DNA of 64,000 bases from Clostridiaceae bacterium JG1575 (GTDB taxonomy: Bacteria > Bacillota > Clostridia > Clostridiales > Clostridiaceae): NCBI GenBank assembly GCA_002838815.1, contig LQGW01000035.1:1-64000 (forward strand), read 5' to 3'. The notes beneath the pieces were generated by a model. That model saw only the letters and a list, made by a program, of their open reading frames with translations, was not told the origin of the DNA and ran no database searches. A program made the position numbers and the translations under genes. Shown here one piece after another: positions 1-64,000 of the stretch (position 1 is its first letter; every line of letters starts with the position of its first letter).

Positions 1-297
1 ATCGGGGCCATGTTGATGCATCAACATGAAGATTGGATAGGTGCTACAAGAACTTACATAAAACTTTAGAAAATAGCAAACATTGTACTAGGAACTTTTA
101 CACAAGATTTTGGACTTGACTAGAGTGGTGGATGTTGTATTTATAGGGAATTATATACTACAATGATCTCTAGCAGGTACTTATCGATTTGTAAAGTGAA
201 GATTAACCTTTATACCCGATTTTTTCCGGATCTCTCCGCTATTACGCCCCGGATGCGTACCCTTTTTCGTAATATCTTTTAAGAAAAGAGGTTCCCT
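1..297. other. AT-rich gene-free stretch with a perfect palindrome
   Basis: No convincing gene. The stretch is visibly more AT-rich than the rest of the window. Positions 9-28 are a perfect 20-base palindrome, CATGTTGATGCATCAACATG. The 3' part holds the upstream region of the following gene, with a weak promoter-like TTGTAA/TATACC pair near 190-217 and an AAGAAAAGAGG ribosome-binding site ending about 6 bases before the ATG at 298. Nothing else recognised. Confidence 0.5.
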
Positions 298-1386
298 ATG
301 AAATTCATCTTCAGTCCCCTAGCGGGCGAAATCTTTGATATGTTCCGCGCCATGTGGATCTGTCACAACATTGAAGAAGAAAAAGACTTCAAACGCCGAT
401 ACAACATTACGCACTTCAACGATTTTGAATCTTCGGTGTATGAACTCCCCGAACGTCATCCGGAGCTGATCGCTCCTGCAGCCCCCTTCACCCACGGCGT
501 CATGAAGCCCGAGTTCTTCTTAGATATGCCGTATCTTTGGGAATCTAAGAACATCACGGATTTTCTCATCAATTACGCCAAAAGCCTCAGCAACAAGCCG
601 TTCTTTCTATATACTGCGTTGCACAGTATGCTCAATTTAAAGGAATTCAAGGAGCTAACCGTTGAAGAGAGCGGGACGGCTATGCAACAAGAAATTATTC
701 AAAACAGTTTAGAGCTGCTCAACACTTCCCCCATGGGCAAACGACTAAACTCCGAGAGTAAGTGGGATCTTTTCAGCATGGTGGAAGCTCCGGATGATTT
801 CGTCAATCAATTCCTGACGACCGCTTTTGCATTCCTGCCTTATTATCAGGAATTGGTCCCTGTGCGCACTCAAGTAACGAACAATTTAAATCAACAGCTG
901 ACGGGTAGGGCCAAGCGTGGAACCCTTGAGGAAATCCTGCATGACATCAGCGACTCCCTCAACTGGAGCCGCAACGATACCATATACATCACCACCTCCG
1001 CGACCGTGGGGGTACGAGTGTTTGAACAAGAGAACGCCTTCTATGTGGTTTTGGGCACGTATCAAAGCGAAATTGAATCGTCAAATTTCCATGAATCCCA
1101 ACTTCAAAAAACCCTCGAAGTCATCCGGACCATCAGCGATCCCAGCCGTTTCTCCATCTTGTCCATCCTCCTTCGGACTTCGGCAGATACTCAAGAGCTC
1201 GTCACCCGGACCGGACTCACCAAGGCCAATCTCTTCTACCATATGAACTACCTCATTGACGCAAAAATCGTCAATGCAGATACCTCCAACCATACCAATA
1301 AGTACGCCTTGGACGTGAAAGAACTCTACTTCCATTTGAAGATGTTTAACGAGTACCTTAACTACCACCTCAACATCTTTGAATAA
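298..1386 (+). CDS. ArsR-type winged-helix transcriptional regulator with long N-terminal domain
   Basis: A 362-residue protein. The last ~90 residues (about 272-362) read as an ArsR-family winged helix: the segment beginning DPSRFSILSIL, then a helix-turn-helix around LTRTGLTKANLFYHM and a wing, as in metal- or stress-sensing repressors. The first ~270 residues are not a domain I recognise and are much longer than a classical ArsR protein of about 100 residues, so they may hold a ligand- or partner-binding module. The ATG at 298 follows a GAAAAGAGG site. The gene stands alone and ends in a strong hairpin terminator. Role inferred as DNA-binding regulator; target and signal unknown. Confidence 0.7.
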   Translation: MKFIFSPLAGEIFDMFRAMWICHNIEEEKDFKRRYNITHFNDFESSVYELPERHPELIAPAAPFTHGVMKPEFFLDMPYLWESKNITDFLINYAKSLSNKPFFLYTALHSMLNLKEFKELTVEESGTAMQQEIIQNSLELLNTSPMGKRLNSESKWDLFSMVEAPDDFVNQFLTTAFAFLPYYQELVPVRTQVTNNLNQQLTGRAKRGTLEEILHDISDSLNWSRNDTIYITTSATVGVRVFEQENAFYVVLGTYQSEIESSNFHESQLQKTLEVIRTISDPSRFSILSILLRTSADTQELVTRTGLTKANLFYHMNYLIDAKIVNADTSNHTNKYALDVKELYFHLKMFNEYLNYHLNIFE

Positions 1387-1400
1387 CCGCCAAAAAAACA

Positions 1401-1456
1401 ACAGGATCCAAAAGATCAAAGAAAAGAGCGTTCTTTGATCCTTTGGATCCTGTTTG
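1401..1456. terminator. Strong bidirectional terminator
   Basis: A nearly perfect stem of about 23 pairs, from ACAGGATCCAAAAG to CTTTGGATCCTGT, with a short loop around 1424-1430. It has T-rich sequence after it on the plus strand and an A-run (CAAAAAAACA) before it that gives a U-tract on the minus strand. It closes the ArsR gene and can also serve the convergent surface-polymer operon. Confidence 0.8.
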
Positions 1457-1612
1457 CTTATTCTTGAGGGATCCGGTTCGGGAAACTTCTGCCCGGGGCC
1501 TTGGACCCCAATCGCCCGCCGCCCAACAAGGTCGGATGATGGCGTGGGTTTCAATCCATTCCTCTGCTTTTCCTTTGGTGTGGCAGGAGCCGCAGAGCCC
1601 TAGGGACAGGCC

Positions 1613-2827
1613 CTAAGGAATTTCGTATTCCCTTTGGATGAGTTGTTCCGCAGGTAAGGGGCCAAGAACGCGCTCGGCAATGAAGCGAGCGTCCGCCCGT
1701 AAGGCTTGTTCTTCTTGGGCATCGGCGCTGCGGATGAGTTCATCGAGGGGAACCACGCGCAGACCGCCTTGTTCGTTTTCCAGAAGCTTTAAGATGCTGA
1801 AGGTGATTTTGCTTTTCTTCCCTTGATCCGTCAGATACAAATGAACCGCAATGGAATACTCGGGTTTAAACTCGGGCAACAAGTAGATGGAGCTAGGGGA
1901 AATCGAAAAATTGCCCAGGCAGTAGAAAAGATCGGTACGGCCCTTTCGTTCATAGCGCTGCACCACGTGAGGGTGTGTGCCGATCATTAAATCCACCCCC
2001 GCCTCACGAAGATAGTCTGTGACGAATTGGCTGAAGGTGCCGGGGGCATCGTTGAACTGCCCCCCCATGTGCAGACAGGCCACAACGTAATCGGCCCCTC
2101 TGCGGGCGTCCTCCAGATCCTTATTCAAATCCTCCAAGAAGAATTCTTCGCTCTCATGGGGGGCCAAATGGTCCACTCGCGGCACATTGTACGGCCGTCC
2201 CAGTTTTTTGAGAAGCCTCATGCGCACCTCCGTCGGGATGCAGCGGGCAACGCGCCCCAGAACTCTTCGCGGCAGAGATCGGCGTATCGGGGCGCCCACC
2301 ACGGTCTGCGTACGATAGCTTTGTGGTTTTAGAAGATTCAGATGCTTTCGCTCGTTGTGCGTTAAGATGAGTTTCGTTTCATGTGTGTTGGTGCCATAAG
2401 TATACGAGATAAAGGCCACACGCACCCCCCCAAGGGTTTGAAAGAAGACAGGGGAGCGTTTGTTAGGGTCCTTGGAGGTCCCCGTGTAGGAAACCCCAAC
2501 CCCCTCCAAAACTTCTGCCGTCCGGATGAGCCCCGCAATGCCCCGGTCCAAGGCGTGATTCGTGGCGGTGGTCACCAAATCCACGCCCCCCTCTTTCAGG
2601 CTCTTCGCCAAGGCATCCGGCGTATTGAAGTTGTAGAGTTCCTTAGTATACCCCGCCGCCTCGCCGCCGAATACCGTCTCTAGGTTTCCAACGACAAAGT
2701 CGGAATCCCGCCAAAGGGGCGATGCGCTGCGGAATAGGTCCGCAAAGGCCTCCTTTGAGTGTTTTAGATAGTAATTCTGCAGGGGTTTTTCACACATGAT
2801 GTCTCCAATAAAGGTAATTTTAGGCAT
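1613..2827 (-). CDS. CapA-family metallophosphatase-like surface polymer protein
   Basis: A 404-residue member of the CapA/PgsA (PGA_cap) family, a calcineurin-like metallophosphatase fold found in poly-gamma-glutamate and other capsule loci. Visible signature segments are GDIMCEK near the N-terminus, GNLET around residue 46, ATNHALDRG around 107, GTHPHV around 282 and LGNF after it, which are the family's metal-binding loops. No signal peptide or membrane anchor is obvious, unlike many membrane-tethered CapA proteins. The start is preceded by AAAAAGGAGTTCTTCA. It is the last gene of a nine-gene minus-strand run. Its exact reaction is unknown even in well-studied systems; involvement in a surface polymer is inferred from family and neighbours. 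Confidence 0.85.
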   Translation of the reverse strand: MPKITFIGDIMCEKPLQNYYLKHSKEAFADLFRSASPLWRDSDFVVGNLETVFGGEAAGYTKELYNFNTPDALAKSLKEGGVDLVTTATNHALDRGIAGLIRTAEVLEGVGVSYTGTSKDPNKRSPVFFQTLGGVRVAFISYTYGTNTHETKLILTHNERKHLNLLKPQSYRTQTVVGAPIRRSLPRRVLGRVARCIPTEVRMRLLKKLGRPYNVPRVDHLAPHESEEFFLEDLNKDLEDARRGADYVVACLHMGGQFNDAPGTFSQFVTDYLREAGVDLMIGTHPHVVQRYERKGRTDLFYCLGNFSISPSSIYLLPEFKPEYSIAVHLYLTDQGKKSKITFSILKLLENEQGGLRVVPLDELIRSADAQEEQALRADARFIAERVLGPLPAEQLIQREYEIP

Positions 2828-2841
2828 TGAAGAACTCCTTT

Positions 2842-4308
2842 TTACTGGGAAAGCGTCAAGGCGCTGTCGTCTTTATTCTGTCTTTTAAAGAGCTTGTCGC
2901 GGCGGGTCCATAGGAAATAGCAACCACCCAGGCCCAAGGCGACCACCAGCATCCAGCGAAACCAGAAGAACCGGTATAAAAAGCGGATGGGATAAAGCAA
3001 CAAAACGCTAGCGCCCATCACTTGGAAAATCAGGCGGATGGGGATGGCTGCTTGCTTTTTCATGGCCACCACCGTCCGAAGGTGCATCACCATCAACAGC
3101 GCATTGGAGGCCATGGTGGTGTAGGCTGCTGCTTGATATCCGAACATGGGAATGAATAGATAGTTGGTCAAAATGTTAAATCCGGCGGCTAAAAGGGAAC
3201 TATAGATGAGGGTGGCCTTCTTGTCGTAAACCATCTCCACGTTGTAGATGAGCGTATACGTGTGCGTCATCACCACTCCGAATAAAAGCGGGGCAATGAT
3301 GAGAATTACGGGCTCATACTGTGCTCCGGCCCAGATTCGGATGAGTTCCGGGGCGGCGAGGGAGATAACGACCACTGCGCCCATTAAAAGCACCAGCTGA
3401 TTGGCAAAGGGCTTACACGCAGAGCGAAGATTCCCCGCCTTGATCTGCTTGATCATCCACGGCACCATGGCGGTGCTCAACGCTGCAGAGAAAGTCGTTA
3501 AAATCAGCGCCACGTTGTTGGCTAGAGCATATTCCGCCGTAGCGGCCGGCCCCACCATCTGCATGATCATGATGCGGTCAATTTTGGAGATCACCATAAT
3601 ACCAATGAGGTGGGGGATCATGGCCAAGCCAAAGGATAAACTGCTTTTCACCGCGTTTTTGTTCAAGGGCGTTTTTTTGAGGACAACCACCAACAAAAAG
3701 AAGAAGCCCAAGCCCATAAAGGGAAGCACCTGCCCCAAGGAGAACGCCTGCAAGCGCTGCGAGGGGCTTGACCCCATCAGAAAAAGCACCGAAAGCAGCG
3801 CCGTGGAAAAGGCCGAGAGCAAATTGACCCCCACGTATTTTTTCAGCTGATAGTCCGCACGAAGGTACCCTGAATAGTTCACAAACATCGGGGTCGTGAC
3901 CAAATAAAGGCCGATCAAGATCATTTGATAGGGAGCAAGTCGGGTAAACATAGCCACCTGTTCTCGGAAAATCAGCACGGGAACCAACAGCGCGGCATCC
4001 ACCAAAAGGGTGGCGACGTACCCCCCCAAAAGGTTCTTGTAGTTGCTCCTGCGATCCTTTTCGTAGCGGTTCATGATGAAAAGGTGCATGTTCATGAACG
4101 TAATGCCCGAGAGCACCGTGAGCCAGGACAACATGTTGCTGAAATCTCCGTACTCCTCTTTGCTCATCCAACGCACGTAGATGGGAATCATCAAAAAGAC
4201 GATCCCTTTGGAGAGAAAACTGGTGATGGTGTAGAGCACCGTGGATTTCAATAATACGTTTTGGGGCTGCTTCGCAGCAACCGATTCTTTTGGAGGCGTT
4301 TCACTCAT
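2842..4308 (-). CDS. Polysaccharide/lipid-linked polymer flippase (MATE/Wzx superfamily)
   Basis: A 488-residue integral membrane protein with about 14 predicted hydrophobic segments and a short polar tail. The N-terminal pattern (LKSTVLYTITSFLSKG, then a WMSKEEYGDF loop) is typical of Wzx/RfbX-type oligosaccharide translocases of the MOP superfamily. Such proteins move undecaprenyl-linked repeat units to the outer face of the membrane. The ATG overlaps the stop codon of the upstream polymerase-like gene (ATGA), so the two are probably translationally coupled. The substrate cannot be read from sequence. Confidence 0.88.
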   Translation of the reverse strand: MSETPPKESVAAKQPQNVLLKSTVLYTITSFLSKGIVFLMIPIYVRWMSKEEYGDFSNMLSWLTVLSGITFMNMHLFIMNRYEKDRRSNYKNLLGGYVATLLVDAALLVPVLIFREQVAMFTRLAPYQMILIGLYLVTTPMFVNYSGYLRADYQLKKYVGVNLLSAFSTALLSVLFLMGSSPSQRLQAFSLGQVLPFMGLGFFFLLVVVLKKTPLNKNAVKSSLSFGLAMIPHLIGIMVISKIDRIMIMQMVGPAATAEYALANNVALILTTFSAALSTAMVPWMIKQIKAGNLRSACKPFANQLVLLMGAVVVISLAAPELIRIWAGAQYEPVILIIAPLLFGVVMTHTYTLIYNVEMVYDKKATLIYSSLLAAGFNILTNYLFIPMFGYQAAAYTTMASNALLMVMHLRTVVAMKKQAAIPIRLIFQVMGASVLLLYPIRFLYRFFWFRWMLVVALGLGGCYFLWTRRDKLFKRQNKDDSALTLSQ

Positions 4309-5654
4309 TGTTTACGAACCCTCCTCACCAAAATATTGTCGCAAAGCGCATTCCAAAGGATGCGGTCCTTGGCGCGCAGCGCGAGGGCGCCAAGGCCCAT
4401 CAAGGCCCAAAGGTACGGCGCATACCAAAAACTCAGGGAGGTCAAATGAAGAACGCTTGTGGAGAGAAAGACCAAAAAGAGCCCCATCCATTTATTGTCC
4501 TTCTTGGCAAACATGGAAACGACCGTATCCAACAGGAGAAGGGCCAAAGGCGTTCCCAAAATCACGCCGAAATTACTCCAAAACTCCAAAAAGAAGCTGT
4601 GTGGATGTCCCCAGATGATGTGGCGTCCGATGTAAATCCGATCGCCGAAGGCGCCCAGCCCTAAAATAGGGTGCTCGTTGAGCCCTTCCCAAAGCCAGCT
4701 GTGGATGCTGTTGCGTCCATTATCGAAAAAGAAGTCGCCGTTGATGATCATTCGCAGGTTTCTCGATTTTAAAATTCCTGGGTTGATGTTCTTGGCGATG
4801 AACGACAAGAGAACGACTAGGAGGAAATACAGCGCCACAAGAATCGCTGCGCTCAAAAGCACCTGAAGCAAAAACTTTTGATACTCCTTAGCGCTGTGGC
4901 AGCGATTGAGTCGGGCGTAAAAAAAGAAAAAGAGGAGGAACAGCAGCGGCAGCACAAGGGCCATGCGGTTGCCCGCCATAAGAATCATGACGTAGCCAAC
5001 GGCCGCCAGCCCCCAATAAATCTTTTTTTTGTCCACCAAAGCACAATACGCCATCAAGGACACGGTAAAAGCCATGCTAAAGCCAAACTGCAGGCTGTAC
5101 TGCAACTTTCTCATTTCGCCCAAGTGTCCTTCAATGGGCCAATAGCCCCTCATCTTCGCGCTGACAAACTGAAAAAGCAAAAGGACGAATAAGGCAAGCG
5201 CCGTTGCTTTCATTACAGGATCCACTCGCTCCCATTTGCGCAGCACCCAAAGAAAGAGCAAGGCAAAAAGTCCGCCATCGGGGCGAAACACCCGATCGAT
5301 GCCGTGCCTGGGCAAGAAATAAAACAGTCGGTCGTTGGGATGCAGCCAAATGGAGATGAGAAAGTAAAGGCCGATCAAGGCATACACCAAAAGAAACCAG
5401 CCGGTCATCCGACGCTCCACGATGGCTAGGGGCATCAAAAGAAATAAGGGAACAAACGACGCGGCCAGCACCGCGATGCTGTTTTCAAGGCCGCCCCATT
5501 GAAAGAGCCGGACAAATACGGCCTGATTGACGAGCTGGGCAAAAAAGAGAACCCCGCCCAAAAAAGCCAACCCCTCATACCAAGCCATGGGGGTCGAAAA
5601 TCGAATGCCAAAAACCCGCTCCATCGCGGCAAGGCCTTTTTTAATCATAATCAC
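4305..5654 (-). CDS. O-antigen ligase/polymerase-like (Wzy/WaaL) membrane protein
   Basis: A 449-residue protein with about 11-12 hydrophobic helices and a large extracytoplasmic loop (roughly residues 285-345) containing HSWLWEGLNEHPILGLG, the loop characteristic of Wzy/WaaL-type proteins. These enzymes polymerise or transfer lipid-linked glycan units outside the membrane. The start is either GTG at 5654 (AGGAGG four bases upstream) or the in-frame ATG at 5648 with wider spacing. Together with the adjacent flippase it forms the export/polymerisation core of the locus. No glycosyltransferase lies beside it, which is unusual for a Wzy-type locus. Confidence 0.8.
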   Translation of the reverse strand: MIMIKKGLAAMERVFGIRFSTPMAWYEGLAFLGGVLFFAQLVNQAVFVRLFQWGGLENSIAVLAASFVPLFLLMPLAIVERRMTGWFLLVYALIGLYFLISIWLHPNDRLFYFLPRHGIDRVFRPDGGLFALLFLWVLRKWERVDPVMKATALALFVLLLFQFVSAKMRGYWPIEGHLGEMRKLQYSLQFGFSMAFTVSLMAYCALVDKKKIYWGLAAVGYVMILMAGNRMALVLPLLFLLFFFFYARLNRCHSAKEYQKFLLQVLLSAAILVALYFLLVVLLSFIAKNINPGILKSRNLRMIINGDFFFDNGRNSIHSWLWEGLNEHPILGLGAFGDRIYIGRHIIWGHPHSFFLEFWSNFGVILGTPLALLLLDTVVSMFAKKDNKWMGLFLVFLSTSVLHLTSLSFWYAPYLWALMGLGALALRAKDRILWNALCDNILVRRVRKQ

Positions 5655-5729
5655 AATGCCTCCTGTTTCAGCATCTTTGGAAAAGGGCTCGCCGCCCCTA
5701 TGAATTGCTTGATTCGTCCCATGATCGTC

Positions 5730-6527
5730 CTACTGCATGTATTGGGTCATGGCGCGGATGGTCGTAAAATTGTATCCGCTTTGAATGAGATAATCCACAA
5801 TCTCACGAAGATATTGCTCGCGCACTCCCTGGAACTTCACTGGGTTTTCCTTAGTGGTTCGATGGAAATAGAAGATCAGGAGCCCCTTGCGGTTTTTCGC
5901 AGCATCAATCACTTCCCGAACATGTTTCATCCGATCTTTGGATCGGTCGGTCAGATCCAAATTAACGGCATAAAGACCTTTGAGATCTTTTTGTCGAATC
6001 GCCCGGTAGGCATACGACTGATTGGCCGGTTTTCTCCAGCCCAGTCGAAGGGCGCTGCGCTCCTTTAAAACGATCTTTTCGGAAGCTCTCGGCACCTTGC
6101 CAAAGGGAGCTGCCGTCGCCAAAGGCTTCGGCAATCCAAGCTTTTTAAAGACCGCATTGTTTTTTTTGAGCTGCTCTTTGAGCTCTTTTTCATTTAGTTT
6201 CTCGAGATTTTTCAATTCATAGAGGTTGCACTGAAAATCCCAGCCTTGCTTTGCCATTTCCTGAATCTGCGCGCTGGTCAAATACCCCTTCGAATCCAAA
6301 AGGCTGCCGCTGATGAAGCTTGTGGCGGCGATGCCTCGCTCTTTAAGATAGGGAAAATTCGACGAGTAATCCGTACTGGACCCATAATCCATGGTTAAAA
6401 TCGCGGTGGGCCGATCAAACGTCAGCACCCGATATCTTTTCAGATACGCCTTCCCCTGCCAAATCGCCAGGAGAAATAAAGCCAAAAGGGCTCCTAAAAT
6501 CAGCGTGTTTTTCTGCGTCTTGGTCAT
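5730..6527 (-). CDS. Membrane-anchored polysaccharide-deacetylase-like protein lacking catalytic ligands
   Basis: Start set at ATG 6527 (GGGAGAAGCTTCAAG upstream), which puts a single transmembrane helix (LILGALLALFLLAIW) right at the N-terminus. The outside domain follows the polysaccharide deacetylase (NodB/CE4) plan: ILTMDYGSSTDY where active enzymes have a TFDDG motif, PYLKERGIAATSFI, then AKQGWDFQCNLYEL where active enzymes have a metal-binding HxxxH histidine pair, and a late YFHR segment. The second motif-1 aspartate is Tyr and both metal histidines are gone, so deacetylase activity is unlikely. It may be a binding or scaffold protein. Upstream of a Wzy-like gene in the same operon. 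Confidence 0.7.
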   Translation of the reverse strand: MTKTQKNTLILGALLALFLLAIWQGKAYLKRYRVLTFDRPTAILTMDYGSSTDYSSNFPYLKERGIAATSFISGSLLDSKGYLTSAQIQEMAKQGWDFQCNLYELKNLEKLNEKELKEQLKKNNAVFKKLGLPKPLATAAPFGKVPRASEKIVLKERSALRLGWRKPANQSYAYRAIRQKDLKGLYAVNLDLTDRSKDRMKHVREVIDAAKNRKGLLIFYFHRTTKENPVKFQGVREQYLREIVDYLIQSGYNFTTIRAMTQYMQ

Positions 6528-6616
6528 CTTGAAGCTTCTCCCTTTCCCGGGGATGAACTCCCCTAGTTCCAAGAGCCTCCTCGTCTTGAGCCGGGAGGCT
6601 TGGGTCATGGTCATTT

Positions 6617-7612
6617 TTAGCGGTTCTGGATCTCCCGAAGCAAAGGTTCATAGAGCGGCCATTTGCCAATTTGATCGGGAATCTGAGTGACGTCGGGGTC
6701 TGCGCCCGGATTTCCCTCAATGAGCACCGCCTCTCCCGAGGCCGTAATCACCACATCCCATCCCACGTAGCGCACTTCGGGATGAACGAGGGCGGCTTTT
6801 TGGACCAGCTCCACGGCCTGATTCCATTGCGGCACTTGAAAGCCCACGATGGGCTTGTTCGAATCCGGATGCAAGGTATAACGGCGCCACTCGCGGTCCA
6901 CCCCCATGCTGCAGACGAGGCCGGTGGGGATGTCGATGAGGGAAGCGATGCCTTCATGGTGGAAATTATCCGCATATTTTCCCCGTCGGCTCAGGCGAAG
7001 CACCGCCGCCATGACGCGGGGCGTCCCGTCCGCTGTGACCAGAGTGACTAGGCGCAGGGAATTGACGGCGGTATCGTTGAATTCCCGAAACGCCTCATGC
7101 TGCGTCAGAGCGCCTTCTAAAAGGAGATGGTCCGCCTGGGCCTTTTGGCAAAAAGCCATGGGATCCTTCAGTTCCTGGCGATCGATCCGCTGGATGCCCT
7201 TGCCAAACATGCCGTCGGGCACTTTGGCAAAAAACACCGCATTGCGCTCCAAAAAAGAGAGGCACTGCGCCACGGTGGCCGTGCCTGCATCAAGCCATTC
7301 ACGCCCCAGATACGCATCAAACGCTTGATTAAAAAGCGGCTTTTGATCGAAAATCGGCCGGATCGCAGGATCGTTGCATGCGGCAATGATTTGTACCAGT
7401 TTGCCATGAGTGATGAATTTTTGGCGCTCCGGGCGCTTTTTATAAAAGAAGCGATACTGCACGTAGTCGATGAGTTCGTTGTTGTAGCGTATTTTTTCCC
7501 ATAGAAAGTCCAGCGTAATTTGGATCTTTCGCAACCATCCGGCTCCAGGATAGATGTCGCGTTCAATATCCTGGCCCAAGCGTTGAAATTTTGCCCCAAT
7601 GGATTCCTTCAT
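6617..7612 (-). CDS. Sugar-transfer-associated ATP-grasp protein (copy 1)
   Basis: Start placed at ATG 7612, because GAGGATGAGGAA lies just upstream and a longer reading would overlap the previous gene by about 110 bases. About 331 residues. The C-terminal two thirds match the ATP-grasp family often annotated sugar-transfer-associated: a DGMFGKGIQRI loop, FNDTAVNSLRLVTL, and the ATP/metal-binding end VGWDVVITASGEAVLIEGNPGADPD split over the last 60 residues. Such enzymes activate a carboxylate as acyl phosphate and join it to an amine or related nucleophile. Found next to glycan genes in many genomes; the substrate is not established. Paralogous in plan to the gene at 8702-9790. Confidence 0.8.
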   Translation of the reverse strand: MKESIGAKFQRLGQDIERDIYPGAGWLRKIQITLDFLWEKIRYNNELIDYVQYRFFYKKRPERQKFITHGKLVQIIAACNDPAIRPIFDQKPLFNQAFDAYLGREWLDAGTATVAQCLSFLERNAVFFAKVPDGMFGKGIQRIDRQELKDPMAFCQKAQADHLLLEGALTQHEAFREFNDTAVNSLRLVTLVTADGTPRVMAAVLRLSRRGKYADNFHHEGIASLIDIPTGLVCSMGVDREWRRYTLHPDSNKPIVGFQVPQWNQAVELVQKAALVHPEVRYVGWDVVITASGEAVLIEGNPGADPDVTQIPDQIGKWPLYEPLLREIQNR

Positions 7613-7616
7613 TTCC

Positions 7617-8690
7617 TCATCCTCTTTGGCTGTCTTCGAGGATGCGCTGAATGTTTTCAGAGCCCAGGCGTTCAGGGGTACGCCCTTCGCTTCTAAGATT
7701 GCGACCCAAAGCCGCGCTGGCAAGCTCAATGAGCGAGGTGCTCATGGGGGTTGCGATGCCCAGGGCCTTTCCCAGGGCCTCCAGCATCACCAGTCCCTGC
7801 GGCACGTCCTCGGAGAGGTAGCGAGAATCCACACTGAGGGGGCCCTTGGCGCGGGTGGGCATGGCCGCATACCAAAAAAAGATCTCTTTGGCGTTTTTGG
7901 TGTCGTCCAAAGTATTGCGGAATTTACAGGCTTCCACATAAGAAATCCGCTCATAGCCCAAGTGCTCGATGATGTCCATTTTCTCCTCATCCAGCTTCTC
8001 CAGAATGTTCCAAACGCTGGGGGTAAAGACCTCATGGTACATGCAGTAATCCCCTTTTGTATTCTCAATGCGAGGAATGCTCATAACCGCGCCCACAGTA
8101 TGCACGATCATATTGGGATTGTGCAGCGCCGCCTCCACCACGGAGGAGAAGTAGGCAAACGGAACGCCCAGTGCCTCCAGCTTTTCTGCCACGTATTCTT
8201 GGCGTTCCCTGGGAAATACCCCCAAAGGATTTCTGACGTTTCGAAAGCCGACCTTGATGAGTCCCGGCTCTTGGATGCGACAGTCAATAAATGAGCTCGT
8301 CGCCTCTACTACGGTCAGGTTTTTACTGGTGTGCTTTAAGACGTACGCCGTAGACAAATAGCCCGGATTGATGAGGAGGATCTGATCTTCATGGATATGG
8401 GGCAAAATTTTGCGCAAAACCGCTTCGTGATGATTGGTTTGAACGTAAAGGATCACCACTTCATTGCCTTCCAGCTCTTCCACTTCCCGGGTGACCCGAT
8501 GAATGTGAGTGGTTTTTTTCTCGTCCCCTTCCCAAAGGGTGATCTCGCCTTGTTTTTTTTCCAAATGCTCAAAATTGGCATTGTGCATGGAGTGGGATGT
8601 TTTCAATAAGGTGACTTCATGGCCTTTCAGGGAAAGGTCTGCGGCCACGGCGCATCCCCCATTTCCTGCTCCTACAACTGCGATTTTCAA
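7617..8690 (-). CDS. NAD(P)-dependent opine (octopine/nopaline) dehydrogenase family enzyme
   Basis: A 357-residue protein with an N-terminal Rossmann fold (VVGAGNGGCAV, residues 5-15) and the C-terminal all-helical octopine-dehydrogenase domain, in which NMIVHTVGAVMS carries the catalytic-type histidine. Family members reductively condense an amino acid with a 2-keto acid such as pyruvate to give an N-(carboxyalkyl) amino acid. The start codon is TTG at 8690 with AGGAGGAAGTCCA upstream. It sits between two sugar-transfer-type ATP-grasp genes, which suggests its product is used for a surface polymer rather than for fermentation redox balance. Substrates unknown. Confidence 0.82.
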   Translation of the reverse strand: MKIAVVGAGNGGCAVAADLSLKGHEVTLLKTSHSMHNANFEHLEKKQGEITLWEGDEKKTTHIHRVTREVEELEGNEVVILYVQTNHHEAVLRKILPHIHEDQILLINPGYLSTAYVLKHTSKNLTVVEATSSFIDCRIQEPGLIKVGFRNVRNPLGVFPRERQEYVAEKLEALGVPFAYFSSVVEAALHNPNMIVHTVGAVMSIPRIENTKGDYCMYHEVFTPSVWNILEKLDEEKMDIIEHLGYERISYVEACKFRNTLDDTKNAKEIFFWYAAMPTRAKGPLSVDSRYLSEDVPQGLVMLEALGKALGIATPMSTSLIELASAALGRNLRSEGRTPERLGSENIQRILEDSQRG

Positions 8691-8701
8691 TGGACTTCCT
8701 C

Positions 8702-9790
8702 CTAGTTTTGGCTCAAGGCCAGTGTTTTTTTGACAAATATCTCTTCCAGCACCTCTTGGGTCAAATCCCCGAAGGTGGGGCCACAGGTAATTTGATTGGG
8801 TCCGGGGCAGACATTGAATTCAATAAATAGGGGATCGCCTTCTGGCGTCACGGAAAAATCCCAGCCAATGAGCTTAAAATGCGCGAGCTTTTGGTGCTCT
8901 CTGCGCACCACGTCGAGTATTTTTTCATAGGACGGGATCTCTACGTCGGCAAAGGCGATGCCTTCATTGGTCTTGGACACCCATTGGGCTTTGCGGTTGA
9001 CGCCCTTGGGTTGAAGCTGACCGTTCGGCTGAATAACACAAGCATAGCCACCCGCCCCAATATTGTCCACTTTAGACCCCTTGGCGCCGATGCGCAGAAT
9101 ACTCGAGAGGATGTGCACCTTATTTTTGAAGAAAAAGGAAACCACGCGAATGGTGTTGAGGGAGGAGGCATTGAGCTTTGCCAAGGTCGGATGCTGTGTG
9201 ACTTCTTCTTGAACGATGAAATTGGCCCCCATGCCATGAAATATTTCCAGGAGCCTCTCCTTGCTGATTTCCTTTTGCGGCACAAAGTGAATGAGCCGCC
9301 CTTCTCCAGAATCTATGGAGGGCTTAATAAAGAGCTTTGGTTCCTTCAGACAAAGGGCCAAGGCTTCTTCTTCACTGATGGGGCTTCGCTGGGCATCGTA
9401 GAACACTCCAGCTACATTTTTCGTGATGGTCCGGGGGCGAAGGACGTCCGGGAACCAGACCTCATGCATGCATTTATCTTCTCCGAAGCGCCGAAACTGG
9501 GGGTTGCTGAAGTACGGAACGATGGTGCTAAACCATAAATCATCGGGAATGTATCTTGGATCTGGCTCTCCCGTACGATCCCAGAAGATCTGGTACCACA
9601 TTTTATTGGGCTTATAGGAATAGGGCGCCCAAAAAGGCAGCACCACCTCTTCATAGAGGGACCCCAGTGCCCTGCCTCCCTTCATGCGTTTTAAGCGCAG
9701 GCGGGCTTTCTTTCGATAAACATGCGTTCTATAAGAAGCTTCTAATTGAAGCCCCAGCTGATCGAACCTTTTGCGGAATTTGCTTCTCAT
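8702..9790 (-). CDS. Sugar-transfer-associated ATP-grasp protein (copy 2)
   Basis: A 362-residue protein, full length for the family. A basic N-terminal region (residues 1-37, rich in Arg/Lys) precedes the ATP-grasp body: LFIKPSIDSGEGRLI as the ATP-binding strand, NASSLNTIRVVSF, IGAGGYACVI as the glycine-rich loop, and LIGWDFSVTPEGDPLFIEFNVCPGP as the metal/ATP-binding end (read in two parts). GGGAGAGGGAG lies before the start. It differs enough from the 6617-7612 copy to suggest a different carboxylate or acceptor. Presumed cytoplasmic ligase in polymer precursor modification. Confidence 0.8.
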   Translation of the reverse strand: MRSKFRKRFDQLGLQLEASYRTHVYRKKARLRLKRMKGGRALGSLYEEVVLPFWAPYSYKPNKMWYQIFWDRTGEPDPRYIPDDLWFSTIVPYFSNPQFRRFGEDKCMHEVWFPDVLRPRTITKNVAGVFYDAQRSPISEEEALALCLKEPKLFIKPSIDSGEGRLIHFVPQKEISKERLLEIFHGMGANFIVQEEVTQHPTLAKLNASSLNTIRVVSFFFKNKVHILSSILRIGAKGSKVDNIGAGGYACVIQPNGQLQPKGVNRKAQWVSKTNEGIAFADVEIPSYEKILDVVRREHQKLAHFKLIGWDFSVTPEGDPLFIEFNVCPGPNQITCGPTFGDLTQEVLEEIFVKKTLALSQN

Positions 9791-9792
9791 GG

Positions 9793-10779
9793 TCAGACTC
9801 CCTCTCCCCGTTGAATCAGGACTTCATTATATTTCATCATGTACACCCCCTCTTCGTAGTCGCCAATCCTACGTTGGTTGGCGATCCCTTGGGCATTGTT
9901 CAAAATCAGCTTCATGTGGTCGACCCCGCACTCATAAGCGTGGGGATATCCGCCGCCGAAGCGAGGGTTCACCTCAGAAATGTAGTATTCTCCAGCCACC
10001 TCAAATACATCCACATCAATTTGACCCATGAAGCCGCAGTCTTTGACAAAGCGCTCCAAGAGGGCAAAAAGCGCGGGATCCTTAAAGGAAACGGATTTGT
10101 CGGTTTCCCCCGCCCGCATGAGTAGCTTCTTTTTGGTGAAGATGGAAACCACCTCGCCGCTGATCTGGTCAATGTAGACATCCGCGCCAATTTCCTGCCC
10201 TTGAAGAAATTCCTGAATCATCAGCCCCGGGGTCTTTCGCCATAAAAGGTGCAAGGTTTCTTCCTCGTAGACTTTATTCACCGCCAGGGAAGCACTGCCC
10301 CGGCTGGGCTTTACAAAGACAGGGTAATCGATGCGGCCTTCCCGGCGAGCCCGCTCAAAATCCTCCAAACAGGAATAACTCTCAGCCGTTCGATACCCTC
10401 TGGCCACCAGCCAATCATGCATCTGCATTTTGTCCAAGGCGCGCTCGCACACCTCCAAAGAAGACCCTAAAAGAACCATGTTCCGTTCCTCAAACCATTG
10501 TTTGTGGGCGGCCAAAAGGCTCAGCTCCGGATCGATGAGGCTCAAAACCACTTGAATCTTTTCCTTCTCACAGATCTCTTGGACTTTTTCGAAGTAGTGG
10601 GCCTCTTGAATGCTGGGAACCAGATAGTGGGCATCCGCCTCATAAAGCGCTGGAGCCAATAGGCTCATGTCGGTGGCTAGGACGCGCCCAGTGCGCTCGC
10701 CCGAAGGGGCCGTCAGCGCTCTTTTGAAGTACGCCACAATCTTGTTGCGGGTTCCGGCGCTCAAAATTAGTACGTTCAT
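9793..10779 (-). CDS. ATP-grasp carboxylate-amine ligase, CarB/PylC-like
   Basis: A 328-residue protein. The N-terminal pre-ATP-grasp fold begins MNVLILSAGTRNK and contains LSLIDPELSLLA, as in carbamoyl-phosphate synthase large-chain-like ligases. The ATP-grasp domain includes YPVFVKPSRGSASLAV, MIQEFLQGQEIGADVY and YISEVNPRFGGGYPHAYE, i.e. the ATP-binding lysine region and the acidic Mg-binding end, all intact. These enzymes make peptide-like or amide bonds from an acyl phosphate. AGGAGAATTGAG precedes the ATG, which overlaps the stop of the upstream PLP enzyme gene. Third ATP-grasp enzyme in the same operon; acceptor and donor unknown. Confidence 0.82.
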   Translation of the reverse strand: MNVLILSAGTRNKIVAYFKRALTAPSGERTGRVLATDMSLLAPALYEADAHYLVPSIQEAHYFEKVQEICEKEKIQVVLSLIDPELSLLAAHKQWFEERNMVLLGSSLEVCERALDKMQMHDWLVARGYRTAESYSCLEDFERARREGRIDYPVFVKPSRGSASLAVNKVYEEETLHLLWRKTPGLMIQEFLQGQEIGADVYIDQISGEVVSIFTKKKLLMRAGETDKSVSFKDPALFALLERFVKDCGFMGQIDVDVFEVAGEYYISEVNPRFGGGYPHAYECGVDHMKLILNNAQGIANQRRIGDYEEGVYMMKYNEVLIQRGEGV

Positions 10780-11741
10780 CTCAATTCTCCTAAATGATCG
10801 AAAAATAGGGGGGTGCTCCCGGTGTGAAGGAATAAGCAGCGGGCCCCTTGAATCCTCTCTCGGATCAAATAACGCCGCATCCCCTCGTAGGCCTTGGCGG
10901 TGTACACAGGATCCGTGGGCAGTCCATGACGCACCAGCAGTTCATCCATGGTCTTCAAAATACCCTCATCCCATTGCCCGTAGCCAAAGGGGAAAAGGTC
11001 GTCTATAAATTCGATGGGGGCCGTTTGCTGCAAGGCTCCGTGGTGCGTTCTTTGGTAGGCTTCCAGGGATTCTTTTATGGCCCCGACGCCGCGTTCTTGG
11101 TTGCGTGCAATGCTGATACCGAGGATCCTTGGAGCGGTTTTCTCCGCGTTCATGGCCTGACCTAACATAAGACCTGCTTGGGTGGTACCGGTTCCCGAGG
11201 CGAAAAAGATAAAATCGAAGGGGATCCCTGCCGCTCGAATCTCTTCATAGGCCTCGATATAGCTTTGCGTGCCCAAGGGACCATGGCCGCCGCCGGGAAT
11301 AAAATAGGCTCGCTCCCCCGCCCGGTAGAGCGCATCCATGGAAGCGTCCAAGGTTTCTTTCACCTTGTCTTGGGCGCAGATCACAAACCGTACGCCAAAA
11401 TGGCGGCAAAGCGTCCGGTTGTTGCCGCCTGCGGATTCAGGATCCGTGGTGACCACAATGCACTGAAGCCCTTGGGCTCGGGCAAAGTTGGCCACGACCC
11501 GGCAGTGATTGGAGTGAGCGCTGCCATAGGTCACGATACACGTCGCCCCCAAGCGGTGGGCCTCCTCAAAGAAAAGGGCGGCCTTTCTCGTCTTATTGCC
11601 CCCCAAGGCGGCCCCCGTCAGGTCATCCCGCTTAATGAAGATGCCATTCCCCTGGAAATACTCCAGCTCATATTGCGGGGTGGGCAGGCAAAGAGCGATC
11701 TTTGATGCACTGGTTCCGCTCGGAAGTTTTTGATTCTTCAT
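10776..11741 (-). CDS. PLP-dependent D-cysteine desulfhydrase/ACC deaminase family enzyme
   Basis: A 321-residue fold-type-II PLP enzyme. The Schiff-base lysine is the K in LGGNKTRK (residue 50), preceded by the substrate loop IKRDDLTG; GSAHSNHCR and FASGTGTTQAGLM are the phosphate- and cofactor-binding loops. Relatives degrade D-cysteine, 1-aminocyclopropane-1-carboxylate or related amino acids to 2-keto acids; in this setting it might instead supply or remove an amino acid or keto acid for the opine-type enzyme. First gene of the nine-gene minus-strand operon; GGAAAGGATTCATT precedes the ATG. Confidence 0.82.
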   Translation of the reverse strand: MKNQKLPSGTSASKIALCLPTPQYELEYFQGNGIFIKRDDLTGAALGGNKTRKAALFFEEAHRLGATCIVTYGSAHSNHCRVVANFARAQGLQCIVVTTDPESAGGNNRTLCRHFGVRFVICAQDKVKETLDASMDALYRAGERAYFIPGGGHGPLGTQSYIEAYEEIRAAGIPFDFIFFASGTGTTQAGLMLGQAMNAEKTAPRILGISIARNQERGVGAIKESLEAYQRTHHGALQQTAPIEFIDDLFPFGYGQWDEGILKTMDELLVRHGLPTDPVYTAKAYEGMRRYLIRERIQGARCLFLHTGSTPLFFDHLGELR

Positions 11742-12801
11742 AATGAATCCTTTCCATCCTTTTTCATTTCGCTCCCTAGGGGAAGCCCAGCAGTCTTTAA
11801 GGATGCTTTAAATATCCCTTATGGTTTATCGTATTTTTTATTTATTTTTATTATTTACTATGAGGCGATTTCGGGAGCATTTCCCCAGAATCTTGAAAGT
11901 TTTTGCTCGCAGAGAACTTATTTCTTTCTCAGCCTTCCCTTTTCGATCTGCGTATTCCCCCATCTTCTCCGTATCATGAATATACAATACCGGAAGGAAT
12001 GCTGCGATCCTAGGCGGCTTGGGACAATGCAAAGAGGCATCGGCTCTTTGCAGTTTAAAAACAATTAGCGATTGTTACAACAATTTCTAAGTAGAACTAA
12101 TAATAAACCACAGGGAAAAACTACATCCTAAAGATCAGAGGAGATCCATTGAAAGGGGGCTTCTATCGAAAAATGATACCATTGTTCCTGCATTGGTGCA
12201 ATTCCAAAGACGCTCATTGGGCCACTGCATTCGCCCCCCTGACGGGTGTTCTGGATCGGACGCTTTGCAATGACCGTTCAAATGCATACGGTCTTTTTCG
12301 AGCCAACTATTTGAAAAAAAATAATGTGAACCCTCCAGAATGGGTCGCTTTTTACCACCTTCTTTGTTACAATTTTGTAGGTCCCCTTTTTTGTTGATCA
12401 AAACACTCTTTCTTTGTGTTTGAACCATATGCCATCAAATGCAATAGAATGCCTAGAGGCAATGCTTTGGAGGCGTATGGAACGTCTTATTTCTCTTACG
12501 GTATTCCTTTACTCGCCACTCTTTTTCCAGTTCCCTACTCCCGAAGAAAGCAAGGCGTTTTATCCGTTCATCAAAAAAAAGCATTTCGAATCAATCGTTC
12601 GCAACGAGGATCCCCCGGCAGCGGTCATGATTTGACACGCACCTTGGGCTTTGTCTGCTTAAGAGAGGAAGTTCATTCCTTTCACGCTGGGAGGCTTGGC
12701 CCCTAAGAGCGTTTGTGACCCGGATCTCTGTCCCCATCCAAACCCTGTGCACAATATCCCTTCTTGAGGGAATCGATTTATTACCAACAAGGAGCAAAAA
12801 A
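11742..12801. other. Gene-free 1.06 kb divergent intergenic region
   Basis: No open frame here has a credible start, codon use or recognisable protein. It separates the minus-strand surface-polymer operon from the plus-strand aminotransferase gene. 11800-11880 is strongly AT-rich and could contain the operon promoter. An inverted repeat AACAAT-tagcg-ATTGTT lies at 12060-12076. A small hairpin GACCGT...ACGGTC followed by TTTTT at 12272-12298 could end a short transcript. Long regulated leader, small RNA or decayed gene are all possible; I cannot choose. Confidence 0.4.
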
Positions 12802-13914
12802 ATGAACGATCGGATATGGCTTTCTCCCCCGCATATGAGCCTAAACAAGCTTGAGATCGACTATATGTTGGATGCCATGGCTAAAAATTGGGTTGCGCCT
12901 TTGGGAGAAAACGTCAATGGCTTTGAAAAAGATGTTCGTGAGCGAATCGGGCGAAGCCAAGCCACGGCGTTGATCTCAGGAACCAGCGCCATTCATCTGG
13001 CATTAAAGGCCGCCGGCGTGACGGACGGCCAAATCGTTTTATGCCAATCCCTGACCTTTTCGGGAAGCGCAAACCCCATCCGGTACGTCCAAGCAACGCC
13101 TGTATTCATCGATAGCAGCCTCGAGACTTGGAACATGGATCTTGATTATTTAGAAGAAGCCTTGAAAACCTACGATAACATCGGGGCCGTTCTCTCCGTG
13201 GACATCTATGGGCTCGGCAATGACTATGAGCGCATGGAGGCGCTGTGCAAAAAGTATGGTGTTCCCCTTATTGAGGATGCTGCAGAAGCTTTGGGCTCTC
13301 GTTATAACGGCCGCCCGGCAGGCTCTTTTGGGGACTATAGCATCATTTCCTTCAATGGAAATAAAATTCTGACCACCTCCGGCGGTGGCGTTTTGCTGCA
13401 CGACAACGCCGAAATGGATCAGCGCATTCGCTATTGGGCCACCCAGGCTAGGGATCCGGCCCCCTATTACGAGCACAGTGAAATTGGGTACAATTATCGC
13501 TTAAGCAATATTACAGCAGGTATTGGCCGCGGTCAGATGACCGTATTGGACGAGCGTCTGGCCCAGAAAAAATTCATCTACAATTATTACAAGGAACATC
13601 TTCAGGATCTGGAAGGGATTCGCTTCATGCCAGAGATCCCTCACCATGAACCTAATTATTGGCTGACCTGCATGGTCCTGGAGAGCCACGTGACTCCTGC
13701 TGAGGTAATTGCGGCTTTGGAAAAAGGCAACATTGAATCCCGGCGGATCTGGAAACCCATGCACTTGCAACCGGTCTTTAAGGGATGCGATTACGTGGGA
13801 GGAACCGTGGCCCAGACCCTCTTTGAAAAAGGCGTTTGTCTGCCCTCGGGAACGGCCATGAGCGAAGAAGACTTAGCGAGAATCGTCGGAATCATCCGAA
13901 GCCTCTGGTCTTAG
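12802..13914 (+). CDS. DegT/DnrJ/EryC1-family PLP aminotransferase (amino-sugar synthesis)
   Basis: Start fixed at ATG 12802 by AAGGAGCAAAAA upstream. A 370-residue sugar aminotransferase: WLSPPHMSLNKLE at the N-terminus, GTSAIHLAL for PLP phosphate binding, VLSVDIYGLGND, IEDAAEALGS, and the internal-aldimine lysine in SFNGNKIL (residue 188). Closest in feel to the PglE/PerA-type enzymes that aminate nucleotide-linked 4-keto sugars for glycans. It lies alone on the plus strand opposite the surface-polymer operon and ends in a strong terminator, so it plausibly makes an amino sugar for the same polymer (inference). A dehydratase partner is not in the window. Confidence 0.85.
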   Translation: MNDRIWLSPPHMSLNKLEIDYMLDAMAKNWVAPLGENVNGFEKDVRERIGRSQATALISGTSAIHLALKAAGVTDGQIVLCQSLTFSGSANPIRYVQATPVFIDSSLETWNMDLDYLEEALKTYDNIGAVLSVDIYGLGNDYERMEALCKKYGVPLIEDAAEALGSRYNGRPAGSFGDYSIISFNGNKILTTSGGGVLLHDNAEMDQRIRYWATQARDPAPYYEHSEIGYNYRLSNITAGIGRGQMTVLDERLAQKKFIYNYYKEHLQDLEGIRFMPEIPHHEPNYWLTCMVLESHVTPAEVIAALEKGNIESRRIWKPMHLQPVFKGCDYVGGTVAQTLFEKGVCLPSGTAMSEEDLARIVGIIRSLWS

Positions 13915-13951
13915 TCATGAGCAATTCCCCTCGTTGTGTTGAATCCCTCCT

Positions 13952-13986
13952 CTGCCGCCCAGGAACTTCCTGGGCGGCAGTTTTTG
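13952..13986 (+). terminator. Rho-independent terminator of the aminotransferase gene
   Basis: Stem CTGCCGCCCAGGA / TCCTGGGCGGCAG with a short loop, immediately followed by TTTTT. Confidence 0.9.
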
Positions 13987-13989
13987 CAC

Positions 13990-14045
13990 CCATCAAAAAA
14001 GAAGGAGGCTTGCGGCGCCGAACTGGCATCGCAGGCCTCCTTCTT
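13990..14045 (-). terminator. Terminator facing the minus strand
   Basis: A 14-pair stem, GAAGGAGGCTTGCG with CGCAGGCCTCCTTC. The A-run at 13995-14000 becomes a U-tract when read on the minus strand. It therefore ends a minus-strand transcript coming from about 14082-14300, which supports expression of the small gene there. Confidence 0.65.
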
Positions 14046-14081
14046 TGAACGGTTGCTACAGAACCAGTTTTTTCTTTGATT

Positions 14082-14297
14082 TTAGGGATTGCAAGCCTTG
14101 CAAGGTCTAAATCCCCGTCGGCTCAATTCCTCGGGTATCCCTCTAAAGAATGTCTTGTTGCCGTCTTTGATCTTTTGATGTGCCGATCCCCGAGCTGATG
14201 AACCCCCAAGGAATTGTGGTTGAGCCCCTCCAGCGCTCTTTTTTCGCGGCACTGGGGGCTTTGTTTCGTATCGCTTCGCATGCCTTTGCTTTCCCAT
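14082..14297 (-). CDS. Small basic protein with Ada-type C-terminal motif (possible remnant)
   Basis: A 71-residue frame, Lys/Arg/Pro-rich. The last ~35 residues follow the Ada metal-binding pattern seen at the end of some nucleases: HQKIKDGNKTFF, a short helix, then GFRPCKACNP. Two cysteines remain (RPCKAC), but the upstream zinc-binding cysteine pair expected in active Ada-type sites is not seen, so this may be a truncated or decayed domain. No ribosome-binding site is visible before the ATG at 14297. A minus-strand terminator stands 40 bases after the stop. Function not assigned. Confidence 0.35.
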   Translation of the reverse strand: MGKQRHAKRYETKPPVPRKKSAGGAQPQFLGGSSARGSAHQKIKDGNKTFFRGIPEELSRRGFRPCKACNP

Positions 14298-14319
14298 GCT
14301 GTTAAAATGCCGTTATTTA

Positions 14320-14355
14320 AAACAAAAACGGTTCTCGAATCCTCGAAAACCGTTC
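14320..14355 (-). terminator. Terminator after tRNA-Pro
   Basis: Stem AACGGTTTTCGAG / TCGAGAACCGTT read on the minus strand, followed by TTTTGTTTTAAAT. It lies five bases beyond the tRNA 3' end. Confidence 0.8.
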
Positions 14356-14359
14356 TGAC

Positions 14360-14435
14360 TGGTCGGAATGACAGGGTTCGAACCTGCGACTTCTGCGTCC
14401 CGAACGCAGCGCGCTACCAACTGCGCTACATCCCG
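14360..14435 (-). tRNA. tRNA-Pro (anticodon CGG)
   Basis: Full cloverleaf on the minus strand: acceptor CGGGATG / CATTCCG, D-arm AGCGCAGTTGGTAGCGC, anticodon stem-loop CTGCG-TTCGGGA-CGCAG, T-arm GTTCGAACC, encoded CCA. Anticodon CGG reads the proline codon CCG. Confidence 0.95.
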
Positions 14436-14452
14436 CCAAGACTACAACGTTC

Positions 14453-14481
14453 ATTATATAACGAATCGCGAGGCTTGTTAA
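14453..14481 (-). promoter_or_regulatory. Promoter of tRNA-Pro
   Basis: On the minus strand TTAACA (14476-14481) and TATAAT (14453-14458) with a 17-base spacer, 18 bases before the tRNA 5' end. Confidence 0.75.
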
Positions 14482-14514
14482 GGGCTTTTTCAAAAAATTG
14501 CTCCAAAACGTTCA

Positions 14515-14542
14515 TTGACTTGCAGTCAGTCAGTGATAGAAT
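14515..14542 (+). promoter_or_regulatory. Promoter overlapped by a TGACT/AGTCA repeat operator
   Basis: TTGACT (14515-14520) and TAGAAT (14537-14542) with a 16-base spacer, upstream of the ABC exporter. The spacer carries TGACT-tgc-AGTCA followed by further AGTCAGTCAGTGA repeats. Such tandem dyads placed on a core promoter are typical for a TetR-family repressor, and the operon itself encodes one at 18820. Promoter seen in sequence; repressor identity inferred. Confidence 0.7.
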
Positions 14543-14564
14543 GGAATTGCGAAGGAGGGATGGT

Positions 14565-15266
14565 ATGAGTTTTATTGCTATGAAGGACGTCAAAAAGTCC
14601 TATAAAATGGGTGAAGTCACCATTCAAGCGGTGGATGGCGTGGACTTTACCATTGAAGAGGGAGAAGTCTGCATCATCGTAGGTGCATCCGGCGCCGGGA
14701 AAACGACGGTGCTCAATATATTGGGCGGTATGGATTCTTGTGATTCCGGCCTGGTGGAGGTCGACGGAAAAGACATTGCAAGCTACAGCCGCAAGGACCT
14801 CACCAATTATCGGCGCTACGACATTGGGTTTGTCTTCCAGTTTTACAATTTGGTGCAGAACCTGACCACCCTTGAAAATGTGGAGCTGGCCACGGAAATT
14901 TCCAAGACACCCATGAACCCCGAAAAGGCCCTAACCCTTGTGGGCCTGGGCGACCGCATTCATAATTTTCCCTCCCAGCTCTCGGGCGGGGAACAGCAGC
15001 GTGTCGCCATTGCCCGTGCCATTGCCAAAAATCCCAAACTGCTTTTGTGCGATGAACCCACTGGAGCGTTGGATTATACCACCGGAAAATCTATTTTGAA
15101 GCTGTTGCAAGATATGTCCCGGGAAAACCACATGACCGTCATCATCATCACTCACAACGCCGCTTTGGTGGACATGGCGGATCGAGTCATCCGAATGAAG
15201 AGCGGCAAGGTTCGGGAGATGTATACCAATGAATCGCCCAAACCGGTGGCCGAGATTGAGTGGTAG
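14565..15266 (+). CDS. ABC exporter ATP-binding protein (MacB/LolD type)
   Basis: Start at ATG 14565 behind GAAGGAGGGATGGT; the frame continues further upstream but through the tRNA and promoter, which excludes that reading. 233 residues with Walker [10 protein letters not shown] (residues 40-48), Q-loop FVFQFYNL, signature LSGGEQQRV, Walker [13 protein letters not shown] and H-loop IITHN. It powers the FtsX-like permease encoded three bases downstream. The subfamily drives mechanotransmission-type exporters for lipids, peptides or antibiotics, not classical uptake. Probably repressed by the TetR protein of the same operon. Confidence 0.92.
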
Positions 15267-15269
15267 CCT

Positions 15270-18200
15270 ATGAAAGCATTAACGAAGGAATTTTTTCGTT
15301 CCTTAAAACGAAATATCGCGCGGTTTTTGTCCATTCTCTTCATCATTGCCTTGGGGGTTGGCTTTTTCGCGGGCATTAATGCCACAGAGCCGGATATGCT
15401 TCGCAGCGCTGCTCTTTACTATGAGCGAACCAATCTCATGGACCTAAGGGCGAGAAATCCATTGGGCTTCACTGCGCAAGACGTCCAGGCCCTGTCCAAA
15501 GTTCCCGGCATCGAACAGATGCAGGTTTCTTACAGCGAGGACCTTTTTTTGGTCCACGGCGACGACAAAAGCGTCGTGCGCCTTTATTCCATGGACCTCA
15601 AAGACAAAAACTCCGAGCGCACCATGAACCAAGTAGAGGTTTTGGAGGGTCGACTGCCGGAAAAATCCGGAGAAATTGTCTTAGCTACGGGCAAATACCT
15701 GAAGTTGAACGTGGACCTGGGCACTACGGTGCGTTTTGAAGAGAGTCAAGGCAAGGCCTTGAGCGATGTTTTGGCGGATCAAGAATACACTGTGGTGGGC
15801 TTCATCCGGTCCCCTCTTTACATCGGCTTTGAGCGTGAATACACCAACGTGGGCAACGGCTACATCACCACCTTCATCTATGTGCCCGAGGAAGATTTCC
15901 GCATGAAAAAACCCACGGAATATTTTTTCAAAACGGCTCACACGAGGGGGGTCGCCCCCGAGACGGCGGAATATAAGGAATGCATTGCGCCCGTGAAGGA
16001 AGCGGTGAATACCCTCGGCAAAGACGCCATGGCCCGTGAAACCAAGGAACTGCGGCAAAAAGTAGCCGACAACAAAACAACCCTTGCAAAAGAGCGCAAA
16101 AAGGTTCAAGAAGCATTGGACAACGGTCAGCGGCGTTTGGACCAAGCGGCCTTGGATCTTATCACCGGACGCCAAAAACTGACCGAAGAAGAAGCTGCAG
16201 GCAAAGCAACACTTGCCGACGGGAAGGCAAAACTCTTGGAGAGCCGCAAAGCTTTGTTGGACGGCCGCCTGGAATACAATAAAGGATCGTTGACCTACCA
16301 GGAAAACCTCTTAGCCTATGAGAAAGGCAAAGCCGTCCTCGACCAGAAAAATATGGAGCTAAGCACCGCCAAAGCCCAGCTTGATGCGGCTCGGCTGCGC
16401 ATCGACCAAGGCCAAGCGGCCTTAAAGCAAAACAAAGCGGCCCTCGACAACGCCAAGGCGCAAATTGAACTCTTCGGCACTGCGGTGAAAGGCCTCAATG
16501 AAGTGTATGACTCCATCAAAGATCAAAAGGATCTGACCCAAGAGGAATACGATCGCCTGCTCCAACAAATTGAGAAAGTGTCCAAGGAAACAGCACAATT
16601 CATTCGGACCTATCTGCCGTACACCACGCCGAATCTTCTTCAGGCGTTGCGTGATTTTCTCAAAACCTCCATCGGCCAGGTCAATGCAAGCTATGAATCT
16701 GCAAAAGCTTCCTATGAATCCGGCAGGGCCCAATACGAGGCGGCCCAAAAAGAGCTGGCTCAAGCTCAAAGAGACTATGAAGTGGGCCTTCGTCAATATG
16801 AGGCCGGCAAAGAGAAGCTTGATGCGGGCTATGCAGAGCTCGCCGTGGGGAAGAAAAAACTCGATGCGGGCAAAGCAACGCTCGACGCCTCCAAGAAAAA
16901 ACTCGACGATGGAGAGGTGGAGATCGCCAAGGCGCAGCTTGCTTTAGAGGAAGGCGAGAAAAAACTCACCGAACAGCTAACGGCCGGGCGAGAAAAACTC
17001 GCCCAAGGGGAAAAAGACCTCAAAGCCGCTCAAAAAACCTACGCCAAGGAAAAAGAAAAAGCCAATCAACAGCTCAAGGAGGCCGATGAGAAAATCCTGA
17101 ATGCCGAACGGAAAATCCTGGAAATTCCCGACCGCTGGTATGTCACAGGACGTGACGGAAACCCCGGGTACACCTCATGGTTTGACAACGCCGATAAGAT
17201 CGGCTCCGTGGCCAAAGTCTTTCCCTTCTTCTTCTTCTTGGTGGCGGCCTTGGTGTCCTTGACCACCATCACTCGGATGGTGGAGGAAGAGCGGTCGCAG
17301 GCGGGCACATTGAAGGCTCTGGGCTATCGAAACGGGTCCATCGGGGCAAAGTACGTCGTTTGGGCGCTCTTGGCCTCCCTCATCGGCTCCGTGGTGGGCT
17401 TGGTGTTCGGATTCAATGTCTTCCCCCGCATCATCATGAACGCCTATGGGATGATCTACAGCATTCCTCACCTAGCCATCGAATTCAACCTCTTTTTCGC
17501 CCTGCTTTCCCTAGGCCTCGCCGTCTTATCCGCCGTGGGCGCCGCTGCAGCAGCCATGTTTGCCGAAATTCGCGAACGACCCGCCTCCCTAATGCAACCC
17601 AAAGCCCCGCGGGCCGGCAAGCGCATTCTCTTAGAACGCATCCGCCCCCTATGGAAACGTCTGAGCTTTTCGCAAAAGGTCACCTTCCGAAACCTCTTCC
17701 TTTATAAAAAGCGGTTTTGGATGACGGTTTTAGGCATCGCCGGATGCATGGGCCTTCTGCTCACCGGCTTCGGCATCAAAGACTCCGTAGATGACATTGT
17801 AAAAAATCAATTCCGAGAAATCTTCACCTTCCAGCAAATGGTGCGGGTGGATCCCAAAAAACCCCCTCAGGAACGCGACTTACCGAAAATTCTCAAGGAC
17901 GTCCCCGAGGTTGCGGGTTACGAGCTCTTTGAAAGCCAAGTGGTGAAAGCCAAAACGCCTCACTCCGACCGAACCTATGACGTTCAGCTGACCGTCCCAC
18001 AAAACCCCTCAAAAATGGCCCCCTTTGTCACCTTACGCACCATGGGCAAAAAGACCCCTTTGTCCTTGAACGGCGATGGCGTCGTCATCACGCAGAAAAT
18101 GGCGGATATGCTCAAACTCCATGTGGGCGACGACCTTTCCTATTTGGATGCCGATAACAATGCCTTCAAGGTCCGCGTCAAGGGAATCGCCGAAAACTAC

Positions 18201-18809
18201 ATCGAAAACTACCTTTATATGTCCCCTGCCTTCTTTGAGCGGACTCATAAGCTCAAGCCCGACTACAACGCGGCCTGGATCAATCTCACTGCCCAGGGCA
18301 AAGCCCAAGAGACCCAGGTTCAAGAGGACCTCATGAAGCACCCTTCGGTTCTTGCCGTCCTCTCTGCAAAAGAGCTCTCCAACAACTTTGACGATCAGAT
18401 CAAAAGCCTCATTTACGTGGTCATTGTCCTGATTCTCTCTGCCGGCGTACTGGCCTTCATCGTCCTTTATAACCTCTCCAACGTAAACATCACGGAGCGG
18501 GTGCGGGAGCTGGCCACCATTAAGGTCTTAGGGTTCCGAGACAAGGAAGTGTCTGCCTATGTCTACCGAGAGAACATGATCCTCACCCTCGTCGGCGCCT
18601 TCTTCGGCATTGGGTTGGGGCTGGCCTTGCATCAATACATCATGCGCACCATGGAGATTGACAACATGATGTTCGGGAAATACATTCATTGGCCCAGCTA
18701 CCTCTATGCCGTTCTTCTCACCTTTGCCTTCTCCATTTTAGTCAACTTCATCATGCACTTCGTGCTCAAGCGGATCAATATGGTGGAGTCCTTAAAATCT
18801 CTGGAATAG
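15270..18809 (+). CDS. FtsX-like ABC permease with a large extracellular coiled coil
   Basis: An 1179-residue permease. One transmembrane helix near residues 15-40, an extracellular MacB-like region, then about 350 residues (roughly 260-613) of Ala/Lys/Leu/Gln-rich heptads of the form KLDAGKATLDASKKKLDDG, predicted as a long antiparallel or rod-like coiled coil. A first FtsX domain follows at about 640-780 (VSLTTITRMVEEERSQ, TLKALGYR), a helix at about 815-835, a second extracellular region, and the second FtsX domain at about 1043-1179 (ELATIKVLGFR). Partner of the upstream ATPase. Giant coiled-coil insertions of this sort occur in Firmicutes exporters with unknown cargo. Confidence 0.9.
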   Translation: MKALTKEFFRSLKRNIARFLSILFIIALGVGFFAGINATEPDMLRSAALYYERTNLMDLRARNPLGFTAQDVQALSKVPGIEQMQVSYSEDLFLVHGDDKSVVRLYSMDLKDKNSERTMNQVEVLEGRLPEKSGEIVLATGKYLKLNVDLGTTVRFEESQGKALSDVLADQEYTVVGFIRSPLYIGFEREYTNVGNGYITTFIYVPEEDFRMKKPTEYFFKTAHTRGVAPETAEYKECIAPVKEAVNTLGKDAMARETKELRQKVADNKTTLAKERKKVQEALDNGQRRLDQAALDLITGRQKLTEEEAAGKATLADGKAKLLESRKALLDGRLEYNKGSLTYQENLLAYEKGKAVLDQKNMELSTAKAQLDAARLRIDQGQAALKQNKAALDNAKAQIELFGTAVKGLNEVYDSIKDQKDLTQEEYDRLLQQIEKVSKETAQFIRTYLPYTTPNLLQALRDFLKTSIGQVNASYESAKASYESGRAQYEAAQKELAQAQRDYEVGLRQYEAGKEKLDAGYAELAVGKKKLDAGKATLDASKKKLDDGEVEIAKAQLALEEGEKKLTEQLTAGREKLAQGEKDLKAAQKTYAKEKEKANQQLKEADEKILNAERKILEIPDRWYVTGRDGNPGYTSWFDNADKIGSVAKVFPFFFFLVAALVSLTTITRMVEEERSQAGTLKALGYRNGSIGAKYVVWALLASLIGSVVGLVFGFNVFPRIIMNAYGMIYSIPHLAIEFNLFFALLSLGLAVLSAVGAAAAAMFAEIRERPASLMQPKAPRAGKRILLERIRPLWKRLSFSQKVTFRNLFLYKKRFWMTVLGIAGCMGLLLTGFGIKDSVDDIVKNQFREIFTFQQMVRVDPKKPPQERDLPKILKDVPEVAGYELFESQVVKAKTPHSDRTYDVQLTVPQNPSKMAPFVTLRTMGKKTPLSLNGDGVVITQKMADMLKLHVGDDLSYLDADNNAFKVRVKGIAENYIENYLYMSPAFFERTHKLKPDYNAAWINLTAQGKAQETQVQEDLMKHPSVLAVLSAKELSNNFDDQIKSLIYVVIVLILSAGVLAFIVLYNLSNVNITERVRELATIKVLGFRDKEVSAYVYRENMILTLVGAFFGIGLGLALHQYIMRTMEIDNMMFGKYIHWPSYLYAVLLTFAFSILVNFIMHFVLKRINMVESLKSLE

Positions 18810-18819
18810 GAGGTCCTCC

Positions 18820-19389
18820 ATGCGCATCACCAAAAACCCCGAGGTTCGGCGCCAAGAGATCCTCGACGCGGCCCGAGTCCTTTTTATGGAACAGGGCTAT
18901 GAGAACACCAGCGTCGATGACATCGCCAAGAAATTGCGGGTCGCCAAAGGTCTTTTTTACTACTACTTCCCCAAAAAGGAAGAAATTCTCGCCGCCATTG
19001 CCCAAGATTTTGCCAAAGAAGTCCACGCGGGATTTTCCGCCGAGGACGTCGCATCGCAAGAATCCTTTCCCCAAGCCATCCGTTGCATCCTCGGCTATTT
19101 TTTGAAGGTCATCCAGCAAAACGAAGCGCTCTTTACCATGGCCGGAACCCATGGGATGCTCTTTTCCTCCCTGCTCAAGCCGCAACTGGAAAACCAGGCC
19201 CTGGAGCACGCCATCGCCTACCTCAAAGACCACCCCGGTTCCCTGGCCTTGACCTATCCCGAGTATTCCCTACAGATTTTAGTCCGCGGCCTCGGGGACC
19301 TTTATTTGGACGGAGTCACGGACACTCACGTGATGATGACCCTCATCGAAGAGACTCTCTCCTTGCCCAAGGGCAGCCTCTCTTCCTAG
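18820..19389 (+). CDS. TetR-family transcriptional regulator
   Basis: A 189-residue protein with the TetR N-terminal DNA-binding domain: REILDAARVLFMEQGYENTSVDDIAKKLRVAKGLFYYYFPKKEEIL read in sections over residues 13-58, followed by an all-helical ligand/dimer domain. Ten bases after the permease gene, with GGAGGTCCTCC before the ATG, so it is co-transcribed with the exporter. Most likely autoregulates the operon through the AGTCA repeats at 14515-14542 (inference). Confidence 0.9.
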   Translation: MRITKNPEVRRQEILDAARVLFMEQGYENTSVDDIAKKLRVAKGLFYYYFPKKEEILAAIAQDFAKEVHAGFSAEDVASQESFPQAIRCILGYFLKVIQQNEALFTMAGTHGMLFSSLLKPQLENQALEHAIAYLKDHPGSLALTYPEYSLQILVRGLGDLYLDGVTDTHVMMTLIEETLSLPKGSLSS

Positions 19390-19505
19390 GGTTTACACTT
19401 TCCTCATAGTTTGGCCATGCCCCCATCAGCGACCCGCTGTACGATAACTATAAATCCCCCCTCCCTTCCATGCCGTGAAGGGCTTTCGGGAAAGTGAGGT
19501 CCTCT

Positions 19506-20378
19506 ATGATAGCAAAACAGCAAAACACCCGAAGAATACACGCACTTACCTTCTTGCTCCTTGCGGCCTTTTCGGTCTTTTTCTACCTTCGTCCCCCCGT
19601 GGGAACCGTTTGGCACCATCCCTTCCCGAACCGGCCTTCGCTCTTAGCCCCCCTGCCCGACTCCCCTATTTTTGGGGGGATTGTCCTAGCGCTTTTGGGG
19701 GGGTGTCTTTTGAGCACTTGGGGGCCGTTGCAAGATTCCAAGGCCGTCCGCACCCGCACCCTTGAAGCTTTGGGCTGGTTCTTCCCCGCCAGTTCCTTGT
19801 TTTTCGTTCTGGGTCTTTGGGCGCTGTCTTCCGCTCGGCCCATTTGGTCGCTTTTGGCGTTTCTTTTCAGCTTCTTCTTTCAACGCTCAATTTTAAAAGG
19901 AACGCAAGAAGACCCTTATCTCTTTATGGAAAAAGTCAACCTCCGCCTGCCCCTGACGCTGTGGTTCACCGCGACCCTTTGGCTGATCTTGTTCCTTTTC
20001 GGCGTCCTCTTTTACAAACCCATGGGACAAGAACTGCCCGCCGCCCTCTTTTTGGTAGCCTTCAGCCTCCTCATTTTGCGCTTTGCTCGGACCAATGAGA
20101 ACGCAGGTCTTCTCATCGCCTGGAGCCTTCTCATCGCTTGGCAGGTCCTTGATGGGCCTTCGGGGATGTTTGTTTTCCTCGCTCAGCTGGTGATCCTCAT
20201 ATTATTCCTCATAGCGGCGAGCCTCTTGCTGCGAAAAGCCCCCCTCTTTTCCAAAAAGCCCGTGCCTCGGGCCATGGATAAATACAATTGGGGGAAGGCC
20301 CCCCAGCTTCACGCTCTGGAGGAAGACCTCAACCGCAAGCTGAACACAAAAAAAGGCGGACGCATCACCCTCCAATAA
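19506..20378 (+). CDS. Integral membrane protein of unknown function
   Basis: Start set at ATG 19506, with GTGAGGT five bases upstream; a GTG at 19494 is in frame but would occupy that site. About 290 residues with some seven hydrophobic helices arranged as N-terminal helix, extracytoplasmic Pro-rich loop, two helices, charged loop, then three to four helices, and a charged C-terminal tail (about residues 250-290, MDKYNWGKAPQLHALEEDLNRK in part). I do not recognise a family. Separate from the TetR gene by about 115 bases; ends in a bidirectional terminator. Confidence 0.6.
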   Translation: MIAKQQNTRRIHALTFLLLAAFSVFFYLRPPVGTVWHHPFPNRPSLLAPLPDSPIFGGIVLALLGGCLLSTWGPLQDSKAVRTRTLEALGWFFPASSLFFVLGLWALSSARPIWSLLAFLFSFFFQRSILKGTQEDPYLFMEKVNLRLPLTLWFTATLWLILFLFGVLFYKPMGQELPAALFLVAFSLLILRFARTNENAGLLIAWSLLIAWQVLDGPSGMFVFLAQLVILILFLIAASLLLRKAPLFSKKPVPRAMDKYNWGKAPQLHALEEDLNRKLNTKKGGRITLQ

Positions 20379-20418
20379 AAAGAAGCTTCGGCGCCACAGC
20401 GCTGAAGCTTCTTTTTTA
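20377..20418. terminator. Bidirectional terminator between convergent genes
   Basis: Stem AAAAAGAAGCTTC(G)GCGC with GCGC(T)GAAGCTTCTTTTTT, A-run on one side and T-run on the other. It serves the membrane protein gene on the plus strand and the TtcA-like gene on the minus strand, whose stop codon overlaps it. Confidence 0.85.
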
Positions 20419-21339
20419 ATCGCCGTTTTCTTTTGGAAGGACCCGGTCCTCTTTTGGAGCCCGCCGATGGCTGGGCCGCTCGGCATACACTTCTTCAAAA
20501 TGATGGTGCACCCCATCGCTGACGTAGCCCAAAAGGGTGTCCCGGTAGACATTTTCCGTAGCCTTTAGGAGGTTTTTGTGGGCGTTGGGATTGATCGCCC
20601 GCATGGATTCGATCAATTCCTTAATCACATAGCGCTGGTTGCCCGTGCGCTTGGCCGCCACCATGCAGGCGCAATTCAAGGGCCAAAGGCCCATGCTCTG
20701 CGTCCATTTTTTAATATCGGCTTCCGCCACGTAATAAAGCGGCCGAATCAATTCAATCTCTGGGAAGTGATCGGAACGCAATTTCGGGGGCATGGCCTGA
20801 AAGGTGCCGCCATGGACGAGGTTTAGCATCACCGTTTCGATGACGTCGTCGAAGTGGTGGCCCAAAGCGAGCTTATTGCATCCTCGCTCCCGAGCCATGT
20901 GATAGAGATGACCCCGTCGCATGCGAGCGCAAAGATAGCAAGGATACTCCTTGGCTACCTCATCCATGATGGAGAAAACCTCTGTGGGCACGAGCTCCAA
21001 GGGAATGTTCAGATACTTTACATTATCCCAAAGAAGCTCCCGGATCTGGGGATGATATCCCGGATCCATGCATAAAAAAACGACCTCAAACTCGAACTTA
21101 CGATGTTTTTTCAGCTCCTGGAAGAGCTTCGCCATTAAGAGCGAATCCTTTCCGCCAGAAACGGCGACCGCCACGCGGTCCCCTGGCGCTAAAAGTTGAA
21201 AATCATTGATGGCCCGGGTAAATTTCGACCAGATGGCTTTTTTGTATTTTTTGGTGAGGGATGCTTCCAGCTCCCGCAGGGAGCCTCGCTCCTCCTTGGG
21301 GATGAGCCGTTCACATCCACTGCCGGCAATGGGTTCCAT
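20416..21339 (-). CDS. ttcA: TtcA-like PP-loop tRNA thiolation enzyme
   Basis: Start at ATG 21339 behind CAAGGAGGGATCT; an upstream in-frame extension would run through the structured leader. 307 residues. The PP-loop ATP-pyrophosphatase motif SGGKDS is at 61-66. Two cysteine clusters, PCYLC (C134, C137) and NCAC (C223, C225), fit the iron-sulfur-dependent TtcA group, which makes 2-thiocytidine in tRNA. GHHFDDVIETVMLNL is the family's conserved helix. Firmicutes members are often longer or shorter than E. coli TtcA (311 residues); this one is close. Exact modified base not certain. Confidence 0.75.
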   Translation of the reverse strand: MEPIAGSGCERLIPKEERGSLRELEASLTKKYKKAIWSKFTRAINDFQLLAPGDRVAVAVSGGKDSLLMAKLFQELKKHRKFEFEVVFLCMDPGYHPQIRELLWDNVKYLNIPLELVPTEVFSIMDEVAKEYPCYLCARMRRGHLYHMARERGCNKLALGHHFDDVIETVMLNLVHGGTFQAMPPKLRSDHFPEIELIRPLYYVAEADIKKWTQSMGLWPLNCACMVAAKRTGNQRYVIKELIESMRAINPNAHKNLLKATENVYRDTLLGYVSDGVHHHFEEVYAERPSHRRAPKEDRVLPKENGD

Positions 21340-21427
21340 AGATCCCTCCTTGTCTGTATGCTTTATCCCCGCGGCGCTCCTTCGCCCCTTGAAGCGGAGC
21401 AAGTCGGTGCCCTCTTGGGGAAGGACG

Positions 21428-21470
21428 GGAGGATCCACCACGGGATCCTCCTTAGAAAAATTATAACAGG
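21428..21470 (-). promoter_or_regulatory. Promoter and structured leader of the ttcA-like gene
   Basis: On the minus strand a TGTTATAAT extended -10 lies near 21459-21467. About ten bases on, the transcript would start with a perfect 9-pair hairpin GGAGGATCC/GGATCCTCC (21428-21451). A second potential hairpin (GCTCC.CTTC with GAAG.GAGC) lies near 21380-21405. The leader is about 110 bases. No known riboswitch consensus recognised. Confidence 0.5.
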
Positions 21471-21528
21471 TTCCCTCTTTTTTTTGCGCTTGAATCGAAG
21501 GATCGGGGTCCGATTGAGCCCGATTCCC

Positions 21529-21575
21529 AACAAAAAAACCGCCTGGGAGGCTCTTTGCAAAGAGCCTCCCAGGCA
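21529..21575 (-). terminator. Terminator of the rhodanese lipoprotein gene
   Basis: Perfect 17-pair palindromic stem GCCTGGGAGGCTCTTTG / CAAAGAGCCTCCCAGGC at 21541-21574. On the minus strand it is followed by GGTTTTTTTGTT. Confidence 0.9.
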
Positions 21576-21629
21576 AGAGCCTTGGAAAAAACAGGACTTA
21601 TCCAGGGGCTTTTCTGTCCTTGATGGCTG

Positions 21630-22259
21630 CTATTTTACAGGGGTCAGCCCTTCAAAGCGATACTTTGCCTCCACCACTGCTTCCTCAAGATCCGTAACCC
21701 AAGGAGTAAAGGCTTCTCCTGTATAGTTGGCCATGCCGCCCACGTTGTAAATCTTAGACATATCATAGCCCTTGGCCTTTAGGATCTTCATGAGCATCTC
21801 AACCCGAGCGCCGCCTTGGCACATCAAAAAGACCGTACGATCCTTGGGAATCATCGCCTGAAGAATTTGATCGGATTCTTTATACACATTGACCGGTTCT
21901 GCATGGGTGCCCTTATAAAGCTGAGGAAACCCTGCTTCCCCCGCTTTGGCATTGTATATCAAGCCAAAGAAGGGAATGACCTCAAAGTTTTTGAGGTGTT
22001 TTTTCGTATAGTCGCTGTAGTCGCGAAGATCAATAAAAGCAATATCCCCTCGCCCCAGATACTTTACAAGATTCGTCTTATTGATGTTGGAATCTTCGGC
22101 TTTAAACGATCCCTCCACCTTTGAGGGCACAGGCAGTGCCTGAACGTTTTGCGCCGAGGAGGTGGTTTCATTTTTTGTGGTCGGTTTCGTTGTGGGTGCC
22201 GTTTGGCAACCCACCAACAGCAGAGCCGCTAAAAGAACACTCATGGCTTTTTTCAACAT
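21630..22259 (-). CDS. Rhodanese-domain lipoprotein
   Basis: A 209-residue lipoprotein: signal peptide with lipobox LLVGC (Cys18), a Thr/Ser-rich linker, then a rhodanese domain (about residues 60-200). IAFIDLRDYSDY opens the fold and VFLMCQGGARV holds the candidate active-site cysteine around residue 144, in the right loop position for persulfide transfer. It would act on the outer face of the membrane. Between them, this gene and the next lipoprotein gene upstream form a minus-strand pair 92 bases apart. Role unknown; extracellular sulfur or redox chemistry is an inference. Confidence 0.8.
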   Translation of the reverse strand: MLKKAMSVLLAALLLVGCQTAPTTKPTTKNETTSSAQNVQALPVPSKVEGSFKAEDSNINKTNLVKYLGRGDIAFIDLRDYSDYTKKHLKNFEVIPFFGLIYNAKAGEAGFPQLYKGTHAEPVNVYKESDQILQAMIPKDRTVFLMCQGGARVEMLMKILKAKGYDMSKIYNVGGMANYTGEAFTPWVTDLEEAVVEAKYRFEGLTPVK

Positions 22260-22351
22260 AATACAATCTCCTTTTGATCACTGATGACATTGGATGGGCG
22301 AAGTGCGCCCCATTTTACACTACCCCTCTTAACCGTTGAAGGGTTTTTTCG

Positions 22352-23077
22352 CTATTTAAAATGAGGATCCGTGGCGTGATAGTCAAACATGGCGTGTAAG
22401 ATCCGGATGATGTTGTTGGTGGAGACGGTGGAGCCTGTAAAAGCATCCAATTGATACGCCCCACGGCCTTCCCCTTTTTGATAGTCATCCTTGATGTCAC
22501 TGATCGTATCGAGGCTTTTGAGATACGCTCCGGTTTTATTCGGAAAAAAGGAGAGATACTCCTTTTTAATCTTTTCATAGGTGGCGCCGGCAGGGGTTGG
22601 ATCCGAATCCCCCCAGGAGCCCCCAAGGTAGTGTCCCGAGGATTCTTTGTCAAAGGAAAGAAAGCGAATGGTGGCATCTTCGATCTTTTTGGATTCGGGT
22701 AAGGTGAGTTCTACATAAAGGGTCTGCCAAAGGTTCGAGGAGGCGGGACGGCAAGTACAGGAAACGTAATTGACTTGGTACTTGATATAATCTCGGGCCT
22801 TGTATTTAAAAGGAACAAACCCATAAAAGTTTGAATTGTTTTTAGGCCCATCAATGTGGCGATAAGGAATCACCGCCACCGCATTGGCAATGCTGCCCTC
22901 CCCCAGATCTCCCGAGGAATTGAGAAATTCATTGACCCCTTCTAAAGACAGGGTGGTGGACGCCTTCGTGGTTTTTTCGCCGGCAAGTGTAGCATCTTTG
23001 GATGATGTCGAGGGACTGCACCCCATCAAAAACAACCCTAAAATAAAAACCCCAATGCAAGCTGATTTCCGATTCAT
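22352..23077 (-). CDS. Lipoprotein with FMN-binding-like C-terminus
   Basis: Start chosen at ATG 23077 (GAAGGAGATGCGT upstream). About 241 residues: signal peptide with lipobox LFLMGC (Cys20), an extracellular domain with a CTC pair around residue 105, and a C-terminal segment DAFTGSTVSTNNI resembling the D/SGATxSS site where FMN is covalently attached to Thr in FMN_bind proteins. In the consensus the residue after Gly is Ala; here it is Ser. If genuine it could carry flavin outside the cell, for electron transfer or sensing. Assignment is tentative; its neighbour is a rhodanese lipoprotein. Confidence 0.55.
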   Translation of the reverse strand: MNRKSACIGVFILGLFLMGCSPSTSSKDATLAGEKTTKASTTLSLEGVNEFLNSSGDLGEGSIANAVAVIPYRHIDGPKNNSNFYGFVPFKYKARDYIKYQVNYVSCTCRPASSNLWQTLYVELTLPESKKIEDATIRFLSFDKESSGHYLGGSWGDSDPTPAGATYEKIKKEYLSFFPNKTGAYLKSLDTISDIKDDYQKGEGRGAYQLDAFTGSTVSTNNIIRILHAMFDYHATDPHFK

Positions 23078-23296
23078 ACGCATCTCCTTCGTATTGTTCA
23101 TTCTTTAGTTTCATTATAGATGAACGGATCGAGCTTCTACAATAAATCGATTTTTATTTCCTAAAAGATTATTTATTCCGCTAACATCTTATTTTTTACT
23201 ATTTAATCCAGCTATTTTTATCAAATCCATTCATTCCCATCAGCAACTCCAAAGGCTCCGGGGGCGCACCACACCGCTGGCTCCATGAATGAACGT

Positions 23297-24394
23297 TTAA
23301 GGAATAAGATTTTTATAAACATAAGGACTGGTCATCGCAGAGAGGATCGCTCCATAGGCCATGCCGAAGGAAATAGTATTTCCTACGGTCAAGGGGGTGG
23401 CGGCGGCGGTGACGTCCAACACCAAATGGTCGGAGGACGCCCCAAGAATCAAGATGCCCTCATCCAAGGGGCGAAGTTTTGCTGGATCCACATCTTGCTT
23501 CCCGATGGCGCAAATGGCCACCTGCCTTGTCCCCCGATCCTCAAAGGTCGGCGTTTCTCCAAAGGCATTTTTTCCCATATGTCCCTTGGGCAAGGTGGGC
23601 TTGGTTTTTTGCTCCACGATCTCCGCCACCAGGCAAAAGGCATCATCCCTCGTCCCTGGAATCTTTTGACCAAACGCAGTTTCTCGGCCCAAAATAAAGG
23701 CTTCCCCGATGCGCAGATGATTGATGCCGGGCACCATGTCCCCCGAAAGCAGAAGGTGTAGGGAGGACGAATTGCCGCCAGAGATGATCCCTGAGGGCAA
23801 ACTGTATTTTCGCGTCACGTACTGGGCAATGGTGACCAGGCGCATCAAATTGAACTCATCGGGTAAAATACCGCCATAGCAGGTGAGATTGACCCCCAGC
23901 CCCTTGATTTCAATATTTTTCAAGGTGTCTTGAATCACGCCCACCGCAGAGAAGAGTTCATATTCGTCGTAATAACCCTCCCGAAGATCTCCAAGATCCA
24001 TCATGAGGATGACCCCATGGGTTGTGCCGGCTTTTTGTGCGGCCAGGTTCAAGGCCTGTACCGTTCTGAGTTCTGAATTCAAGGAGATATCCGCGCAGTG
24101 GATGACTCGATCAGCCTCGGAGATCATGGGCAGGCGCAACAGCATGCGAGGGACCCCGAAGCCTCCAAGATGGGCCAGATTGCGAAGCCGGGAGTCGGCC
24201 AAGGATTCACAGCCCCCCGCCACTAAAATTTGAGCGAGCTCTGGGATGGCACAAAAGGATTTGGTCACTCCTGAGACGGCGATCCCTTGGGCCTTGCAAA
24301 GCCCCACCACCGCGTCGACGTTCTGGCGCAGGGCGTCCAAATGAATGGTCACGGAGGGATAATGCAGCCTTTTGCTTTTTGTCGTACTGCTCAT
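23297..24394 (-). CDS. orr: Ornithine racemase (PLP, alanine-racemase N-terminal fold)
   Basis: A 365-residue PLP enzyme of the YhfX/ornithine-racemase type: YPSVTIHLDALRQNV, then SGVTKSFC with the PLP lysine at residue 45, GGCESLADSRLRNL, and MMDLGDLREGYY in the barrel. It interconverts L- and D-ornithine, supplying the D-ornithine used by the aminomutase encoded in the same operon. Last gene of the operon, four bases after the reactivase gene, with AAGGAGGATTAAGCC before the ATG. Family and context agree strongly. Confidence 0.9.
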   Translation of the reverse strand: MSSTTKSKRLHYPSVTIHLDALRQNVDAVVGLCKAQGIAVSGVTKSFCAIPELAQILVAGGCESLADSRLRNLAHLGGFGVPRMLLRLPMISEADRVIHCADISLNSELRTVQALNLAAQKAGTTHGVILMMDLGDLREGYYDEYELFSAVGVIQDTLKNIEIKGLGVNLTCYGGILPDEFNLMRLVTIAQYVTRKYSLPSGIISGGNSSSLHLLLSGDMVPGINHLRIGEAFILGRETAFGQKIPGTRDDAFCLVAEIVEQKTKPTLPKGHMGKNAFGETPTFEDRGTRQVAICAIGKQDVDPAKLRPLDEGILILGASSDHLVLDVTAAATPLTVGNTISFGMAYGAILSAMTSPYVYKNLIP

Positions 24395-24397
24395 GGC

Positions 24398-25774
24398 TTA
24401 ATCCTCCTTGGTGCAACCCAGGCTTTTGAGCAAAAGTTTTTTAGCGGCCACCGGATAGTCCAGGCTCATGACCCCGGCACAAGCCATGATGTAGTCCTCA
24501 TCCAAATGTACGGCAATCCCCGGTTCCGGCAAAAGCTTCAGATGACGCTCTTTATTCAGGGCCCGTGTCACAATCCCCCGGCGATCCGCCAGACGCGAGA
24601 GCGCCCCGCCCGTGCCGATGAACTGGGAGACGGCGGTGAGGTCTTTGCCCATGGCCATCATTTTGCGCCCCATGGGGCCAAAGTATTCCTTCAGCGACCC
24701 CGCATGACGCCGCAGGGCGATGGAAAGGGCCTCCTCCGCCAAAAAAGCGACCAGGGCTTCTTCCTCGGAATCCTTGGGCAAGGGACCCAGTCGCTCCGTA
24801 CGCGCCCGGGCCGCCTCCCGGGAACAATGAAGGCCGCTCTCAATCACCGCATCCGAAAGGGCTTCAAGCACCTGCAGGCGGTTCACGTAGAGCCCCAAAT
24901 CCCCTTCCACCGTTCGCTTATGCTCGGGTTCGGGTTCCAAGAGCAATTTGGCGATCCGCTCAGAATCACGGGTGCACGAATGAATGTCCGTCGTAGCGCC
25001 CCCAATGTCGGCGCACACAAGGCTGCCCAATTCCTCTTGCAAAAGAATCGCCGCCTCCATCACCGCGCCGGGGGTGGGTAAAATGGCGCCGTCCACCATG
25101 GCCCGGATGCGCTCCATACCGGCCGCTCGGGTGATGTGTTCTTCAAACACCGACTGAATGATGCGCCGCGTGGGCTCGGTGTTGAGCTCATCGATGCGCG
25201 GATAGACGTTCTCCGTGAGGTAAAGGCGCATGGGCGAGCCTTCAAAAAGCTCTTGGATCTCCTCTTGGTTTTCCACATTGCCGGCGTAAATCACCGGGGC
25301 CTCCAGCTCCAGGGACAAAAGACACTGGGCGTTGTAAATCGCCGTATCCCGCTCGCCATAATCCACGCCTCCCGCCAAAAGAATGATGTTGGGGGCAATC
25401 TGCTTGATTCTTTTGAGGTCCTGCGGCCGCATGCGCCCAGCCGTAATGAATTTTAGATTGGCCCCGGCGCCCAAAGCCGCTTCCTTAGCGGCACGAACCG
25501 TCATTTCGTAAACCAACCCATGCACCGTCATGCGCAGGCCGCCCGCCGCAGAAGAAGCGGCCAAAAAGCGATCCCAAGTTATCGTGCTGCCTTGGCGGCG
25601 ATTCATATCATCAATGGCCCCCTGCAGGCCCAAGGTGACATCCCCCGCCTCCACCGTGGTGGGGTGTGCTCCTTGGGCTAATAGGTGCGGGGTTGCTTTG
25701 AGGTTTTGAAAGGCCGTGACCTGGGTTGTCGTGGAGCCGATTTCTGCGATGAGAAGCTCTGCATGCGAGTTCAT
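24398..25774 (-). CDS. GlmL/MutL-type ornithine aminomutase accessory (reactivase) protein
   Basis: A 458-residue member of the GlmL/MutL family with an actin-like ATPase fold. IAEIGSTTTQVTAF is the N-terminal phosphate loop, ILLAGGVDYGERD and LVCADIGGATTDIHS are further nucleotide-binding loops. Homologues accompany B12-dependent aminomutases and are thought to reactivate enzyme carrying damaged cobalamin, using ATP. The ATG overlaps the oraE stop codon (ATGA), with AAGGAGAGG upstream. Partner of OraE by position. Confidence 0.85.
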   Translation of the reverse strand: MNSHAELLIAEIGSTTTQVTAFQNLKATPHLLAQGAHPTTVEAGDVTLGLQGAIDDMNRRQGSTITWDRFLAASSAAGGLRMTVHGLVYEMTVRAAKEAALGAGANLKFITAGRMRPQDLKRIKQIAPNIILLAGGVDYGERDTAIYNAQCLLSLELEAPVIYAGNVENQEEIQELFEGSPMRLYLTENVYPRIDELNTEPTRRIIQSVFEEHITRAAGMERIRAMVDGAILPTPGAVMEAAILLQEELGSLVCADIGGATTDIHSCTRDSERIAKLLLEPEPEHKRTVEGDLGLYVNRLQVLEALSDAVIESGLHCSREAARARTERLGPLPKDSEEEALVAFLAEEALSIALRRHAGSLKEYFGPMGRKMMAMGKDLTAVSQFIGTGGALSRLADRRGIVTRALNKERHLKLLPEPGIAVHLDEDYIMACAGVMSLDYPVAAKKLLLKSLGCTKED

Positions 25775-28047
25775 AGAGCCTCTCCTTGCTCAGCCTCTTG
25801 GACCTTGGCTTGCGGCGAGGCGGTCTTCTTGCCCGCGGCGTCCGCTTGCATCTGCCTTCTTTTTTTCACGAAAAACGTCGCCACATGGACGCCGCGGCTG
25901 CCCCGGCCGAAGCCTTGATCCATCCCGGCGAGCTGAGCATTTTCATTGGACACCTGTGTGCCGCCCGCCGCCAGCATGATGCGGTCCCGAATTCCTTTTT
26001 CCACGCAAAGATCTGCAATTTTACGCATGTTCTTATAGTGGATGTCGTCATGGCTGATGATGGTGGAGGCGAGGATCGCATCCGCATGAAGCTCAATGGC
26101 TGCATTGACGATTTTCTCCACCGGAACGGAAGTGCCGAGGTATTCGCACTGGATGCCGTATTTTTCGATGCCCCCGTGCTTGATGTCGATGATCTCGCGC
26201 AGGCCCACGGAATGTTCGTCTTCTCCCACGGTCCCGCAGACGATTTTCATCGGTTGGCGCTCAATGTCCTCGCGCAGCTCTTCCTCGGTCATGATCTCCG
26301 GTTTAGGCGGAATCACCAATTCCTTGGTGTCAATCACTCCGGGGAAGACGCCTTTAAGCTCGACCCGCGTGCCTTCCGCCTCCTGCATGATCTCCTTATG
26401 AATCACTTGGGCCTCCAAAAGATTCATGCGCTTGGCCACCTCCAAAGCGGCAAATTCCGCCACCCGCTCCTCTGCGGGTAAAAAAAGCGTCAGGTGAACC
26501 ACGCCATCGCCCCGCCACTCCATTTCCGGCTTAATCTTTCCAGTGCCGATGAGATCGGACACCTCGTTGAGCCGCACATTGACGTTGTCCGTCTCGTCCA
26601 GTTCATCGATGTAGACGATCTTTGCGCGATCTTCAAAGGTGCAGCCGCCGATGGCCTCTGACGCCGTCTCTGGAGTGAAGCCGTATTGAGCCGTGTTGTT
26701 TTGACCAAAATGAGCGGTGACGGGGGCGAAGTAGTCCTCATCTCGGGCAAATACCGTGCCCACGGCGATGCCCCCGTCAATTTTTCGGGCGATGCCATCG
26801 GCGTTGCGCTCGGGATAGCGGCCAGAATCCACAAAGAATCCGGCCTCTACGGCGGCAAAGTAGCCGCCCACCTCGAGGATTTCCTCCATGAAAAGAATGG
26901 CCCGCTCTTTCAGCTCGCGCACGCCCTGAGCCAGATCCCCCTCCTCCCGACGCAAGGAAACCATGCTCGAGAGGCCATCTAAGCCGGCAAAAGCCTGCTT
27001 GGCGGTATCCACTGCCTCCATATTGTAGATGTGCCAAGGGACGTTGCGTCCTTCATCCGGCGTGATGGTGGATTGAATGTCCGCCCGAGTCAGCTGGGAA
27101 ATGAGCAGATTCAGCACATGGGTCACCGTGGCTTCCCGCGTGGAGGATTCCATATACTTAGTGTTTTGCTGGGCGCGCATTTTATAGTCCCGGAAAAGCT
27201 CCCGCAGCGCCACGGCATACGGCAAATCCAAACGCATACAGGGTGCCGGCGGCGCCGTGGGGGGGACCGTGGACAAACAGATGTTTTCCGGCTTCATGCC
27301 GCTTTTCACGGAAAAAAGCGAATTGATGGCGTGCTGCACCAACAGCTCGGGCATGACCTTCCAGGCTTCCCGGGCCGTGGCGTTGGCGTTGTGGGCCCCG
27401 TCAATCTGGGCCATGCCGGCGTAAGCCATGATGTGCTTGGCCTCCGCCGCATCCACGAAGCTGCGCACCATGTTGATGTTACGATACAGCACGTTGTATT
27501 GGGGATCCTGATGCGCTCCGTTGATCCCTTCTTCCGTGAACATCACGGCGATCTCGGGCCCAGCCACCCCCGATACGTAGGAGTGATAATTGATGGGGCG
27601 CCCCACCTCATCCTCAATGAGGTCCAGGGCTTTGCGCTGCGCCCGCACCTGTTTTCTCGTGATGGGGATGCCGCCGATGCCCTGGGGCGTCCCTTCGATG
27701 AGTCCATCGAAATGGCTTTGCCCCGCCGTGCGAATGACCATCAAATGATCTGCGCCGTGCCAAGCGGCCATGCGCATGCGCCGAATGTCATCCTCAAAAC
27801 GGCCCGAGGCAATTTCTGTTGTGATCACGCACTTGGGCTGAGGATCGATGCCGTCAAAATACTTGGCGGCCGGAAGCGGCTGGCTTTGCTCCAAGGGGTC
27901 ACTCATATCATAATACGTGAATTTGCCCAGGGTCCGCGCTTGCTCTTTGCCCTCCCGCCAATGCCAGCCCCGGCGGCGAGGCTCATAATGCTCCAGATCC
28001 TTTAGGATCTCCCGAATATCTAATTTTTCATTGGGTTCTAGCTTCAT
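25771..28047 (-). CDS. oraE: D-ornithine 4,5-aminomutase large subunit (adenosylcobalamin, PLP)
   Basis: A 758-residue protein, matching the family length of about 735-760. N-terminal TIM-barrel region (TTEIASGRFEDDIRRM, GIPITRKQVRAQR, ICLSTVPPTAPPAP), and C-terminal Rossmann B12-binding domain with the base-off motif DEHSVG around residue 615 (histidine ligand) and a late GGTQVSNENA. With OraS it moves the 5-amino group of D-ornithine to C4, giving 2,4-diaminopentanoate. It starts within the oraS stop (ATGA). Most informative gene for assigning the operon. Confidence 0.95.
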   Translation of the reverse strand: MKLEPNEKLDIREILKDLEHYEPRRRGWHWREGKEQARTLGKFTYYDMSDPLEQSQPLPAAKYFDGIDPQPKCVITTEIASGRFEDDIRRMRMAAWHGADHLMVIRTAGQSHFDGLIEGTPQGIGGIPITRKQVRAQRKALDLIEDEVGRPINYHSYVSGVAGPEIAVMFTEEGINGAHQDPQYNVLYRNINMVRSFVDAAEAKHIMAYAGMAQIDGAHNANATAREAWKVMPELLVQHAINSLFSVKSGMKPENICLSTVPPTAPPAPCMRLDLPYAVALRELFRDYKMRAQQNTKYMESSTREATVTHVLNLLISQLTRADIQSTITPDEGRNVPWHIYNMEAVDTAKQAFAGLDGLSSMVSLRREEGDLAQGVRELKERAILFMEEILEVGGYFAAVEAGFFVDSGRYPERNADGIARKIDGGIAVGTVFARDEDYFAPVTAHFGQNNTAQYGFTPETASEAIGGCTFEDRAKIVYIDELDETDNVNVRLNEVSDLIGTGKIKPEMEWRGDGVVHLTLFLPAEERVAEFAALEVAKRMNLLEAQVIHKEIMQEAEGTRVELKGVFPGVIDTKELVIPPKPEIMTEEELREDIERQPMKIVCGTVGEDEHSVGLREIIDIKHGGIEKYGIQCEYLGTSVPVEKIVNAAIELHADAILASTIISHDDIHYKNMRKIADLCVEKGIRDRIMLAAGGTQVSNENAQLAGMDQGFGRGSRGVHVATFFVKKRRQMQADAAGKKTASPQAKVQEAEQGEAL

Positions 28048-28406
28048 GGCGTCCCTCCAAAGAGTGCGCGCAGCTCCTCATACCCCTCGCCACGCCCCAA
28101 AAGTTCCCCGGCCTCGCGAAGGGATAGGCCTTTTTCCCGGGCCAGTCGATACACCAGGTGCCCGCATCCTTTGCCCATCATGCCTTTTTCGATGGTCTGC
28201 GCCACAATCTTTGTCGCCTCCTGGGAGGAAAAGCCCATGCGCAGCAACACCGAGCGCTCAATGGATGGGGTCGTATTTTTTCGTGCAAGGTCCAACATCG
28301 GGCCTATGATCTGACCACAGCGCGCCCAAAAAAGGGCTTCCAGCTCCGTTTCGGACAGCCCCGCTAGGTGCGAGCGCCGCTCGGTAAAATCATCGCTTCG
28401 CTTCAT
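28044..28406 (-). CDS. oraS: D-ornithine 4,5-aminomutase small subunit
   Basis: Start at ATG 28406 behind GGGAGGGAGCCT; longer readings overlap ortB by over 100 bases. 120 residues, the normal size. LSETELEALFWARCGQI, SIERSVLLRMGFSSQEA and GKGCGHLVYRLAREKG are conserved helical segments of OraS. It forms the heterodimer with OraE. Starts inside the ortB stop and its own stop overlaps the oraE start, so expression is probably coupled stoichiometrically. Confidence 0.9.
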   Translation of the reverse strand: MKRSDDFTERRSHLAGLSETELEALFWARCGQIIGPMLDLARKNTTPSIERSVLLRMGFSSQEATKIVAQTIEKGMMGKGCGHLVYRLAREKGLSLREAGELLGRGEGYEELRALFGGTP

Positions 28407-29830
28407 AGGCTCCCTCCCACTTCCACGCCCAAGTCCTTGAGCACCGCATCGGCAGCGCCTTGATCCAGGCGCGTCTCCTCCATCAGATAGTCCCGATCCT
28501 TCGAGGTAATCCATCGATGGCCCTTGCCCACGGTCTGGTGCTTCAGCGCCGAGGCCCTTAGGGCGGCAAGATCCAAATCGCGAACGAAGAGATCCCTTGG
28601 GTGGCGAGGCAACACAATGGTCTTGCCCGGTATCTCTTCTCGAGGATCCCCCACGAGGATCTCAATGCCCCGAGCCCGCGCAAAGCTCAGCTGTGCATTT
28701 TGGTGCTTGCCGGCACCCGTGTATTCCGTTTCCTGAACAACCAAAACCTCATCTTCTTCCATTTCCTGAGCCAGGCAGAACGCCGCAGCCAGGGAGGTAT
28801 TGCCGGCCGGGCCCCGCTCCAAGCCTTCAAGCTGTGCCAAAGCCTGGGTGATGTAGAAGACCGAGCCCTGCGCCACCGTCACATAACGGTCCATGTAGCG
28901 AAGCGGGCGTCCGGCAGATCGAGGCACGTCGGAGCGGTCGGGATTCGTCGCAAAAGGGACGCCGAAGCCCGTATGCCCGGTGGTAAAAGACTTACGGTTG
29001 AAGTCCCCGTCGCTGGCCATATGCAGCCCCGACAAGTCCACTGAAGATGCAATGATCTTCGTCTTCGTTGCACCTGCCGCGCGAAGTCCTCGCGCCGTGC
29101 CCGTGAGGTTTCCGCCCCCGGCGTTGGTGACGACGACAGCATCGGGGTCTCTTGCGGTGCGCTGGCGCACATCGTCGACCAATTCAGCACCCAAAGTCTC
29201 CACCCCGGCAATGCCAAAGGGTGTGTATAAAGAAGCGTTGAAAAAGCCCGTTTCCTCTAAAAGCAACAGCACCTGGTAGAAAAGTTCTGGGCCCACGCTC
29301 AACTGGAGCACCTCGGCGCCGTAGGCTTCACATTTACGCGCCTTCTCGAGAATCTCGGGCTGACCGATGCCCCGACCGTCGTAGCATTCTTGAACCACAA
29401 TGCAGGGCAGCCCGCGCATGGCTGCTTGAGAGGCTACGGCTGCGCCGTAGTTTCCGCTGGTGGCCGTCAGCACCCCGGGATAGCCGAGCTTTTGCGCCTG
29501 ATAAACCGAAACACTGGCCCGGCGGGCTTTAAAGGATCCCGAGGGATTCTGGGCCTCATCCTTGATGAAAATGCGAGCTCCTTTGCCTTTGGGGGCTAAA
29601 GTGCGCGCTAAGGCCGTGAGGTTTTTCAGTTCATACAGGGCGGTATGCCCTACCCCCGTTTCTTCTTGAATGGCTTGAATCTCCGGTAAGGCATAGCCCG
29701 TGCTTTTCATCATGCGCTCAAAATCAAAAGCCAACACCCCATATTCAAAAGGCGCATAATCAATGCCGACACTTTGCCGAATGATCTCCCCTTTTCGTGC
29801 CATCACCGCATCGTAGCTGTTGTTTTTCAT
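28403..29830 (-). CDS. ortB: 2-amino-4-oxopentanoate thiolase, beta (PLP) subunit
   Basis: A 475-residue fold-type-II PLP protein. NPSGSFKARRA carries the PLP lysine, TSGNYGAA and NAGGGNLTGTARGL the phosphate-binding loops. With OrtA it cleaves 2-amino-4-ketopentanoate with CoA into alanine and acetyl-CoA, the energy-yielding end of the ornithine pathway. The start overlaps ortA by four bases. Resembles threonine synthase-type proteins, but position between ortA and oraS makes OrtB the clear call. Confidence 0.92.
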   Translation of the reverse strand: MKNNSYDAVMARKGEIIRQSVGIDYAPFEYGVLAFDFERMMKSTGYALPEIQAIQEETGVGHTALYELKNLTALARTLAPKGKGARIFIKDEAQNPSGSFKARRASVSVYQAQKLGYPGVLTATSGNYGAAVASQAAMRGLPCIVVQECYDGRGIGQPEILEKARKCEAYGAEVLQLSVGPELFYQVLLLLEETGFFNASLYTPFGIAGVETLGAELVDDVRQRTARDPDAVVVTNAGGGNLTGTARGLRAAGATKTKIIASSVDLSGLHMASDGDFNRKSFTTGHTGFGVPFATNPDRSDVPRSAGRPLRYMDRYVTVAQGSVFYITQALAQLEGLERGPAGNTSLAAAFCLAQEMEEDEVLVVQETEYTGAGKHQNAQLSFARARGIEILVGDPREEIPGKTIVLPRHPRDLFVRDLDLAALRASALKHQTVGKGHRWITSKDRDYLMEETRLDQGAADAVLKDLGVEVGGSL

Positions 29831-30135
29831 TGATCTTTTTCCTTTCCCGTGCGCAAAATGGCGCGGAGCGTTCCGCCGATGGTCATGAGCTCCGGGACGT
29901 AGCCGCCGTAGGTGATCTCATAGACGCTCTCCTCTTCGATCAGACGCCCACTGGCCTCTCGCCCCGCGGCCGTTACGACGCTCACGCAATCCCCCAAGGC
30001 GGCCTCTTCTTTCAAAAAGCCCTTGGTCCACATCAAAAGATCCTCTTTGCGGGTATCCTCGGGCAGATTTCCCGTACGCTCGCAAGACGGGAGCAGCACG
30101 CACTGAATGCGAACAAAATCGCCTGTTTTCGCCAT
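29827..30135 (-). CDS. ortA: 2-amino-4-oxopentanoate thiolase, alpha subunit
   Basis: A 102-residue protein, right size for OrtA. Begins MAKTGDFVRIQCVLLP and contains LPEDTRKEDLLMW and YEITYGGYVPELM, which are typical of the family. Small subunit of the thiolase with OrtB. Preceded by GAGGAGGTATAACC and two bases from the ord stop codon. Confidence 0.9.
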   Translation of the reverse strand: MAKTGDFVRIQCVLLPSCERTGNLPEDTRKEDLLMWTKGFLKEEAALGDCVSVVTAAGREASGRLIEEESVYEITYGGYVPELMTIGGTLRAILRTGKEKDQ

Positions 30136-30137
30136 GG

Positions 30138-31190
30138 TTATACCTCCTCAATCCATTCACGCACATCCCCCATCATGGCCCGTGGCACCGGCAGATCCAA
30201 CATGGTGCGAAGGCCCGGACGAGCGTTGATAATGTGCGGAATCATGTTCACGCACATGGCAATGGTGCCGATGCCCCCCGGAACCTCCGGCGTGATGGCC
30301 ATATGAATGTCTGGAACGCCTTGGATGTGAATGTAGTCTCCCGTCTGCACCCCTTCCGCCTGAGGCTCCACTTGCTGGGGATGAATCATTGAAATGGCGG
30401 GGCGTCCGTCCACTTCCCCCGTGCCGCGCATATCCACGCCCGCCATGGCGCCCGGCGCCACAGTGGCATAGGGCGCCTTGCGCTCCACCTTGGAGAAAAT
30501 CGGCGTCATACCGGTTTGAACGGGCGCGCTGAGGGTCCACCCTAAGGCATCGGCGATCATGTGGATGGATTCGGCAAAGCCCACATGGCCCGCCAAGGAG
30601 CCGTCTTTGGTTCGCCGCTCAAATTCCTCAGGCGTAATCCCCACACCCTGTTCGTGCATGACCACGGGGCCAAAGGGCGAGAGGTTGTTGACGCGCTTGG
30701 CCTCCACAGCATCCACCCGCTCACAAGCCCCCGTGAGGCAGACCACCAAAAGGTCCATGATGAGTCCGGGATTGATGCCCGTGCCCAAGACGGATACGCC
30801 GTGTTCGCGGGCAATGGCATCCAGCGTTTTCGCAAGCTCTGGCTGCTGGGCCTTGGGGTACGCCATTTCCTCTGCTGTGGAAATGACGTTGATTCCCTTC
30901 TCCAGGCAAAAAACAATGCGTGGGAAGGCTTCCTTGGTGTAGGAATCCGTGCAAAGTAAGACAACGTCCGCCGCGCCCGGGGTGATCACTTCCTCCGGCG
31001 TCCCGATGAGTACGTCCTTCCCATAGGGATTTTCCTTCTCGAGATAGTCGAACATGCTTTTTCCGAGTTTTTCATTGCGGCCGGCCACTCCGACGATTTC
31101 GATGCCCTTTTTCTCCAGGAGCATTTCCGCCATGCCGCGGCCCATGGCGCCCAGACCCCAAATGATTACCTTCACGTTGTCTTGTCTCAT
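30138..31190 (-). CDS. ord: 2,4-diaminopentanoate dehydrogenase
   Basis: Start set at ATG 31190, which has AAAAGGAG eight bases upstream; the ATG at 31196 is too close to the site. 350 residues. N-terminal NAD(P)-binding fold (VIIWGLGAMGRGMAEML), VVLLCTDSYTKEAFP, STAEEMAYPKAQQPE, GTGINPGLIMDLL. It oxidatively deaminates 2,4-diaminopentanoate to 2-amino-4-ketopentanoate, releasing ammonia and reduced NAD(P). First gene of the ornithine operon. Similar in fold to dihydrodipicolinate reductase, which is excluded by the gene order. Confidence 0.92.
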   Translation of the reverse strand: MRQDNVKVIIWGLGAMGRGMAEMLLEKKGIEIVGVAGRNEKLGKSMFDYLEKENPYGKDVLIGTPEEVITPGAADVVLLCTDSYTKEAFPRIVFCLEKGINVISTAEEMAYPKAQQPELAKTLDAIAREHGVSVLGTGINPGLIMDLLVVCLTGACERVDAVEAKRVNNLSPFGPVVMHEQGVGITPEEFERRTKDGSLAGHVGFAESIHMIADALGWTLSAPVQTGMTPIFSKVERKAPYATVAPGAMAGVDMRGTGEVDGRPAISMIHPQQVEPQAEGVQTGDYIHIQGVPDIHMAITPEVPGGIGTIAMCVNMIPHIINARPGLRTMLDLPVPRAMMGDVREWIEEV

Positions 31191-31650
31191 TTTCATTTCT
31201 CCTTTTCGATTCGCATTTGACCGACGCAACGCTCCCCCCCCCCAGACCGCAACAATATGCGAATAAATGAATATAAACCTTTTCATTTTGAGGAAAAAAA
31301 ACAAGGAGCCTTTGCTCATTCCTCTTTATTATACGCCAGGTGAACGAACTAATCCATAAGCAGGGCCCTCAAACCCTGCCATTTTGCCATCCAGAGCCCC
31401 CCCCAGCCATGAGATTGGCTCTCCTCGGGCCTTTTCCTTATCTGAATCAAAAATCAAAAAAACCAGCGGTGCCCGCTTCCAGATCGAGAGAATAAAAATA
31501 ACGCCCCAAAAAAGCCCCGTTTGCCAAGATCCTTGCAACAGGACCTTGGCAAAGGGGCTGGTTGAGCTATTCAAAAAAGGTGAATGTTTATGTCTCGCGG
31601 GCAAGCGTCCCCGTGAGGGGGTCAATCGCCTGGGATTGGGCTTCGCTCCC
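31191..31650. other. Intergenic region upstream of ord
   Basis: Contains the probable ornithine-operon promoter on the minus strand (TATAAT at 31328-31333 with no clear -35) followed by a leader of about 130 bases, then a terminator for the prenyltransferase gene. A frame of 98 codons on the minus strand (31329-31625) overlaps the terminator and is not credible as a gene. Confidence 0.5.
31503..31559 (-). terminator. Terminator of the UbiA-family gene
   Basis: Stem AGCCCCTTTGCCAAG.TCC / GGA.CTTGGCAAA.GGGGCT read on the minus strand (31513-31559), followed by TTTTTTGGGG. Confidence 0.85.
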
Positions 31651-32571
31651 TTAAAAAACGAGGAGGCCCAGTGCCAGAGAAAGGATCATCCCAAGGCCTA
31701 CGGCCCAAAGGTTTTCCACGACCAGATGAAAGGTTCGAGCTCGGCTGGGTGCGCGGGAAAACCGTTGCGCGTTGCGCCAAACAAAGCCATAAACTAAGAG
31801 CAATAAAAGGCCGGAAAGCGGCAAAATCCGCAGAAAAACGGCAATCAGGGCGGCCAGGCCGCCCAACGCGTAGAGCAGGTGGAACAACACGAGGCAGGAG
31901 GAAGCCTCCCATAGAACCGCCAAGGTATAGCGACCCGAAGATCGATCCTTTGGCGCATCGCAAAGATTGTTCGCCAGCATCAAATTGGCGATGGCGCTGA
32001 CAAAGGGCACGCAGAGGAGGAGGATGGCCCCCACTTCCCGATAATCCAGTTCCAAATGAACACTCCGTTGGAACACCCAAAGGCGCAAAAGAGCATCCCC
32101 GGGATGCAGATACACGGCGAGAAAAAAGATGCCCAGCCCCATGGCGAGTCCGGAAACCGCTTCCCCAAAGGGCGTTCGGCAAAGAGGCAGAGGTCCCGAA
32201 GAATACGTGAGCGCCGTCAAAACTCCTAAAAGTCCAATCAACCAAACCACGGGACCCGTATGAACTGCAAGAAGAGTTCCTGCGCCAAGACTTAGGATCC
32301 ACAGCCCCACCAATAGGCGACGCACCGTGCCTTTGGTATATTCCGTCCCATCATAGCAAAAAGTAGCGGCGGGGCCTTGAGCTTCTGCCAGGTTGTTTTG
32401 CACCGTGGTTGCGGCATCCAAGGCTAAAAGGGCCACAAAAAAGAGCACGGCCCGCAACCAAGAAAAGGTCCCAAAGCGGAACAAGGCATAGAGGGAGCCT
32501 GCGGCAAAGGGGAGGAGGCTCGCACCCTTGGTGCGCCACTCCACAAGTTTTAAAACATCCCGCGCCGTCAT
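31651..32571 (-). CDS. UbiA-family prenyltransferase (MenA-like)
   Basis: A 306-residue protein with about eight to nine transmembrane helices. The second polyprenyl-diphosphate motif is clear (NNLCDAPKDRSSGRYTL, residues ~205-221). The first motif reads TTVQNNLAEAQG where MenA-type enzymes usually have NNYxDY followed by Asp, so the aspartate is replaced by Glu and the next acidic residues are absent. This family attaches isoprenoid chains to aromatic or other acceptors such as 1,4-dihydroxy-2-naphthoate. No other quinone gene lies nearby. Seven bases downstream of the hydroxyacid dehydrogenase gene. Confidence 0.75.
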   Translation of the reverse strand: MTARDVLKLVEWRTKGASLLPFAAGSLYALFRFGTFSWLRAVLFFVALLALDAATTVQNNLAEAQGPAATFCYDGTEYTKGTVRRLLVGLWILSLGAGTLLAVHTGPVVWLIGLLGVLTALTYSSGPLPLCRTPFGEAVSGLAMGLGIFFLAVYLHPGDALLRLWVFQRSVHLELDYREVGAILLLCVPFVSAIANLMLANNLCDAPKDRSSGRYTLAVLWEASSCLVLFHLLYALGGLAALIAVFLRILPLSGLLLLLVYGFVWRNAQRFSRAPSRARTFHLVVENLWAVGLGMILSLALGLLVF

Positions 32572-32577
32572 GGCTGC

Positions 32578-33528
32578 CTAATACCCTGCGCCAGGATCCA
32601 CCCGATTTAACAGGGGCTCTCCCGAGCGAAAGCGGCGCAAATTATCCAAAAACATCGCCATGGCCCGGGGATGGTAGTGGGGGGTAGGTCCGGCGTTATG
32701 GGGGGTCAACACCACCCGGTCCAATCCCCAAAGCGGCGAGGAAGGCGCAAGAGGCTCCTGTTCAAATACATCCAAGTAAGCGCCCGCAATCTTTTTTTCT
32801 TCCAGAGCCCGGATCAGATCGGCTTCCCGCACGGTCTCTCCGCGACCCACGGATAAAAAGACTGCGGAGGGCTTCATGGCATTAAACGCCGACTCGTCAA
32901 AGAGCCCGCGGGTAGCTTTTGTCAAAGGCAACACGTTCACCACATAATCCGCTTGTCCCAAAAGCTCGGGAAGATCCGCTAAAGTGCCCATGGCATCAAA
33001 ATTCGCCAGATCCTCGCCGTCCTTCGTCCGGCGTATGCCCAAGACTTGAAGGTCAAAGGCTTTCGCCTTGCAAGCGATCTCCCGTCCGATAGCCCCTGAA
33101 CCCACGATGAGGAGGGACTGTCCTTTAAGTTCGCCCAAGGGATAGCTTTGCCAGAGGCGCTCTTGCATCTGACGCAGGGCTTGGTAGAGGTTTCGGGAAA
33201 AAAGGATCATAGCCCCCAAAACCTGTTCGGCGATGTTCGTTTTATGGATCCCCGAGGTATTCGTCAAGGCAACCTCATGTTCCCGAAAATAATCCAAGGG
33301 ATACCCGTCCACGCCGGCGGAGTAAGAGAAAACCCAGCGAAGGTTGGGCAGAGCCTGTAAATCTTCCTTTGTAGGGGAGAGGGTATTTAAAAGGATCTCC
33401 ACGTCCTTAGCGACGGGCTGAAGCTCGTTATAGTCGGAGAAGAATCGGACCTCCTCTTGGAGATCCTTGAGATAATGTTGTGCGGTTTCTTGAGGCAGCC
33501 ACTGAGGCTGAAGCATAATGGCAATCAT
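32578..33528 (-). CDS. D-isomer-specific 2-hydroxyacid dehydrogenase
   Basis: Start at ATG 33528 (AAAGGAGGCCCCTTGCCC upstream). 316 residues. Catalytic and NAD-binding segments are visible: LLIVGSGAIGREIACKA (GxGxxG), VNVLPLTKATRGLFD, VFLSVGRGETV with the arginine region, the glutamate in FEQEP, and the catalytic histidine in LTPHNAG. The short N-terminal half and the YHPRAMAMFLDNLRRFRSGEPLLN ending (in part) resemble GhrA/phosphoglycerate-dehydrogenase-like enzymes. Substrate unknown; co-directional with the prenyltransferase. Confidence 0.88.
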   Translation of the reverse strand: MIAIMLQPQWLPQETAQHYLKDLQEEVRFFSDYNELQPVAKDVEILLNTLSPTKEDLQALPNLRWVFSYSAGVDGYPLDYFREHEVALTNTSGIHKTNIAEQVLGAMILFSRNLYQALRQMQERLWQSYPLGELKGQSLLIVGSGAIGREIACKAKAFDLQVLGIRRTKDGEDLANFDAMGTLADLPELLGQADYVVNVLPLTKATRGLFDESAFNAMKPSAVFLSVGRGETVREADLIRALEEKKIAGAYLDVFEQEPLAPSSPLWGLDRVVLTPHNAGPTPHYHPRAMAMFLDNLRRFRSGEPLLNRVDPGAGY

Positions 33529-33637
33529 GGGCAAGGGGCCTCCTTTATCTTTTGCTGAGCAAACGCTGCGCAAGTGCTGCTTTCATCTTACCATGTTCCG
33601 TCCCATTTTCCTCCTCCAGCGAGAGCATGTTCTGCGC

Positions 33638-33666
33638 TTGCTCCCGCCAAAGCCCCCCTCTATAAT
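33638..33666 (+). promoter_or_regulatory. Promoter of the 33705 gene
   Basis: TTGCTC (33638-33643), 17-base spacer, TATAAT (33661-33666) on the plus strand, about 38 bases before the ATG at 33705. Confidence 0.7.
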
Positions 33667-33704
33667 AAAAAGGATCATAAAAGGAAAGGACTGAGGTCAC
33701 CTCC

Positions 33705-34652
33705 ATGCATCAACGTATTTTCGACGCTTTGGCCGAGCACGGTTTTTTTGAAGCCAATGGTCTGGCCACTCGCCAATGGGGACGTCATCAGTATACCGTG
33801 CGCTGCGAGGGCAGGACTCTCGTGGTGGAGCGCCCCTTCGCCGCAAGCCCCGAGGAGAGGCAAGCCGCTTTAAACGTGATTCAATCCCTCGCGCCGCGCT
33901 ACAGCCTGCAGCGGGCGAACGTTGAGGTGGGCTTTTTTCGAATCACCCTCACTGCGCCGGGGCAAAGCCCCGAAGAAGAGGCTCAGCGCATCGACTTTCT
34001 CATTCGAGAACTCGAAGGATCCCTTCAGGAGCCCGCGTCCAAGAGCCCATCGGCCCCTTTGCCTAATACGACGCCAAAGAGTGCGTACCGCCCTTCGCCA
34101 AGTGCGCCCCAAAAGGATCCCACGCCCCGCAAAGAGCCCGTCCCCTCCCCCAAAAGAGCCCGCTATCTCCCCCCCGAACAAAATCCCTACATCGCTCAGC
34201 AGCCCGTGGACATCCCAACACAGCTGATGGACCGCTCCTTCCACGGGGGCGCTGCCCTCGCCGCCCTATTGGGCGGACTCTTGGGCGCAGCCCTCATGGC
34301 CCTCATGGCTTATTTTTCGTTTCCCCCCCAGCCCTTTGCCTTCTTTTTGCCCCTTTTCATCTTTTTCGCCTATCGCTGGAGTTCTCACCATCAAATGCCT
34401 ATTTTTCTGGCGCTGGCCTTGCTCTTACTCAGCCTTTTTGCGGCCAGCATCTTCACCAATTCCTTGGATTATTCCAAAAGCCACCCCGGACAATCCTTGG
34501 ACGCCTTGCTCTTCAAGGGCTTATCCTCTCATTGGAATTGCGAGGAATTCCTCGTGGCCACTGTTTGGCTCAACTACCTGTTTTCCCTTTTGGCGGCAGC
34601 GATTCCCGCCCTGCTGTTACTGACCATGGGCTGGAAAAAGCATTCGATTTAA
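33705..34652 (+). CDS. Unknown protein: N-terminal soluble domain, Pro-rich linker, four transmembrane helices
   Basis: A 315-residue protein I do not recognise. Residues 1-110 form a soluble alpha/beta region (MHQRIFDALAEHGFFEANG...). Residues 110-175 are a Pro/Ser/Lys-rich low-complexity linker. The last ~135 residues carry four hydrophobic helices (from LAALLGGLLGAALMALMAYF on) separated by short loops. The start has CTGAGGTCACCTCC before it and a good promoter. Single-gene transcription unit, with hairpins after the stop. Orientation would put the soluble domain in the cytoplasm. Confidence 0.65.
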   Translation: MHQRIFDALAEHGFFEANGLATRQWGRHQYTVRCEGRTLVVERPFAASPEERQAALNVIQSLAPRYSLQRANVEVGFFRITLTAPGQSPEEEAQRIDFLIRELEGSLQEPASKSPSAPLPNTTPKSAYRPSPSAPQKDPTPRKEPVPSPKRARYLPPEQNPYIAQQPVDIPTQLMDRSFHGGAALAALLGGLLGAALMALMAYFSFPPQPFAFFLPLFIFFAYRWSSHHQMPIFLALALLLLSLFAASIFTNSLDYSKSHPGQSLDALLFKGLSSHWNCEEFLVATVWLNYLFSLLAAAIPALLLLTMGWKKHSI

Positions 34653-34695
34653 CCTAAAGGGTGGCGTCCCTTCGGCATCTCCCTAAAAAAACCAA

Positions 34696-34768
34696 GGATT
34701 TCTTGCCAATTCTTCGTGTGAGAAATCCAGAAAGAGGACAAAACGCAGGTTTTGTCCTCTTTCATTTC
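34696..34768 (+). terminator. Tandem hairpins after the 33705 gene
   Basis: First hairpin GGATTTCT (34696-34703) / AGAAATCC (34721-34728). Second, stronger hairpin GAAAGAGGACAAAAC / GTTTTGTCCTCTTTC (34730-34763) followed by ATTTCG. The second has the form of an intrinsic terminator with a moderate U-tract. Confidence 0.7.
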
Positions 34769-34857
34769 GCATGTCGCACAAAATACCGGAGGTGTTGCTT
34801 TTTAATGGACCCTATTAGACAATAAAGATATTGAAAATGTATTCGGAGGTCTTTTCA

Positions 34858-36411
34858 TTGGACAACTTATATGGGATCAACCCCAAGAGACTAAAGGAAA
34901 ACTACAGCGTGACGCAGCTCATCAATGAGGCCGTTCGCCGTGGGGATGGAATCCTCGCCGACAACGGTTGCCTGTTGATTGAAACGGGACAATACACGGG
35001 GCGTTCCCCCAAGGACCGCTTCGTGGTGGATGATGAAGTGTCCCACGACACTGTGGGCTGGGGCAAGGTCAACGTCCCCATCACCCAAGAAGTTTATGCC
35101 CACATGAAAGCCAAAGTTCTCGACTACATCAAAGATCGGGATCTCTACCTCATCAAATCCCGAGTCGGGGCCAACAAAGAGCACACCATGCGCATCAATG
35201 TTTTGGCCGAGAACGCGACCCAAGCCGTATTCGCGAGCCAAATCTTCATTAAAGATCGGGAGCGCGAGGGCTACGAGGCGGACTTTACCGTCATCGCCGT
35301 ACCGGCGCTCAAATCCACGGGAAAAGACGAAGGGATGAATTCCGAGGCCTTTGTCATCATCAGCTTAAAGGATCGCCTGGTGCTCATCGGCGGAACCTAC
35401 TATTCCGGCGAAATCAAGAAATCCATATTCTCCGTCATGAATTACCTGATGCCGCAAAAAGGCATCCTGCCCATGCACTGCTCGGCCAACATGAGCGAGG
35501 ATCATAAAACCGCCCTCTTCTTTGGGCTCTCCGGCACAGGAAAAACCACGCTGTCCGCCGACGAGAGCCGCAAGCTCATTGGTGACGACGAGCACGGCTG
35601 GAGCGATACGGGCATCTTCAACTTTGAAGGCGGCTGCTACGCCAAGACCATCAATTTGGATCCGGAAAAGGAAAAGGAAATCTTCGGCGCCCTGCGCTTT
35701 GGTTCCCTTTTGGAGAACGTTGTGGTGGATGAGGATCTGCATCCGGATTACTACAACGATCGGCTGACGGAAAACACCCGGGGCACCTACCCCGTTGAAT
35801 ACATCCCCAATGCGGAGCTCTGCGGAGAAGGCGGCATCCCCCAAACCGTGGTGTTCCTCACCGCCGATGCCTTCGGCGTGATCCCTCCCATTTCCCGACT
35901 GACCAAAGAAGGCGCCATGTACCATTTCATGAGCGGGTACACCTCTAAGCTTGCCGGAACTGAGCGCGGCATCACAGAGCCGCAGACCACCTTCTCGGCC
36001 CTCTTCGGAGAACCCTTCATGCTGCGGCCCATCGAAGAGTATGCCCGGCTTTTGGGGGAGAAAATCGATCGCTTCAACACGGAAGTCTACCTCATCAACA
36101 CTGGATGGACCGGCGGCGCGTACGGCGTGGGCAAGCGCATGTCCCTGCCCCTCACGCGGCGCATGGTGAATGCGGCCATCAACGGCGATCTGCGCAGCGC
36201 CACGTACCGCCACGACGACATCTTCAACCTGGATGTGCCCGAGCATATTGAGGGCGTTCCCGATGCCGTCTTGAATCCAAAGACGCAGTGGGCGGATCAG
36301 GCCGCTTATGAAAAAACGGCCAAAGACCTTGCCGCTAAATTCCAAGAAAACTTCCACCGCTTCCCCGAAGCCGGCGAAGACATCGTCAAGGCTGGACCGA
36401 GAAACGCTTAA
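34858..36411 (+). CDS. pckA: ATP-dependent phosphoenolpyruvate carboxykinase
   Basis: Start placed at TTG 34858, because CGGAGG stands about eight bases upstream; the TTG at 34831 and ATG at 34837 lie before that site. 517 residues. Signature segments: RSPKDRF (residue ~50), LMPQKGILPMHCSAN, kinase loop GLSGTGKTTLSAD (residues ~230-242), GDDEHGW, NFEGGCYAKTI, and the arginine/lysine-rich end RRMVNAAINGD. Catalyses oxaloacetate + ATP to PEP + CO2 + ADP, or the reverse in fermenters. Monocistronic with its own terminator. Confidence 0.95.
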   Translation: MDNLYGINPKRLKENYSVTQLINEAVRRGDGILADNGCLLIETGQYTGRSPKDRFVVDDEVSHDTVGWGKVNVPITQEVYAHMKAKVLDYIKDRDLYLIKSRVGANKEHTMRINVLAENATQAVFASQIFIKDREREGYEADFTVIAVPALKSTGKDEGMNSEAFVIISLKDRLVLIGGTYYSGEIKKSIFSVMNYLMPQKGILPMHCSANMSEDHKTALFFGLSGTGKTTLSADESRKLIGDDEHGWSDTGIFNFEGGCYAKTINLDPEKEKEIFGALRFGSLLENVVVDEDLHPDYYNDRLTENTRGTYPVEYIPNAELCGEGGIPQTVVFLTADAFGVIPPISRLTKEGAMYHFMSGYTSKLAGTERGITEPQTTFSALFGEPFMLRPIEEYARLLGEKIDRFNTEVYLINTGWTGGAYGVGKRMSLPLTRRMVNAAINGDLRSATYRHDDIFNLDVPEHIEGVPDAVLNPKTQWADQAAYEKTAKDLAAKFQENFHRFPEAGEDIVKAGPRNA

Positions 36412-36428
36412 GCGCTTGAAAAGAAATG

Positions 36429-36466
36429 AAACGACCCTTCCTCTTTACGGGGAAGGGTCGTTCTGC
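36429..36466 (+). terminator. Terminator of pckA
   Basis: Stem AACGACCCTTCC (36430-36441) / GGAAGGGTCGTT (36451-36462) followed by CTGCTG; A-rich on its left, so it may work for either strand. Confidence 0.7.
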
Positions 36467-36509
36467 TGTGGGGACGGCCGCCAACGGCTGTGGTTTCTCC
36501 AATGAAAAC

Positions 36510-36549
36510 CCCCCAAAGGGCTTTTTCCCGGGCAAGGAAGAAAAAGCCC
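36510..36549 (-). terminator. Probable terminator of the PTS operon
   Basis: Stem GGGCTTTTTC (36518-36527) / GAAAAAGCCC (36540-36549). Minus-strand reading continues into TTTGGGGGGTTTTC. Weaker than others in the window. Confidence 0.5.
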
Positions 36550-36589
36550 AAAGGAGGGGGAACCGAGGGGGTGCGGAGCCGGTCGGGGA

Positions 36590-37867
36590 CTAGTGGAAGA
36601 GGGCCATGATCTTGCCTAAGAGAATGCCCAGAACGCCAAAGTCCGCATCGGAGAAGGTGGTGTTGGCGAAGCCTAGATCGCCGAGGGTCGGCATGAGGAA
36701 CACCGGCAGGAAGGTCAACAGCAGCCCCTGAGCAAAAGCGCCCAGTACCGCGCCTCTGCGGCCGCCGGTGGCGTTGCCGAATACGCCGGCAGTGGCACCA
36801 CAGAAGAAGTGAGGAACTACCCCCGGCAAAATGACCGTGGCACGAAGGGCAATGAGAATGAGCATGCCCACCAAGCCGCCGGCAAAGGAGGATAAGAATC
36901 CGATGATGACGGCGTTGGGCGCGTAAGGATATACCACGGGACAATCCAAGGCGGGCTTGGCGTTGGGTACGAGCTTTTCAGCGATGCCCTTGAAGGCCGG
37001 AACAATTTCTCCAAGAACCAAACGAACGCCCGCCAAAATGATGTAGACGCCCCCGGCAAAGGACAGGGCTTTTAATAAGGCAAAGACCACCCAGTTTTGC
37101 GCGCCGGTGATTTCCACAAGTTTTGTGGGGTTATTGATCAGCGCGACCAAGGTGACGACAAAGTAGATGACCGCCATGGTGATGGAAATCGCAACGGAGG
37201 TGTCCCGCATGAAGTTAAGGCTTTTGGGGAAGTTCATCTCTTCCGTGGATTTGGACCCTTTGCCGACGAGCTTGCCGACTTGAGCGGAGAGCCAATAACC
37301 CACGGTGGAGAAGTGGCCAAAGCCGATTTCATCGGTTCCCGTGATTTTGCGCATGGTGGGCTGGGCAAGGGCCGGGAAGAGCACCATCGCCAGTCCCAAA
37401 ATGAGCGAGCCCACGAGCACCAGCGCTACGCCGCGCATGCCGCCGGCAAAGAGAATGGCGGCAATCATGCAGGCCATATAAAGGGTGTGGTGCCCCGTGA
37501 GGAAGATGTACTTAAAGCGGGTAAAGCGGGCCAATAGGATGTTGACCACCATACCAAAGGCCATAATCAGGGCCGTTTGCTGCCCCAAAGTGCCCAGAGC
37601 CTGGGCAACAATGGCTTCGTTGTTGGGCACGACGCCCCGCAGATTAAAGCCGATTTCAAAGAGCGCACCGAAGGGCTGCAGCGCTTTGACGACAAAGTCT
37701 GCGCCAGCTCCCAGCACAAGAAATCCCATAATGGTCTTCACGGTGCCTTTGATGACCTCCGAGGCGGGCTTTCGCAGCGCCACAAGACCGATGAGCGAAA
37801 CCAGCCCCACAAGGATGGCGGGGGCGGAGAGGATATCAATAATAAATTTCAAAATAGGATTATCCAT
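36590..37867 (-). CDS. PTS EIIC, ascorbate (UlaA/SgaT)-type
   Basis: A 425-residue permease with about ten to eleven helices. Recognisable UlaA-type segments are VALRKPASEVIKG, TGHHTLYMACMIAA, GFGHFSTVGYW and the NATGGRRGAVLGAF region. Transports and, with EIIA and EIIB, phosphorylates a sugar acid such as L-ascorbate or a related pentose-like compound. AGGAGG-like TGGAGGCTTATGATTC precedes the start. Last gene of the PTS operon, separated from EIIB by 190 bases. Confidence 0.88.
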   Translation of the reverse strand: MDNPILKFIIDILSAPAILVGLVSLIGLVALRKPASEVIKGTVKTIMGFLVLGAGADFVVKALQPFGALFEIGFNLRGVVPNNEAIVAQALGTLGQQTALIMAFGMVVNILLARFTRFKYIFLTGHHTLYMACMIAAILFAGGMRGVALVLVGSLILGLAMVLFPALAQPTMRKITGTDEIGFGHFSTVGYWLSAQVGKLVGKGSKSTEEMNFPKSLNFMRDTSVAISITMAVIYFVVTLVALINNPTKLVEITGAQNWVVFALLKALSFAGGVYIILAGVRLVLGEIVPAFKGIAEKLVPNAKPALDCPVVYPYAPNAVIIGFLSSFAGGLVGMLILIALRATVILPGVVPHFFCGATAGVFGNATGGRRGAVLGAFAQGLLLTFLPVFLMPTLGDLGFANTTFSDADFGVLGILLGKIMALFH

Positions 37868-38057
37868 GAATCATAAGCCTCCATAGGTTCAGATGGAATG
37901 GGGGGAAATGGACGCCTGGGGCGAGCCCATGGGGGTCCAAGGCGACGGCGTTACAAAAATGGGGCGAAAAAAGGGGCTCCGCCAGGGTTCTTTTTTTCAA
38001 AGCCTGCGTGGGATGAACCTTGCCCGGATCCACACGCAAGGAGGCCGCACGGGGGCG
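37868..38057 (-). other. Structured spacer between EIIB and EIIC
   Basis: A 190-base gap inside an otherwise tight operon. It can fold: GCCTGCGTG-GGAT (about 38003-38015) against ATCC-ACACGCAAGG (about 38027-38041), followed on the minus strand by an A-run. No small gene with a good start is seen. Could modulate EIIC expression relative to EIIA/EIIB. Confidence 0.35.
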
Positions 38058-38342
38058 CTAAAGAATACCTTCCTTCGCCAGCACTTCGTTGAGCTGCGTG
38101 CGAAGGTTGTCCTGATCCAGCATATTGGTCAAGGAGATGACGGGCTTGCCGATCTGCTGGAGCTCTCCTGCAATGTCCCGAGTGCCGACAAAGACGTCGG
38201 CGCCGCTGCCCTTGGCTGAGCCCAGATCGCAGTGATCGACCTCCACCCCAGAGACGGAGAGTTCCTTTAAGATTTTTTCCACATTCATTTGAATCATAAA
38301 ACTCGAACCCAAGCCGGATCCGCAACAAACCATAATTTTCAT
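38058..38342 (-). CDS. PTS EIIB, ascorbate (UlaB)-type
   Basis: A 94-residue single-domain EIIB of the lactose/ascorbate type. MKIMVCCGSGLGSSF contains the phosphorylated cysteine (Cys6 or 7, the CGSGLGSS loop). It passes the phosphate from EIIA to the sugar brought in by the EIIC at 36590. Its start overlaps the EIIA stop codon. Confidence 0.9.
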   Translation of the reverse strand: MKIMVCCGSGLGSSFMIQMNVEKILKELSVSGVEVDHCDLGSAKGSGADVFVGTRDIAGELQQIGKPVISLTNMLDQDNLRTQLNEVLAKEGIL

Positions 38343-38788
38343 TTCGTTTCTTCTCCTTTCAAGAGAGACAGCATGGTGTCCAAGCTGTCGGTAGTTTTCA
38401 GTTGTTCAAAGACGTCCTCGTCCATCAAAAGATGCATGAGTTCCTGCAGGGCGGTAATGTGGCTCGTGTTGTCCTTGGCGGCAAGGGTGATCACCAAACG
38501 GATGGGATCGTTCTCGGACCCGATCGACACCCCCTCTTTAAGGTTGATGCAGGACATTCCAAGCGCCAGCACTCCGTCCTCGGGGCGGGCGTGGGAGAGT
38601 AAAAAACCCGGAGCGATGGCCATATAGTTTCCATGCGCTTCAAAAGCTTTTTGGATGGCTTTTTCATAGCGCTCCTCCACGCATCCTTGGGCCAAAAGGT
38701 CCCTTAGGCCTTCGTGGATCAAATCGTCCCGAGTGGCGCAGGACACTTGAACTCGCACGGTGTGTTTGTTGAGCAAGCGTTCAATCAT
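38339..38788 (-). CDS. PTS EIIA, mannitol/fructose-type (UlaC-like)
   Basis: Start at ATG 38788 behind CAAGGAGGGCGTGCG, overlapping the transketolase stop (ATGA). 149 residues. GFLLSHARPEDGV holds the phospho-accepting histidine (His66), the EIIA-Mtl/Fru signature used by UlaC. Phosphate donor to the EIIB encoded next. Confidence 0.9.
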   Translation of the reverse strand: MIERLLNKHTVRVQVSCATRDDLIHEGLRDLLAQGCVEERYEKAIQKAFEAHGNYMAIAPGFLLSHARPEDGVLALGMSCINLKEGVSIGSENDPIRLVITLAAKDNTSHITALQELMHLLMDEDVFEQLKTTDSLDTMLSLLKGEETK

Positions 38789-39735
38789 CGCACGCCCTCC
38801 TTGCTGCGTTGGCAAAGGATCCGAACCTTCTTCGAAAGGGAGGCGGCATCCAACCCAAAGGTCTCCAAAAGGTAGCTTTGGGATCCCACTTCTCCAAAAC
38901 GGTCCTCGATGCCGATGCCATGTACGGGAGCCACTGCATAAGGAGCCAAGGTCTCCGCCACGGCCGAATAGAGGCCGGTGTGGAGGTTGTGGTTGTCTAA
39001 GACCACCACAAGCTTCGTCTTTTGCGCGGTCTCTAAAAGAATCTCCTCATCCAAAGGCTTGTAGCTGTGCAACGCAATGAGGTCCACCTGAATCCCCTCT
39101 TGCTTTAAGAGGGCCGCGCAAGCCTTGGCCTGCTCCACCATGAGTCCTGAGGCAATCAAGGAAACATCGGTTCCCGACAAGAGACGGTCCCCCTTATAAA
39201 GGCGCAGGCGGTAGTCCTCATCAAAGATATCTTCCGCCTCCTTTCGCACCATGCGCAACCAAAAGACCCCGGGAAGGTCCGCAATGGCTTCAATGATTTG
39301 GGCGAGCTGTCGCGCATCCGCCGCCTCCAAAACGTGAGTGGTGGGAATGGCGCGAAGAATCCCCACATCTTCAAAGCTCATATGCGTTCCGCCGTTGAGC
39401 GCAGCGCTGACGCCCGCATCCGTGGCAATGAATTTCACGTTTTGCATGGCGTAGGCGCAGGAAATCGTCAGTTGGTCCGCCAAGCGCCGAGAATTGAACG
39501 CGGTAAAGGTCACCGCCCAAGGCTTCAAGCCATAGGCGGAGAGCCCCGCGCTCATGCTCGCCATATGCGCCTCTGAGATGCCAATGTCCAAGGCCCGGGG
39601 GGCAAAGAGTTCATGCAACGGTAAGGTGCCGTTGGCCGAAGCCAAATCCGCATCCAAGACCACCACGTTGGGATCGCGGCGCATCAACTGCTCTAAGGAT
39701 GTTTTAAGAGTGTCTCGCATCGATTGCTTGCTCAT
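38785..39735 (-). CDS. Transketolase, C-terminal subunit
   Basis: A 316-residue protein equal to the C-terminal half of a transketolase: VVVLDADLASANGT, ISEAHMASMSAGLSAYG with the conserved glutamate, GGTHMSFEDVGILRAIP, and a late pyruvate-dehydrogenase-E1-beta-like C-terminal domain. It needs the N-terminal subunit to bind thiamine diphosphate. Its ATG immediately follows the stop of that gene, behind CCAGGAGGTGAAG. Linked to PTS genes, so it probably processes the pentose phosphate derived from the imported sugar. Confidence 0.92.
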   Translation of the reverse strand: MSKQSMRDTLKTSLEQLMRRDPNVVVLDADLASANGTLPLHELFAPRALDIGISEAHMASMSAGLSAYGLKPWAVTFTAFNSRRLADQLTISCAYAMQNVKFIATDAGVSAALNGGTHMSFEDVGILRAIPTTHVLEAADARQLAQIIEAIADLPGVFWLRMVRKEAEDIFDEDYRLRLYKGDRLLSGTDVSLIASGLMVEQAKACAALLKQEGIQVDLIALHSYKPLDEEILLETAQKTKLVVVLDNHNLHTGLYSAVAETLAPYAVAPVHGIGIEDRFGEVGSQSYLLETFGLDAASLSKKVRILCQRSKEGVR

Positions 39736-40575
39736 TTACTTCACCTCCTGGAGCAAAAACGGTCTCGCCTGGCAAAGCGTTTCTTCGGTGACGGGCATGC
39801 TGTGGTTCTTATACCCCATGGCTTCAATGAAGGGAACGCCTTTTCCCTTAATGGTGTGTAGGATCACCATACTGGGTCTCCCTTTGGTTTCCCGAGCCAT
39901 GGAGAGGGCTTCATCGATTTCCGCCAAATTGTGGCCGTCCACCTCCACCGTGGAAAATCCGAAGGCGCGCCACTTAGCGGCTACATCGCCCAAGTCCACC
40001 ACGTCGCGCAAGGCGCCGTCCAGCTGAAATCCGTTGTAGTCGAGCATCACGATGAGGTTGTCGAGCCTAAGGTTCGCCGCGGAAATTGCGGCCTCCCAAA
40101 TCTGACCCTCTTGAGACTCGCCATCGCCGATGAGGCAAAAAATCCGAACGTCGTCTTCTTTTTTGATTTTGGCCGCGTAAGCCATGCCCACGGCGCAAGA
40201 GAGGCCCTGCCCCAAGGAGCCTGTCGTCATGTCCACGCCGGGGGTGCGGTTCATGTCCGCATGGCTGGGCAAAAGGGTGCCGCCCTGATTGAGGGTTTGC
40301 AGCATCTCCCGCGGGAAATAGCCTCGTTGCGCTAAGGTGGCATAGAGGGCGGGGCCCGCATGTCCTTTGGAGAGGATGAAGCGGTCGCGTCCTGGTCGGC
40401 CGGGATCCTTCGGGTCAATGTTCTTCAGCGCACGCCAGTAGAGCACGGTCAGGGCTTCAACGATGGAAAAGCTGCCGCCCACATGGCCCGAGCCAATGGC
40501 GCAAATTTCTTCCAAAATATCCATGCGGATGCGTCGCGCTCGAGCGGCGCACTGCTCCAATTCTTCTTTGTGCAT
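39736..40575 (-). CDS. Transketolase, N-terminal (ThDP-binding) subunit
   Basis: Start at ATG 40575 with AAGGAAGGTG upstream; a GTG at 40584 is possible. About 279 residues. IGSGHVGGSFSIVEALTVLYW, RDRFILSKGHAGPALYA, TGSLGQGLSCAVGMAYA and the ThDP motif GDGESQEGQIWEAA are all present. Equivalent to the N-terminal half of a normal ~660-residue transketolase; split transketolases are common next to Ula-type PTS genes. Confidence 0.93.
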   Translation of the reverse strand: MHKEELEQCAARARRIRMDILEEICAIGSGHVGGSFSIVEALTVLYWRALKNIDPKDPGRPGRDRFILSKGHAGPALYATLAQRGYFPREMLQTLNQGGTLLPSHADMNRTPGVDMTTGSLGQGLSCAVGMAYAAKIKKEDDVRIFCLIGDGESQEGQIWEAAISAANLRLDNLIVMLDYNGFQLDGALRDVVDLGDVAAKWRAFGFSTVEVDGHNLAEIDEALSMARETKGRPSMVILHTIKGKGVPFIEAMGYKNHSMPVTEETLCQARPFLLQEVK

Positions 40576-40608
40576 CAAAATCACCTTCCTTTATTGTTGA
40601 CGTTGACT

Positions 40609-40637
40609 GCTGGGCCTTCGAAAAGCGAAGGCCCAGC
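40609..40637 (-). other. Hairpin between regulator gene and transketolase
   Basis: Perfect 12-pair stem GCTGGGCCTTCG / CGAAGGCCCAGC in the 60-base gap between the regulator stop and the transketolase start. No U-tract follows, so it could act as partial terminator, processing site or antitermination target. Confidence 0.55.
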
Positions 40638-40644
40638 AAGGTGC

Positions 40645-42708
40645 TTAGGAAGAGGCGGAGTCCAAAAAAGTCCGCGCCTCTTCGTGGGTGGTGGCCGCAG
40701 CCAGCCCCTCGATGGCTCGGGGCCGTTGCAATAAGCTCAAAAGGTCCCGCAGGGCTTCTTGTTGCCCTTCCCCTTTTTGAGGGGCGCAAAACGCAAAAAC
40801 CACCCGCACTGGATGCGTGGCTTCGCGTCCGAAGGCAACGGGTCTGTTCAACGTCAGCAGCGAAAATCCGACGTCCTGCACGGAGGGATCCGCCGCGTGC
40901 AACAACGCCAAGTCCTTCGTCAAAAGCATGCGGTCCGAAGTCTCCAAGAGCCTCTCGACGGCCTCCTCGTAGCCCTCTGGCGCAAAGCCCGCTTGAATAA
41001 GGGGCGCCAGCGCTCGATGTAGGACTTCTTTGGGGGTTTTCAGGGACGCTTGAAGCTCAATGCGTTCCCCAAGGAGGCTCAAAAGCCCGGATGGTTTTTC
41101 CGGCATCCCATCCATCCAGGTTTGAATTTCCTGGAGCAGAGCGTCTTCGTCTCGGGGTTGGGCGTATTTTTTAATGCGCCGCAAGAGTTCCTCTGCATCC
41201 TGGGACGCGGGGGCCGTCGTGCAACGCCGCCTAAGTAAAAACTCCTCAAGGTGCAAAAGATCCGCCTCGGGCAATAGAGGATTGACCAAAAGATAGTCCT
41301 TGGCCCAGCGCCCGGGCAGCGGTAACGAAGAAATGATGAGGTCATAGCTCGAAGGATCCACGGAGGCAATCTCTCGTGCTCCGAAGGTGCCTACGACCTC
41401 CAAGATGAATTCCTGGGTAAGCTTCGCCTGCATCATCCGCGCCGTGCCGATGCCGGACCCACAGACCAAGGCGCAGCGCAGAAGGCTTCTGGACTCGGTG
41501 TTGCGAAGGGCCGCGCCAAAATGCAGGCAAAGATAGGAAATTTCATGGGGGGAGAGCTCCAGCTGCAACGCCTCTTCCAAAGGCCTCACTGCCTCCCGGG
41601 TTTTTTCAAAAAGACCGGGGTATTGGGAGCGAATGTCTTCATAGATGGGGTTTTGGATGGTCATGCCAAAGCGAATGCGGTTGAGGGCCGGCCGAAGATG
41701 AATGCATACATCCCGAGCAAGACTGCCCCGGATGGGGGAAAAATCCTGTCCGTACGCCGCCTCCACCGCTCGAATCATGCCATCAATCAGGGGCATCAGC
41801 TGCTCATCGGGCTCCCCGACATCCTCCATCACTTTGGCGCCGATGAGGTGCAAGGTGATATAGCCCAGTTCCTCCGGGGGAATCCGCAAATGAAAGACTT
41901 CCTCGATGCGTCCCAAAAGGGCCTCCGCGGCTTGGTACTCTCTGGCATAGGCGGAGTCCGAGGCAGGCAAGCTCACTAAGAGAATGGGCGCCCCTTGTCG
42001 GATGCGGGCAATCATAATCGAAAGATGCGTCAATAAGGCACACCAGGCATTGTCGGAAAAGTGCAAATGGAAGCGCTGCTCCACCTCGCGAAGGATCCTC
42101 TCCAAGCTCCCGCGGTCGATGTCCTTGAACAATCGTTGAGGGGAAAATGGCTGCTGATTGGCTCGTTGCGACTCTTCCACGGTATGAACCATCCCCTCGA
42201 GGCCCATGGAGGCGTCGCTAAGCCGCGCCATGAGCTTACGTTTGTCCAGTTCTTCCCCCTCAAGCCACAATCCGACGCCAGGACGACGATGAAGGATCAG
42301 CCCTTGGTCCGCCACGTCTTCTTCGATCTCACTGAGGGTTTTCAACACCGTATTTTTGCTGATGTCGCACCGGTGCATCAAATAACTGACCTTGATGGGG
42401 TCTCGGCTGTTCAAAAGCTCCGTCAAAATCGTATCCTTACGTAGGGCCGCCGGCAACCTCAAGGGCGTTGGGGACTGCGGCGGATGCATCGTATTCCGCG
42501 ATGCCTTGGCCACGCGCACCCCCAAGGATCGGGAGCGGATTAACGGGGCTCGTTGCTCTTTTTCGAGCCACTGCTCCAAAAGAACGAGCCGTTTTCTCAT
42601 GGTTTTTGGGCTGACCCCGAAGAGGGTGGCCAAGGGTTCAATACGGTGAAATTCGCCGGATTGATGAAGATAGTCCCATATTTTCATCAGATCTTTTACT
42701 GGATCCAT
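40645..42708 (-). CDS. PRD-containing transcriptional activator/antiterminator (LicR/MtlR type)
   Basis: A 687-residue modular regulator. Helix-turn-helix domains at about residues 10-60 (FHRIEPLATLFGVSPKTMRKRL) and 95-150 (MHRCDISKNTVLKTLSEIEEDV). Two PRD domains at about 190-400, each with conserved histidines, e.g. LGYITLHLIGAK and EISYLCLHFGAAL. An EIIB-like domain with CALVCGSGIGTARMM, and a C-terminal EIIA-like domain with LALLHAADPS. PTS components phosphorylate such proteins to tie transcription to sugar supply. It starts the operon and most likely activates it. GGAGGGGATGCT precedes the ATG. Confidence 0.9.
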   Translation of the reverse strand: MDPVKDLMKIWDYLHQSGEFHRIEPLATLFGVSPKTMRKRLVLLEQWLEKEQRAPLIRSRSLGVRVAKASRNTMHPPQSPTPLRLPAALRKDTILTELLNSRDPIKVSYLMHRCDISKNTVLKTLSEIEEDVADQGLILHRRPGVGLWLEGEELDKRKLMARLSDASMGLEGMVHTVEESQRANQQPFSPQRLFKDIDRGSLERILREVEQRFHLHFSDNAWCALLTHLSIMIARIRQGAPILLVSLPASDSAYAREYQAAEALLGRIEEVFHLRIPPEELGYITLHLIGAKVMEDVGEPDEQLMPLIDGMIRAVEAAYGQDFSPIRGSLARDVCIHLRPALNRIRFGMTIQNPIYEDIRSQYPGLFEKTREAVRPLEEALQLELSPHEISYLCLHFGAALRNTESRSLLRCALVCGSGIGTARMMQAKLTQEFILEVVGTFGAREIASVDPSSYDLIISSLPLPGRWAKDYLLVNPLLPEADLLHLEEFLLRRRCTTAPASQDAEELLRRIKKYAQPRDEDALLQEIQTWMDGMPEKPSGLLSLLGERIELQASLKTPKEVLHRALAPLIQAGFAPEGYEEAVERLLETSDRMLLTKDLALLHAADPSVQDVGFSLLTLNRPVAFGREATHPVRVVFAFCAPQKGEGQQEALRDLLSLLQRPRAIEGLAAATTHEEARTFLDSASS

Positions 42709-42730
42709 AGCATCCCCTCCTATTTCCTAT

Positions 42731-42806
42731 TATACGACAAGGCATGGTTCAAAGTTCCCGAACTTTGCCCAAAACCCCCGCGCCCCATCTGGTCTTTTTG
42801 AACCAT
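42731..42806. promoter_or_regulatory. Nested inverted repeats between divergent genes
   Basis: A perfect CAAAGTT-cccg-AACTTTG dyad (42750-42767) sits inside a wider pair ATGGTTCAAA (42744-42753) / TTTGAACCAT (42797-42806). The regulator gene's own -10 (TATAAT on the minus strand, about 42728-42733) lies at the edge. Placement suggests an operator for the PRD regulator or another factor acting on both genes. Confidence 0.55.
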
Positions 42807-42847
42807 TGGATCTCAGAGCGCCGCTTCCAAATACAGGGCATCGCCCT

Positions 42848-42864
42848 ATGGTATAATCGGGCTA
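42848..42864 (+). promoter_or_regulatory. Extended -10 promoter, probably leaderless transcript
   Basis: TGGTATAAT at 42849-42857 (TGn extended -10). The ATG at 42864 begins seven bases after the -10, where transcription would start, and no Shine-Dalgarno sequence is present. Confidence 0.6.
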
Positions 42865-44129
42865 TGAAAAAAATAGATTTCGCCAAAAACAGCCGCATAC
42901 TGTACCGTTATCTGACCCTTATGTGCTTTTTTCTTTTGGCCGCCGCCTTCTTATTGAATCGCCCTCAAGAAATCTTCCAGGGCTTCGCTGCGATCCTTTG
43001 GTCTCCCAGCAACCTTTTGACGGACTATTTTGCCATTGCCAATCCCGGAGCGACGCTTTGCAACGCCGCAGTGACGACGCTTTTTACCCTGCTTTTCCTG
43101 CGCCGCGCTCAAATCGTCCTCACCGGTCCTTTAGTAGCCGCCCTCTTTACCATCTGCGGCTTTGCCTTTTTCGGCAAAAACCTCTACAACTCCGCCCCTT
43201 TTTTGATCGGCATCGTCCTTTACGCTCGTCTGGCCAAGGCCCCGCTCAATTCCGTGGTGCTGGTGGGTCTTTTTTCCACGGCCCTCTCGCCCCTCATTAG
43301 TGAAATCACCTTTGGCTTTGGGCTCTCTTATTGGATCTCCGTACCCTTAGCCTACAGCGTGGGGACCCTCATCGGCCTCCTCATGAGCCCTTTGGGCGCC
43401 TCGTTTTTGCGTGTGCACCACGGCTACAACCTCTACAACATCGGCTTCACCGCGGGCATTTTAGGCATGATGATCGCTGGAATGCTGCGCCTATTCAAGC
43501 TGCGCATCGAAACAGTGTCGGTGCTCTCTTTTGGTCACAACGGCTCCGTGGCCTTGCTGCTTTACGGAATCTTTGGCTCCATGATTGCTCTGGTTTTATG
43601 GCAGACTCGAGGAAAGATTCCCCCTCTTAGCGCTCTTTATAAGGATGCCGGCCGTCTGTTAAGCGATTTTCTCGTGCTCTACGATCTGCCGGCCACCTTT
43701 TTGAATATGGCTCTTTTGGGCCTCTCGTGCACCACTTACGTGCTTTTGGTGGGCGGCGAGCTGAACGGCCCTGTGGTGGGGGGGATTTTCACCGTGGTGG
43801 GCTTTGGCGCCATGGGAAAACACCTCTTCAATGTGACCCCCGTAGTTGTTGGCATCTTTTTGGCCTCCTTATTCTCCAATGCCGGATCCCACCAATCCAC
43901 CGGCGTTCTTTTGACCACCCTCTTTGGCACCACGTTGGCCCCCATTGCCGGCCATTTCGGCTTTGGACCGGGAGTCCTTGCAGGGTTCATTCATTTATCC
44001 ATGGCCGCCAACATCGGGTACCTGCACGGCGGCATGAACCTCTACAACAATGGCTTTTCCGGCGGCTTCGTGGCAGCGATTTTGGTGCCCCTTTTGGAAG
44101 CTCGCCAAGACCTCTTTAGAAAGGAATGA
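42864..44129 (+). CDS. DUF1576 integral membrane protein
   Basis: Start at ATG 42864 (421 residues); the longer frame would run through the promoter. About 11-12 helices with two similar halves: GPLVAALFTICGFAFFGKNLYN in the first (read in part) and GPVVGGIFTVVGFGAMGKHLFN in the second, an internal repeat that suggests an inverted or tandem-repeat transporter fold. HHGYNLYNIGFTAG and HGGMNLYNNGFSGG are a second repeated pair. Matches the DUF1576 family of unassigned Firmicutes membrane proteins. Followed by a small gene six bases on. Confidence 0.82.
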   Translation: MKKIDFAKNSRILYRYLTLMCFFLLAAAFLLNRPQEIFQGFAAILWSPSNLLTDYFAIANPGATLCNAAVTTLFTLLFLRRAQIVLTGPLVAALFTICGFAFFGKNLYNSAPFLIGIVLYARLAKAPLNSVVLVGLFSTALSPLISEITFGFGLSYWISVPLAYSVGTLIGLLMSPLGASFLRVHHGYNLYNIGFTAGILGMMIAGMLRLFKLRIETVSVLSFGHNGSVALLLYGIFGSMIALVLWQTRGKIPPLSALYKDAGRLLSDFLVLYDLPATFLNMALLGLSCTTYVLLVGGELNGPVVGGIFTVVGFGAMGKHLFNVTPVVVGIFLASLFSNAGSHQSTGVLLTTLFGTTLAPIAGHFGFGPGVLAGFIHLSMAANIGYLHGGMNLYNNGFSGGFVAAILVPLLEARQDLFRKE

Positions 44130-44134
44130 TCTTT

Positions 44135-44494
44135 ATGTACCACAAGGAACGACAACTGCGCGCCAAAATCGTCTCTGAACTTGTCGTGGTGCTCTTTCAC
44201 CTGGACCTTCAGGAAATGAGCCTCCAAACGACGGTGAACGACGAAGTCTTCACGGTGTGCCTTACCGCTTCCGCCCCGACGCCTCCCAAGGATCTTCTCT
44301 CCCTCATGGAATTCATCAACAACAACCAACACCTCCCCACGGATTACTACTATCAAGAGCTCTTGGGCACCCGAGATGATGAACCGGAAAAGGAAATTTT
44401 GGCCGCCCTGCTCTCGGAGGCCTCCTGGCAACAAGGGGACGGCTTTTTTACGCTTTGCCTGCGCCGCGACCCCCATCAAGACGTGCAGCGCTGA
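44135..44494 (+). CDS. Small protein of unknown function downstream of DUF1576
   Basis: 119 residues from ATG 44135 (AGAAAGGA upstream); the ATG at 44126 overlaps the previous stop and is also possible. A predicted soluble alpha/beta protein, no cysteine pairs or membrane segment. DDEPEKEILAALLSEA is an acidic helix; LQEMSLQTTVNDEVFTVCL looks like a beta hairpin. Unrecognised. Tight linkage suggests a regulatory or accessory partner of the DUF1576 protein. Confidence 0.6.
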   Translation: MYHKERQLRAKIVSELVVVLFHLDLQEMSLQTTVNDEVFTVCLTASAPTPPKDLLSLMEFINNNQHLPTDYYYQELLGTRDDEPEKEILAALLSEASWQQGDGFFTLCLRRDPHQDVQR

Positions 44495-44623
44495 GGAGAG
44501 TCCCTTAGGACCCTCGCTTTGGCGGCCCTTCCCTTCTCTTTGACCAATCCCCAGGAAAAGCGTCCCGGAGTGCTCGAATAAAACGTCAACCCTCCCTGTC
44601 TCTTTCTTTGCGTCCAAAAAATG

Positions 44624-44660
44624 GAAAAAGCGCCGGAAACTGATGTTTCGGGCGCTTTTA
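44624..44660. terminator. Terminator between the 44135 gene and tRNA-Thr
   Basis: Stem AAAAGCGCC.GAAAC / GTTTC.GGCGCTTTT (44626-44659), one mismatch, with an A-run to the left that gives a U-tract to the minus-strand tRNA. Confidence 0.8.
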
Positions 44661-44736
44661 TGGAGCTACTGATGTGACTCGAACACACGACCTGCTGATT
44701 ACGAATCAGCTGCTCTACCAACTGAGCTACAGTAGC
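44661..44736 (-). tRNA. tRNA-Thr (anticodon CGT)
   Basis: Minus-strand cloverleaf: acceptor GCTACTG / CAGTAGC, D-arm GCTCAGTTGGTAGAGC, anticodon stem-loop GCTGA-TTCGTAA-TCAGC, T-arm GTTCGAGTC, encoded CCA. CGT reads the threonine codon ACG. Confidence 0.95.
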
Positions 44737-44817
44737 ATACTATCTTGGTTCAAGGCGAACCTTGGGCCGGCATTCCCGGATCGTTTTTGGGGTCTCATCC
44801 GCGTGAATACATACACC

Positions 44818-44845
44818 AGTTTAACATCCTACGGATAAATTGCAA
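44818..44845 (-). promoter_or_regulatory. Promoter of tRNA-Thr
   Basis: TTGCAA (44840-44845) and TAAACT (44818-44823) on the minus strand with a 16-base spacer. Confidence 0.55.
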
Positions 44846-44996
44846 GGGATCCGCCCAAAAAAACCTCTTTTTTCTCACCACAAGGTGGTTTTGATCTCTT
44901 ATGGGACGCTTTTTTGAATCTCCCCTGGAAAAAAAGAGTGCGCTTTGACCTATAATGGAGAGGATTGATTAAAAAGAGTCGAAACGAGGTTGTACT

Positions 44997-45935
44997 ATGA
45001 AAGAAAAATGCAAGGACTTACTCCAGCAAGCCCTAGATTCCGTTTCCGCGGTCATGGTGGGCCGGGACGAGGAGATCCGTCTGATTTTAACCGCCTGCCT
45101 CGCTGGCGGACACGTTCTTTTGGAAGATTTGCCGGGTCAGGGGAAGACCATGATGGTCAAAGCCTTTGCCAAGACCTTGGGGCTGCCCTTCAAGCGCATC
45201 CAGTTCACCCCGGACCTTTTGCCTTCGGATCTCACGGGCATTCAATTCTACAATCAAAAAGACGGGGATTTCATCTTCCGCGAAGGCCCGCTTTTTGCCA
45301 ACGTTGTTCTGGCCGATGAAGTCAACCGGGCTACGCCACGGACCCAGTCGGCTCTTTTGGAGGCCATGGAGGAACAGCAAGTCACCAGCGACGGCATCAC
45401 CCGGCCTCTGCCGCTGCCCTTCATGGTACTCGCCACCCAAAACCCCATTGAAACCTACGGCACGTTTCCGCTGCCCGAGGCGCAGATGGATCGTTTTGCC
45501 CTGCGTTTATCCATGGGCTACCCCAGCGTCGATGAAGAAATGCAAATTTTATTGCGCAATGAGGGCAATATTTTAAAAGAGGCCCGATGCGTCATGACGG
45601 GCGAGGAACTGATGGAGATCCTGGATTCGGTACGTTCCGTGACGATCCGAGAAGAGGTGCTGCGTTATTTGGTCGAAGTCACGCAGTCCACGCGCAAGGA
45701 TCCCCGAATCCGCACGGGCGTAAGCCCCCGAGGCGCCGTAGTGCTCCACCGGCTCGCCAAAGCCTATGCCGCGCTTTCCGGACGTTCTTATATCATTCCC
45801 GAGGACATCCGCACCCTCGCTCCTCATGCCTTCAATCACCGCATCTTTGTGCGCGACAACGAAACGGTGGACGGCCTGTCCCTGCTCGTGCGCGACGTCA
45901 TTTCCACCGTCCCGGTTCCCGTAGAATCCCTATGA
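44997..45935 (+). CDS. MoxR-family AAA+ ATPase
   Basis: A 312-residue protein. Walker A PGQGKT (residues 46-51), LPSDLTGIQFYNQ, Walker B NVVLADEVNRATPRTQSALLEAMEEQQV (in sections), sensor ATQNPIE, and the MoxR C-terminal helical lid. MoxR proteins act as chaperone-like ATPases with von Willebrand or DUF58 partners, and the next gene is a DUF58. A TATAAT stands at 44951-44956 and ACGAGGT is upstream of the ATG. Confidence 0.93.
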   Translation: MKEKCKDLLQQALDSVSAVMVGRDEEIRLILTACLAGGHVLLEDLPGQGKTMMVKAFAKTLGLPFKRIQFTPDLLPSDLTGIQFYNQKDGDFIFREGPLFANVVLADEVNRATPRTQSALLEAMEEQQVTSDGITRPLPLPFMVLATQNPIETYGTFPLPEAQMDRFALRLSMGYPSVDEEMQILLRNEGNILKEARCVMTGEELMEILDSVRSVTIREEVLRYLVEVTQSTRKDPRIRTGVSPRGAVVLHRLAKAYAALSGRSYIIPEDIRTLAPHAFNHRIFVRDNETVDGLSLLVRDVISTVPVPVESL

Positions 45936-47014
45936 TTTATGTGCTCCTCGCTCTGGTCTTCCTCGCCGCCCTTTTCAACTGGTATTTTATATCCCATGGG
46001 CTGGAGGAACTGACCTATGAAATGAGGATCCCCAAAGATGCCGTGGAGATTGGGGAAGCCCTCGAGATTCAGACCGTCATTGAAAACCGCAAGCGCCTCC
46101 CCGTGCCTTATGTGGAACTCCATGAAATGTTTCCTTCAGGCTTCACCGGGGATCCCCACCGCTTTTCTTTAAACCTCCACGGCAACGAACGGGTCATTCG
46201 TACCCACACCCTGCGGGCCGAGGGCCGAGGCTGCTTTACCATCCGCGAGACCAAAATCAAGTTGGGGGACTTTTTGGGTTTCTCCCGGCGTCATTTGGTG
46301 ATCCGCTTTCAAAAGGACCTCATCGTATTCCCAGAGGCGGCGCAGTTGTCCAAAGCTCTCGTTCCCTTGGGACGCACCAACGGCGACCTTTCGGTCCGCC
46401 GCTGGATTTTAGAAGACCCCTTGATGATCCAAGGCGTCCGGGATTACACGGGGCGCGAGGCGATCAAGCAGATCCACTGGCCCATCTCGCTGCGCCAAGG
46501 ACGCTTGATGGTCCGCCACAACGAACCCACGACGGATTTATCCTGCCTTTTGCTGATCAACAACGAAACCTCTGCCCCCACCGGGGAATCCCCCCAGGGC
46601 GAACTCATTGAAGAAACCCTGCGCCTGGCCAGGGCCGTCCTGGAAGATCTGGAAGAGGCGCGGATTCCCTACGGGCTAAAAACCAACGCCTACAACTACA
46701 AGGACTACCGCGCCCACGGCTACCACCTGCCCTCTGGCTTGGGGCCGGCCCACGCCAATGCCGCCAAAACCATTCTTGGGCGAATGGACTACAAAGTGGA
46801 CTCCCGCTTTCACTACCACCTGGAGGATGTCTGCCGGGGACTGTTGAACTACTCCACGATCCTGATTCTCACCCCAGTGATGCTCGATCCTTACTACGAG
46901 GCCGTGAACCGCCTGCTCAAACAGGGCCTCCGAGTGATCTTGATCTGTGTCGAGCCCCCTGACGCCACCCGCATTTCCCCGCGGGTGAAGCTTTACGGAG
47001 GAAGCCGCTCATGA
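45932..47014 (+). CDS. DUF58 protein (MoxR partner)
   Basis: Start at ATG 45932, overlapping the MoxR stop by four bases. 360 residues: one N-terminal membrane helix (IYVLLALVFLAALFNWYFI), a beta-rich DUF11/immunoglobulin-like region, and the DUF58 core with VRDYTGREAIKQIHWPISLRQGRLMV (in part) as the family signature. A vWA-like fold, presumed membrane-anchored. Usual third partner would be a transglutaminase. Confidence 0.88.
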   Translation: MIYVLLALVFLAALFNWYFISHGLEELTYEMRIPKDAVEIGEALEIQTVIENRKRLPVPYVELHEMFPSGFTGDPHRFSLNLHGNERVIRTHTLRAEGRGCFTIRETKIKLGDFLGFSRRHLVIRFQKDLIVFPEAAQLSKALVPLGRTNGDLSVRRWILEDPLMIQGVRDYTGREAIKQIHWPISLRQGRLMVRHNEPTTDLSCLLLINNETSAPTGESPQGELIEETLRLARAVLEDLEEARIPYGLKTNAYNYKDYRAHGYHLPSGLGPAHANAAKTILGRMDYKVDSRFHYHLEDVCRGLLNYSTILILTPVMLDPYYEAVNRLLKQGLRVILICVEPPDATRISPRVKLYGGSRS

Positions 47015-48240
47015 TGCTCCGGATCCTTTTGGAGATGCTGCTCACCAACAGCTTTTTCTTCGCCTGGAAGCAATTCATCTCCTTTGAAAAAGACCCTTTG
47101 AAAACCTGGCCGCTCTTTGTCGCAGGGGTCCTCTGTACGAGCCTTGCCGCAGGGCTGCGCCTTCAAAAGAAGCCTTGGTGGCCCATCCTTTTATTGCCCA
47201 TTTTCCCCTGCGCCTGGTTTTTCGGGGGCGTCGCGAGCAGTCTCTTGAGCCTTTTGCTCATCGCCTTCCACTATGCATACCTAAAAGAAAGTCTGCTGCG
47301 AGGATATACTGAGGGCTTGGCTCACGCCATTTTGTTATCCTACGCGCTGCTCTTTTTCTTCATGTTCTTTCAACTGGGGGTTTTCATCGATCCTGCGGGC
47401 GGACAACAAAACACCATCCCCTTCTTCTTTCCGCTCTACATCATCCTCTCCATCTTCTACCTTCGCATAACCCGGCAAGAAGGGTTGGGGGAAGACCGAG
47501 CGGATGTCCGTCGGACCAACCTGATCTTCACAGGCTCTTTGGTGGCCCTATTGGCTCTTTTCTACCAAGAACCCGTGCGCAATCGCCTTTTTAGTGGCCT
47601 GCAACGCTTGTCAAACGGGCTCTCGGATCTTTTCCTGCGAGGAGTCTTTTCAATCTTTGGGCGACTTTTCTCCGGCGGGGATCCCGTCCCGCCGTTGCCC
47701 CAGCAAAAAGCCCCCATCACGTCCCTCCCCAGCGTGAAGGATTTGCCCCCCTTTGCACCAATCGATGCACAGACCACGGATCTTGCCCGGCGCCTTATGG
47801 CCTTCTTGAACGTGTTCCTTCCCCTCCTGCTCATTCTCATCCTCGGAACGCTTCTTGTTTATGTGGTGTATCGGATTTTCCTCTCGCTGCGTAAATCAGA
47901 GGACGCCAAGACGCTCCGCATCCTTCGGGAAAAACTGGAACCCCCGCGGCAAAAAAAACACCGCCTGGCCTTTTTGAATCGGGACCCCTACCCTAAGGAA
48001 GCGCCCCTTCGCGTCCGTTGGTGGTACCGCCGTTATTTAAGAACGCTGGAAAAGGAGATTCATTTGACGGACACGGACACCACGAAGGATGTCGCGGACA
48101 AAGGCCTCTCCCTTTATCCCGGGCAGTCGCCGACCTTGCGAACGCAGTACTTGAAAGCCCGTTACGGCGAGGAGCCCCTGGAAGAGGATTCAGTGGCAGC
48201 AATGGAAAAAGCCTTTCATTCTTTGCAGCACAAGGAATAA
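47011..48240 (+). CDS. Membrane protein completing the MoxR-DUF58 operon (DUF4129-like C-terminus)
   Basis: A 409-residue protein with five to six N-terminal helices (residues ~10-170), one more near 178-195, then an extracytoplasmic loop, another helix at about 268-290, and a C-terminal cytoplasmic region with VRWWYRRYLRTLEKEIHL and LYPGQSPTLRTQYLKARYG, resembling the DUF4129 tail of transglutaminase-like proteins. The transglutaminase catalytic core (Cys-His-Asp) is not present. Overlaps DUF58 by four bases. Confidence 0.65.
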   Translation: MMLRILLEMLLTNSFFFAWKQFISFEKDPLKTWPLFVAGVLCTSLAAGLRLQKKPWWPILLLPIFPCAWFFGGVASSLLSLLLIAFHYAYLKESLLRGYTEGLAHAILLSYALLFFFMFFQLGVFIDPAGGQQNTIPFFFPLYIILSIFYLRITRQEGLGEDRADVRRTNLIFTGSLVALLALFYQEPVRNRLFSGLQRLSNGLSDLFLRGVFSIFGRLFSGGDPVPPLPQQKAPITSLPSVKDLPPFAPIDAQTTDLARRLMAFLNVFLPLLLILILGTLLVYVVYRIFLSLRKSEDAKTLRILREKLEPPRQKKHRLAFLNRDPYPKEAPLRVRWWYRRYLRTLEKEIHLTDTDTTKDVADKGLSLYPGQSPTLRTQYLKARYGEEPLEEDSVAAMEKAFHSLQHKE

Positions 48241-48281
48241 GCACACCTGCGAAACCCTCGGACCGTCCCCAAAAAACCAAA

Positions 48282-48309
48282 GCCCCTCCAAAGCGACGGG
48301 GCGAGGGGC
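48282..48309 (+). terminator. Possible terminator of the MoxR operon
   Basis: GCCCCTC (48282-48288) / GAGGGGC (48303-48309), no strong U-tract after it. Weak. Confidence 0.35.
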
Positions 48310-48324
48310 AGCGGTCCCTCAAAA

Positions 48325-48380
48325 AACACCTACGGCCCGGGGACCTTCGAAACAATCGAGGGCCCCCGGGCCGTAGCTTC
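48325..48380 (-). terminator. Terminator of fbp
   Basis: Stem CTACGGCCCGGGG (48330-48342) / CCCCGGGCCGTAG (48364-48376), with TTCGA/TCGA extension inside. Minus-strand reading continues into GTGTTTTTTGAG. Confidence 0.85.
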
Positions 48381-48426
48381 AAAAAATGCTGTTTTCTAAG
48401 AACGCTTGAGGATCTCGTGGGGCGCC

Positions 48427-50421
48427 TCAGCGAGATTTGCCTTCTTTGATCAAGCCGCCCCGATAAGCCTCCAAGAGCTGCTTTAAGTCGCTGACTTGGT
48501 TTTTCAGCTCTTTGCCGATGTCGGTGTCGGAAATCAGCTGCCGGGCTTTGGTTTTTTCCACCACGGTGGTGGTGGAGAGAATGTCCTTTTCTTCCTCAAT
48601 GGCGACCTGGGTGCTTTCAAACGGCTCGTGGCTCGCAAGGTGCATGCCCTTGGAATTGTAGATAAGGGTGTAGCCCGCAATGCCCGTTTCCTTTTGATAC
48701 GCCTTGGCAAAGCCGCCATCAATCACCAGGACCTTGCCTGCGGATTTCACCGGATTTTCTCCCTTTTTCACCTTGACGGGCACGTGGCCGTTGATGATGT
48801 GAGCATTTTCATAGCAAAGGCCAAAATCGGCAAAGATTCGCCCCAGCACCTCGGGGTCTTCCCGCAAATCAAAATAGGGATTTTTCTCTTCCACATGGGT
48901 GGTTTTGTCATCCACAAAATACCGTTCAAAGGTGGTCATGCGCTTTTTGCCAAAGAGCGGTGATTTTTCGCCGCACCACATATACCACATAATGTTGCGC
49001 CCCAGATCCTTTTCCGCTTCCTCCCGGGAGAAATACGCCAAGCGCGCCATCTGCTCAAACTTTTGGAACGCTCGCTGTCCTTCGTAGCGCTCTCCATCGA
49101 TATCCAAGGCCATGAAGGATCCATCTTCGTTCAGCGGCATGCATCCGTGGAACAGCAGGTTGCCGTTGAAGGTCAGATACATGGAGCCCTTGGAGAAGAG
49201 GAAGCGAATGTGCTCATCCAAGCGGTTGGAGTTTTTAAAGGATTGGGTAATGCGGTGCATGGCCCATTCCTCCTCCTGGGTGAGGGCGTAGGGATCGTTG
49301 GGATCAAGGGTGGGGAAATCCGTGTCGTTTAAAGGGTAGTCCCCCGAAGCGAGCGTCACCGTGCCATCTTCCAGGTGGATTTTATCCAAGAGCAGACGCT
49401 CTTCCATATGGAATTCCGGATGGGCCTTGATGAGCTGGCCTTCCACTTTGAATTGAATGATGGCCATGGCCTTATGCATCTTCGCAATGAGGTCGATTTC
49501 CTTTTGGCTCTTATCCGCCAGAGTATCCCCACGCGGCATGAATTTTTCCAAATTGGCGTTGTCGTACACATCCATGGCCAGTTGCGCCAAGGGCATCAGG
49601 TTGATGCCGTAGGAATCCTCCAAAACATCCAGGTTGTCGTAGCGCGCCTGAATGCGAACCACATTAGCAATGCAAGCCATAGATCCCGCGGCGGCACCCA
49701 TCCAAAGGATGTCGTGATTGCCCCAGGTAATGTCCAGGGAATGGTACTCCATGAGGGAGTCCATCACCTTATCTGCTCCGGATCCTCGATCGTAGATATC
49801 GCCAAGGATGTGCAGTCGATCCACCGAAAGACGTTGGATCAACTCAGAGATGGCGATGATGAAGGCTTTGGCTCGATCCAGTTCGATGATGGATTCGATA
49901 ATCTTATGATAGTATTCGCCCTTGTTGAGCATGTTCTCATTCTCATGGATGAGTTCTTCCAAAATGTACGAAAAGTCCTTGGGCAGCGCTTTACGAACCT
50001 TGGAGCGAGTATACTTTGTGGACACCAGCTTGCACACTTGCAAGAGCCGAAATAGCGTGATGCGATACCAGTCATCACTCATGCGGCCGTCCTTTTCGAT
50101 CTCTTCCAATTTCTCATCGGGATAGTAGATGAGGGTGGCCAGGGTCCTTTTTTCCTTTTCCATTAGGGTGCTGCCGAAAATATCCTCTATTTTATTTCGA
50201 ATGACGCCGGAGGCATTTCGCATCACGTGATTAAAGGATTCCCACTCCCCATGGATGTCAGAGATAAAGTGCTCCGTTCCTTTGGGTAGGTTCAGGATGG
50301 CGGAGAGGTTGATCACCTCAGTGGAAGCAGTGGCAATGCTCGGAAATTGACGGGATAAAAGCACAAGATAGTCCGTATCCCGAAGTTTCGTAGATTGGGG
50401 CGCTTGGAGCTGTTCGGTCAT
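48427..50421 (-). CDS. fbp: Class III fructose-1,6-bisphosphatase
   Basis: A 664-residue protein, the length of the Firmicutes-specific class III enzyme. Metallophosphoesterase motifs are clear: ISDIHGEWESF, LGDIYDRGSGAD, TWGNHDILWMG, and NGHVPVKVKKGENP in the C-terminal half. Hydrolyses fructose 1,6-bisphosphate in gluconeogenesis, which fits a fermenter with pckA nearby. GAGGTTATGAA precedes the start. Monocistronic. Confidence 0.94.
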   Translation of the reverse strand: MTEQLQAPQSTKLRDTDYLVLLSRQFPSIATASTEVINLSAILNLPKGTEHFISDIHGEWESFNHVMRNASGVIRNKIEDIFGSTLMEKEKRTLATLIYYPDEKLEEIEKDGRMSDDWYRITLFRLLQVCKLVSTKYTRSKVRKALPKDFSYILEELIHENENMLNKGEYYHKIIESIIELDRAKAFIIAISELIQRLSVDRLHILGDIYDRGSGADKVMDSLMEYHSLDITWGNHDILWMGAAAGSMACIANVVRIQARYDNLDVLEDSYGINLMPLAQLAMDVYDNANLEKFMPRGDTLADKSQKEIDLIAKMHKAMAIIQFKVEGQLIKAHPEFHMEERLLLDKIHLEDGTVTLASGDYPLNDTDFPTLDPNDPYALTQEEEWAMHRITQSFKNSNRLDEHIRFLFSKGSMYLTFNGNLLFHGCMPLNEDGSFMALDIDGERYEGQRAFQKFEQMARLAYFSREEAEKDLGRNIMWYMWCGEKSPLFGKKRMTTFERYFVDDKTTHVEEKNPYFDLREDPEVLGRIFADFGLCYENAHIINGHVPVKVKKGENPVKSAGKVLVIDGGFAKAYQKETGIAGYTLIYNSKGMHLASHEPFESTQVAIEEEKDILSTTTVVEKTKARQLISDTDIGKELKNQVSDLKQLLEAYRGGLIKEGKSR

Positions 50422-50540
50422 TTCATAACCTCCTCTTATTGATTGTCCAAACCGACAGAATGTCTCTCCCCATTGTACCCCGAAGCCGATGAAAACGGTA
50501 TGGATTGAGAGAAAAAGATCCTTCGGGTTTATGCATTCAA

Positions 50541-50566
50541 AAAGGAGCCTTCGAAAGGCTCCTACA
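50541..50566 (-). terminator. Terminator overlapping the end of the small XRE gene
   Basis: AGGAGCCTT / AAGGCTCCT (50543-50563), followed on the minus strand by TTTTTGAATG. The XRE stop codon (50562-50564) lies in the stem. Confidence 0.8.
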
Positions 50567-50753
50567 GCAACTTCTTGATGTCAAGGTCCAAGGCTTTAGC
50601 GATCTTTTCCAGCGTTCGCAGCGATGGATTCGTTCGCTCCACTTCGATATCCGAAAGATACGTATTGGAGATTCTCGACAAGGTCGCTAAGTCTCGTTGA
50701 CTAAGGCCCCTGGCCAAGCGCTCTGCCCGTATCTTTCTCCCGATCCCGTTCAA
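50562..50753 (-). CDS. Small XRE-family helix-turn-helix regulator
   Basis: 63 residues, little more than a lambda-repressor-like HTH: IRAERLARGLSQRDLATLSRIS, NTYLSDIEVERTNPS, TLEKIAKALDLD (in sections). Start codon TTG with AAGGGGGCCGTACA upstream. Likely a dimeric DNA-binding protein acting locally; divergent from a second XRE gene. Confidence 0.85.
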   Translation of the reverse strand: MNGIGRKIRAERLARGLSQRDLATLSRISNTYLSDIEVERTNPSLRTLEKIAKALDLDIKKLL

Positions 50754-50779
50754 TGTACGGCCCCCTTATTTCGTCTTTA

Positions 50780-50830
50780 GCGTAAGTTTAACATCTTTTT
50801 TCAATTATACCGTAATTCCTTGCCTTCCTG
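50780..50830 (-). promoter_or_regulatory. Promoter and candidate operator of the small XRE gene
   Basis: Minus-strand TTGCAG, 18-base spacer, TATAAT (near 50803-50832), then a TTTAGCGTAAGTTTAAC segment (about 50774-50791) with partial dyad symmetry downstream of the -10, a usual position for XRE autorepression. Confidence 0.45.
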
Positions 50831-50871
50831 CAAAGAACCTTGGGCGGCGAACCCTCCGTCGGGTTTGATGA

Positions 50872-50877
50872 TATAAT
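50872..50877 (+). promoter_or_regulatory. -10 element of the plus-strand XRE gene
   Basis: TGATATAAT (extended -10) about 50 bases before the ATG at 50927. Confidence 0.5.
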
Positions 50878-50926
50878 GAGAGAAATAATCCGTTTTTTAC
50901 GGAATCCAGCCGAAGGGGGGCGTAGG

Positions 50927-51259
50927 ATGCACGTTGGAAAAAAACTCAAGGAACTAAAACGCAGCCGAAACAAGACCCTAGCCTCGATCTCCGATGAAAC
51001 GGGGCTGTCGATTTCGTACGTCTCCGATATTATGAACGAACGATCGCGGCCTTCCCTGGAGGCCTTGCAAAAACTGACCAAAGCCTTTGACGTCTCCATC
51101 TCTTATGTACTGGAAGACCGCGCAGTCACCTACGGCTCCGAGAATGAACGCAGGCTCGCTGAGCTTTTGGCCGATTTCAACAGCTGGAGCGTTCGGGACC
51201 AACTTGAGCTCTTGGATCTCATCGCCGCCAAAAAAGCCCATCTGGACCCCAGAGAGTAA
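50927..51259 (+). CDS. XRE-family regulator
   Basis: Start at ATG 50927 (AAGGGGGGCGTAGG upstream), because the earlier in-frame ATGs lie at or before the -10 element. 110 residues. HTH at residues 5-60 (LKELKRSRNKTLASISDETGLSISYVSDIMNERSRPS in sections), then an acidic linker and a C-terminal helix (LLDLIAAKKAHLD) probably for dimerisation. Not recognised beyond family. Confidence 0.8.
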   Translation: MHVGKKLKELKRSRNKTLASISDETGLSISYVSDIMNERSRPSLEALQKLTKAFDVSISYVLEDRAVTYGSENERRLAELLADFNSWSVRDQLELLDLIAAKKAHLDPRE

Positions 51260-51289
51260 CCGCTTTTGGGAAGTTCTCTTTGGGCTTTT

Positions 51290-51298
51290 TTGATATAC
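51290..51298 (+). promoter_or_regulatory. -10 region of the SRPBCC-like gene
   Basis: GATATACTT about 60 bases upstream of the GTG at 51358, with TTTGGG some 18 bases before. Modest match. Confidence 0.35.
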
Positions 51299-51357
51299 TT
51301 TTTAAAAAAGCCTGCTGCATCCCTCATGGTTGTCTTAGCAGGGAAAGGTACCTCTCC

Positions 51358-51792
51358 GTGTCTTTACGCGTCCAAGAAATTCTGCCCGAGGACCCTCCCG
51401 TCCACTCCCTTGAGCGCTCCTTTGCCGGCTCTATAAAGGAGCTTTGGCAATGGATCACCGATCCTGAGCGCACGTCCCTTTGGATCGGTTCTTACGAAAT
51501 GGGCCCTGAGAACACTCTTTGGCTAACGCCCCGTACGCCCATGGGGCTCTCTAGAATCCCCATGACCCTTTTGGAGATCAATGAGGGCACCGGGTTGACC
51601 CTCTCCATCGATGGCCCTTCAGGGCCTTGGTTGCTGCTGGTTTGCCTGGAAGAGGTGGGCGATCACGCCTCCCGTCTGACGCTTCTTTCTCCTTTGACCG
51701 ATTCCAACGACGCCGCTCCCTTGGAGTCGTTCTTTTGCGCTCCCTTGGAGGCTTTATCCACCGCTTTTTCAAAGGCTAAAGACACCCCATAA
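51358..51792 (+). CDS. SRPBCC/START-like small-molecule-binding protein
   Basis: Start placed at GTG 51358 (GGAAAGGTACCTCTCC upstream); the frame opens further upstream across the promoter. About 144 residues. FAGSIKELWQWITDPERTSLWIGSYEMG opens the fold in SRPBCC style (in sections), and the C-terminal helix LEALSTAFSKAKD would close it. Such proteins bind hydrophobic ligands or act as Aha1-like cofactors. The sequence is divergent; moderate confidence. Confidence 0.5.
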   Translation: MSLRVQEILPEDPPVHSLERSFAGSIKELWQWITDPERTSLWIGSYEMGPENTLWLTPRTPMGLSRIPMTLLEINEGTGLTLSIDGPSGPWLLLVCLEEVGDHASRLTLLSPLTDSNDAAPLESFFCAPLEALSTAFSKAKDTP

Positions 51793-51840
51793 GCGGGCGG
51801 CGGCGCAGGGTCTTCCTTACGACCTGCTCCACTCCCCAAA

Positions 51841-51890
51841 GTCACAAAAGACTGGCACCCAACACTTGGGCGCCAGTCTTTTGTTCTTGT
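51841..51890. terminator. Bidirectional terminator
   Basis: ACAAAAGACTGGC (51844-51856) / GCCAGTCTTTTGT (51872-51884) with an inner CCAA/TTGG stem; T-run to the right. Confidence 0.85.
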
Positions 51891-51906
51891 GATCCGCCGA
51901 ACTTGT

Positions 51907-52686
51907 CTAGAGCAACCCCTCTTCGTGCTGCTCCCGCTGACTTTCCATATACATCAGGTTGGTGAGGTGATTGAGCTTATAGTCGCCTTCGTTGTACTTT
52001 TTCAGCACGTCCTCATCGCCTTGGATCAAGTCCTCGAGGTAGGTGATGTTCCCGGCGAGATCGCCGCGGTTCATGGCGGGCCCATGCCCTGGAATGATCT
52101 GTTCAAAGTCATAGTTTAAGTAATCCTTCAAGGTCTGAAGATGCTCCTGCAGCAAGAACGGATTGACGTAGCTTGGAATGGGCAGCTCGCAATTGTCGCC
52201 CACGACCAACACCTTGTCTTTGCGGTCAAAGACCGTGATGGAGTCCAGCGAATGTCCTGGAGAAGAAAAAACCTCAAGATCCAGGCGATTAAGGATGATC
52301 CGCTGTTCAAAGGAAAGGGTGGGCTCTTCAAGGCTTACGGATCCCCGGGCATACTTTTTGAGCTCCTCATAGTCCGCATTGCCCCGCTCTTTAAGGATTT
52401 TCGAATAAGCACAGTGGCAGATGATGTCCGCTTGATCAAAATAGGCATTGCCCCAGATGTGATCCCAGTCCGAGTGTGTGTTGATGATTTTCCCAAACTG
52501 TTCTTTGCGAAGTCCTTTTGCCTCTAGAATTTCCGCCATGGCTTCAGATCCCAAAAAGGTATCCACCATGACGTTCTCTTTTTCGTCTTGAATCAAATAT
52601 ACGTTGCTGGTACAGGCGAATTCGGTATCCACTAGATCCTCGAAGGTGATCATGGTTCCCCGCTCGCCAATGGCTGTCATTTTCAT
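51907..52686 (-). CDS. Metallo-beta-lactamase-fold hydrolase
   Basis: Start taken as ATG 52686 (CGGGGAAAGCA upstream); 52707 and 52680 are alternatives. About 259 residues. Metal ligands HSDWDH (HxDxDH motif), a third His in SSPGHSLDS, Asp in VVGDNCELP, and His in IPGHGPAM. Glyoxalase II-like hydrolases and lactonases share this plan; substrate unknown. The minus-strand promoter TGGTATAAT (extended -10, about 52744-52752) is just upstream. Confidence 0.88.
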   Translation of the reverse strand: MKMTAIGERGTMITFEDLVDTEFACTSNVYLIQDEKENVMVDTFLGSEAMAEILEAKGLRKEQFGKIINTHSDWDHIWGNAYFDQADIICHCAYSKILKERGNADYEELKKYARGSVSLEEPTLSFEQRIILNRLDLEVFSSPGHSLDSITVFDRKDKVLVVGDNCELPIPSYVNPFLLQEHLQTLKDYLNYDFEQIIPGHGPAMNRGDLAGNITYLEDLIQGDEDVLKKYNEGDYKLNHLTNLMYMESQREQHEEGLL

Positions 52687-52797
52687 TGCTTTCCCCGCTT
52701 TTTGCATCGTCTTTGGATCCCTTGGGCTCCTCAATGCTTCTCTAATTATACCACGGGGGACTAGCACCGACGATTTGTGCCCCTGCCGCAAGACGCC

Positions 52798-53523
52798 TCA
52801 ACCTCTTTCTAAAAATGCCCGGACCTTTTGTGGCCCCCTCGGACCAAAGAGCTCCCGAGGGGATCCTTGGGCTTGGATGCGCCCCTTTTCCAGAAAGAAT
52901 ACCCGGTCCGAAAGCTGCTGGGCAAAGGCCATTTCATGCGTCACGATGAATAGGGTCATCCCTGAGGCTTTCAACTCAAGAAGAATCTTTTGCACCTGGG
53001 TCAGGCTCTGCGGATCCAAGGCGGAGGTCGGCTCATCCAAGAGAAGGACGTCCGGATTCATGGCCAGGGCCCGGGCCAGCGCCACCCGCTGCTTTTGACC
53101 CCCAGAGAGGGACCGAACGTCGGCGGCTTCAAAATCGCTGAGTCCCACTTGGGTCAGCAGCGCCCGAGAGCGCTCGGTGGCCGTTTCCCGGTCAAATCCC
53201 CGAACCCTTAGGGGCCCAAGGTTTAGGTTTTCCAGTACCGAAAGATGTTCAAAAAGATGGAAGCCTTGGAACACCGTGCCGACGCACTGGCGCCGCTCCC
53301 AAGGGGTTCGCGCCCCTTGGGGAAATTTCCGGGCCCGAAGAAGGATCTCGCCTTGCTCGGGAGACTCTAGGCCGTTGAGGCAACGAAGAAGCGTGGACTT
53401 GCCGCCTCCGGAAGGACCGATCAAGGAGATGGTCTCGCCAGGAGCCACCGTAAGATCAACTCCAGCCAAAACACAGCGCCCGGCGAAGGATTTTTGAACC
53501 CCCTTTAGCATTATTTGATGCAT
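52798..53523 (-). CDS. Amino-acid ABC transporter ATP-binding protein (probably lysine)
   Basis: Start at ATG 53523, six to seven bases after GGAGGA. About 241 residues with Walker A GPSGGGKST, Q-loop VFQGFHLF, signature LSGGQKQRV, Walker B VLLLDEPTSALD and IVTHE. GlnQ/HisP-type polar amino acid importer. Last gene of an SBP-permease-ATPase operon lying downstream of a lysine riboswitch, so lysine is the expected substrate. Confidence 0.93.
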   Translation of the reverse strand: MHQIMLKGVQKSFAGRCVLAGVDLTVAPGETISLIGPSGGGKSTLLRCLNGLESPEQGEILLRARKFPQGARTPWERRQCVGTVFQGFHLFEHLSVLENLNLGPLRVRGFDRETATERSRALLTQVGLSDFEAADVRSLSGGQKQRVALARALAMNPDVLLLDEPTSALDPQSLTQVQKILLELKASGMTLFIVTHEMAFAQQLSDRVFFLEKGRIQAQGSPRELFGPRGPQKVRAFLERG

Positions 53524-54248
53524 GCCCATTCCTCCTTAACCGACTCTCTGCCTGGACCATAGACGGGTTGTTTCAATTTTTCTTCCACCACATGGAGGCC
53601 TTGAGTTACGGCAAAAGTCAGCACAAAATAGATGCAGGACACCAAAAGCATGGACTCAGTAAAGCGATAGGTATTGCCCGCAACGCTCATCCCCTGGAAA
53701 AAAAGCTCCGTGACGCCGATGGCGTTAAGGACGGAGGTATCCTTGATGTTGATGACCCATTCATTGCCCAAAGCAGGGAAACTCTTGCGCAGCGCTTGCG
53801 GCAAAACCACCCAGCGAAACACCTGGCCTTCGCTCATGCCAAGACAAAGCGCCGCTTCTCGCTGCCCGGTGGATACGGACTGGATCCCGGATCGCAGGAT
53901 TTCAGCCATATAGGCGCTGGTATTGAGGGAGACGATGACTAGGCCTGCGGTGAACGGTTGCCAGTGTAGGCTCCGATACAGAAGATTGTACAAAAAAACG
54001 GCTTGGACCATCATGGGCGTCCCTCGGACAAAGGCCACATAGGCCCTGGCGATGACCTTCGCGGCTCGGCCCAGCGCCCTTTGGGCCAGGGGCTGGCCCA
54101 AAGACGGCGTAAAGGCGGAGAACGCCGCAAGGAAAACGCCCAAAAATAGACCCGCGAGGGTGCCCACGAAGGACAACAAAAGCGTGGTTTGAATCCCCTC
54201 GAGGAACAACCAGCCGTAGGCATGGATCCTTGCTAAAAGATTCGACAT
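53511..54248 (-). CDS. Amino-acid ABC transporter permease (probably lysine)
   Basis: A 245-residue HisM/GlnP-type permease with five helices. EAALCLGMSEGQVFRWVVLPQALR (in part) is the EAA loop that contacts the ATPase. VRGTPMMVQ is the conserved segment before the third helix. Start overlaps the SBP stop by one base; end overlaps the ATPase gene by a few bases. Confidence 0.92.
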   Translation of the reverse strand: MSNLLARIHAYGWLFLEGIQTTLLLSFVGTLAGLFLGVFLAAFSAFTPSLGQPLAQRALGRAAKVIARAYVAFVRGTPMMVQAVFLYNLLYRSLHWQPFTAGLVIVSLNTSAYMAEILRSGIQSVSTGQREAALCLGMSEGQVFRWVVLPQALRKSFPALGNEWVINIKDTSVLNAIGVTELFFQGMSVAGNTYRFTESMLLVSCIYFVLTFAVTQGLHVVEEKLKQPVYGPGRESVKEEWACIK

Positions 54249-55138
54249 CAGCGCATGCCCCCAATCTTGGCCTGCGTCATGGCCTCTTGCATCCAGGCGT
54301 CCCTTTGACTGCTTGAGAGCTCTCGCAGGATGGCATTGATGGTTTGAAGGAGCGGCTCTTTTCCCAATGGAAGCGCGATGGATACCGAAGTGGGGGTCTG
54401 AGGTCCCGCCTGAAATCCGCCGGGCCCCTCAAGAACCGTGGCGCTCAGATCGCTCCTGGCTTGAGCGAGCGCCACAGCCACCGGTCGCTCCACCACAAGA
54501 CCATCCGCCACACCGCTTTGCAGCGCATGGATTAAGAGCGGTACGGAGCCCAAGGGCGGCAGGTGCACTGCGCCAGGGATCTGGTCTATGGCCCGATCGT
54601 AACTGGTGGATTTTTGGCCCACAAAGCGGGCCCCCGCATATTCCGACAAACTCTTTTTGTGGTCAAATCGGCTTCCCTTTTGCACAAGGATTGCAAACCC
54701 TGCCTCATAATAGGCTTCACTGAAGGCGACCGAAGCGGCCCGCTCCTTGGTTTCACTCATTCCCGCAACGATCAGATCGATCCCTCCTGCCTGGAGGGCT
54801 GGTATCAGGCCTTCCCAAGCGATCTGCTTGATGATTAGAGGACGGTCCATCTTTTGGGCAATGAGCTGAGCAATGCGCACGTCATAGCCTGCGGCGCGGG
54901 CCGATCCTCCGTCAATGGGATGGGTGCCTTCCCCTTTTTGAACGGTGCGAAAATTATATGGGGCAAAGGCGCACTCCATGCCCACCACCAACGGGGGCCC
55001 TTGTGGCCCGTTTCCAAGGGCCGCTGGTCGGGGGCTCCTGCAGCCCGTGACGCAGGCGAAACAAAGGAACGTGAGCCCCCAAAAGAGGGCGGTGCGCCTT
55101 CTTTTAGGGGCGCGAGAACAAAACGGAACCAGGTTCAT
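54248..55138 (-). CDS. Amino-acid ABC transporter substrate-binding lipoprotein (probably lysine)
   Basis: Start at ATG 55138 (CCAAAGGAGTTTTCT upstream); longer readings pass through the riboswitch terminator. 296 residues. Signal peptide with lipobox CVTGC, then the bilobed SBP type-3 fold: VVGMECAFAPYNF, GYDVRIAQLIAQKMD, GLIPALQAGGIDLIVAGMS (in sections). Binds amino acid outside the cell and delivers it to the permease. Confidence 0.92.
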   Translation of the reverse strand: MNLVPFCSRAPKRRRTALFWGLTFLCFACVTGCRSPRPAALGNGPQGPPLVVGMECAFAPYNFRTVQKGEGTHPIDGGSARAAGYDVRIAQLIAQKMDRPLIIKQIAWEGLIPALQAGGIDLIVAGMSETKERAASVAFSEAYYEAGFAILVQKGSRFDHKKSLSEYAGARFVGQKSTSYDRAIDQIPGAVHLPPLGSVPLLIHALQSGVADGLVVERPVAVALAQARSDLSATVLEGPGGFQAGPQTPTSVSIALPLGKEPLLQTINAILRELSSSQRDAWMQEAMTQAKIGGMR

Positions 55139-55170
55139 AGAAAACTCCTTTGGCCGAACGCGGCGATGAA

Positions 55171-55209
55171 TTAAAAAACCAAAAGACCGTGCCAGACGAT
55201 CTTTTGGTT
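55171..55209 (-). terminator. Riboswitch expression-platform terminator
   Basis: Minus-strand stem AACCAAAAGATCGT / ACGGTCTTTTGGTT with loop CTGGC, followed by TTTTTTAAT. Lies between the lysine aptamer and the SBP start, so lysine binding would favour this terminator over an alternative fold (upstream GATGATGATG segment). Confidence 0.85.
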
Positions 55210-55218
55210 GCATCATCA

Positions 55219-55380
55219 TCTAGCGCCCTTTCCAAGGAAAGGAGTGCTTCAGGTCTTCCCTGAAGCCCCACAGAGGAGCAGCGCCCTGCTCTTCCATTCG
55301 GCGATGATTGCCTTTCCCTCCTTCTGAAACGCCTGCCGGCTAAAAGAAGATACTCATCTGCATCGCTACCTCTAAATTTG
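55219..55380 (-). ncRNA. Lysine riboswitch (L-box) aptamer
   Basis: On the minus strand, in order, the conserved L-box pieces are present: AGAGGTAGCG...GAGTATC (5' junction and first hairpin), GGGAAAGGCAATC then ATCGCCGAATGG (the GAAAGG and CGCCGAA core), a hairpin AGAGCAGGGCGCTGCTC, CTGTGGGGC, a hairpin CTTCAGGgaagaCCTGAAG, and GGGCGCTAG closing P1 against TTTAG. Matching order and spacing to known lysC leaders. It controls the downstream amino-acid transporter, pointing to lysine. Confidence 0.85.
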
Positions 55381-55396
55381 TCTTTGAGTTTTTTTT

Positions 55397-55424
55397 AGTC
55401 TATCAAAAATGAATCCTATGTCAA
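55397..55424 (-). promoter_or_regulatory. Promoter of the lysine transporter operon
   Basis: TTGACA (55419-55424), 16-base spacer, TAGACT (55397-55402) on the minus strand, about 20 bases before the riboswitch. Confidence 0.75.
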
Positions 55425-55693
55425 GCACACTCCCGGAGTCCTCCCCCCAGAAAAAAAGATAAATAGTAAAAACTACGCCTTATTTCTTGATGGTTCGATA
55501 AATAATAGTGCTTTTTTCAAGAAATAGTGTAACTGGCGTCACGTTTTCAACAAGAAACCTCGTATATCTTTCACTTTCTTTGCATGTTTATACATCATTC
55601 ACCGCTCACGCCCGGCAAAACGCCTCTGCGAACCTCTTTTTTTGCTACACTATTAGAAGAACGCGTTGGCGTATTTTTCATTAAGGAGGCGGC
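55425..55693. other. AT-rich divergent intergenic region with a long-arm inverted repeat
   Basis: No gene. Contains TATTTCTTGA (55481-55490) and its complement TCAAGAAATA (55517-55526), a 10-pair dyad around a 26-base AT-rich loop. Lies between the lysine operon promoter and the RlmH-like gene. Confidence 0.4.
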
Positions 55694-56083
55694 ATGATGA
55701 TCCGGATTGTTTTGCACGAAGCCAAAACAAAAAAAAGAAAAGAGCTGCAAAAGGGCGCGGCAGAATACGAGAAACGCCTCTCCCGCATCGCATCCCTTCG
55801 CCGCTCCAGTACACGACCGCCCAAGCATTGCTTCTTTTTTTCTCCCGATGGAGCCCCTTTGTCCAGCGAGGCCCTCTCCCAAAAAATACAGGGAGCGCTC
55901 CAGGGGACCAGTGAACTGCATTTTGCTTTAGGGAGCCCAAGGCTTTGGGACAATGCTTGCCCCGCGGCCCCCCATTTTTGCCTGACCAGCCTTGCCTTGC
56001 CCGAAGATCTCTCCGAGCTCCTACTGCTCGAGCAGATCTACCGGGCCTTTCAGATCGCTTCCGGCACCCCTTATCATAAATAA
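55694..56083 (+). CDS. RlmH-like protein keeping the catalytic tail but lacking the SAM motif
   Basis: 129 residues, shorter than RlmH (~155-160). N-terminus MMIRIVLHEAK...GAAEYEKRLSRIA matches RlmH. The C-terminus [21 protein letters not shown] (last 21 residues) is the invariant RlmH tail. Between them the SAM-binding loop, normally GGSxG, reads LGSPRL, and the FPHQ segment reads LPED, so SAM binding is probably lost. Strong ribosome site AAGGAGGCGGC. Tail-to-tail with a second RlmH at 56074-56544; 10-base overlap. Probably the catalytic-tail subunit of a heterodimer. Confidence 0.7.
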   Translation: MMIRIVLHEAKTKKRKELQKGAAEYEKRLSRIASLRRSSTRPPKHCFFFSPDGAPLSSEALSQKIQGALQGTSELHFALGSPRLWDNACPAAPHFCLTSLALPEDLSELLLLEQIYRAFQIASGTPYHK

Positions 56084-56544
56084 AGCAGGAGGGCCTGCAA
56101 AAGCGCCAGGCGAAAAAGCTGATGGGGAAACGTCAAATCGGACAGCGCCATACGCGCGTTGGCCCTTTTGCGCAGCGCTTCATCCAAGCCCAAAGAGCCA
56201 CCGACGATCCAAACCAGATCGTCAGCGCCGCTCTCTTGGGCTTTCTTCGTCAGAGTACGAACGCCCTCCGGTGTTGCGCTCTGGGCGCCCAAGTCCAAAA
56301 GCACCACAAAGGCCCTTGCGGGAATTTTGTCCAGCATCCGCCGGCCTTCCGCCGCCAAAACGGCTTTTTTGTGCGCTGGCGTTGCCTGCGCGGGGGTCGC
56401 CTCATCCTGCACCTCAAGGAGGTCCAGGGTCGCTCTGGAATCCAGCGCACGGATTTTTTTATGCAAAAGACCCAGGAGTTCTTCCTGGGTCTTTTGGGCA
56501 TAGGGTTCCTTTAAGGAGCCCACGCAGAGGATGCGCTGGTTCAT
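56074..56544 (-). CDS. rlmH: RlmH (23S rRNA pseudouridine-1915 N3-methyltransferase) lacking the C-terminal tail
   Basis: Start at ATG 56544, overlapping the SEC-C stop. About 156 residues. SPOUT trefoil-knot protein with the SAM loop [13 protein letters not shown] and [18 protein letters not shown] intact. It then ends ALLLYL instead of the usual EQxYRAFxIxxGxxYHK, losing the conserved tail that RlmH needs for catalysis. The downstream opposite-strand gene ends with precisely that tail. Sits after murA-yycJ-SEC-C, a normal Firmicutes setting, so it is the positional rlmH. Confidence 0.82.
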
Positions 56545-57050
56545 GAAGCAGCCTGGGCGCCATTGGCGCCACAACACTTTTTGTACTTTTTCCCGGACCC
56601 GCAGGGACAAGGTTCGTTGCGCCCTACCTTGTGCACCATTTTGGATTCCTTATATTCAATGCGAAGCTCTTTGCGCTTTTCCTCGGAAAAGATGGCGTCC
56701 CATTGCGGCAGACGATAAAGATACTCTGCGCCAGCATCCAGCATATTGATGTACAGCTTATGATAATCAATGTCTAGGGTCACTTGGTCATCTTCCTTGA
56801 CGCCTTCCACATCCAACGGCGTCTTCAAGGATTCATTGATGCCATCCAAGAATCCGACGACAAACGCCAACGGCAGCTCCTGCTCTTTAGCGAGCTGTGA
56901 GAGAATAAAACTGGGTTTTTCTTCGTGACGGCTGAGGATCAGACGATAAATCTTCTCTTCCGCCTTGCCATATTCCTTCCAAAAAGCTTTTTCCCCTTTG
57001 GTTTTAATGTATGAAACGACATAATCGGTCCACTGTGTGTATACGCTCAT
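56541..57050 (-). CDS. SEC-C motif protein
   Basis: 169 residues. Helical N-terminal domain, then the zinc-binding SEC-C motif [16 protein letters not shown] at about 146-161 (four cysteines). Domain found at SecA ends and on nucleic-acid-related proteins. Located between yycJ and rlmH. Role unknown. Confidence 0.85.
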
Positions 57051-57078
57051 GATGATTTTCCTTTCCTTTCAGGCATGA

Positions 57079-57142
57079 TCCCCCCAAAAAACAGGAGCGA
57101 ATGAGCCCTGGTCGGGCAACAGTCCTTAGCCTTTTTGGGGGC
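57079..57142 (-). terminator. Long-range hairpin after yycJ
   Basis: CCCCCAAAAA (57132-57141 complement) pairs with TTTTTGGGGG over a 41-base loop holding GCCCGACCAGGGC; minus-strand downstream arm is TTTTTTGGGG. Likely terminator or spacer structure before the SEC-C gene. Confidence 0.5.
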
Positions 57143-57148
57143 ATAAAA

Positions 57149-57940
57149 TTAAAAGTCCGTATAGGCGGAAGGACGAATGCGCGAGGCGACCTTCAAGTCT
57201 ATTTGAGCCCCTTCGCCCAAAACAACCCCGGCTTCTTTGAGGATTGATTGAACGGTTTGAAGGGCCAATTCCGGCACGTTGTTGGTGCCCGATAAATGTC
57301 CGAGCACAATGGTTCTCGGGTGAGGCGCCCCTAAGGTCAACAGCGCTTTGGCGCAGTCTTCATTGGAAAGGTGCCCCAATTCAGAGAGCACCCGAAGCTT
57401 CAAATCATAGGGGTAGGGCCCGTATTTGAGCATTTGAACGTCATGGTTGCTTTCCATCAAAATGACCTGGGAATCCTTGATTCCCTCATGGATTTCGCGG
57501 GTAAAGACCCCCATATCCGTTACGGACGAAAAAAGCCGTCCCTTGGCATCCTCCACGGTATAGCCCACGCAAGCCGCAGCATCGTGGGGCACTCGGAAGG
57601 AGCGAACAGCAAGATCCCCCAGCACGATCTCTTTGTCCATCACGCGCACGTTGTGGGGAGCAATTTTGCCAAGGGATCGTTCCATGGCAAGCCATGTCGC
57701 TTCATTGGCGAAGATGGGGAGGTTGAATTTTCGCGAGAGAATGCCCGCGCCCTTAATGTGATCCGAATGCTCGTGGGTGATGAAAATCCCCATAAGTCGG
57801 CTCGGCTCCTCCCCGATGGCTTCCATGGCACTTAAGATGGATTTCCCCGTCAGGCCCGCATCGATCAATACGCTGCTGTCTTTCGAGGAGACAAACAAGG
57901 AATTGCCCGAAGACCCTGAATAAAGGGAACTAAATTTCAT
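57149..57940 (-). CDS. yycJ: YycJ/WalJ metallo-beta-lactamase-fold exonuclease-like protein
   Basis: Start at ATG 57940 inside the murA end (GAGGATCCCGAACAAAAAG upstream). 263 residues. SGSSGNSLFV at the N-terminus, HEHSDH metal site in FITHEHSDHIKG, MDMGVFT-like SVTDMGVFTREI, and LGHLSGTNNVPE. YycJ affects cell-wall/DNA-repair coordination with the WalRK system in other Firmicutes. Overlaps murA by eleven bases. Confidence 0.9.
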   Translation of the reverse strand: MKFSSLYSGSSGNSLFVSSKDSSVLIDAGLTGKSILSAMEAIGEEPSRLMGIFITHEHSDHIKGAGILSRKFNLPIFANEATWLAMERSLGKIAPHNVRVMDKEIVLGDLAVRSFRVPHDAAACVGYTVEDAKGRLFSSVTDMGVFTREIHEGIKDSQVILMESNHDVQMLKYGPYPYDLKLRVLSELGHLSNEDCAKALLTLGAPHPRTIVLGHLSGTNNVPELALQTVQSILKEAGVVLGEGAQIDLKVASRIRPSAYTDF

Positions 57941-59270
57941 CTTTTTGTTCGGGATCCTCCTCATCCTTCGCAGAGACGCGTACGATGTCCGCGCCCAAGG
58001 CCCGAAGTTTTTCCACGATGTTTTCATAACCCCGATCAATGTGATAGACATGTGAAATGACGGTTTCGCCTTCGGCGACCAGGCCCGCGATGATCATGGC
58101 GGCACCGCCCCGAAGATCCGTGGCCTCCACATGGGCGCCATGCAGACGTTCCACGCCCGTTATCGTTGCCAAGTGTCCATTGACGGTCACTTGGGCTCCC
58201 ATCTTTTTTAGTTCAATGAGATTCTTATAGCGGTTCTCATAGAGCTGGTCGTCCACGACACACGTGCCCTCGGAAATGGCCAGGAGCGTCGAGATGGGCT
58301 GCTGAACATCGGTGGGGAAATCCGGGTAGGGATGAGTGGTAATGTCCACGGCCTTCAATCGCTTGTCGTTGCATACAGTGATGTCGCCGTTTCGCTCAAT
58401 CTGATTGCTCATACGCAGGTTTTTTGCGTCCTCTTGCCGGGGATCAAAGATCACCGTAGCCCCCATGCGCATCAGTTCGTGCTTCACCGACTTCATGTGC
58501 TGGGAGATAATGTCCTGGATGAGGACTTTCCCTTTAGTGGCTGCAGCCGCCACCATGAACGTCCCCGCTTCGATGGGATCTGGAATGATGGTGTGGTCGC
58601 AGGGCTTCAGTGGTTTACCGCCCCGGACCTGATAGGTGTTTTTGTCGATGATTCGAATGTCGGCGCCCATTTGCCCCAAAAAGGAAATGGCGTCCACAAC
58701 GTGGGGTTCCTCCGCGGCATTGCGGATAATGACCGTTCCTTGAACGGCCGTAGCCAAAAAGAGGGTATTGAGCGTCGCTCCCACGCTGATTTTGGGGAAT
58801 TCAATCTCGGCGGGGTGTAGCGCTTTTGCCTCGACGATGACGTTGCTGCCGTCATCGGTCCAGGTCGCGCCCATCGCCTTAAAAGCGATCTCATGATAAT
58901 CCATGGTCCGAACACCGATGTCGCACCCGCCCGGATGCGCCACAGAGGCGATTCCATTGCGCGCGCTCAATACGCCCAGCAAATAATTGGAGGCGCGAAA
59001 GCGCTGCGCTAAATTTGCATTGGGCGTGTGGCCTGTAGCGTTCGTAGTATCAATGATTGCGGTATTGTTTGAAAATGCCACCGTGGACCCCAATCCCTTG
59101 AGAATTTCCAAATAGTTTCTTACATCTTCAATGTCCGGAACATTGGAGATTTCGAAGCGACCACGCGCTAAAAGGGTTGCCGGCAAAATGGCCATTGCCG
59201 AATTTTTGCACCCCGACAAGTGCACAACGCCATTAAGGGGTTTCCCGCCCTGAATGATTATCTTATCCAT
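57930..59270 (-). CDS. murA: UDP-N-acetylglucosamine 1-carboxyvinyltransferase
   Basis: Start at ATG 59270 (AGGTGGTAAAT upstream); GTG at 59279 is less likely. 446 residues. KNSAMAILPATLLA at the N-terminus, catalytic Cys116 in HPGGCDIGVR, DIRIIDKNTYQVRGGKPL, and RGGAAMIIAGLVAEGET at the C-terminus. First committed step of peptidoglycan synthesis: PEP + UDP-GlcNAc to enolpyruvyl-UDP-GlcNAc. Cys rather than Asp at the active site predicts fosfomycin sensitivity at this enzyme. Confidence 0.95.
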   Translation of the reverse strand: MDKIIIQGGKPLNGVVHLSGCKNSAMAILPATLLARGRFEISNVPDIEDVRNYLEILKGLGSTVAFSNNTAIIDTTNATGHTPNANLAQRFRASNYLLGVLSARNGIASVAHPGGCDIGVRTMDYHEIAFKAMGATWTDDGSNVIVEAKALHPAEIEFPKISVGATLNTLFLATAVQGTVIIRNAAEEPHVVDAISFLGQMGADIRIIDKNTYQVRGGKPLKPCDHTIIPDPIEAGTFMVAAAATKGKVLIQDIISQHMKSVKHELMRMGATVIFDPRQEDAKNLRMSNQIERNGDITVCNDKRLKAVDITTHPYPDFPTDVQQPISTLLAISEGTCVVDDQLYENRYKNLIELKKMGAQVTVNGHLATITGVERLHGAHVEATDLRGGAAMIIAGLVAEGETVISHVYHIDRGYENIVEKLRALGADIVRVSAKDEEDPEQKDEI

Positions 59271-59607
59271 ATTTACCACCTATTTTCCTACGGTTCATCC
59301 GTTATTTATCTTCACCATCTAATTCAGTATCCAATTATATCAAGAATATACGGTATTTAATAGAAGCGATTCCCGTAGTACTCCATAATAACTCTTCTAT
59401 GATACCCTATTTTCACCATCCTTGTCAGGGTATGGGCGCTAAGAGGGCCCCACGGGCCGTTTCTTAGCGTCTCATCCTCGCCGCCTTAACGGGTTTCCAA
59501 GGATATCCCCGCCTTAGATTCGCTGCGGCGTATGGTATAATAGGGATACCATAAACAACCATCGGAAGGCCCCCCAAAAGAGGTTCGCGGTGGGAAAGGT
59601 TGACTCC
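59271..59607. other. Divergent intergenic region: murA and 2H-like promoters, hairpin
   Basis: Minus side: TGATATAAT (TGn extended -10, about 59335-59343) for murA. Plus side: TGGTATAAT (59533-59541), also extended -10, for the 59608 gene. Between them a strong hairpin, CGCTAAGA.GGCCC / GGGCC.TCTTAGCG (59437-59468), without a U-tract on either side. No gene. Confidence 0.5.
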
Positions 59608-60150
59608 ATGCGCTATTATCTCGTGGCGGTGCTCAATCGAGAGTCCAACAAGGAATTGGATGTTCTGCAGCGCCCCCTTCATAAAAAAGGCAAGAACTTC
59701 AAAAAATCCCCCTATATGTGCATTCCCTTGGATGTCTTGGAGGATCCGGATCTGAAAACCCTTGAAAAACACCTCCGAGACCTTTTAAAGCCCTTTCGCT
59801 ATTTTCATGTGGATCTCACGGGCAAATACATCAATCTGGCGGATGAACGCATCACAGGGCTGCCGGTGGCGAATTTCGGCTACCTCAAGAAAATTCAGCG
59901 CCACTTGAACGATTATCTGCACCTTTATGGCTATTGTGCCAGCGCCGAGCGGCCTACAGACAAGGACTTCATCCTTTCCATGAGCCAGGATCGCTTGCCG
60001 CGGGAGCTTGAAAATTCCTCGGATCTTTTTCAAACCGAAGACAACCGCCGAAAGTTTTTGGTCGATCGCATCGAGGTTTGGAAAACCCTCAACGCCAAAA
60101 AAGAATCCATTGTCTTTAGCGTCCCTTTGAAAAATCCCAATATTATTTAA
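59608..60150 (+). CDS. 2H phosphoesterase/2'-5' RNA-ligase-like protein without the HxT motifs
   Basis: Start at ATG 59608 (GGGAAAGGTTGACTCC upstream). 180 residues. Shape resembles LigT/2H proteins: RYYLVAVLNRESNKEL, then SPYMCIPLDVL where a 2H enzyme has PHITL, DLKTLEKHLRDLLKPF, YFHVDLTGKYI, and DFILSMSQDR where the second HxT/S motif belongs. Both catalytic histidines are missing, so activity is doubtful. Alternatively an unrelated fold. Unassigned. Confidence 0.45.
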   Translation: MRYYLVAVLNRESNKELDVLQRPLHKKGKNFKKSPYMCIPLDVLEDPDLKTLEKHLRDLLKPFRYFHVDLTGKYINLADERITGLPVANFGYLKKIQRHLNDYLHLYGYCASAERPTDKDFILSMSQDRLPRELENSSDLFQTEDNRRKFLVDRIEVWKTLNAKKESIVFSVPLKNPNII

Positions 60151-60278
60151 GGCCGCCTCGCAATGCGTGGGCCAAAAAAAGTTTTTGTCCTGTAACCATT
60201 TACCCGGGTTTCACCCGCAGAGGCTTTGTACTATCATGAAGGATAAGAAGAAATCTCCCAATGAAAGGGGGCCTGACA

Positions 60279-60764
60279 TTGAGACTTAAGGAACTATTTG
60301 CTGTTCAAAAAACCTTGAATGAGCGTATCGTGGCTGAGCATGGATTGGATCCTTCCACCCTGCGCAATCAAAAATTCCTCGCTCTTTTGACCGAGCTGGG
60401 TGAATTGGCCAATGAAACTCGCTGCTTTAAATATTGGAGCACCAAGCCGCCTTCTGCGCGGGACGTTATCTTGGAGGAGTATGTGGACTGCCTCCACTTT
60501 ATCTTGACCATCGGCTTGGACAACGGCTACACCAACGTCCGGCCGGAGCCCACCACGGAGGTTCAAGACCTCAACACTCAGTTCTTGAATCTTTTTTTGG
60601 CCGTCAATGAACTGGTTTCCTTTTCCTCCCTGAACTCCTATGAAGTGTTGCTGGAAGATTTCAGCGCCTTGGGACGAACCCTTGGCTTCACCGAAGAGGA
60701 CGTCATCCAAGCGTATATGCAAAAGAATCAGATCAATCACCAGCGTCAAGATGACAACTACTAA
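60279..60764 (+). CDS. dut: Dimeric dUTPase
   Basis: Start probably TTG 60279 (AAAGGGGG about ten bases upstream); ATG at 60261 is an alternative with no site. 161 residues. LLTELGELANETR and EEYVDCLHFILTIG hold the metal-binding acidic residues of the all-alpha MazG-like dimeric dUTPase group, common in Firmicutes and phages. Hydrolyses dUTP to dUMP. Terminator follows. Confidence 0.85.
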   Translation: MRLKELFAVQKTLNERIVAEHGLDPSTLRNQKFLALLTELGELANETRCFKYWSTKPPSARDVILEEYVDCLHFILTIGLDNGYTNVRPEPTTEVQDLNTQFLNLFLAVNELVSFSSLNSYEVLLEDFSALGRTLGFTEEDVIQAYMQKNQINHQRQDDNY

Positions 60765-60788
60765 AAAACGGCTTCCGAGCCGTTTTTT
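60764..60788 (+). terminator. Terminator of the dUTPase gene
   Basis: AAAAACGGCT-tccg-AGCCGTTTTTT, stem plus T-run. Confidence 0.9.
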
Positions 60789-60806
60789 CTTATCCGCCTG
60801 CTGGGC

Positions 60807-60812
60807 TATAAT
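60807..60812 (+). promoter_or_regulatory. -10 element for dnaD-dnaC
   Basis: TATAAT 34 bases before the ATG at 60846; GAAAGGAAACATCACC serves as ribosome site. Confidence 0.6.
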
Positions 60813-60845
60813 TGAAGAAGAACTCCAACGAAAGGAAACATCACC

Positions 60846-61796
60846 ATGGGCAACATTACTTTGGGGCGACTAGGATCCGTCACCTGGGTCCCCGAGATCA
60901 TCATAGAACAAGAACTGCGACGAGCCAAAGGCGACGACGTAAAGGTCCTCTTGGCGCTTTTGCATGCTGCCCAAAAGGATTTACTCATCACTGGGGAGGG
61001 GCTCGCAACGCTTTGCAATCTGAGCTCCACGCAAATCATCACCGCCTGCGAATATTGGAATGAGCGGGGATTTTTGACCATTGAAGCCATGGACGCTTCC
61101 GGCAACATGGACTTGACGTTTGACGAGAGCGCCTTCCAGGCACCTAAAAATCTCAAGGAGGCTCCTGTTGACACAGAGCTCCTGCATCATTTTCAGGATC
61201 TTTGCGCCTCCCTGGAATCCATGCTGGGCACGCCTCTTTCCGTAAGTCAGATTAATTATCTGCACGATCTGCATAATCTTTATGGGTTTTCCGATGAAGC
61301 GATCCTCCTGCTCTTTGGCGTAGGCGCCCAAAAAGGCAAGGGGTACATGGATCAGGTCGCCAAGGACTGGTATGAGGCCGGTGTGGTGTCGGGCGATGAA
61401 GCCAGCGCGATGATTCGAAAATTTGAAGAGCGTTGGAACAGCATTCGGGCACTTTTTCGCTACATGGGCATGGATCCCTCCACCATTGCCAAACCTCAAG
61501 AAGAACAGCTCAGCCGCTGGCTGGGCGCTTACGGGTTCAATCTGGAAATGACCAAACTCGCCGCCAAGCGCTGCATCACCCAGCTGGGGCGTGCCGATCT
61601 TAATTACATTGAAGGCATTTTAAAGCGCTGGCTGAAACTCGAAATCAAAACCCCACAGGACGTGGCTCAAAAGGACACTGCGCCCAAAGGAGCCCCCTCC
61701 AAAGGACGCCGGGGCCCCGCCCCCTACGAGCAACGCACCTTGGACTATAAGGAAATTGAAAAAAGTCTGCTCACCTGGAGAGAAGATCATGACTAA
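60846..61796 (+). CDS. DnaD-like replication initiation protein
   Basis: 316 residues. N-terminal winged-helix-like region (GDDVKVLLALLHAAQKD...LCNLSSTQIITACEYWNERGF in sections) and C-terminal DnaD/DnaB-domain helices repeated around VSQINYLHDLHNLYGF and GAYGFNLEMTKLAAKRC. Acts with DnaC-type loader in primosome assembly at oriC. Followed with eight-base overlap by the loader gene. Confidence 0.9.
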   Translation: MGNITLGRLGSVTWVPEIIIEQELRRAKGDDVKVLLALLHAAQKDLLITGEGLATLCNLSSTQIITACEYWNERGFLTIEAMDASGNMDLTFDESAFQAPKNLKEAPVDTELLHHFQDLCASLESMLGTPLSVSQINYLHDLHNLYGFSDEAILLLFGVGAQKGKGYMDQVAKDWYEAGVVSGDEASAMIRKFEERWNSIRALFRYMGMDPSTIAKPQEEQLSRWLGAYGFNLEMTKLAAKRCITQLGRADLNYIEGILKRWLKLEIKTPQDVAQKDTAPKGAPSKGRRGPAPYEQRTLDYKEIEKSLLTWREDHD

Positions 61797-62796
61797 TCTG
61801 CACGCGAAGGTAATGAAACGCTATGAATCGCTTCGGCAAAACGCCGAGGCCCTCGCCCGCTCCAATCAGGCCCTGATTTATGAGACCATTCCCCGCATCG
61901 CTGTTTTGGAAGATGAAATGCGCCGCCAATCCCTAGCTTGCGCCCGAGCGATCTTGAAAAAGCCCGAGGAAGCCGCCCGAGAAATTGAGCGGATGAAACG
62001 CAGCAATTTGGATCTGCGCCAAGAAAAAGCGGAGCTTTTGGTCGCCCATGGACATCCTGCGGATTTCATGGAACCGCACTACCAATGCCCCCTTTGTCAA
62101 GATTCGGGATACCTTGGACTAAAAAAATGCCCCTGCTACAGCCGGCGCATGGCGGAAATTATTCTGGAAACCTCAGACTTCAAAGACCTCATGGTAAATT
62201 CCACCTTTTTTCATTTCAATGAAAGCCTCTTTGATGATGAGGCTAAAGACCCTTCTTATAACAAAACGGCGCGGGCCAACATGAAAAATAACCTAAGTCT
62301 GGCCAAGAAATACGTGAGGGAATTTAAAAACCATACCGAAAATTTGTATTTTTATGGTCCCGCGGGGACCGGCAAGACTTTTTTGGCCAGCTGTATTGCC
62401 CACGAATTGGTGAAGCGAGGCTTCCTCGTGATCTACCGCACCGCCGCCCAACTGATGGAGGACCTCAAGCAAGTGATCTTCCAAGGCAATCAAGAGCGCA
62501 AGGACCTTCTTTTAACCTGCGACCTACTGATTATCGACGATCTGGGTACGGAAATGCCTACCGATCTTTCCCGCACCGAACTCTTCAACCTCATCAATCA
62601 ACGGCTTCTGCACCAAAAAAAGATGATCATCTCCGCCAATTTGGGCTTAGAGCATGTGCGGGATCAATACTCGGAGCGATTGGCCTCACGAATCATGGGT
62701 GATTTTCTCCTCATGCCTTTTTTCGGGCAGGATCTGCGCCTCAAAAAAGGGCAGCGGCAAAGCAAAGCCTTCCGAAGGGACTTGATTCAGCGCTGA
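61789..62796 (+). CDS. Replicative helicase loader (DnaI/DnaC-type AAA+ ATPase)
   Basis: Start at ATG 61789 (TGGAGAGAAGATC upstream). 335 residues. N-terminal helicase-binding zinc motif CPLCQDSGYLGLKKCPC, Walker A GPAGTGKT about residue 190, Walker B LLIIDDLGTE, sensor SANLGLEH, C-terminal arginine region RLASRIMGDFL. Loads the replicative helicase together with DnaD. Ends about 50 bases before the tRNA-array terminator. Confidence 0.9.
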   Translation: MTNLHAKVMKRYESLRQNAEALARSNQALIYETIPRIAVLEDEMRRQSLACARAILKKPEEAAREIERMKRSNLDLRQEKAELLVAHGHPADFMEPHYQCPLCQDSGYLGLKKCPCYSRRMAEIILETSDFKDLMVNSTFFHFNESLFDDEAKDPSYNKTARANMKNNLSLAKKYVREFKNHTENLYFYGPAGTGKTFLASCIAHELVKRGFLVIYRTAAQLMEDLKQVIFQGNQERKDLLLTCDLLIIDDLGTEMPTDLSRTELFNLINQRLLHQKKMIISANLGLEHVRDQYSERLASRIMGDFLLMPFFGQDLRLKKGQRQSKAFRRDLIQR

Positions 62797-62844
62797 GGGA
62801 TGCTCCGCGACGACAATTCCTTCATTAGCCAATCAAAAAGCGTA

Positions 62845-62884
62845 AAAAAAGAACTGCCTGCTTCGAAAAGCAGGCAGTTCTTGT
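62845..62884. terminator. Bidirectional terminator between dnaC and the tRNA array
   Basis: AAGAACTGCCTGCTT / AAGCAGGCAGTTCTT (about 62849-62882), A-run to the left giving U-tract for the minus-strand tRNAs. Confidence 0.85.
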
Positions 62885-62918
62885 CGCTGTTTTCTTCGGG
62901 TGGGAACCGAAGCAAAAA

Positions 62919-62995
62919 TGGCGACCCAGAAGGGACTCGAACCCTCGACCTCCGGCGTGACAGGCCGGCACTCTAACCATCTGAGCCACTGGGCC
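62919..62995 (-). tRNA. tRNA-Asp (anticodon GTC), copy 1
   Basis: Minus-strand cloverleaf, acceptor GGCCCAG / CTGGGTC, anticodon stem-loop CCGGC-CTGTCAC-GCCGG, encoded CCA. GTC anticodon. Confidence 0.95.
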
Positions 62996-63001
62996 GTATA
63001 A

Positions 63002-63077
63002 TGGTGGGAACAACAGGGATCGAACCTGTGACCCTCTGCTTGTAAGGCAGATGCTCTCCCAGCTGAGCTATGCTCCC
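63002..63077 (-). tRNA. tRNA-Val (anticodon TAC), copy 1
   Basis: Minus-strand cloverleaf, acceptor GGGAGCA / TGTTCCC, anticodon loop CTTACAA in TCTGC...GCAGA, encoded CCA. T-loop sequence GTTCGATCC. Confidence 0.95.
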
Positions 63078-63099
63078 ATAAATATGAATCGCAGTATTT

Positions 63100-63174
63100 T
63101 GGTGACCCCTAGGAGAATCGAACTCCTGTTACCACCGTGAAAGGGTGGTGTCTTAACCGCTTGACCAAGGGGCC
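63100..63174 (-). tRNA. tRNA-Glu (anticodon TTC), copy 1
   Basis: Minus-strand cloverleaf, acceptor GGCCCCT / AGGGGTC, anticodon loop CTTTCAC in ACC...GGT, encoded CCA. TTC anticodon. Confidence 0.95.
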
Positions 63175-63179
63175 GTATA

Positions 63180-63256
63180 TGGCGACCCAGAAGGGACTCG
63201 AACCCTCGACCTCCGGCGTGACAGGCCGGCACTCTAACCATCTGAGCCACTGGGCC
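63180..63256 (-). tRNA. tRNA-Asp (anticodon GTC), copy 2
   Basis: Identical in sequence to copy 1 through the whole tRNA. Five bases from tRNA-Glu copy 1 and part of the second Glu-Val-Asp unit. Confidence 0.95.
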
Positions 63257-63261
63257 GTATA

Positions 63262-63337
63262 TGGTGGGAACAACAGGGCTCGAACCTGTGACCCTCTGCT
63301 TGTAAGGCAGATGCTCTCCCAGCTGAGCTATGCTCCC
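63262..63337 (-). tRNA. tRNA-Val (anticodon TAC), copy 2
   Basis: Same as copy 1 except a T-loop change, GTTCGAGCC here against GTTCGATCC in copy 1. Confidence 0.95.
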
Positions 63338-63359
63338 ATAATACGATTCATATTAAAAA

Positions 63360-63434
63360 TGGTGACCCCTAGGAGAATCGAACTCCTGTTACCACCGTGA
63401 AAGGGTGGTGTCTTAACCGCTTGACCAAGGGGCC
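63360..63434 (-). tRNA. tRNA-Glu (anticodon TTC), copy 2
   Basis: Identical in sequence to copy 1. First transcribed gene of the array. Confidence 0.95.
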
Positions 63435-63498
63435 ACAAATCCCGCATTTTCAGGCATTCTCTTGAAAAAGAGCGTACCCTGAAGCGCTGACATAGACT

Positions 63499-63528
63499 AT
63501 AATAACCTACTTGAAGAAGTCATGTCAA
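63499..63528 (-). promoter_or_regulatory. Promoter of the tRNA array
   Basis: TTGACA (63523-63528) and TATTAT (63499-63504) on the minus strand with an 18-base spacer, about 65 bases before tRNA-Glu. Confidence 0.75.
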
Positions 63529-63629
63529 CTAATATTTTCTTCTTTTTTGTGTTTAGGGCCCGAACATAGGCCCCTAAAGAGGGATTGGAGGGGTCGGGAC
63601 CTCCGCGCCCGACCCCCCTTTTCCCGGAT

Positions 63630-64000
63630 CTATTCCAACGGATTTTCCGTCAACGGTCCCCGTCCCCGCTCCCGAAGCGCCACAAGGGCACAGCTTTCAA
63701 AATACCCCACGTGATGCTCCTCACAAAAAGAGCGGATCGCTTCGCTGCGGGCCCCAGGCTGAGCCACCACAAAGCGTACTCCCGCCTTTACGGCATCGGC
63801 TAAAAACTCAAGCCCCACTTCCGGACGGACCACTAAATCCAACACCACGGGGTTAAAGGGCAACTTGGTCCAATCGTTGTAGACGCCTTCCCCTGAGATT
63901 GCCTTGGGGTGGAATCCTACGACTTCATAGCCGTGATCCTGCAGCGCCCGAAAAATTTGATGAGCCACCTTATCCGGCGCTGTGACGTTGCCTAAAACCA
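63630..64000 (-). CDS. CoA-binding protein, partial (5' end beyond window)
   Basis: The coding frame stays open to the window edge and begins outside it. Visible about 123 residues include VLGNVTAPDKVAHQIF, HGYEVVGFHPKA, LPFNPVVLDLVVRPE and FVVAQPGARSEA, a Rossmann-like CoA_binding (YccU-type) domain. The nucleotide-binding start is missing. It ends LTENPLE; a GGGGTCGGG/CCCGACCCC hairpin (63590-63616) follows. Confidence 0.8.
   Translation of the reverse strand, partial: VLGNVTAPDKVAHQIFRALQDHGYEVVGFHPKAISGEGVYNDWTKLPFNPVVLDLVVRPEVGLEFLADAVKAGVRFVVAQPGARSEAIRSFCEEHHVGYFESCALVALRERGRGPLTENPLE

Follow-up and report, generated by a model that had tools for sequence, protein, structure and literature searches.

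What does an ABC importer of generic amino-acid type carry, and can the RNA leader in front of its genes tell? The question is raised by a locus of Clostridiaceae bacterium JG1575 lying within the 64,000-nucleotide stretch of DNA that was analysed (contig LQGW01000035.1, positions 1 to 64,000; the window), for which the original prediction had proposed lysine riboswitch control of a complete importer operon. The aptamer, the switching platform, the operon, its conservation and the genes missing from the genome were all computed, and are described below together with what they suggest about ligand and substrate.

Leader, operon and switching platform

The interval 52798-55424 runs from the stop codon of the ATPase gene to the −35 box of a promoter-like site. 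Its features, all on the minus strand, are the following.

52798..53529, minus strand: ABC importer ATPase (ABC_tran; Pfam, NCBIfam)
53511..54248, minus strand: ABC importer permease, polar amino acid type (BPD_transp_1; Pfam, NCBIfam)
54248..55138, minus strand: substrate-binding protein (SBP; SBP_bac_3; Pfam), likely a lipoprotein, with AAAGGAG at 55151-55145
55173..55209, minus strand: intrinsic terminator, stem-loop 55209-55177 and T run to 55173 (terminator scan, folding)
55191..55200, minus strand: ATCGTCTGGC, 3' strand of the antiterminator, overlapping the terminator 5' arm and loop (folding, shuffle test)
55213..55382, minus strand: lysine riboswitch aptamer (L-box, RF00168; Rfam)
55215..55224, minus strand: switching strand GCTAGATGAT, the last J5/1 base and the P1 3' strand, which is also the 5' strand of the antiterminator (folding)
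55397..55424, minus strand: promoter-like site TTGACA-16 nt-TAGACT with TG before the second hexamer (consensus match only, 10/12)

The claimed L-box is real. The Rfam covariance model, which had been named as the check, gave a strong match (82 bits, above the gathering score of 30; E 6.6e-20) that spans model positions 1-182 of 182 and is not cut off, and the quoted core GGGAAAGG / ATCGCCGAA was confirmed in the sequence. No second RF00168 match was returned by Rfam for the genome, the one at 55382-55213 (−) being the sole one found. A wholly new riboswitch class was dropped as a candidate because the Rfam match is full length. The junction residues around lysine (G11, G12, G77, G80, A81, G114 and G163 in Thermotoga maritima numbering) are present as judged by eye in the alignment, using the residue list in PMC3764141 and our own mapping of its numbers to columns. 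J1/2 carries a one-base insertion (GGUaGC), which is shared by all three importer L-boxes of the genus and is also seen in the lysA L-box of one of these genomes (G002; L035).

Pfam assignments of the three genes agree with the SBP-permease-ATPase order proposed for the operon. The longest SBP open reading frame begins at 55219, inside the leader and ahead of the terminator, and the ATG at 55138, which has AAAGGAG ahead of it and gives a protein of 296 aa, is therefore preferred as the likely start. A VTGC motif spotted by eye is what we take to be the lipobox. Read along the minus strand, the TTGACA-16-TAGACT site is followed after 14 nt by the aptamer, then by the 14-bp terminator with its T run, AAAGGAG and the start codon. 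Since neither the whole promoter scan (3 promoter-like sites against a shuffle mean of 1.8) nor the whole terminator scan (6 terminator-like sites against 5.8) was better than shuffles, the argument for these two elements rests on their placement and conservation.

The terminator expected before the operon was found at 55209-55173 (−), with a stem of 14 pairs at −17.1 kcal/mol. When the transcript was cut at the terminator loop it folded into a 10-bp antiterminator, GCUAGAUGAU (55224-55215) with AUCGUCUGGC (55200-55191), which alone amounts to −12.1 kcal/mol. After shuffling of the 15-nt upstream strand with the rest held fixed, 5 of 5000 shuffles folded as well as the antiterminator. Because its bases are shared with both P1 and the terminator, the antiterminator excludes both, and from this competition it follows that the switch should be OFF with lysine. 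This logic has been shown for the L-boxes of B. subtilis and E. coli, according to PMC11477304. All three genomes of the genus have GATCGTCTGGCACGGTC in common; the outer terminator pairs differ among them, and the alternative fold uses GCTAGA.

Minimum-energy folding does not recover the native aptamer, which folds otherwise when taken alone, and the P1 strands as a duplex reach only −2.9 kcal/mol; P1 must therefore be held by the ligand and by tertiary contacts. At low cellular lysine, GCUAGAUGAU and AUCGUCUGGC would pair as the antiterminator, the terminator would be blocked and the SBP, permease and ATPase genes would be transcribed. At high lysine, the bound aptamer would keep CUAGAUGAUG in P1, the antiterminator would be lost, and the terminator would form and end transcription before the SBP start codon.

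A switch that hides the ribosome-binding site instead of terminating was also considered, as the minimum-energy fold of the full leader pairs the region of this site with the 5' end of the leader. This fold of a finished leader, however, ignores the order of transcription and itself contains the terminator. The terminator and T run end 34 bases short of the start codon and are accompanied by a competing antiterminator, so that hiding of the ribosome-binding site is hardly probable at all. We favour, with a probability of roughly 0.88, a lysine-responsive, transcription-terminating OFF switch, with a lysine-scavenging ABC importer of the polar amino acid type under its control; here the ligand, the direction of control and the transported substrate are what we infer.

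Two further features of the window were recorded. The open reading frames 55694-56083 (+) and 56074-56610 (−) are convergent with overlapping 3' ends and both match RlmH (59 and 109 bits, both under the curated cut-off of 172); a second RlmH-like gene adjoining the first is unusual. Two tandem occurrences of a three-gene tRNA cluster, about 260 bases from each other, lie at 62922-63434 (−).

Conservation of the link and lysine supply

In a first survey an L-box was present in 53 of 58 genomes, the source genome counted. From these, 118 listed L-boxes were extracted together with their downstream genes, using stricter filters by which weak matches were lost, and Pfam was run on one representative of each downstream cluster, the SBP cluster being represented by the window protein. 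The first downstream gene, meaning the first script-chosen open reading frame of at least 115 aa, was a Na+/H+ antiporter-like gene in 22 cases, aspartokinase-like in 21, a LysA-type decarboxylase in 15, an amino-acid permease in 14, the SBP of an importer in 14, kal-like (by eye) in 13, DapA-type (dihydrodipicolinate synthase) in 7, a semialdehyde dehydrogenase in 6, BKACE in 2, with four single cases besides. Individual assignments far from the L-box, across gaps of 699 and 872 bases, may be wrong. Where two L-boxes stand in tandem, which happens in two pairs, the gene behind them is counted twice: L038 (G011:C18:527184-527585) lies before an aspartokinase-like gene and L039 (G006:C12:48023-48451) before a LysA-type decarboxylase gene.

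As a side observation, kal- or kce-type genes stand behind 15 of the 118 surveyed L-boxes (L036, L037, L040-L044, L046, L048, L049, L096, L135, L139, L140 and L033), one of them in G002, where kce equals BKACE by the Pfam representative and kal was named by eye, its representative being without a Pfam match. This suggests that lysine fermentation is under their control, for which an OFF switch would be unexpected.

Twelve of the 13 best non-own matches of the SBP (E up to 3e-39) have an L-box upstream, and for the thirteenth the contig ends 195 bases from its start. No L-box was seen at ten further, more distant SBP loci searched with their flanks (L066-L075 of L066-L081). An order-wide SBP profile search of 225 genomes then returned 60 places at E below 1e-75, and 51 of these 60 close relatives have a same-strand L-box upstream. 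Thirteen were known with an L-box from the first survey; the other 47 divide into 38 with a same-strand L-box, four with an opposite-strand L-box (G064, G069, G080 and G086) and five with none within flanks of 0.8 to 1.5 kb (G183, G228, two places in G227, and G038 at a contig end). In four genomes (L202-L205) an SBP relative stands head to head with an opposite-strand L-box, and at L195, where the relative has no L-box, an RNase P RNA gene occupies the same strand about 460 bases upstream. Four more distant named relatives from other clades (L147-L150), with SBPs 34-36% identical (a Clostridiales MAG, Amazonia massiliensis, Caproiciproducens faecalis and a MAG labelled Fretibacterium), showed no L-box within about 3 kb upstream. 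Of the 14 importer L-boxes, all but that of G057 are followed by a terminator candidate (13 of 14, counted without shuffle control). Together with the covariance score and the terminator with its competing antiterminator, the conservation in 51 of 60 supports the proposed lysine riboswitch control of the importer.

The fold of the SBP does not name the substrate. Against NCBIfam its best match was the lysine/arginine/ornithine SBP family (TIGR01096), at 74.7 bits and thus far below the curated cut-off of 256.35. The AlphaFold model (pLDDT 86.8) has as its best structural neighbour 4h5f (Z 27.4, rmsd 3.0, 231 residues), followed by 4i62 (Z 27.2), 4ymx (Z 26.4) and 3k4u (Z 26.2, rmsd 2.5, 225 residues), a protein from Wolinella whose structure was solved with lysine. 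Arginine and glutamine binders come next at Z 24 to 25, and ornithine binders are also among the neighbours; as the arginine and glutamine binders score so close behind, the fold does not decide the substrate. E55 of the SBP aligns on Asp11 of LAO, provided the alignment is gap-free at its start, and Asp11 is among the LAO residues mutated in the listed structure entries. Across the L-box-linked SBPs this position is E in 13 of 14 and D in one; an acidic residue here would fit a cationic side chain and is no proof of one. The SBP resembles 4h5f, 4ymx, lysine-bound 3k4u and LAO in fold (Z about 24 to 27) and in the acidic residue at the likely place of LAO Asp11, but shares only 17 to 30% identity with them.

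At E 0.001, no match to lysA (TIGR01048), dapA (TIGR00674) or DAP epimerase (PF01678) was obtained in the genome, which is 97.12% complete; the same searches were positive in 13, 14 and 9 of 14 control genomes, respectively. The organism therefore seems to be a predicted lysine auxotroph, its single L-box serving import and the importer acting as a scavenger. As the tested genes of the DAP pathway are absent, import is probably its main lysine supply. Two PF00324 (AA_permease) genes elsewhere in the genome could be alternative lysine carriers. In the genus, G001 is also without lysA and is just 87% complete, and G002 has lysA, which follows one of that genome's L-boxes at a distance of about 150 bases. 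With lysine fermentation in mind as a purpose of import, BKACE (PF05853) was searched for; no match was found in the genome, and only one of 14 controls was positive.

The floor of the lysine pocket

In the T. maritima aptamer the pocket floor is the quartet G11-G163-G141-A162, and G141 is over 95% conserved according to PMC3764141. With that numbering, mapped to alignment columns by ourselves and anchored on the neighbours U140, G163 and C166, the two strands of the floor read as follows.

55224..55233, minus strand: P5 3' strand and J5/1, GGAAAGGGCG; A162 is G (55227) and G163 is kept (55226) (alignment)
55236..55245, minus strand: J4/5 and P5 5' strand, ACTCCTTTCC; G141 is C at 55242 (alignment)

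The standard G141-A162 floor, which is a common trait of lysine riboswitches and not the definition of RF00168, is thus absent from this aptamer and replaced by C141-G162, a Watson-Crick swap. The leader shares with RF00168 lysine riboswitches the full-length match, the conserved core and the P1/antiterminator/terminator platform; it differs from them in having a C-G instead of a G-A floor pair and in the one-base insertion in J1/2.

The source genome, G001 and G002, which are the three genomes of the genus, all read ACUC...GGCG in their importer L-box and hence have C141-G162; in the two remaining L-boxes of G002, G141 and A162 are retained. The other 48 importer L-boxes examined in the order have G141-U162 without exception (10 seen in the first survey, and all 38 of the second), and that of G057, which lies outside the order, has G-A. 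On other genes A162 is found in 94 of 104 L-boxes. A base other than A at 162 occurs in 13 of 14 importer L-boxes against 10 of 104 others (Fisher p 2e-10, uncorrected for descent); the floor-pair counts are not independent, because the importer L-boxes may share one ancestor. Of 118 L-boxes, 114 retain G141, a count for which the automatic reading had given 14 of 118 as non-G, ten of these being re-read by eye as CTG or TTG before P5. The four with C141 are the three of the genus and L145 (G009:C1:3470817-3470987), which stands before a sodium:alanine symporter-family gene (PF01235) and whose register is unsure because its J5/1 has one extra base. Queries of the open-licence literature, worded without naming the 141-162 pair, returned no mention of a floor variant in importer L-boxes.

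A variant aptamer that still has lysine as its ligand, but in which C141-G162 shifts the affinity and thereby makes the lysine level that stops import differ from that of other L-boxes, is possible and on balance doubtful. It would account for the C141-G162 pair that the importer L-boxes carry throughout the genus (three genomes), where the other L-boxes of G002 have G141 and A162, and for the uniform G141-U162 of the order's importers, set against the rarity of a non-A162 on other genes. Common descent of the importer L-boxes weighs against it, as do the G-A floor of the G057 importer L-box and the other junction residues of PMC3764141, which look kept (G9, A10, G11, G12, G77, C78, C79, G80, A81, G114, U140, G163 and C166). 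Equally tentative is the wider suggestion that the importer L-boxes of this clostridial order form a distinct subtype with a rebuilt floor, G141-U162 in general and the compensated C141-G162 in the genus, and with a lysine threshold or selectivity different from that of the L-boxes on biosynthesis genes.

The same changes might also mean that the aptamer has changed its ligand and senses ornithine, arginine or a diaminopimelate, the importer carrying the same compound. The strong conservation of the altered floor position, as given in PMC3764141, the J1/2 insertion common to the three importer L-boxes of the genus, and the arginine and ornithine binders among the structural neighbours of the SBP would be in line with this. 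Yet the L-boxes of related importers in other genera score 94 to 116 bits, and the absence of the tested lysine synthesis genes fits a demand for lysine, so that a change of ligand appears highly unlikely and lysine is retained as the ligand of the preferred reading.

Precedent and meaning

Lysine riboswitches upstream of an ABC transporter, lysX-lysY, are described as scattered in Firmicutes, Actinobacteria and Fusobacteria in PMC5584792, which credits lysX-lysY to its reference 30, disputes the three species of that work and reports many others. The locus resembles lysX-lysY, as presented there, in that a generic ABC transporter for amino acids is preceded by a riboswitch, and its layout is of that type, with an amino-acid SBP-permease-ATPase operon immediately behind an L-box of the same strand. 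As L-boxes have already been published for ABC importers, the arrangement is known in kind; it is ordinary in this respect and well supported, and the change of the floor is its unusual part.

From the riboswitch, a likely substrate can be proposed for a transporter left unnamed by the sequence families, and this transporter is linked to a predicted lysine auxotrophy. The G-A, G-U and C-G floor pairs form a natural series within one riboswitch class, so that any influence of the floor on affinity would be open to direct measurement.
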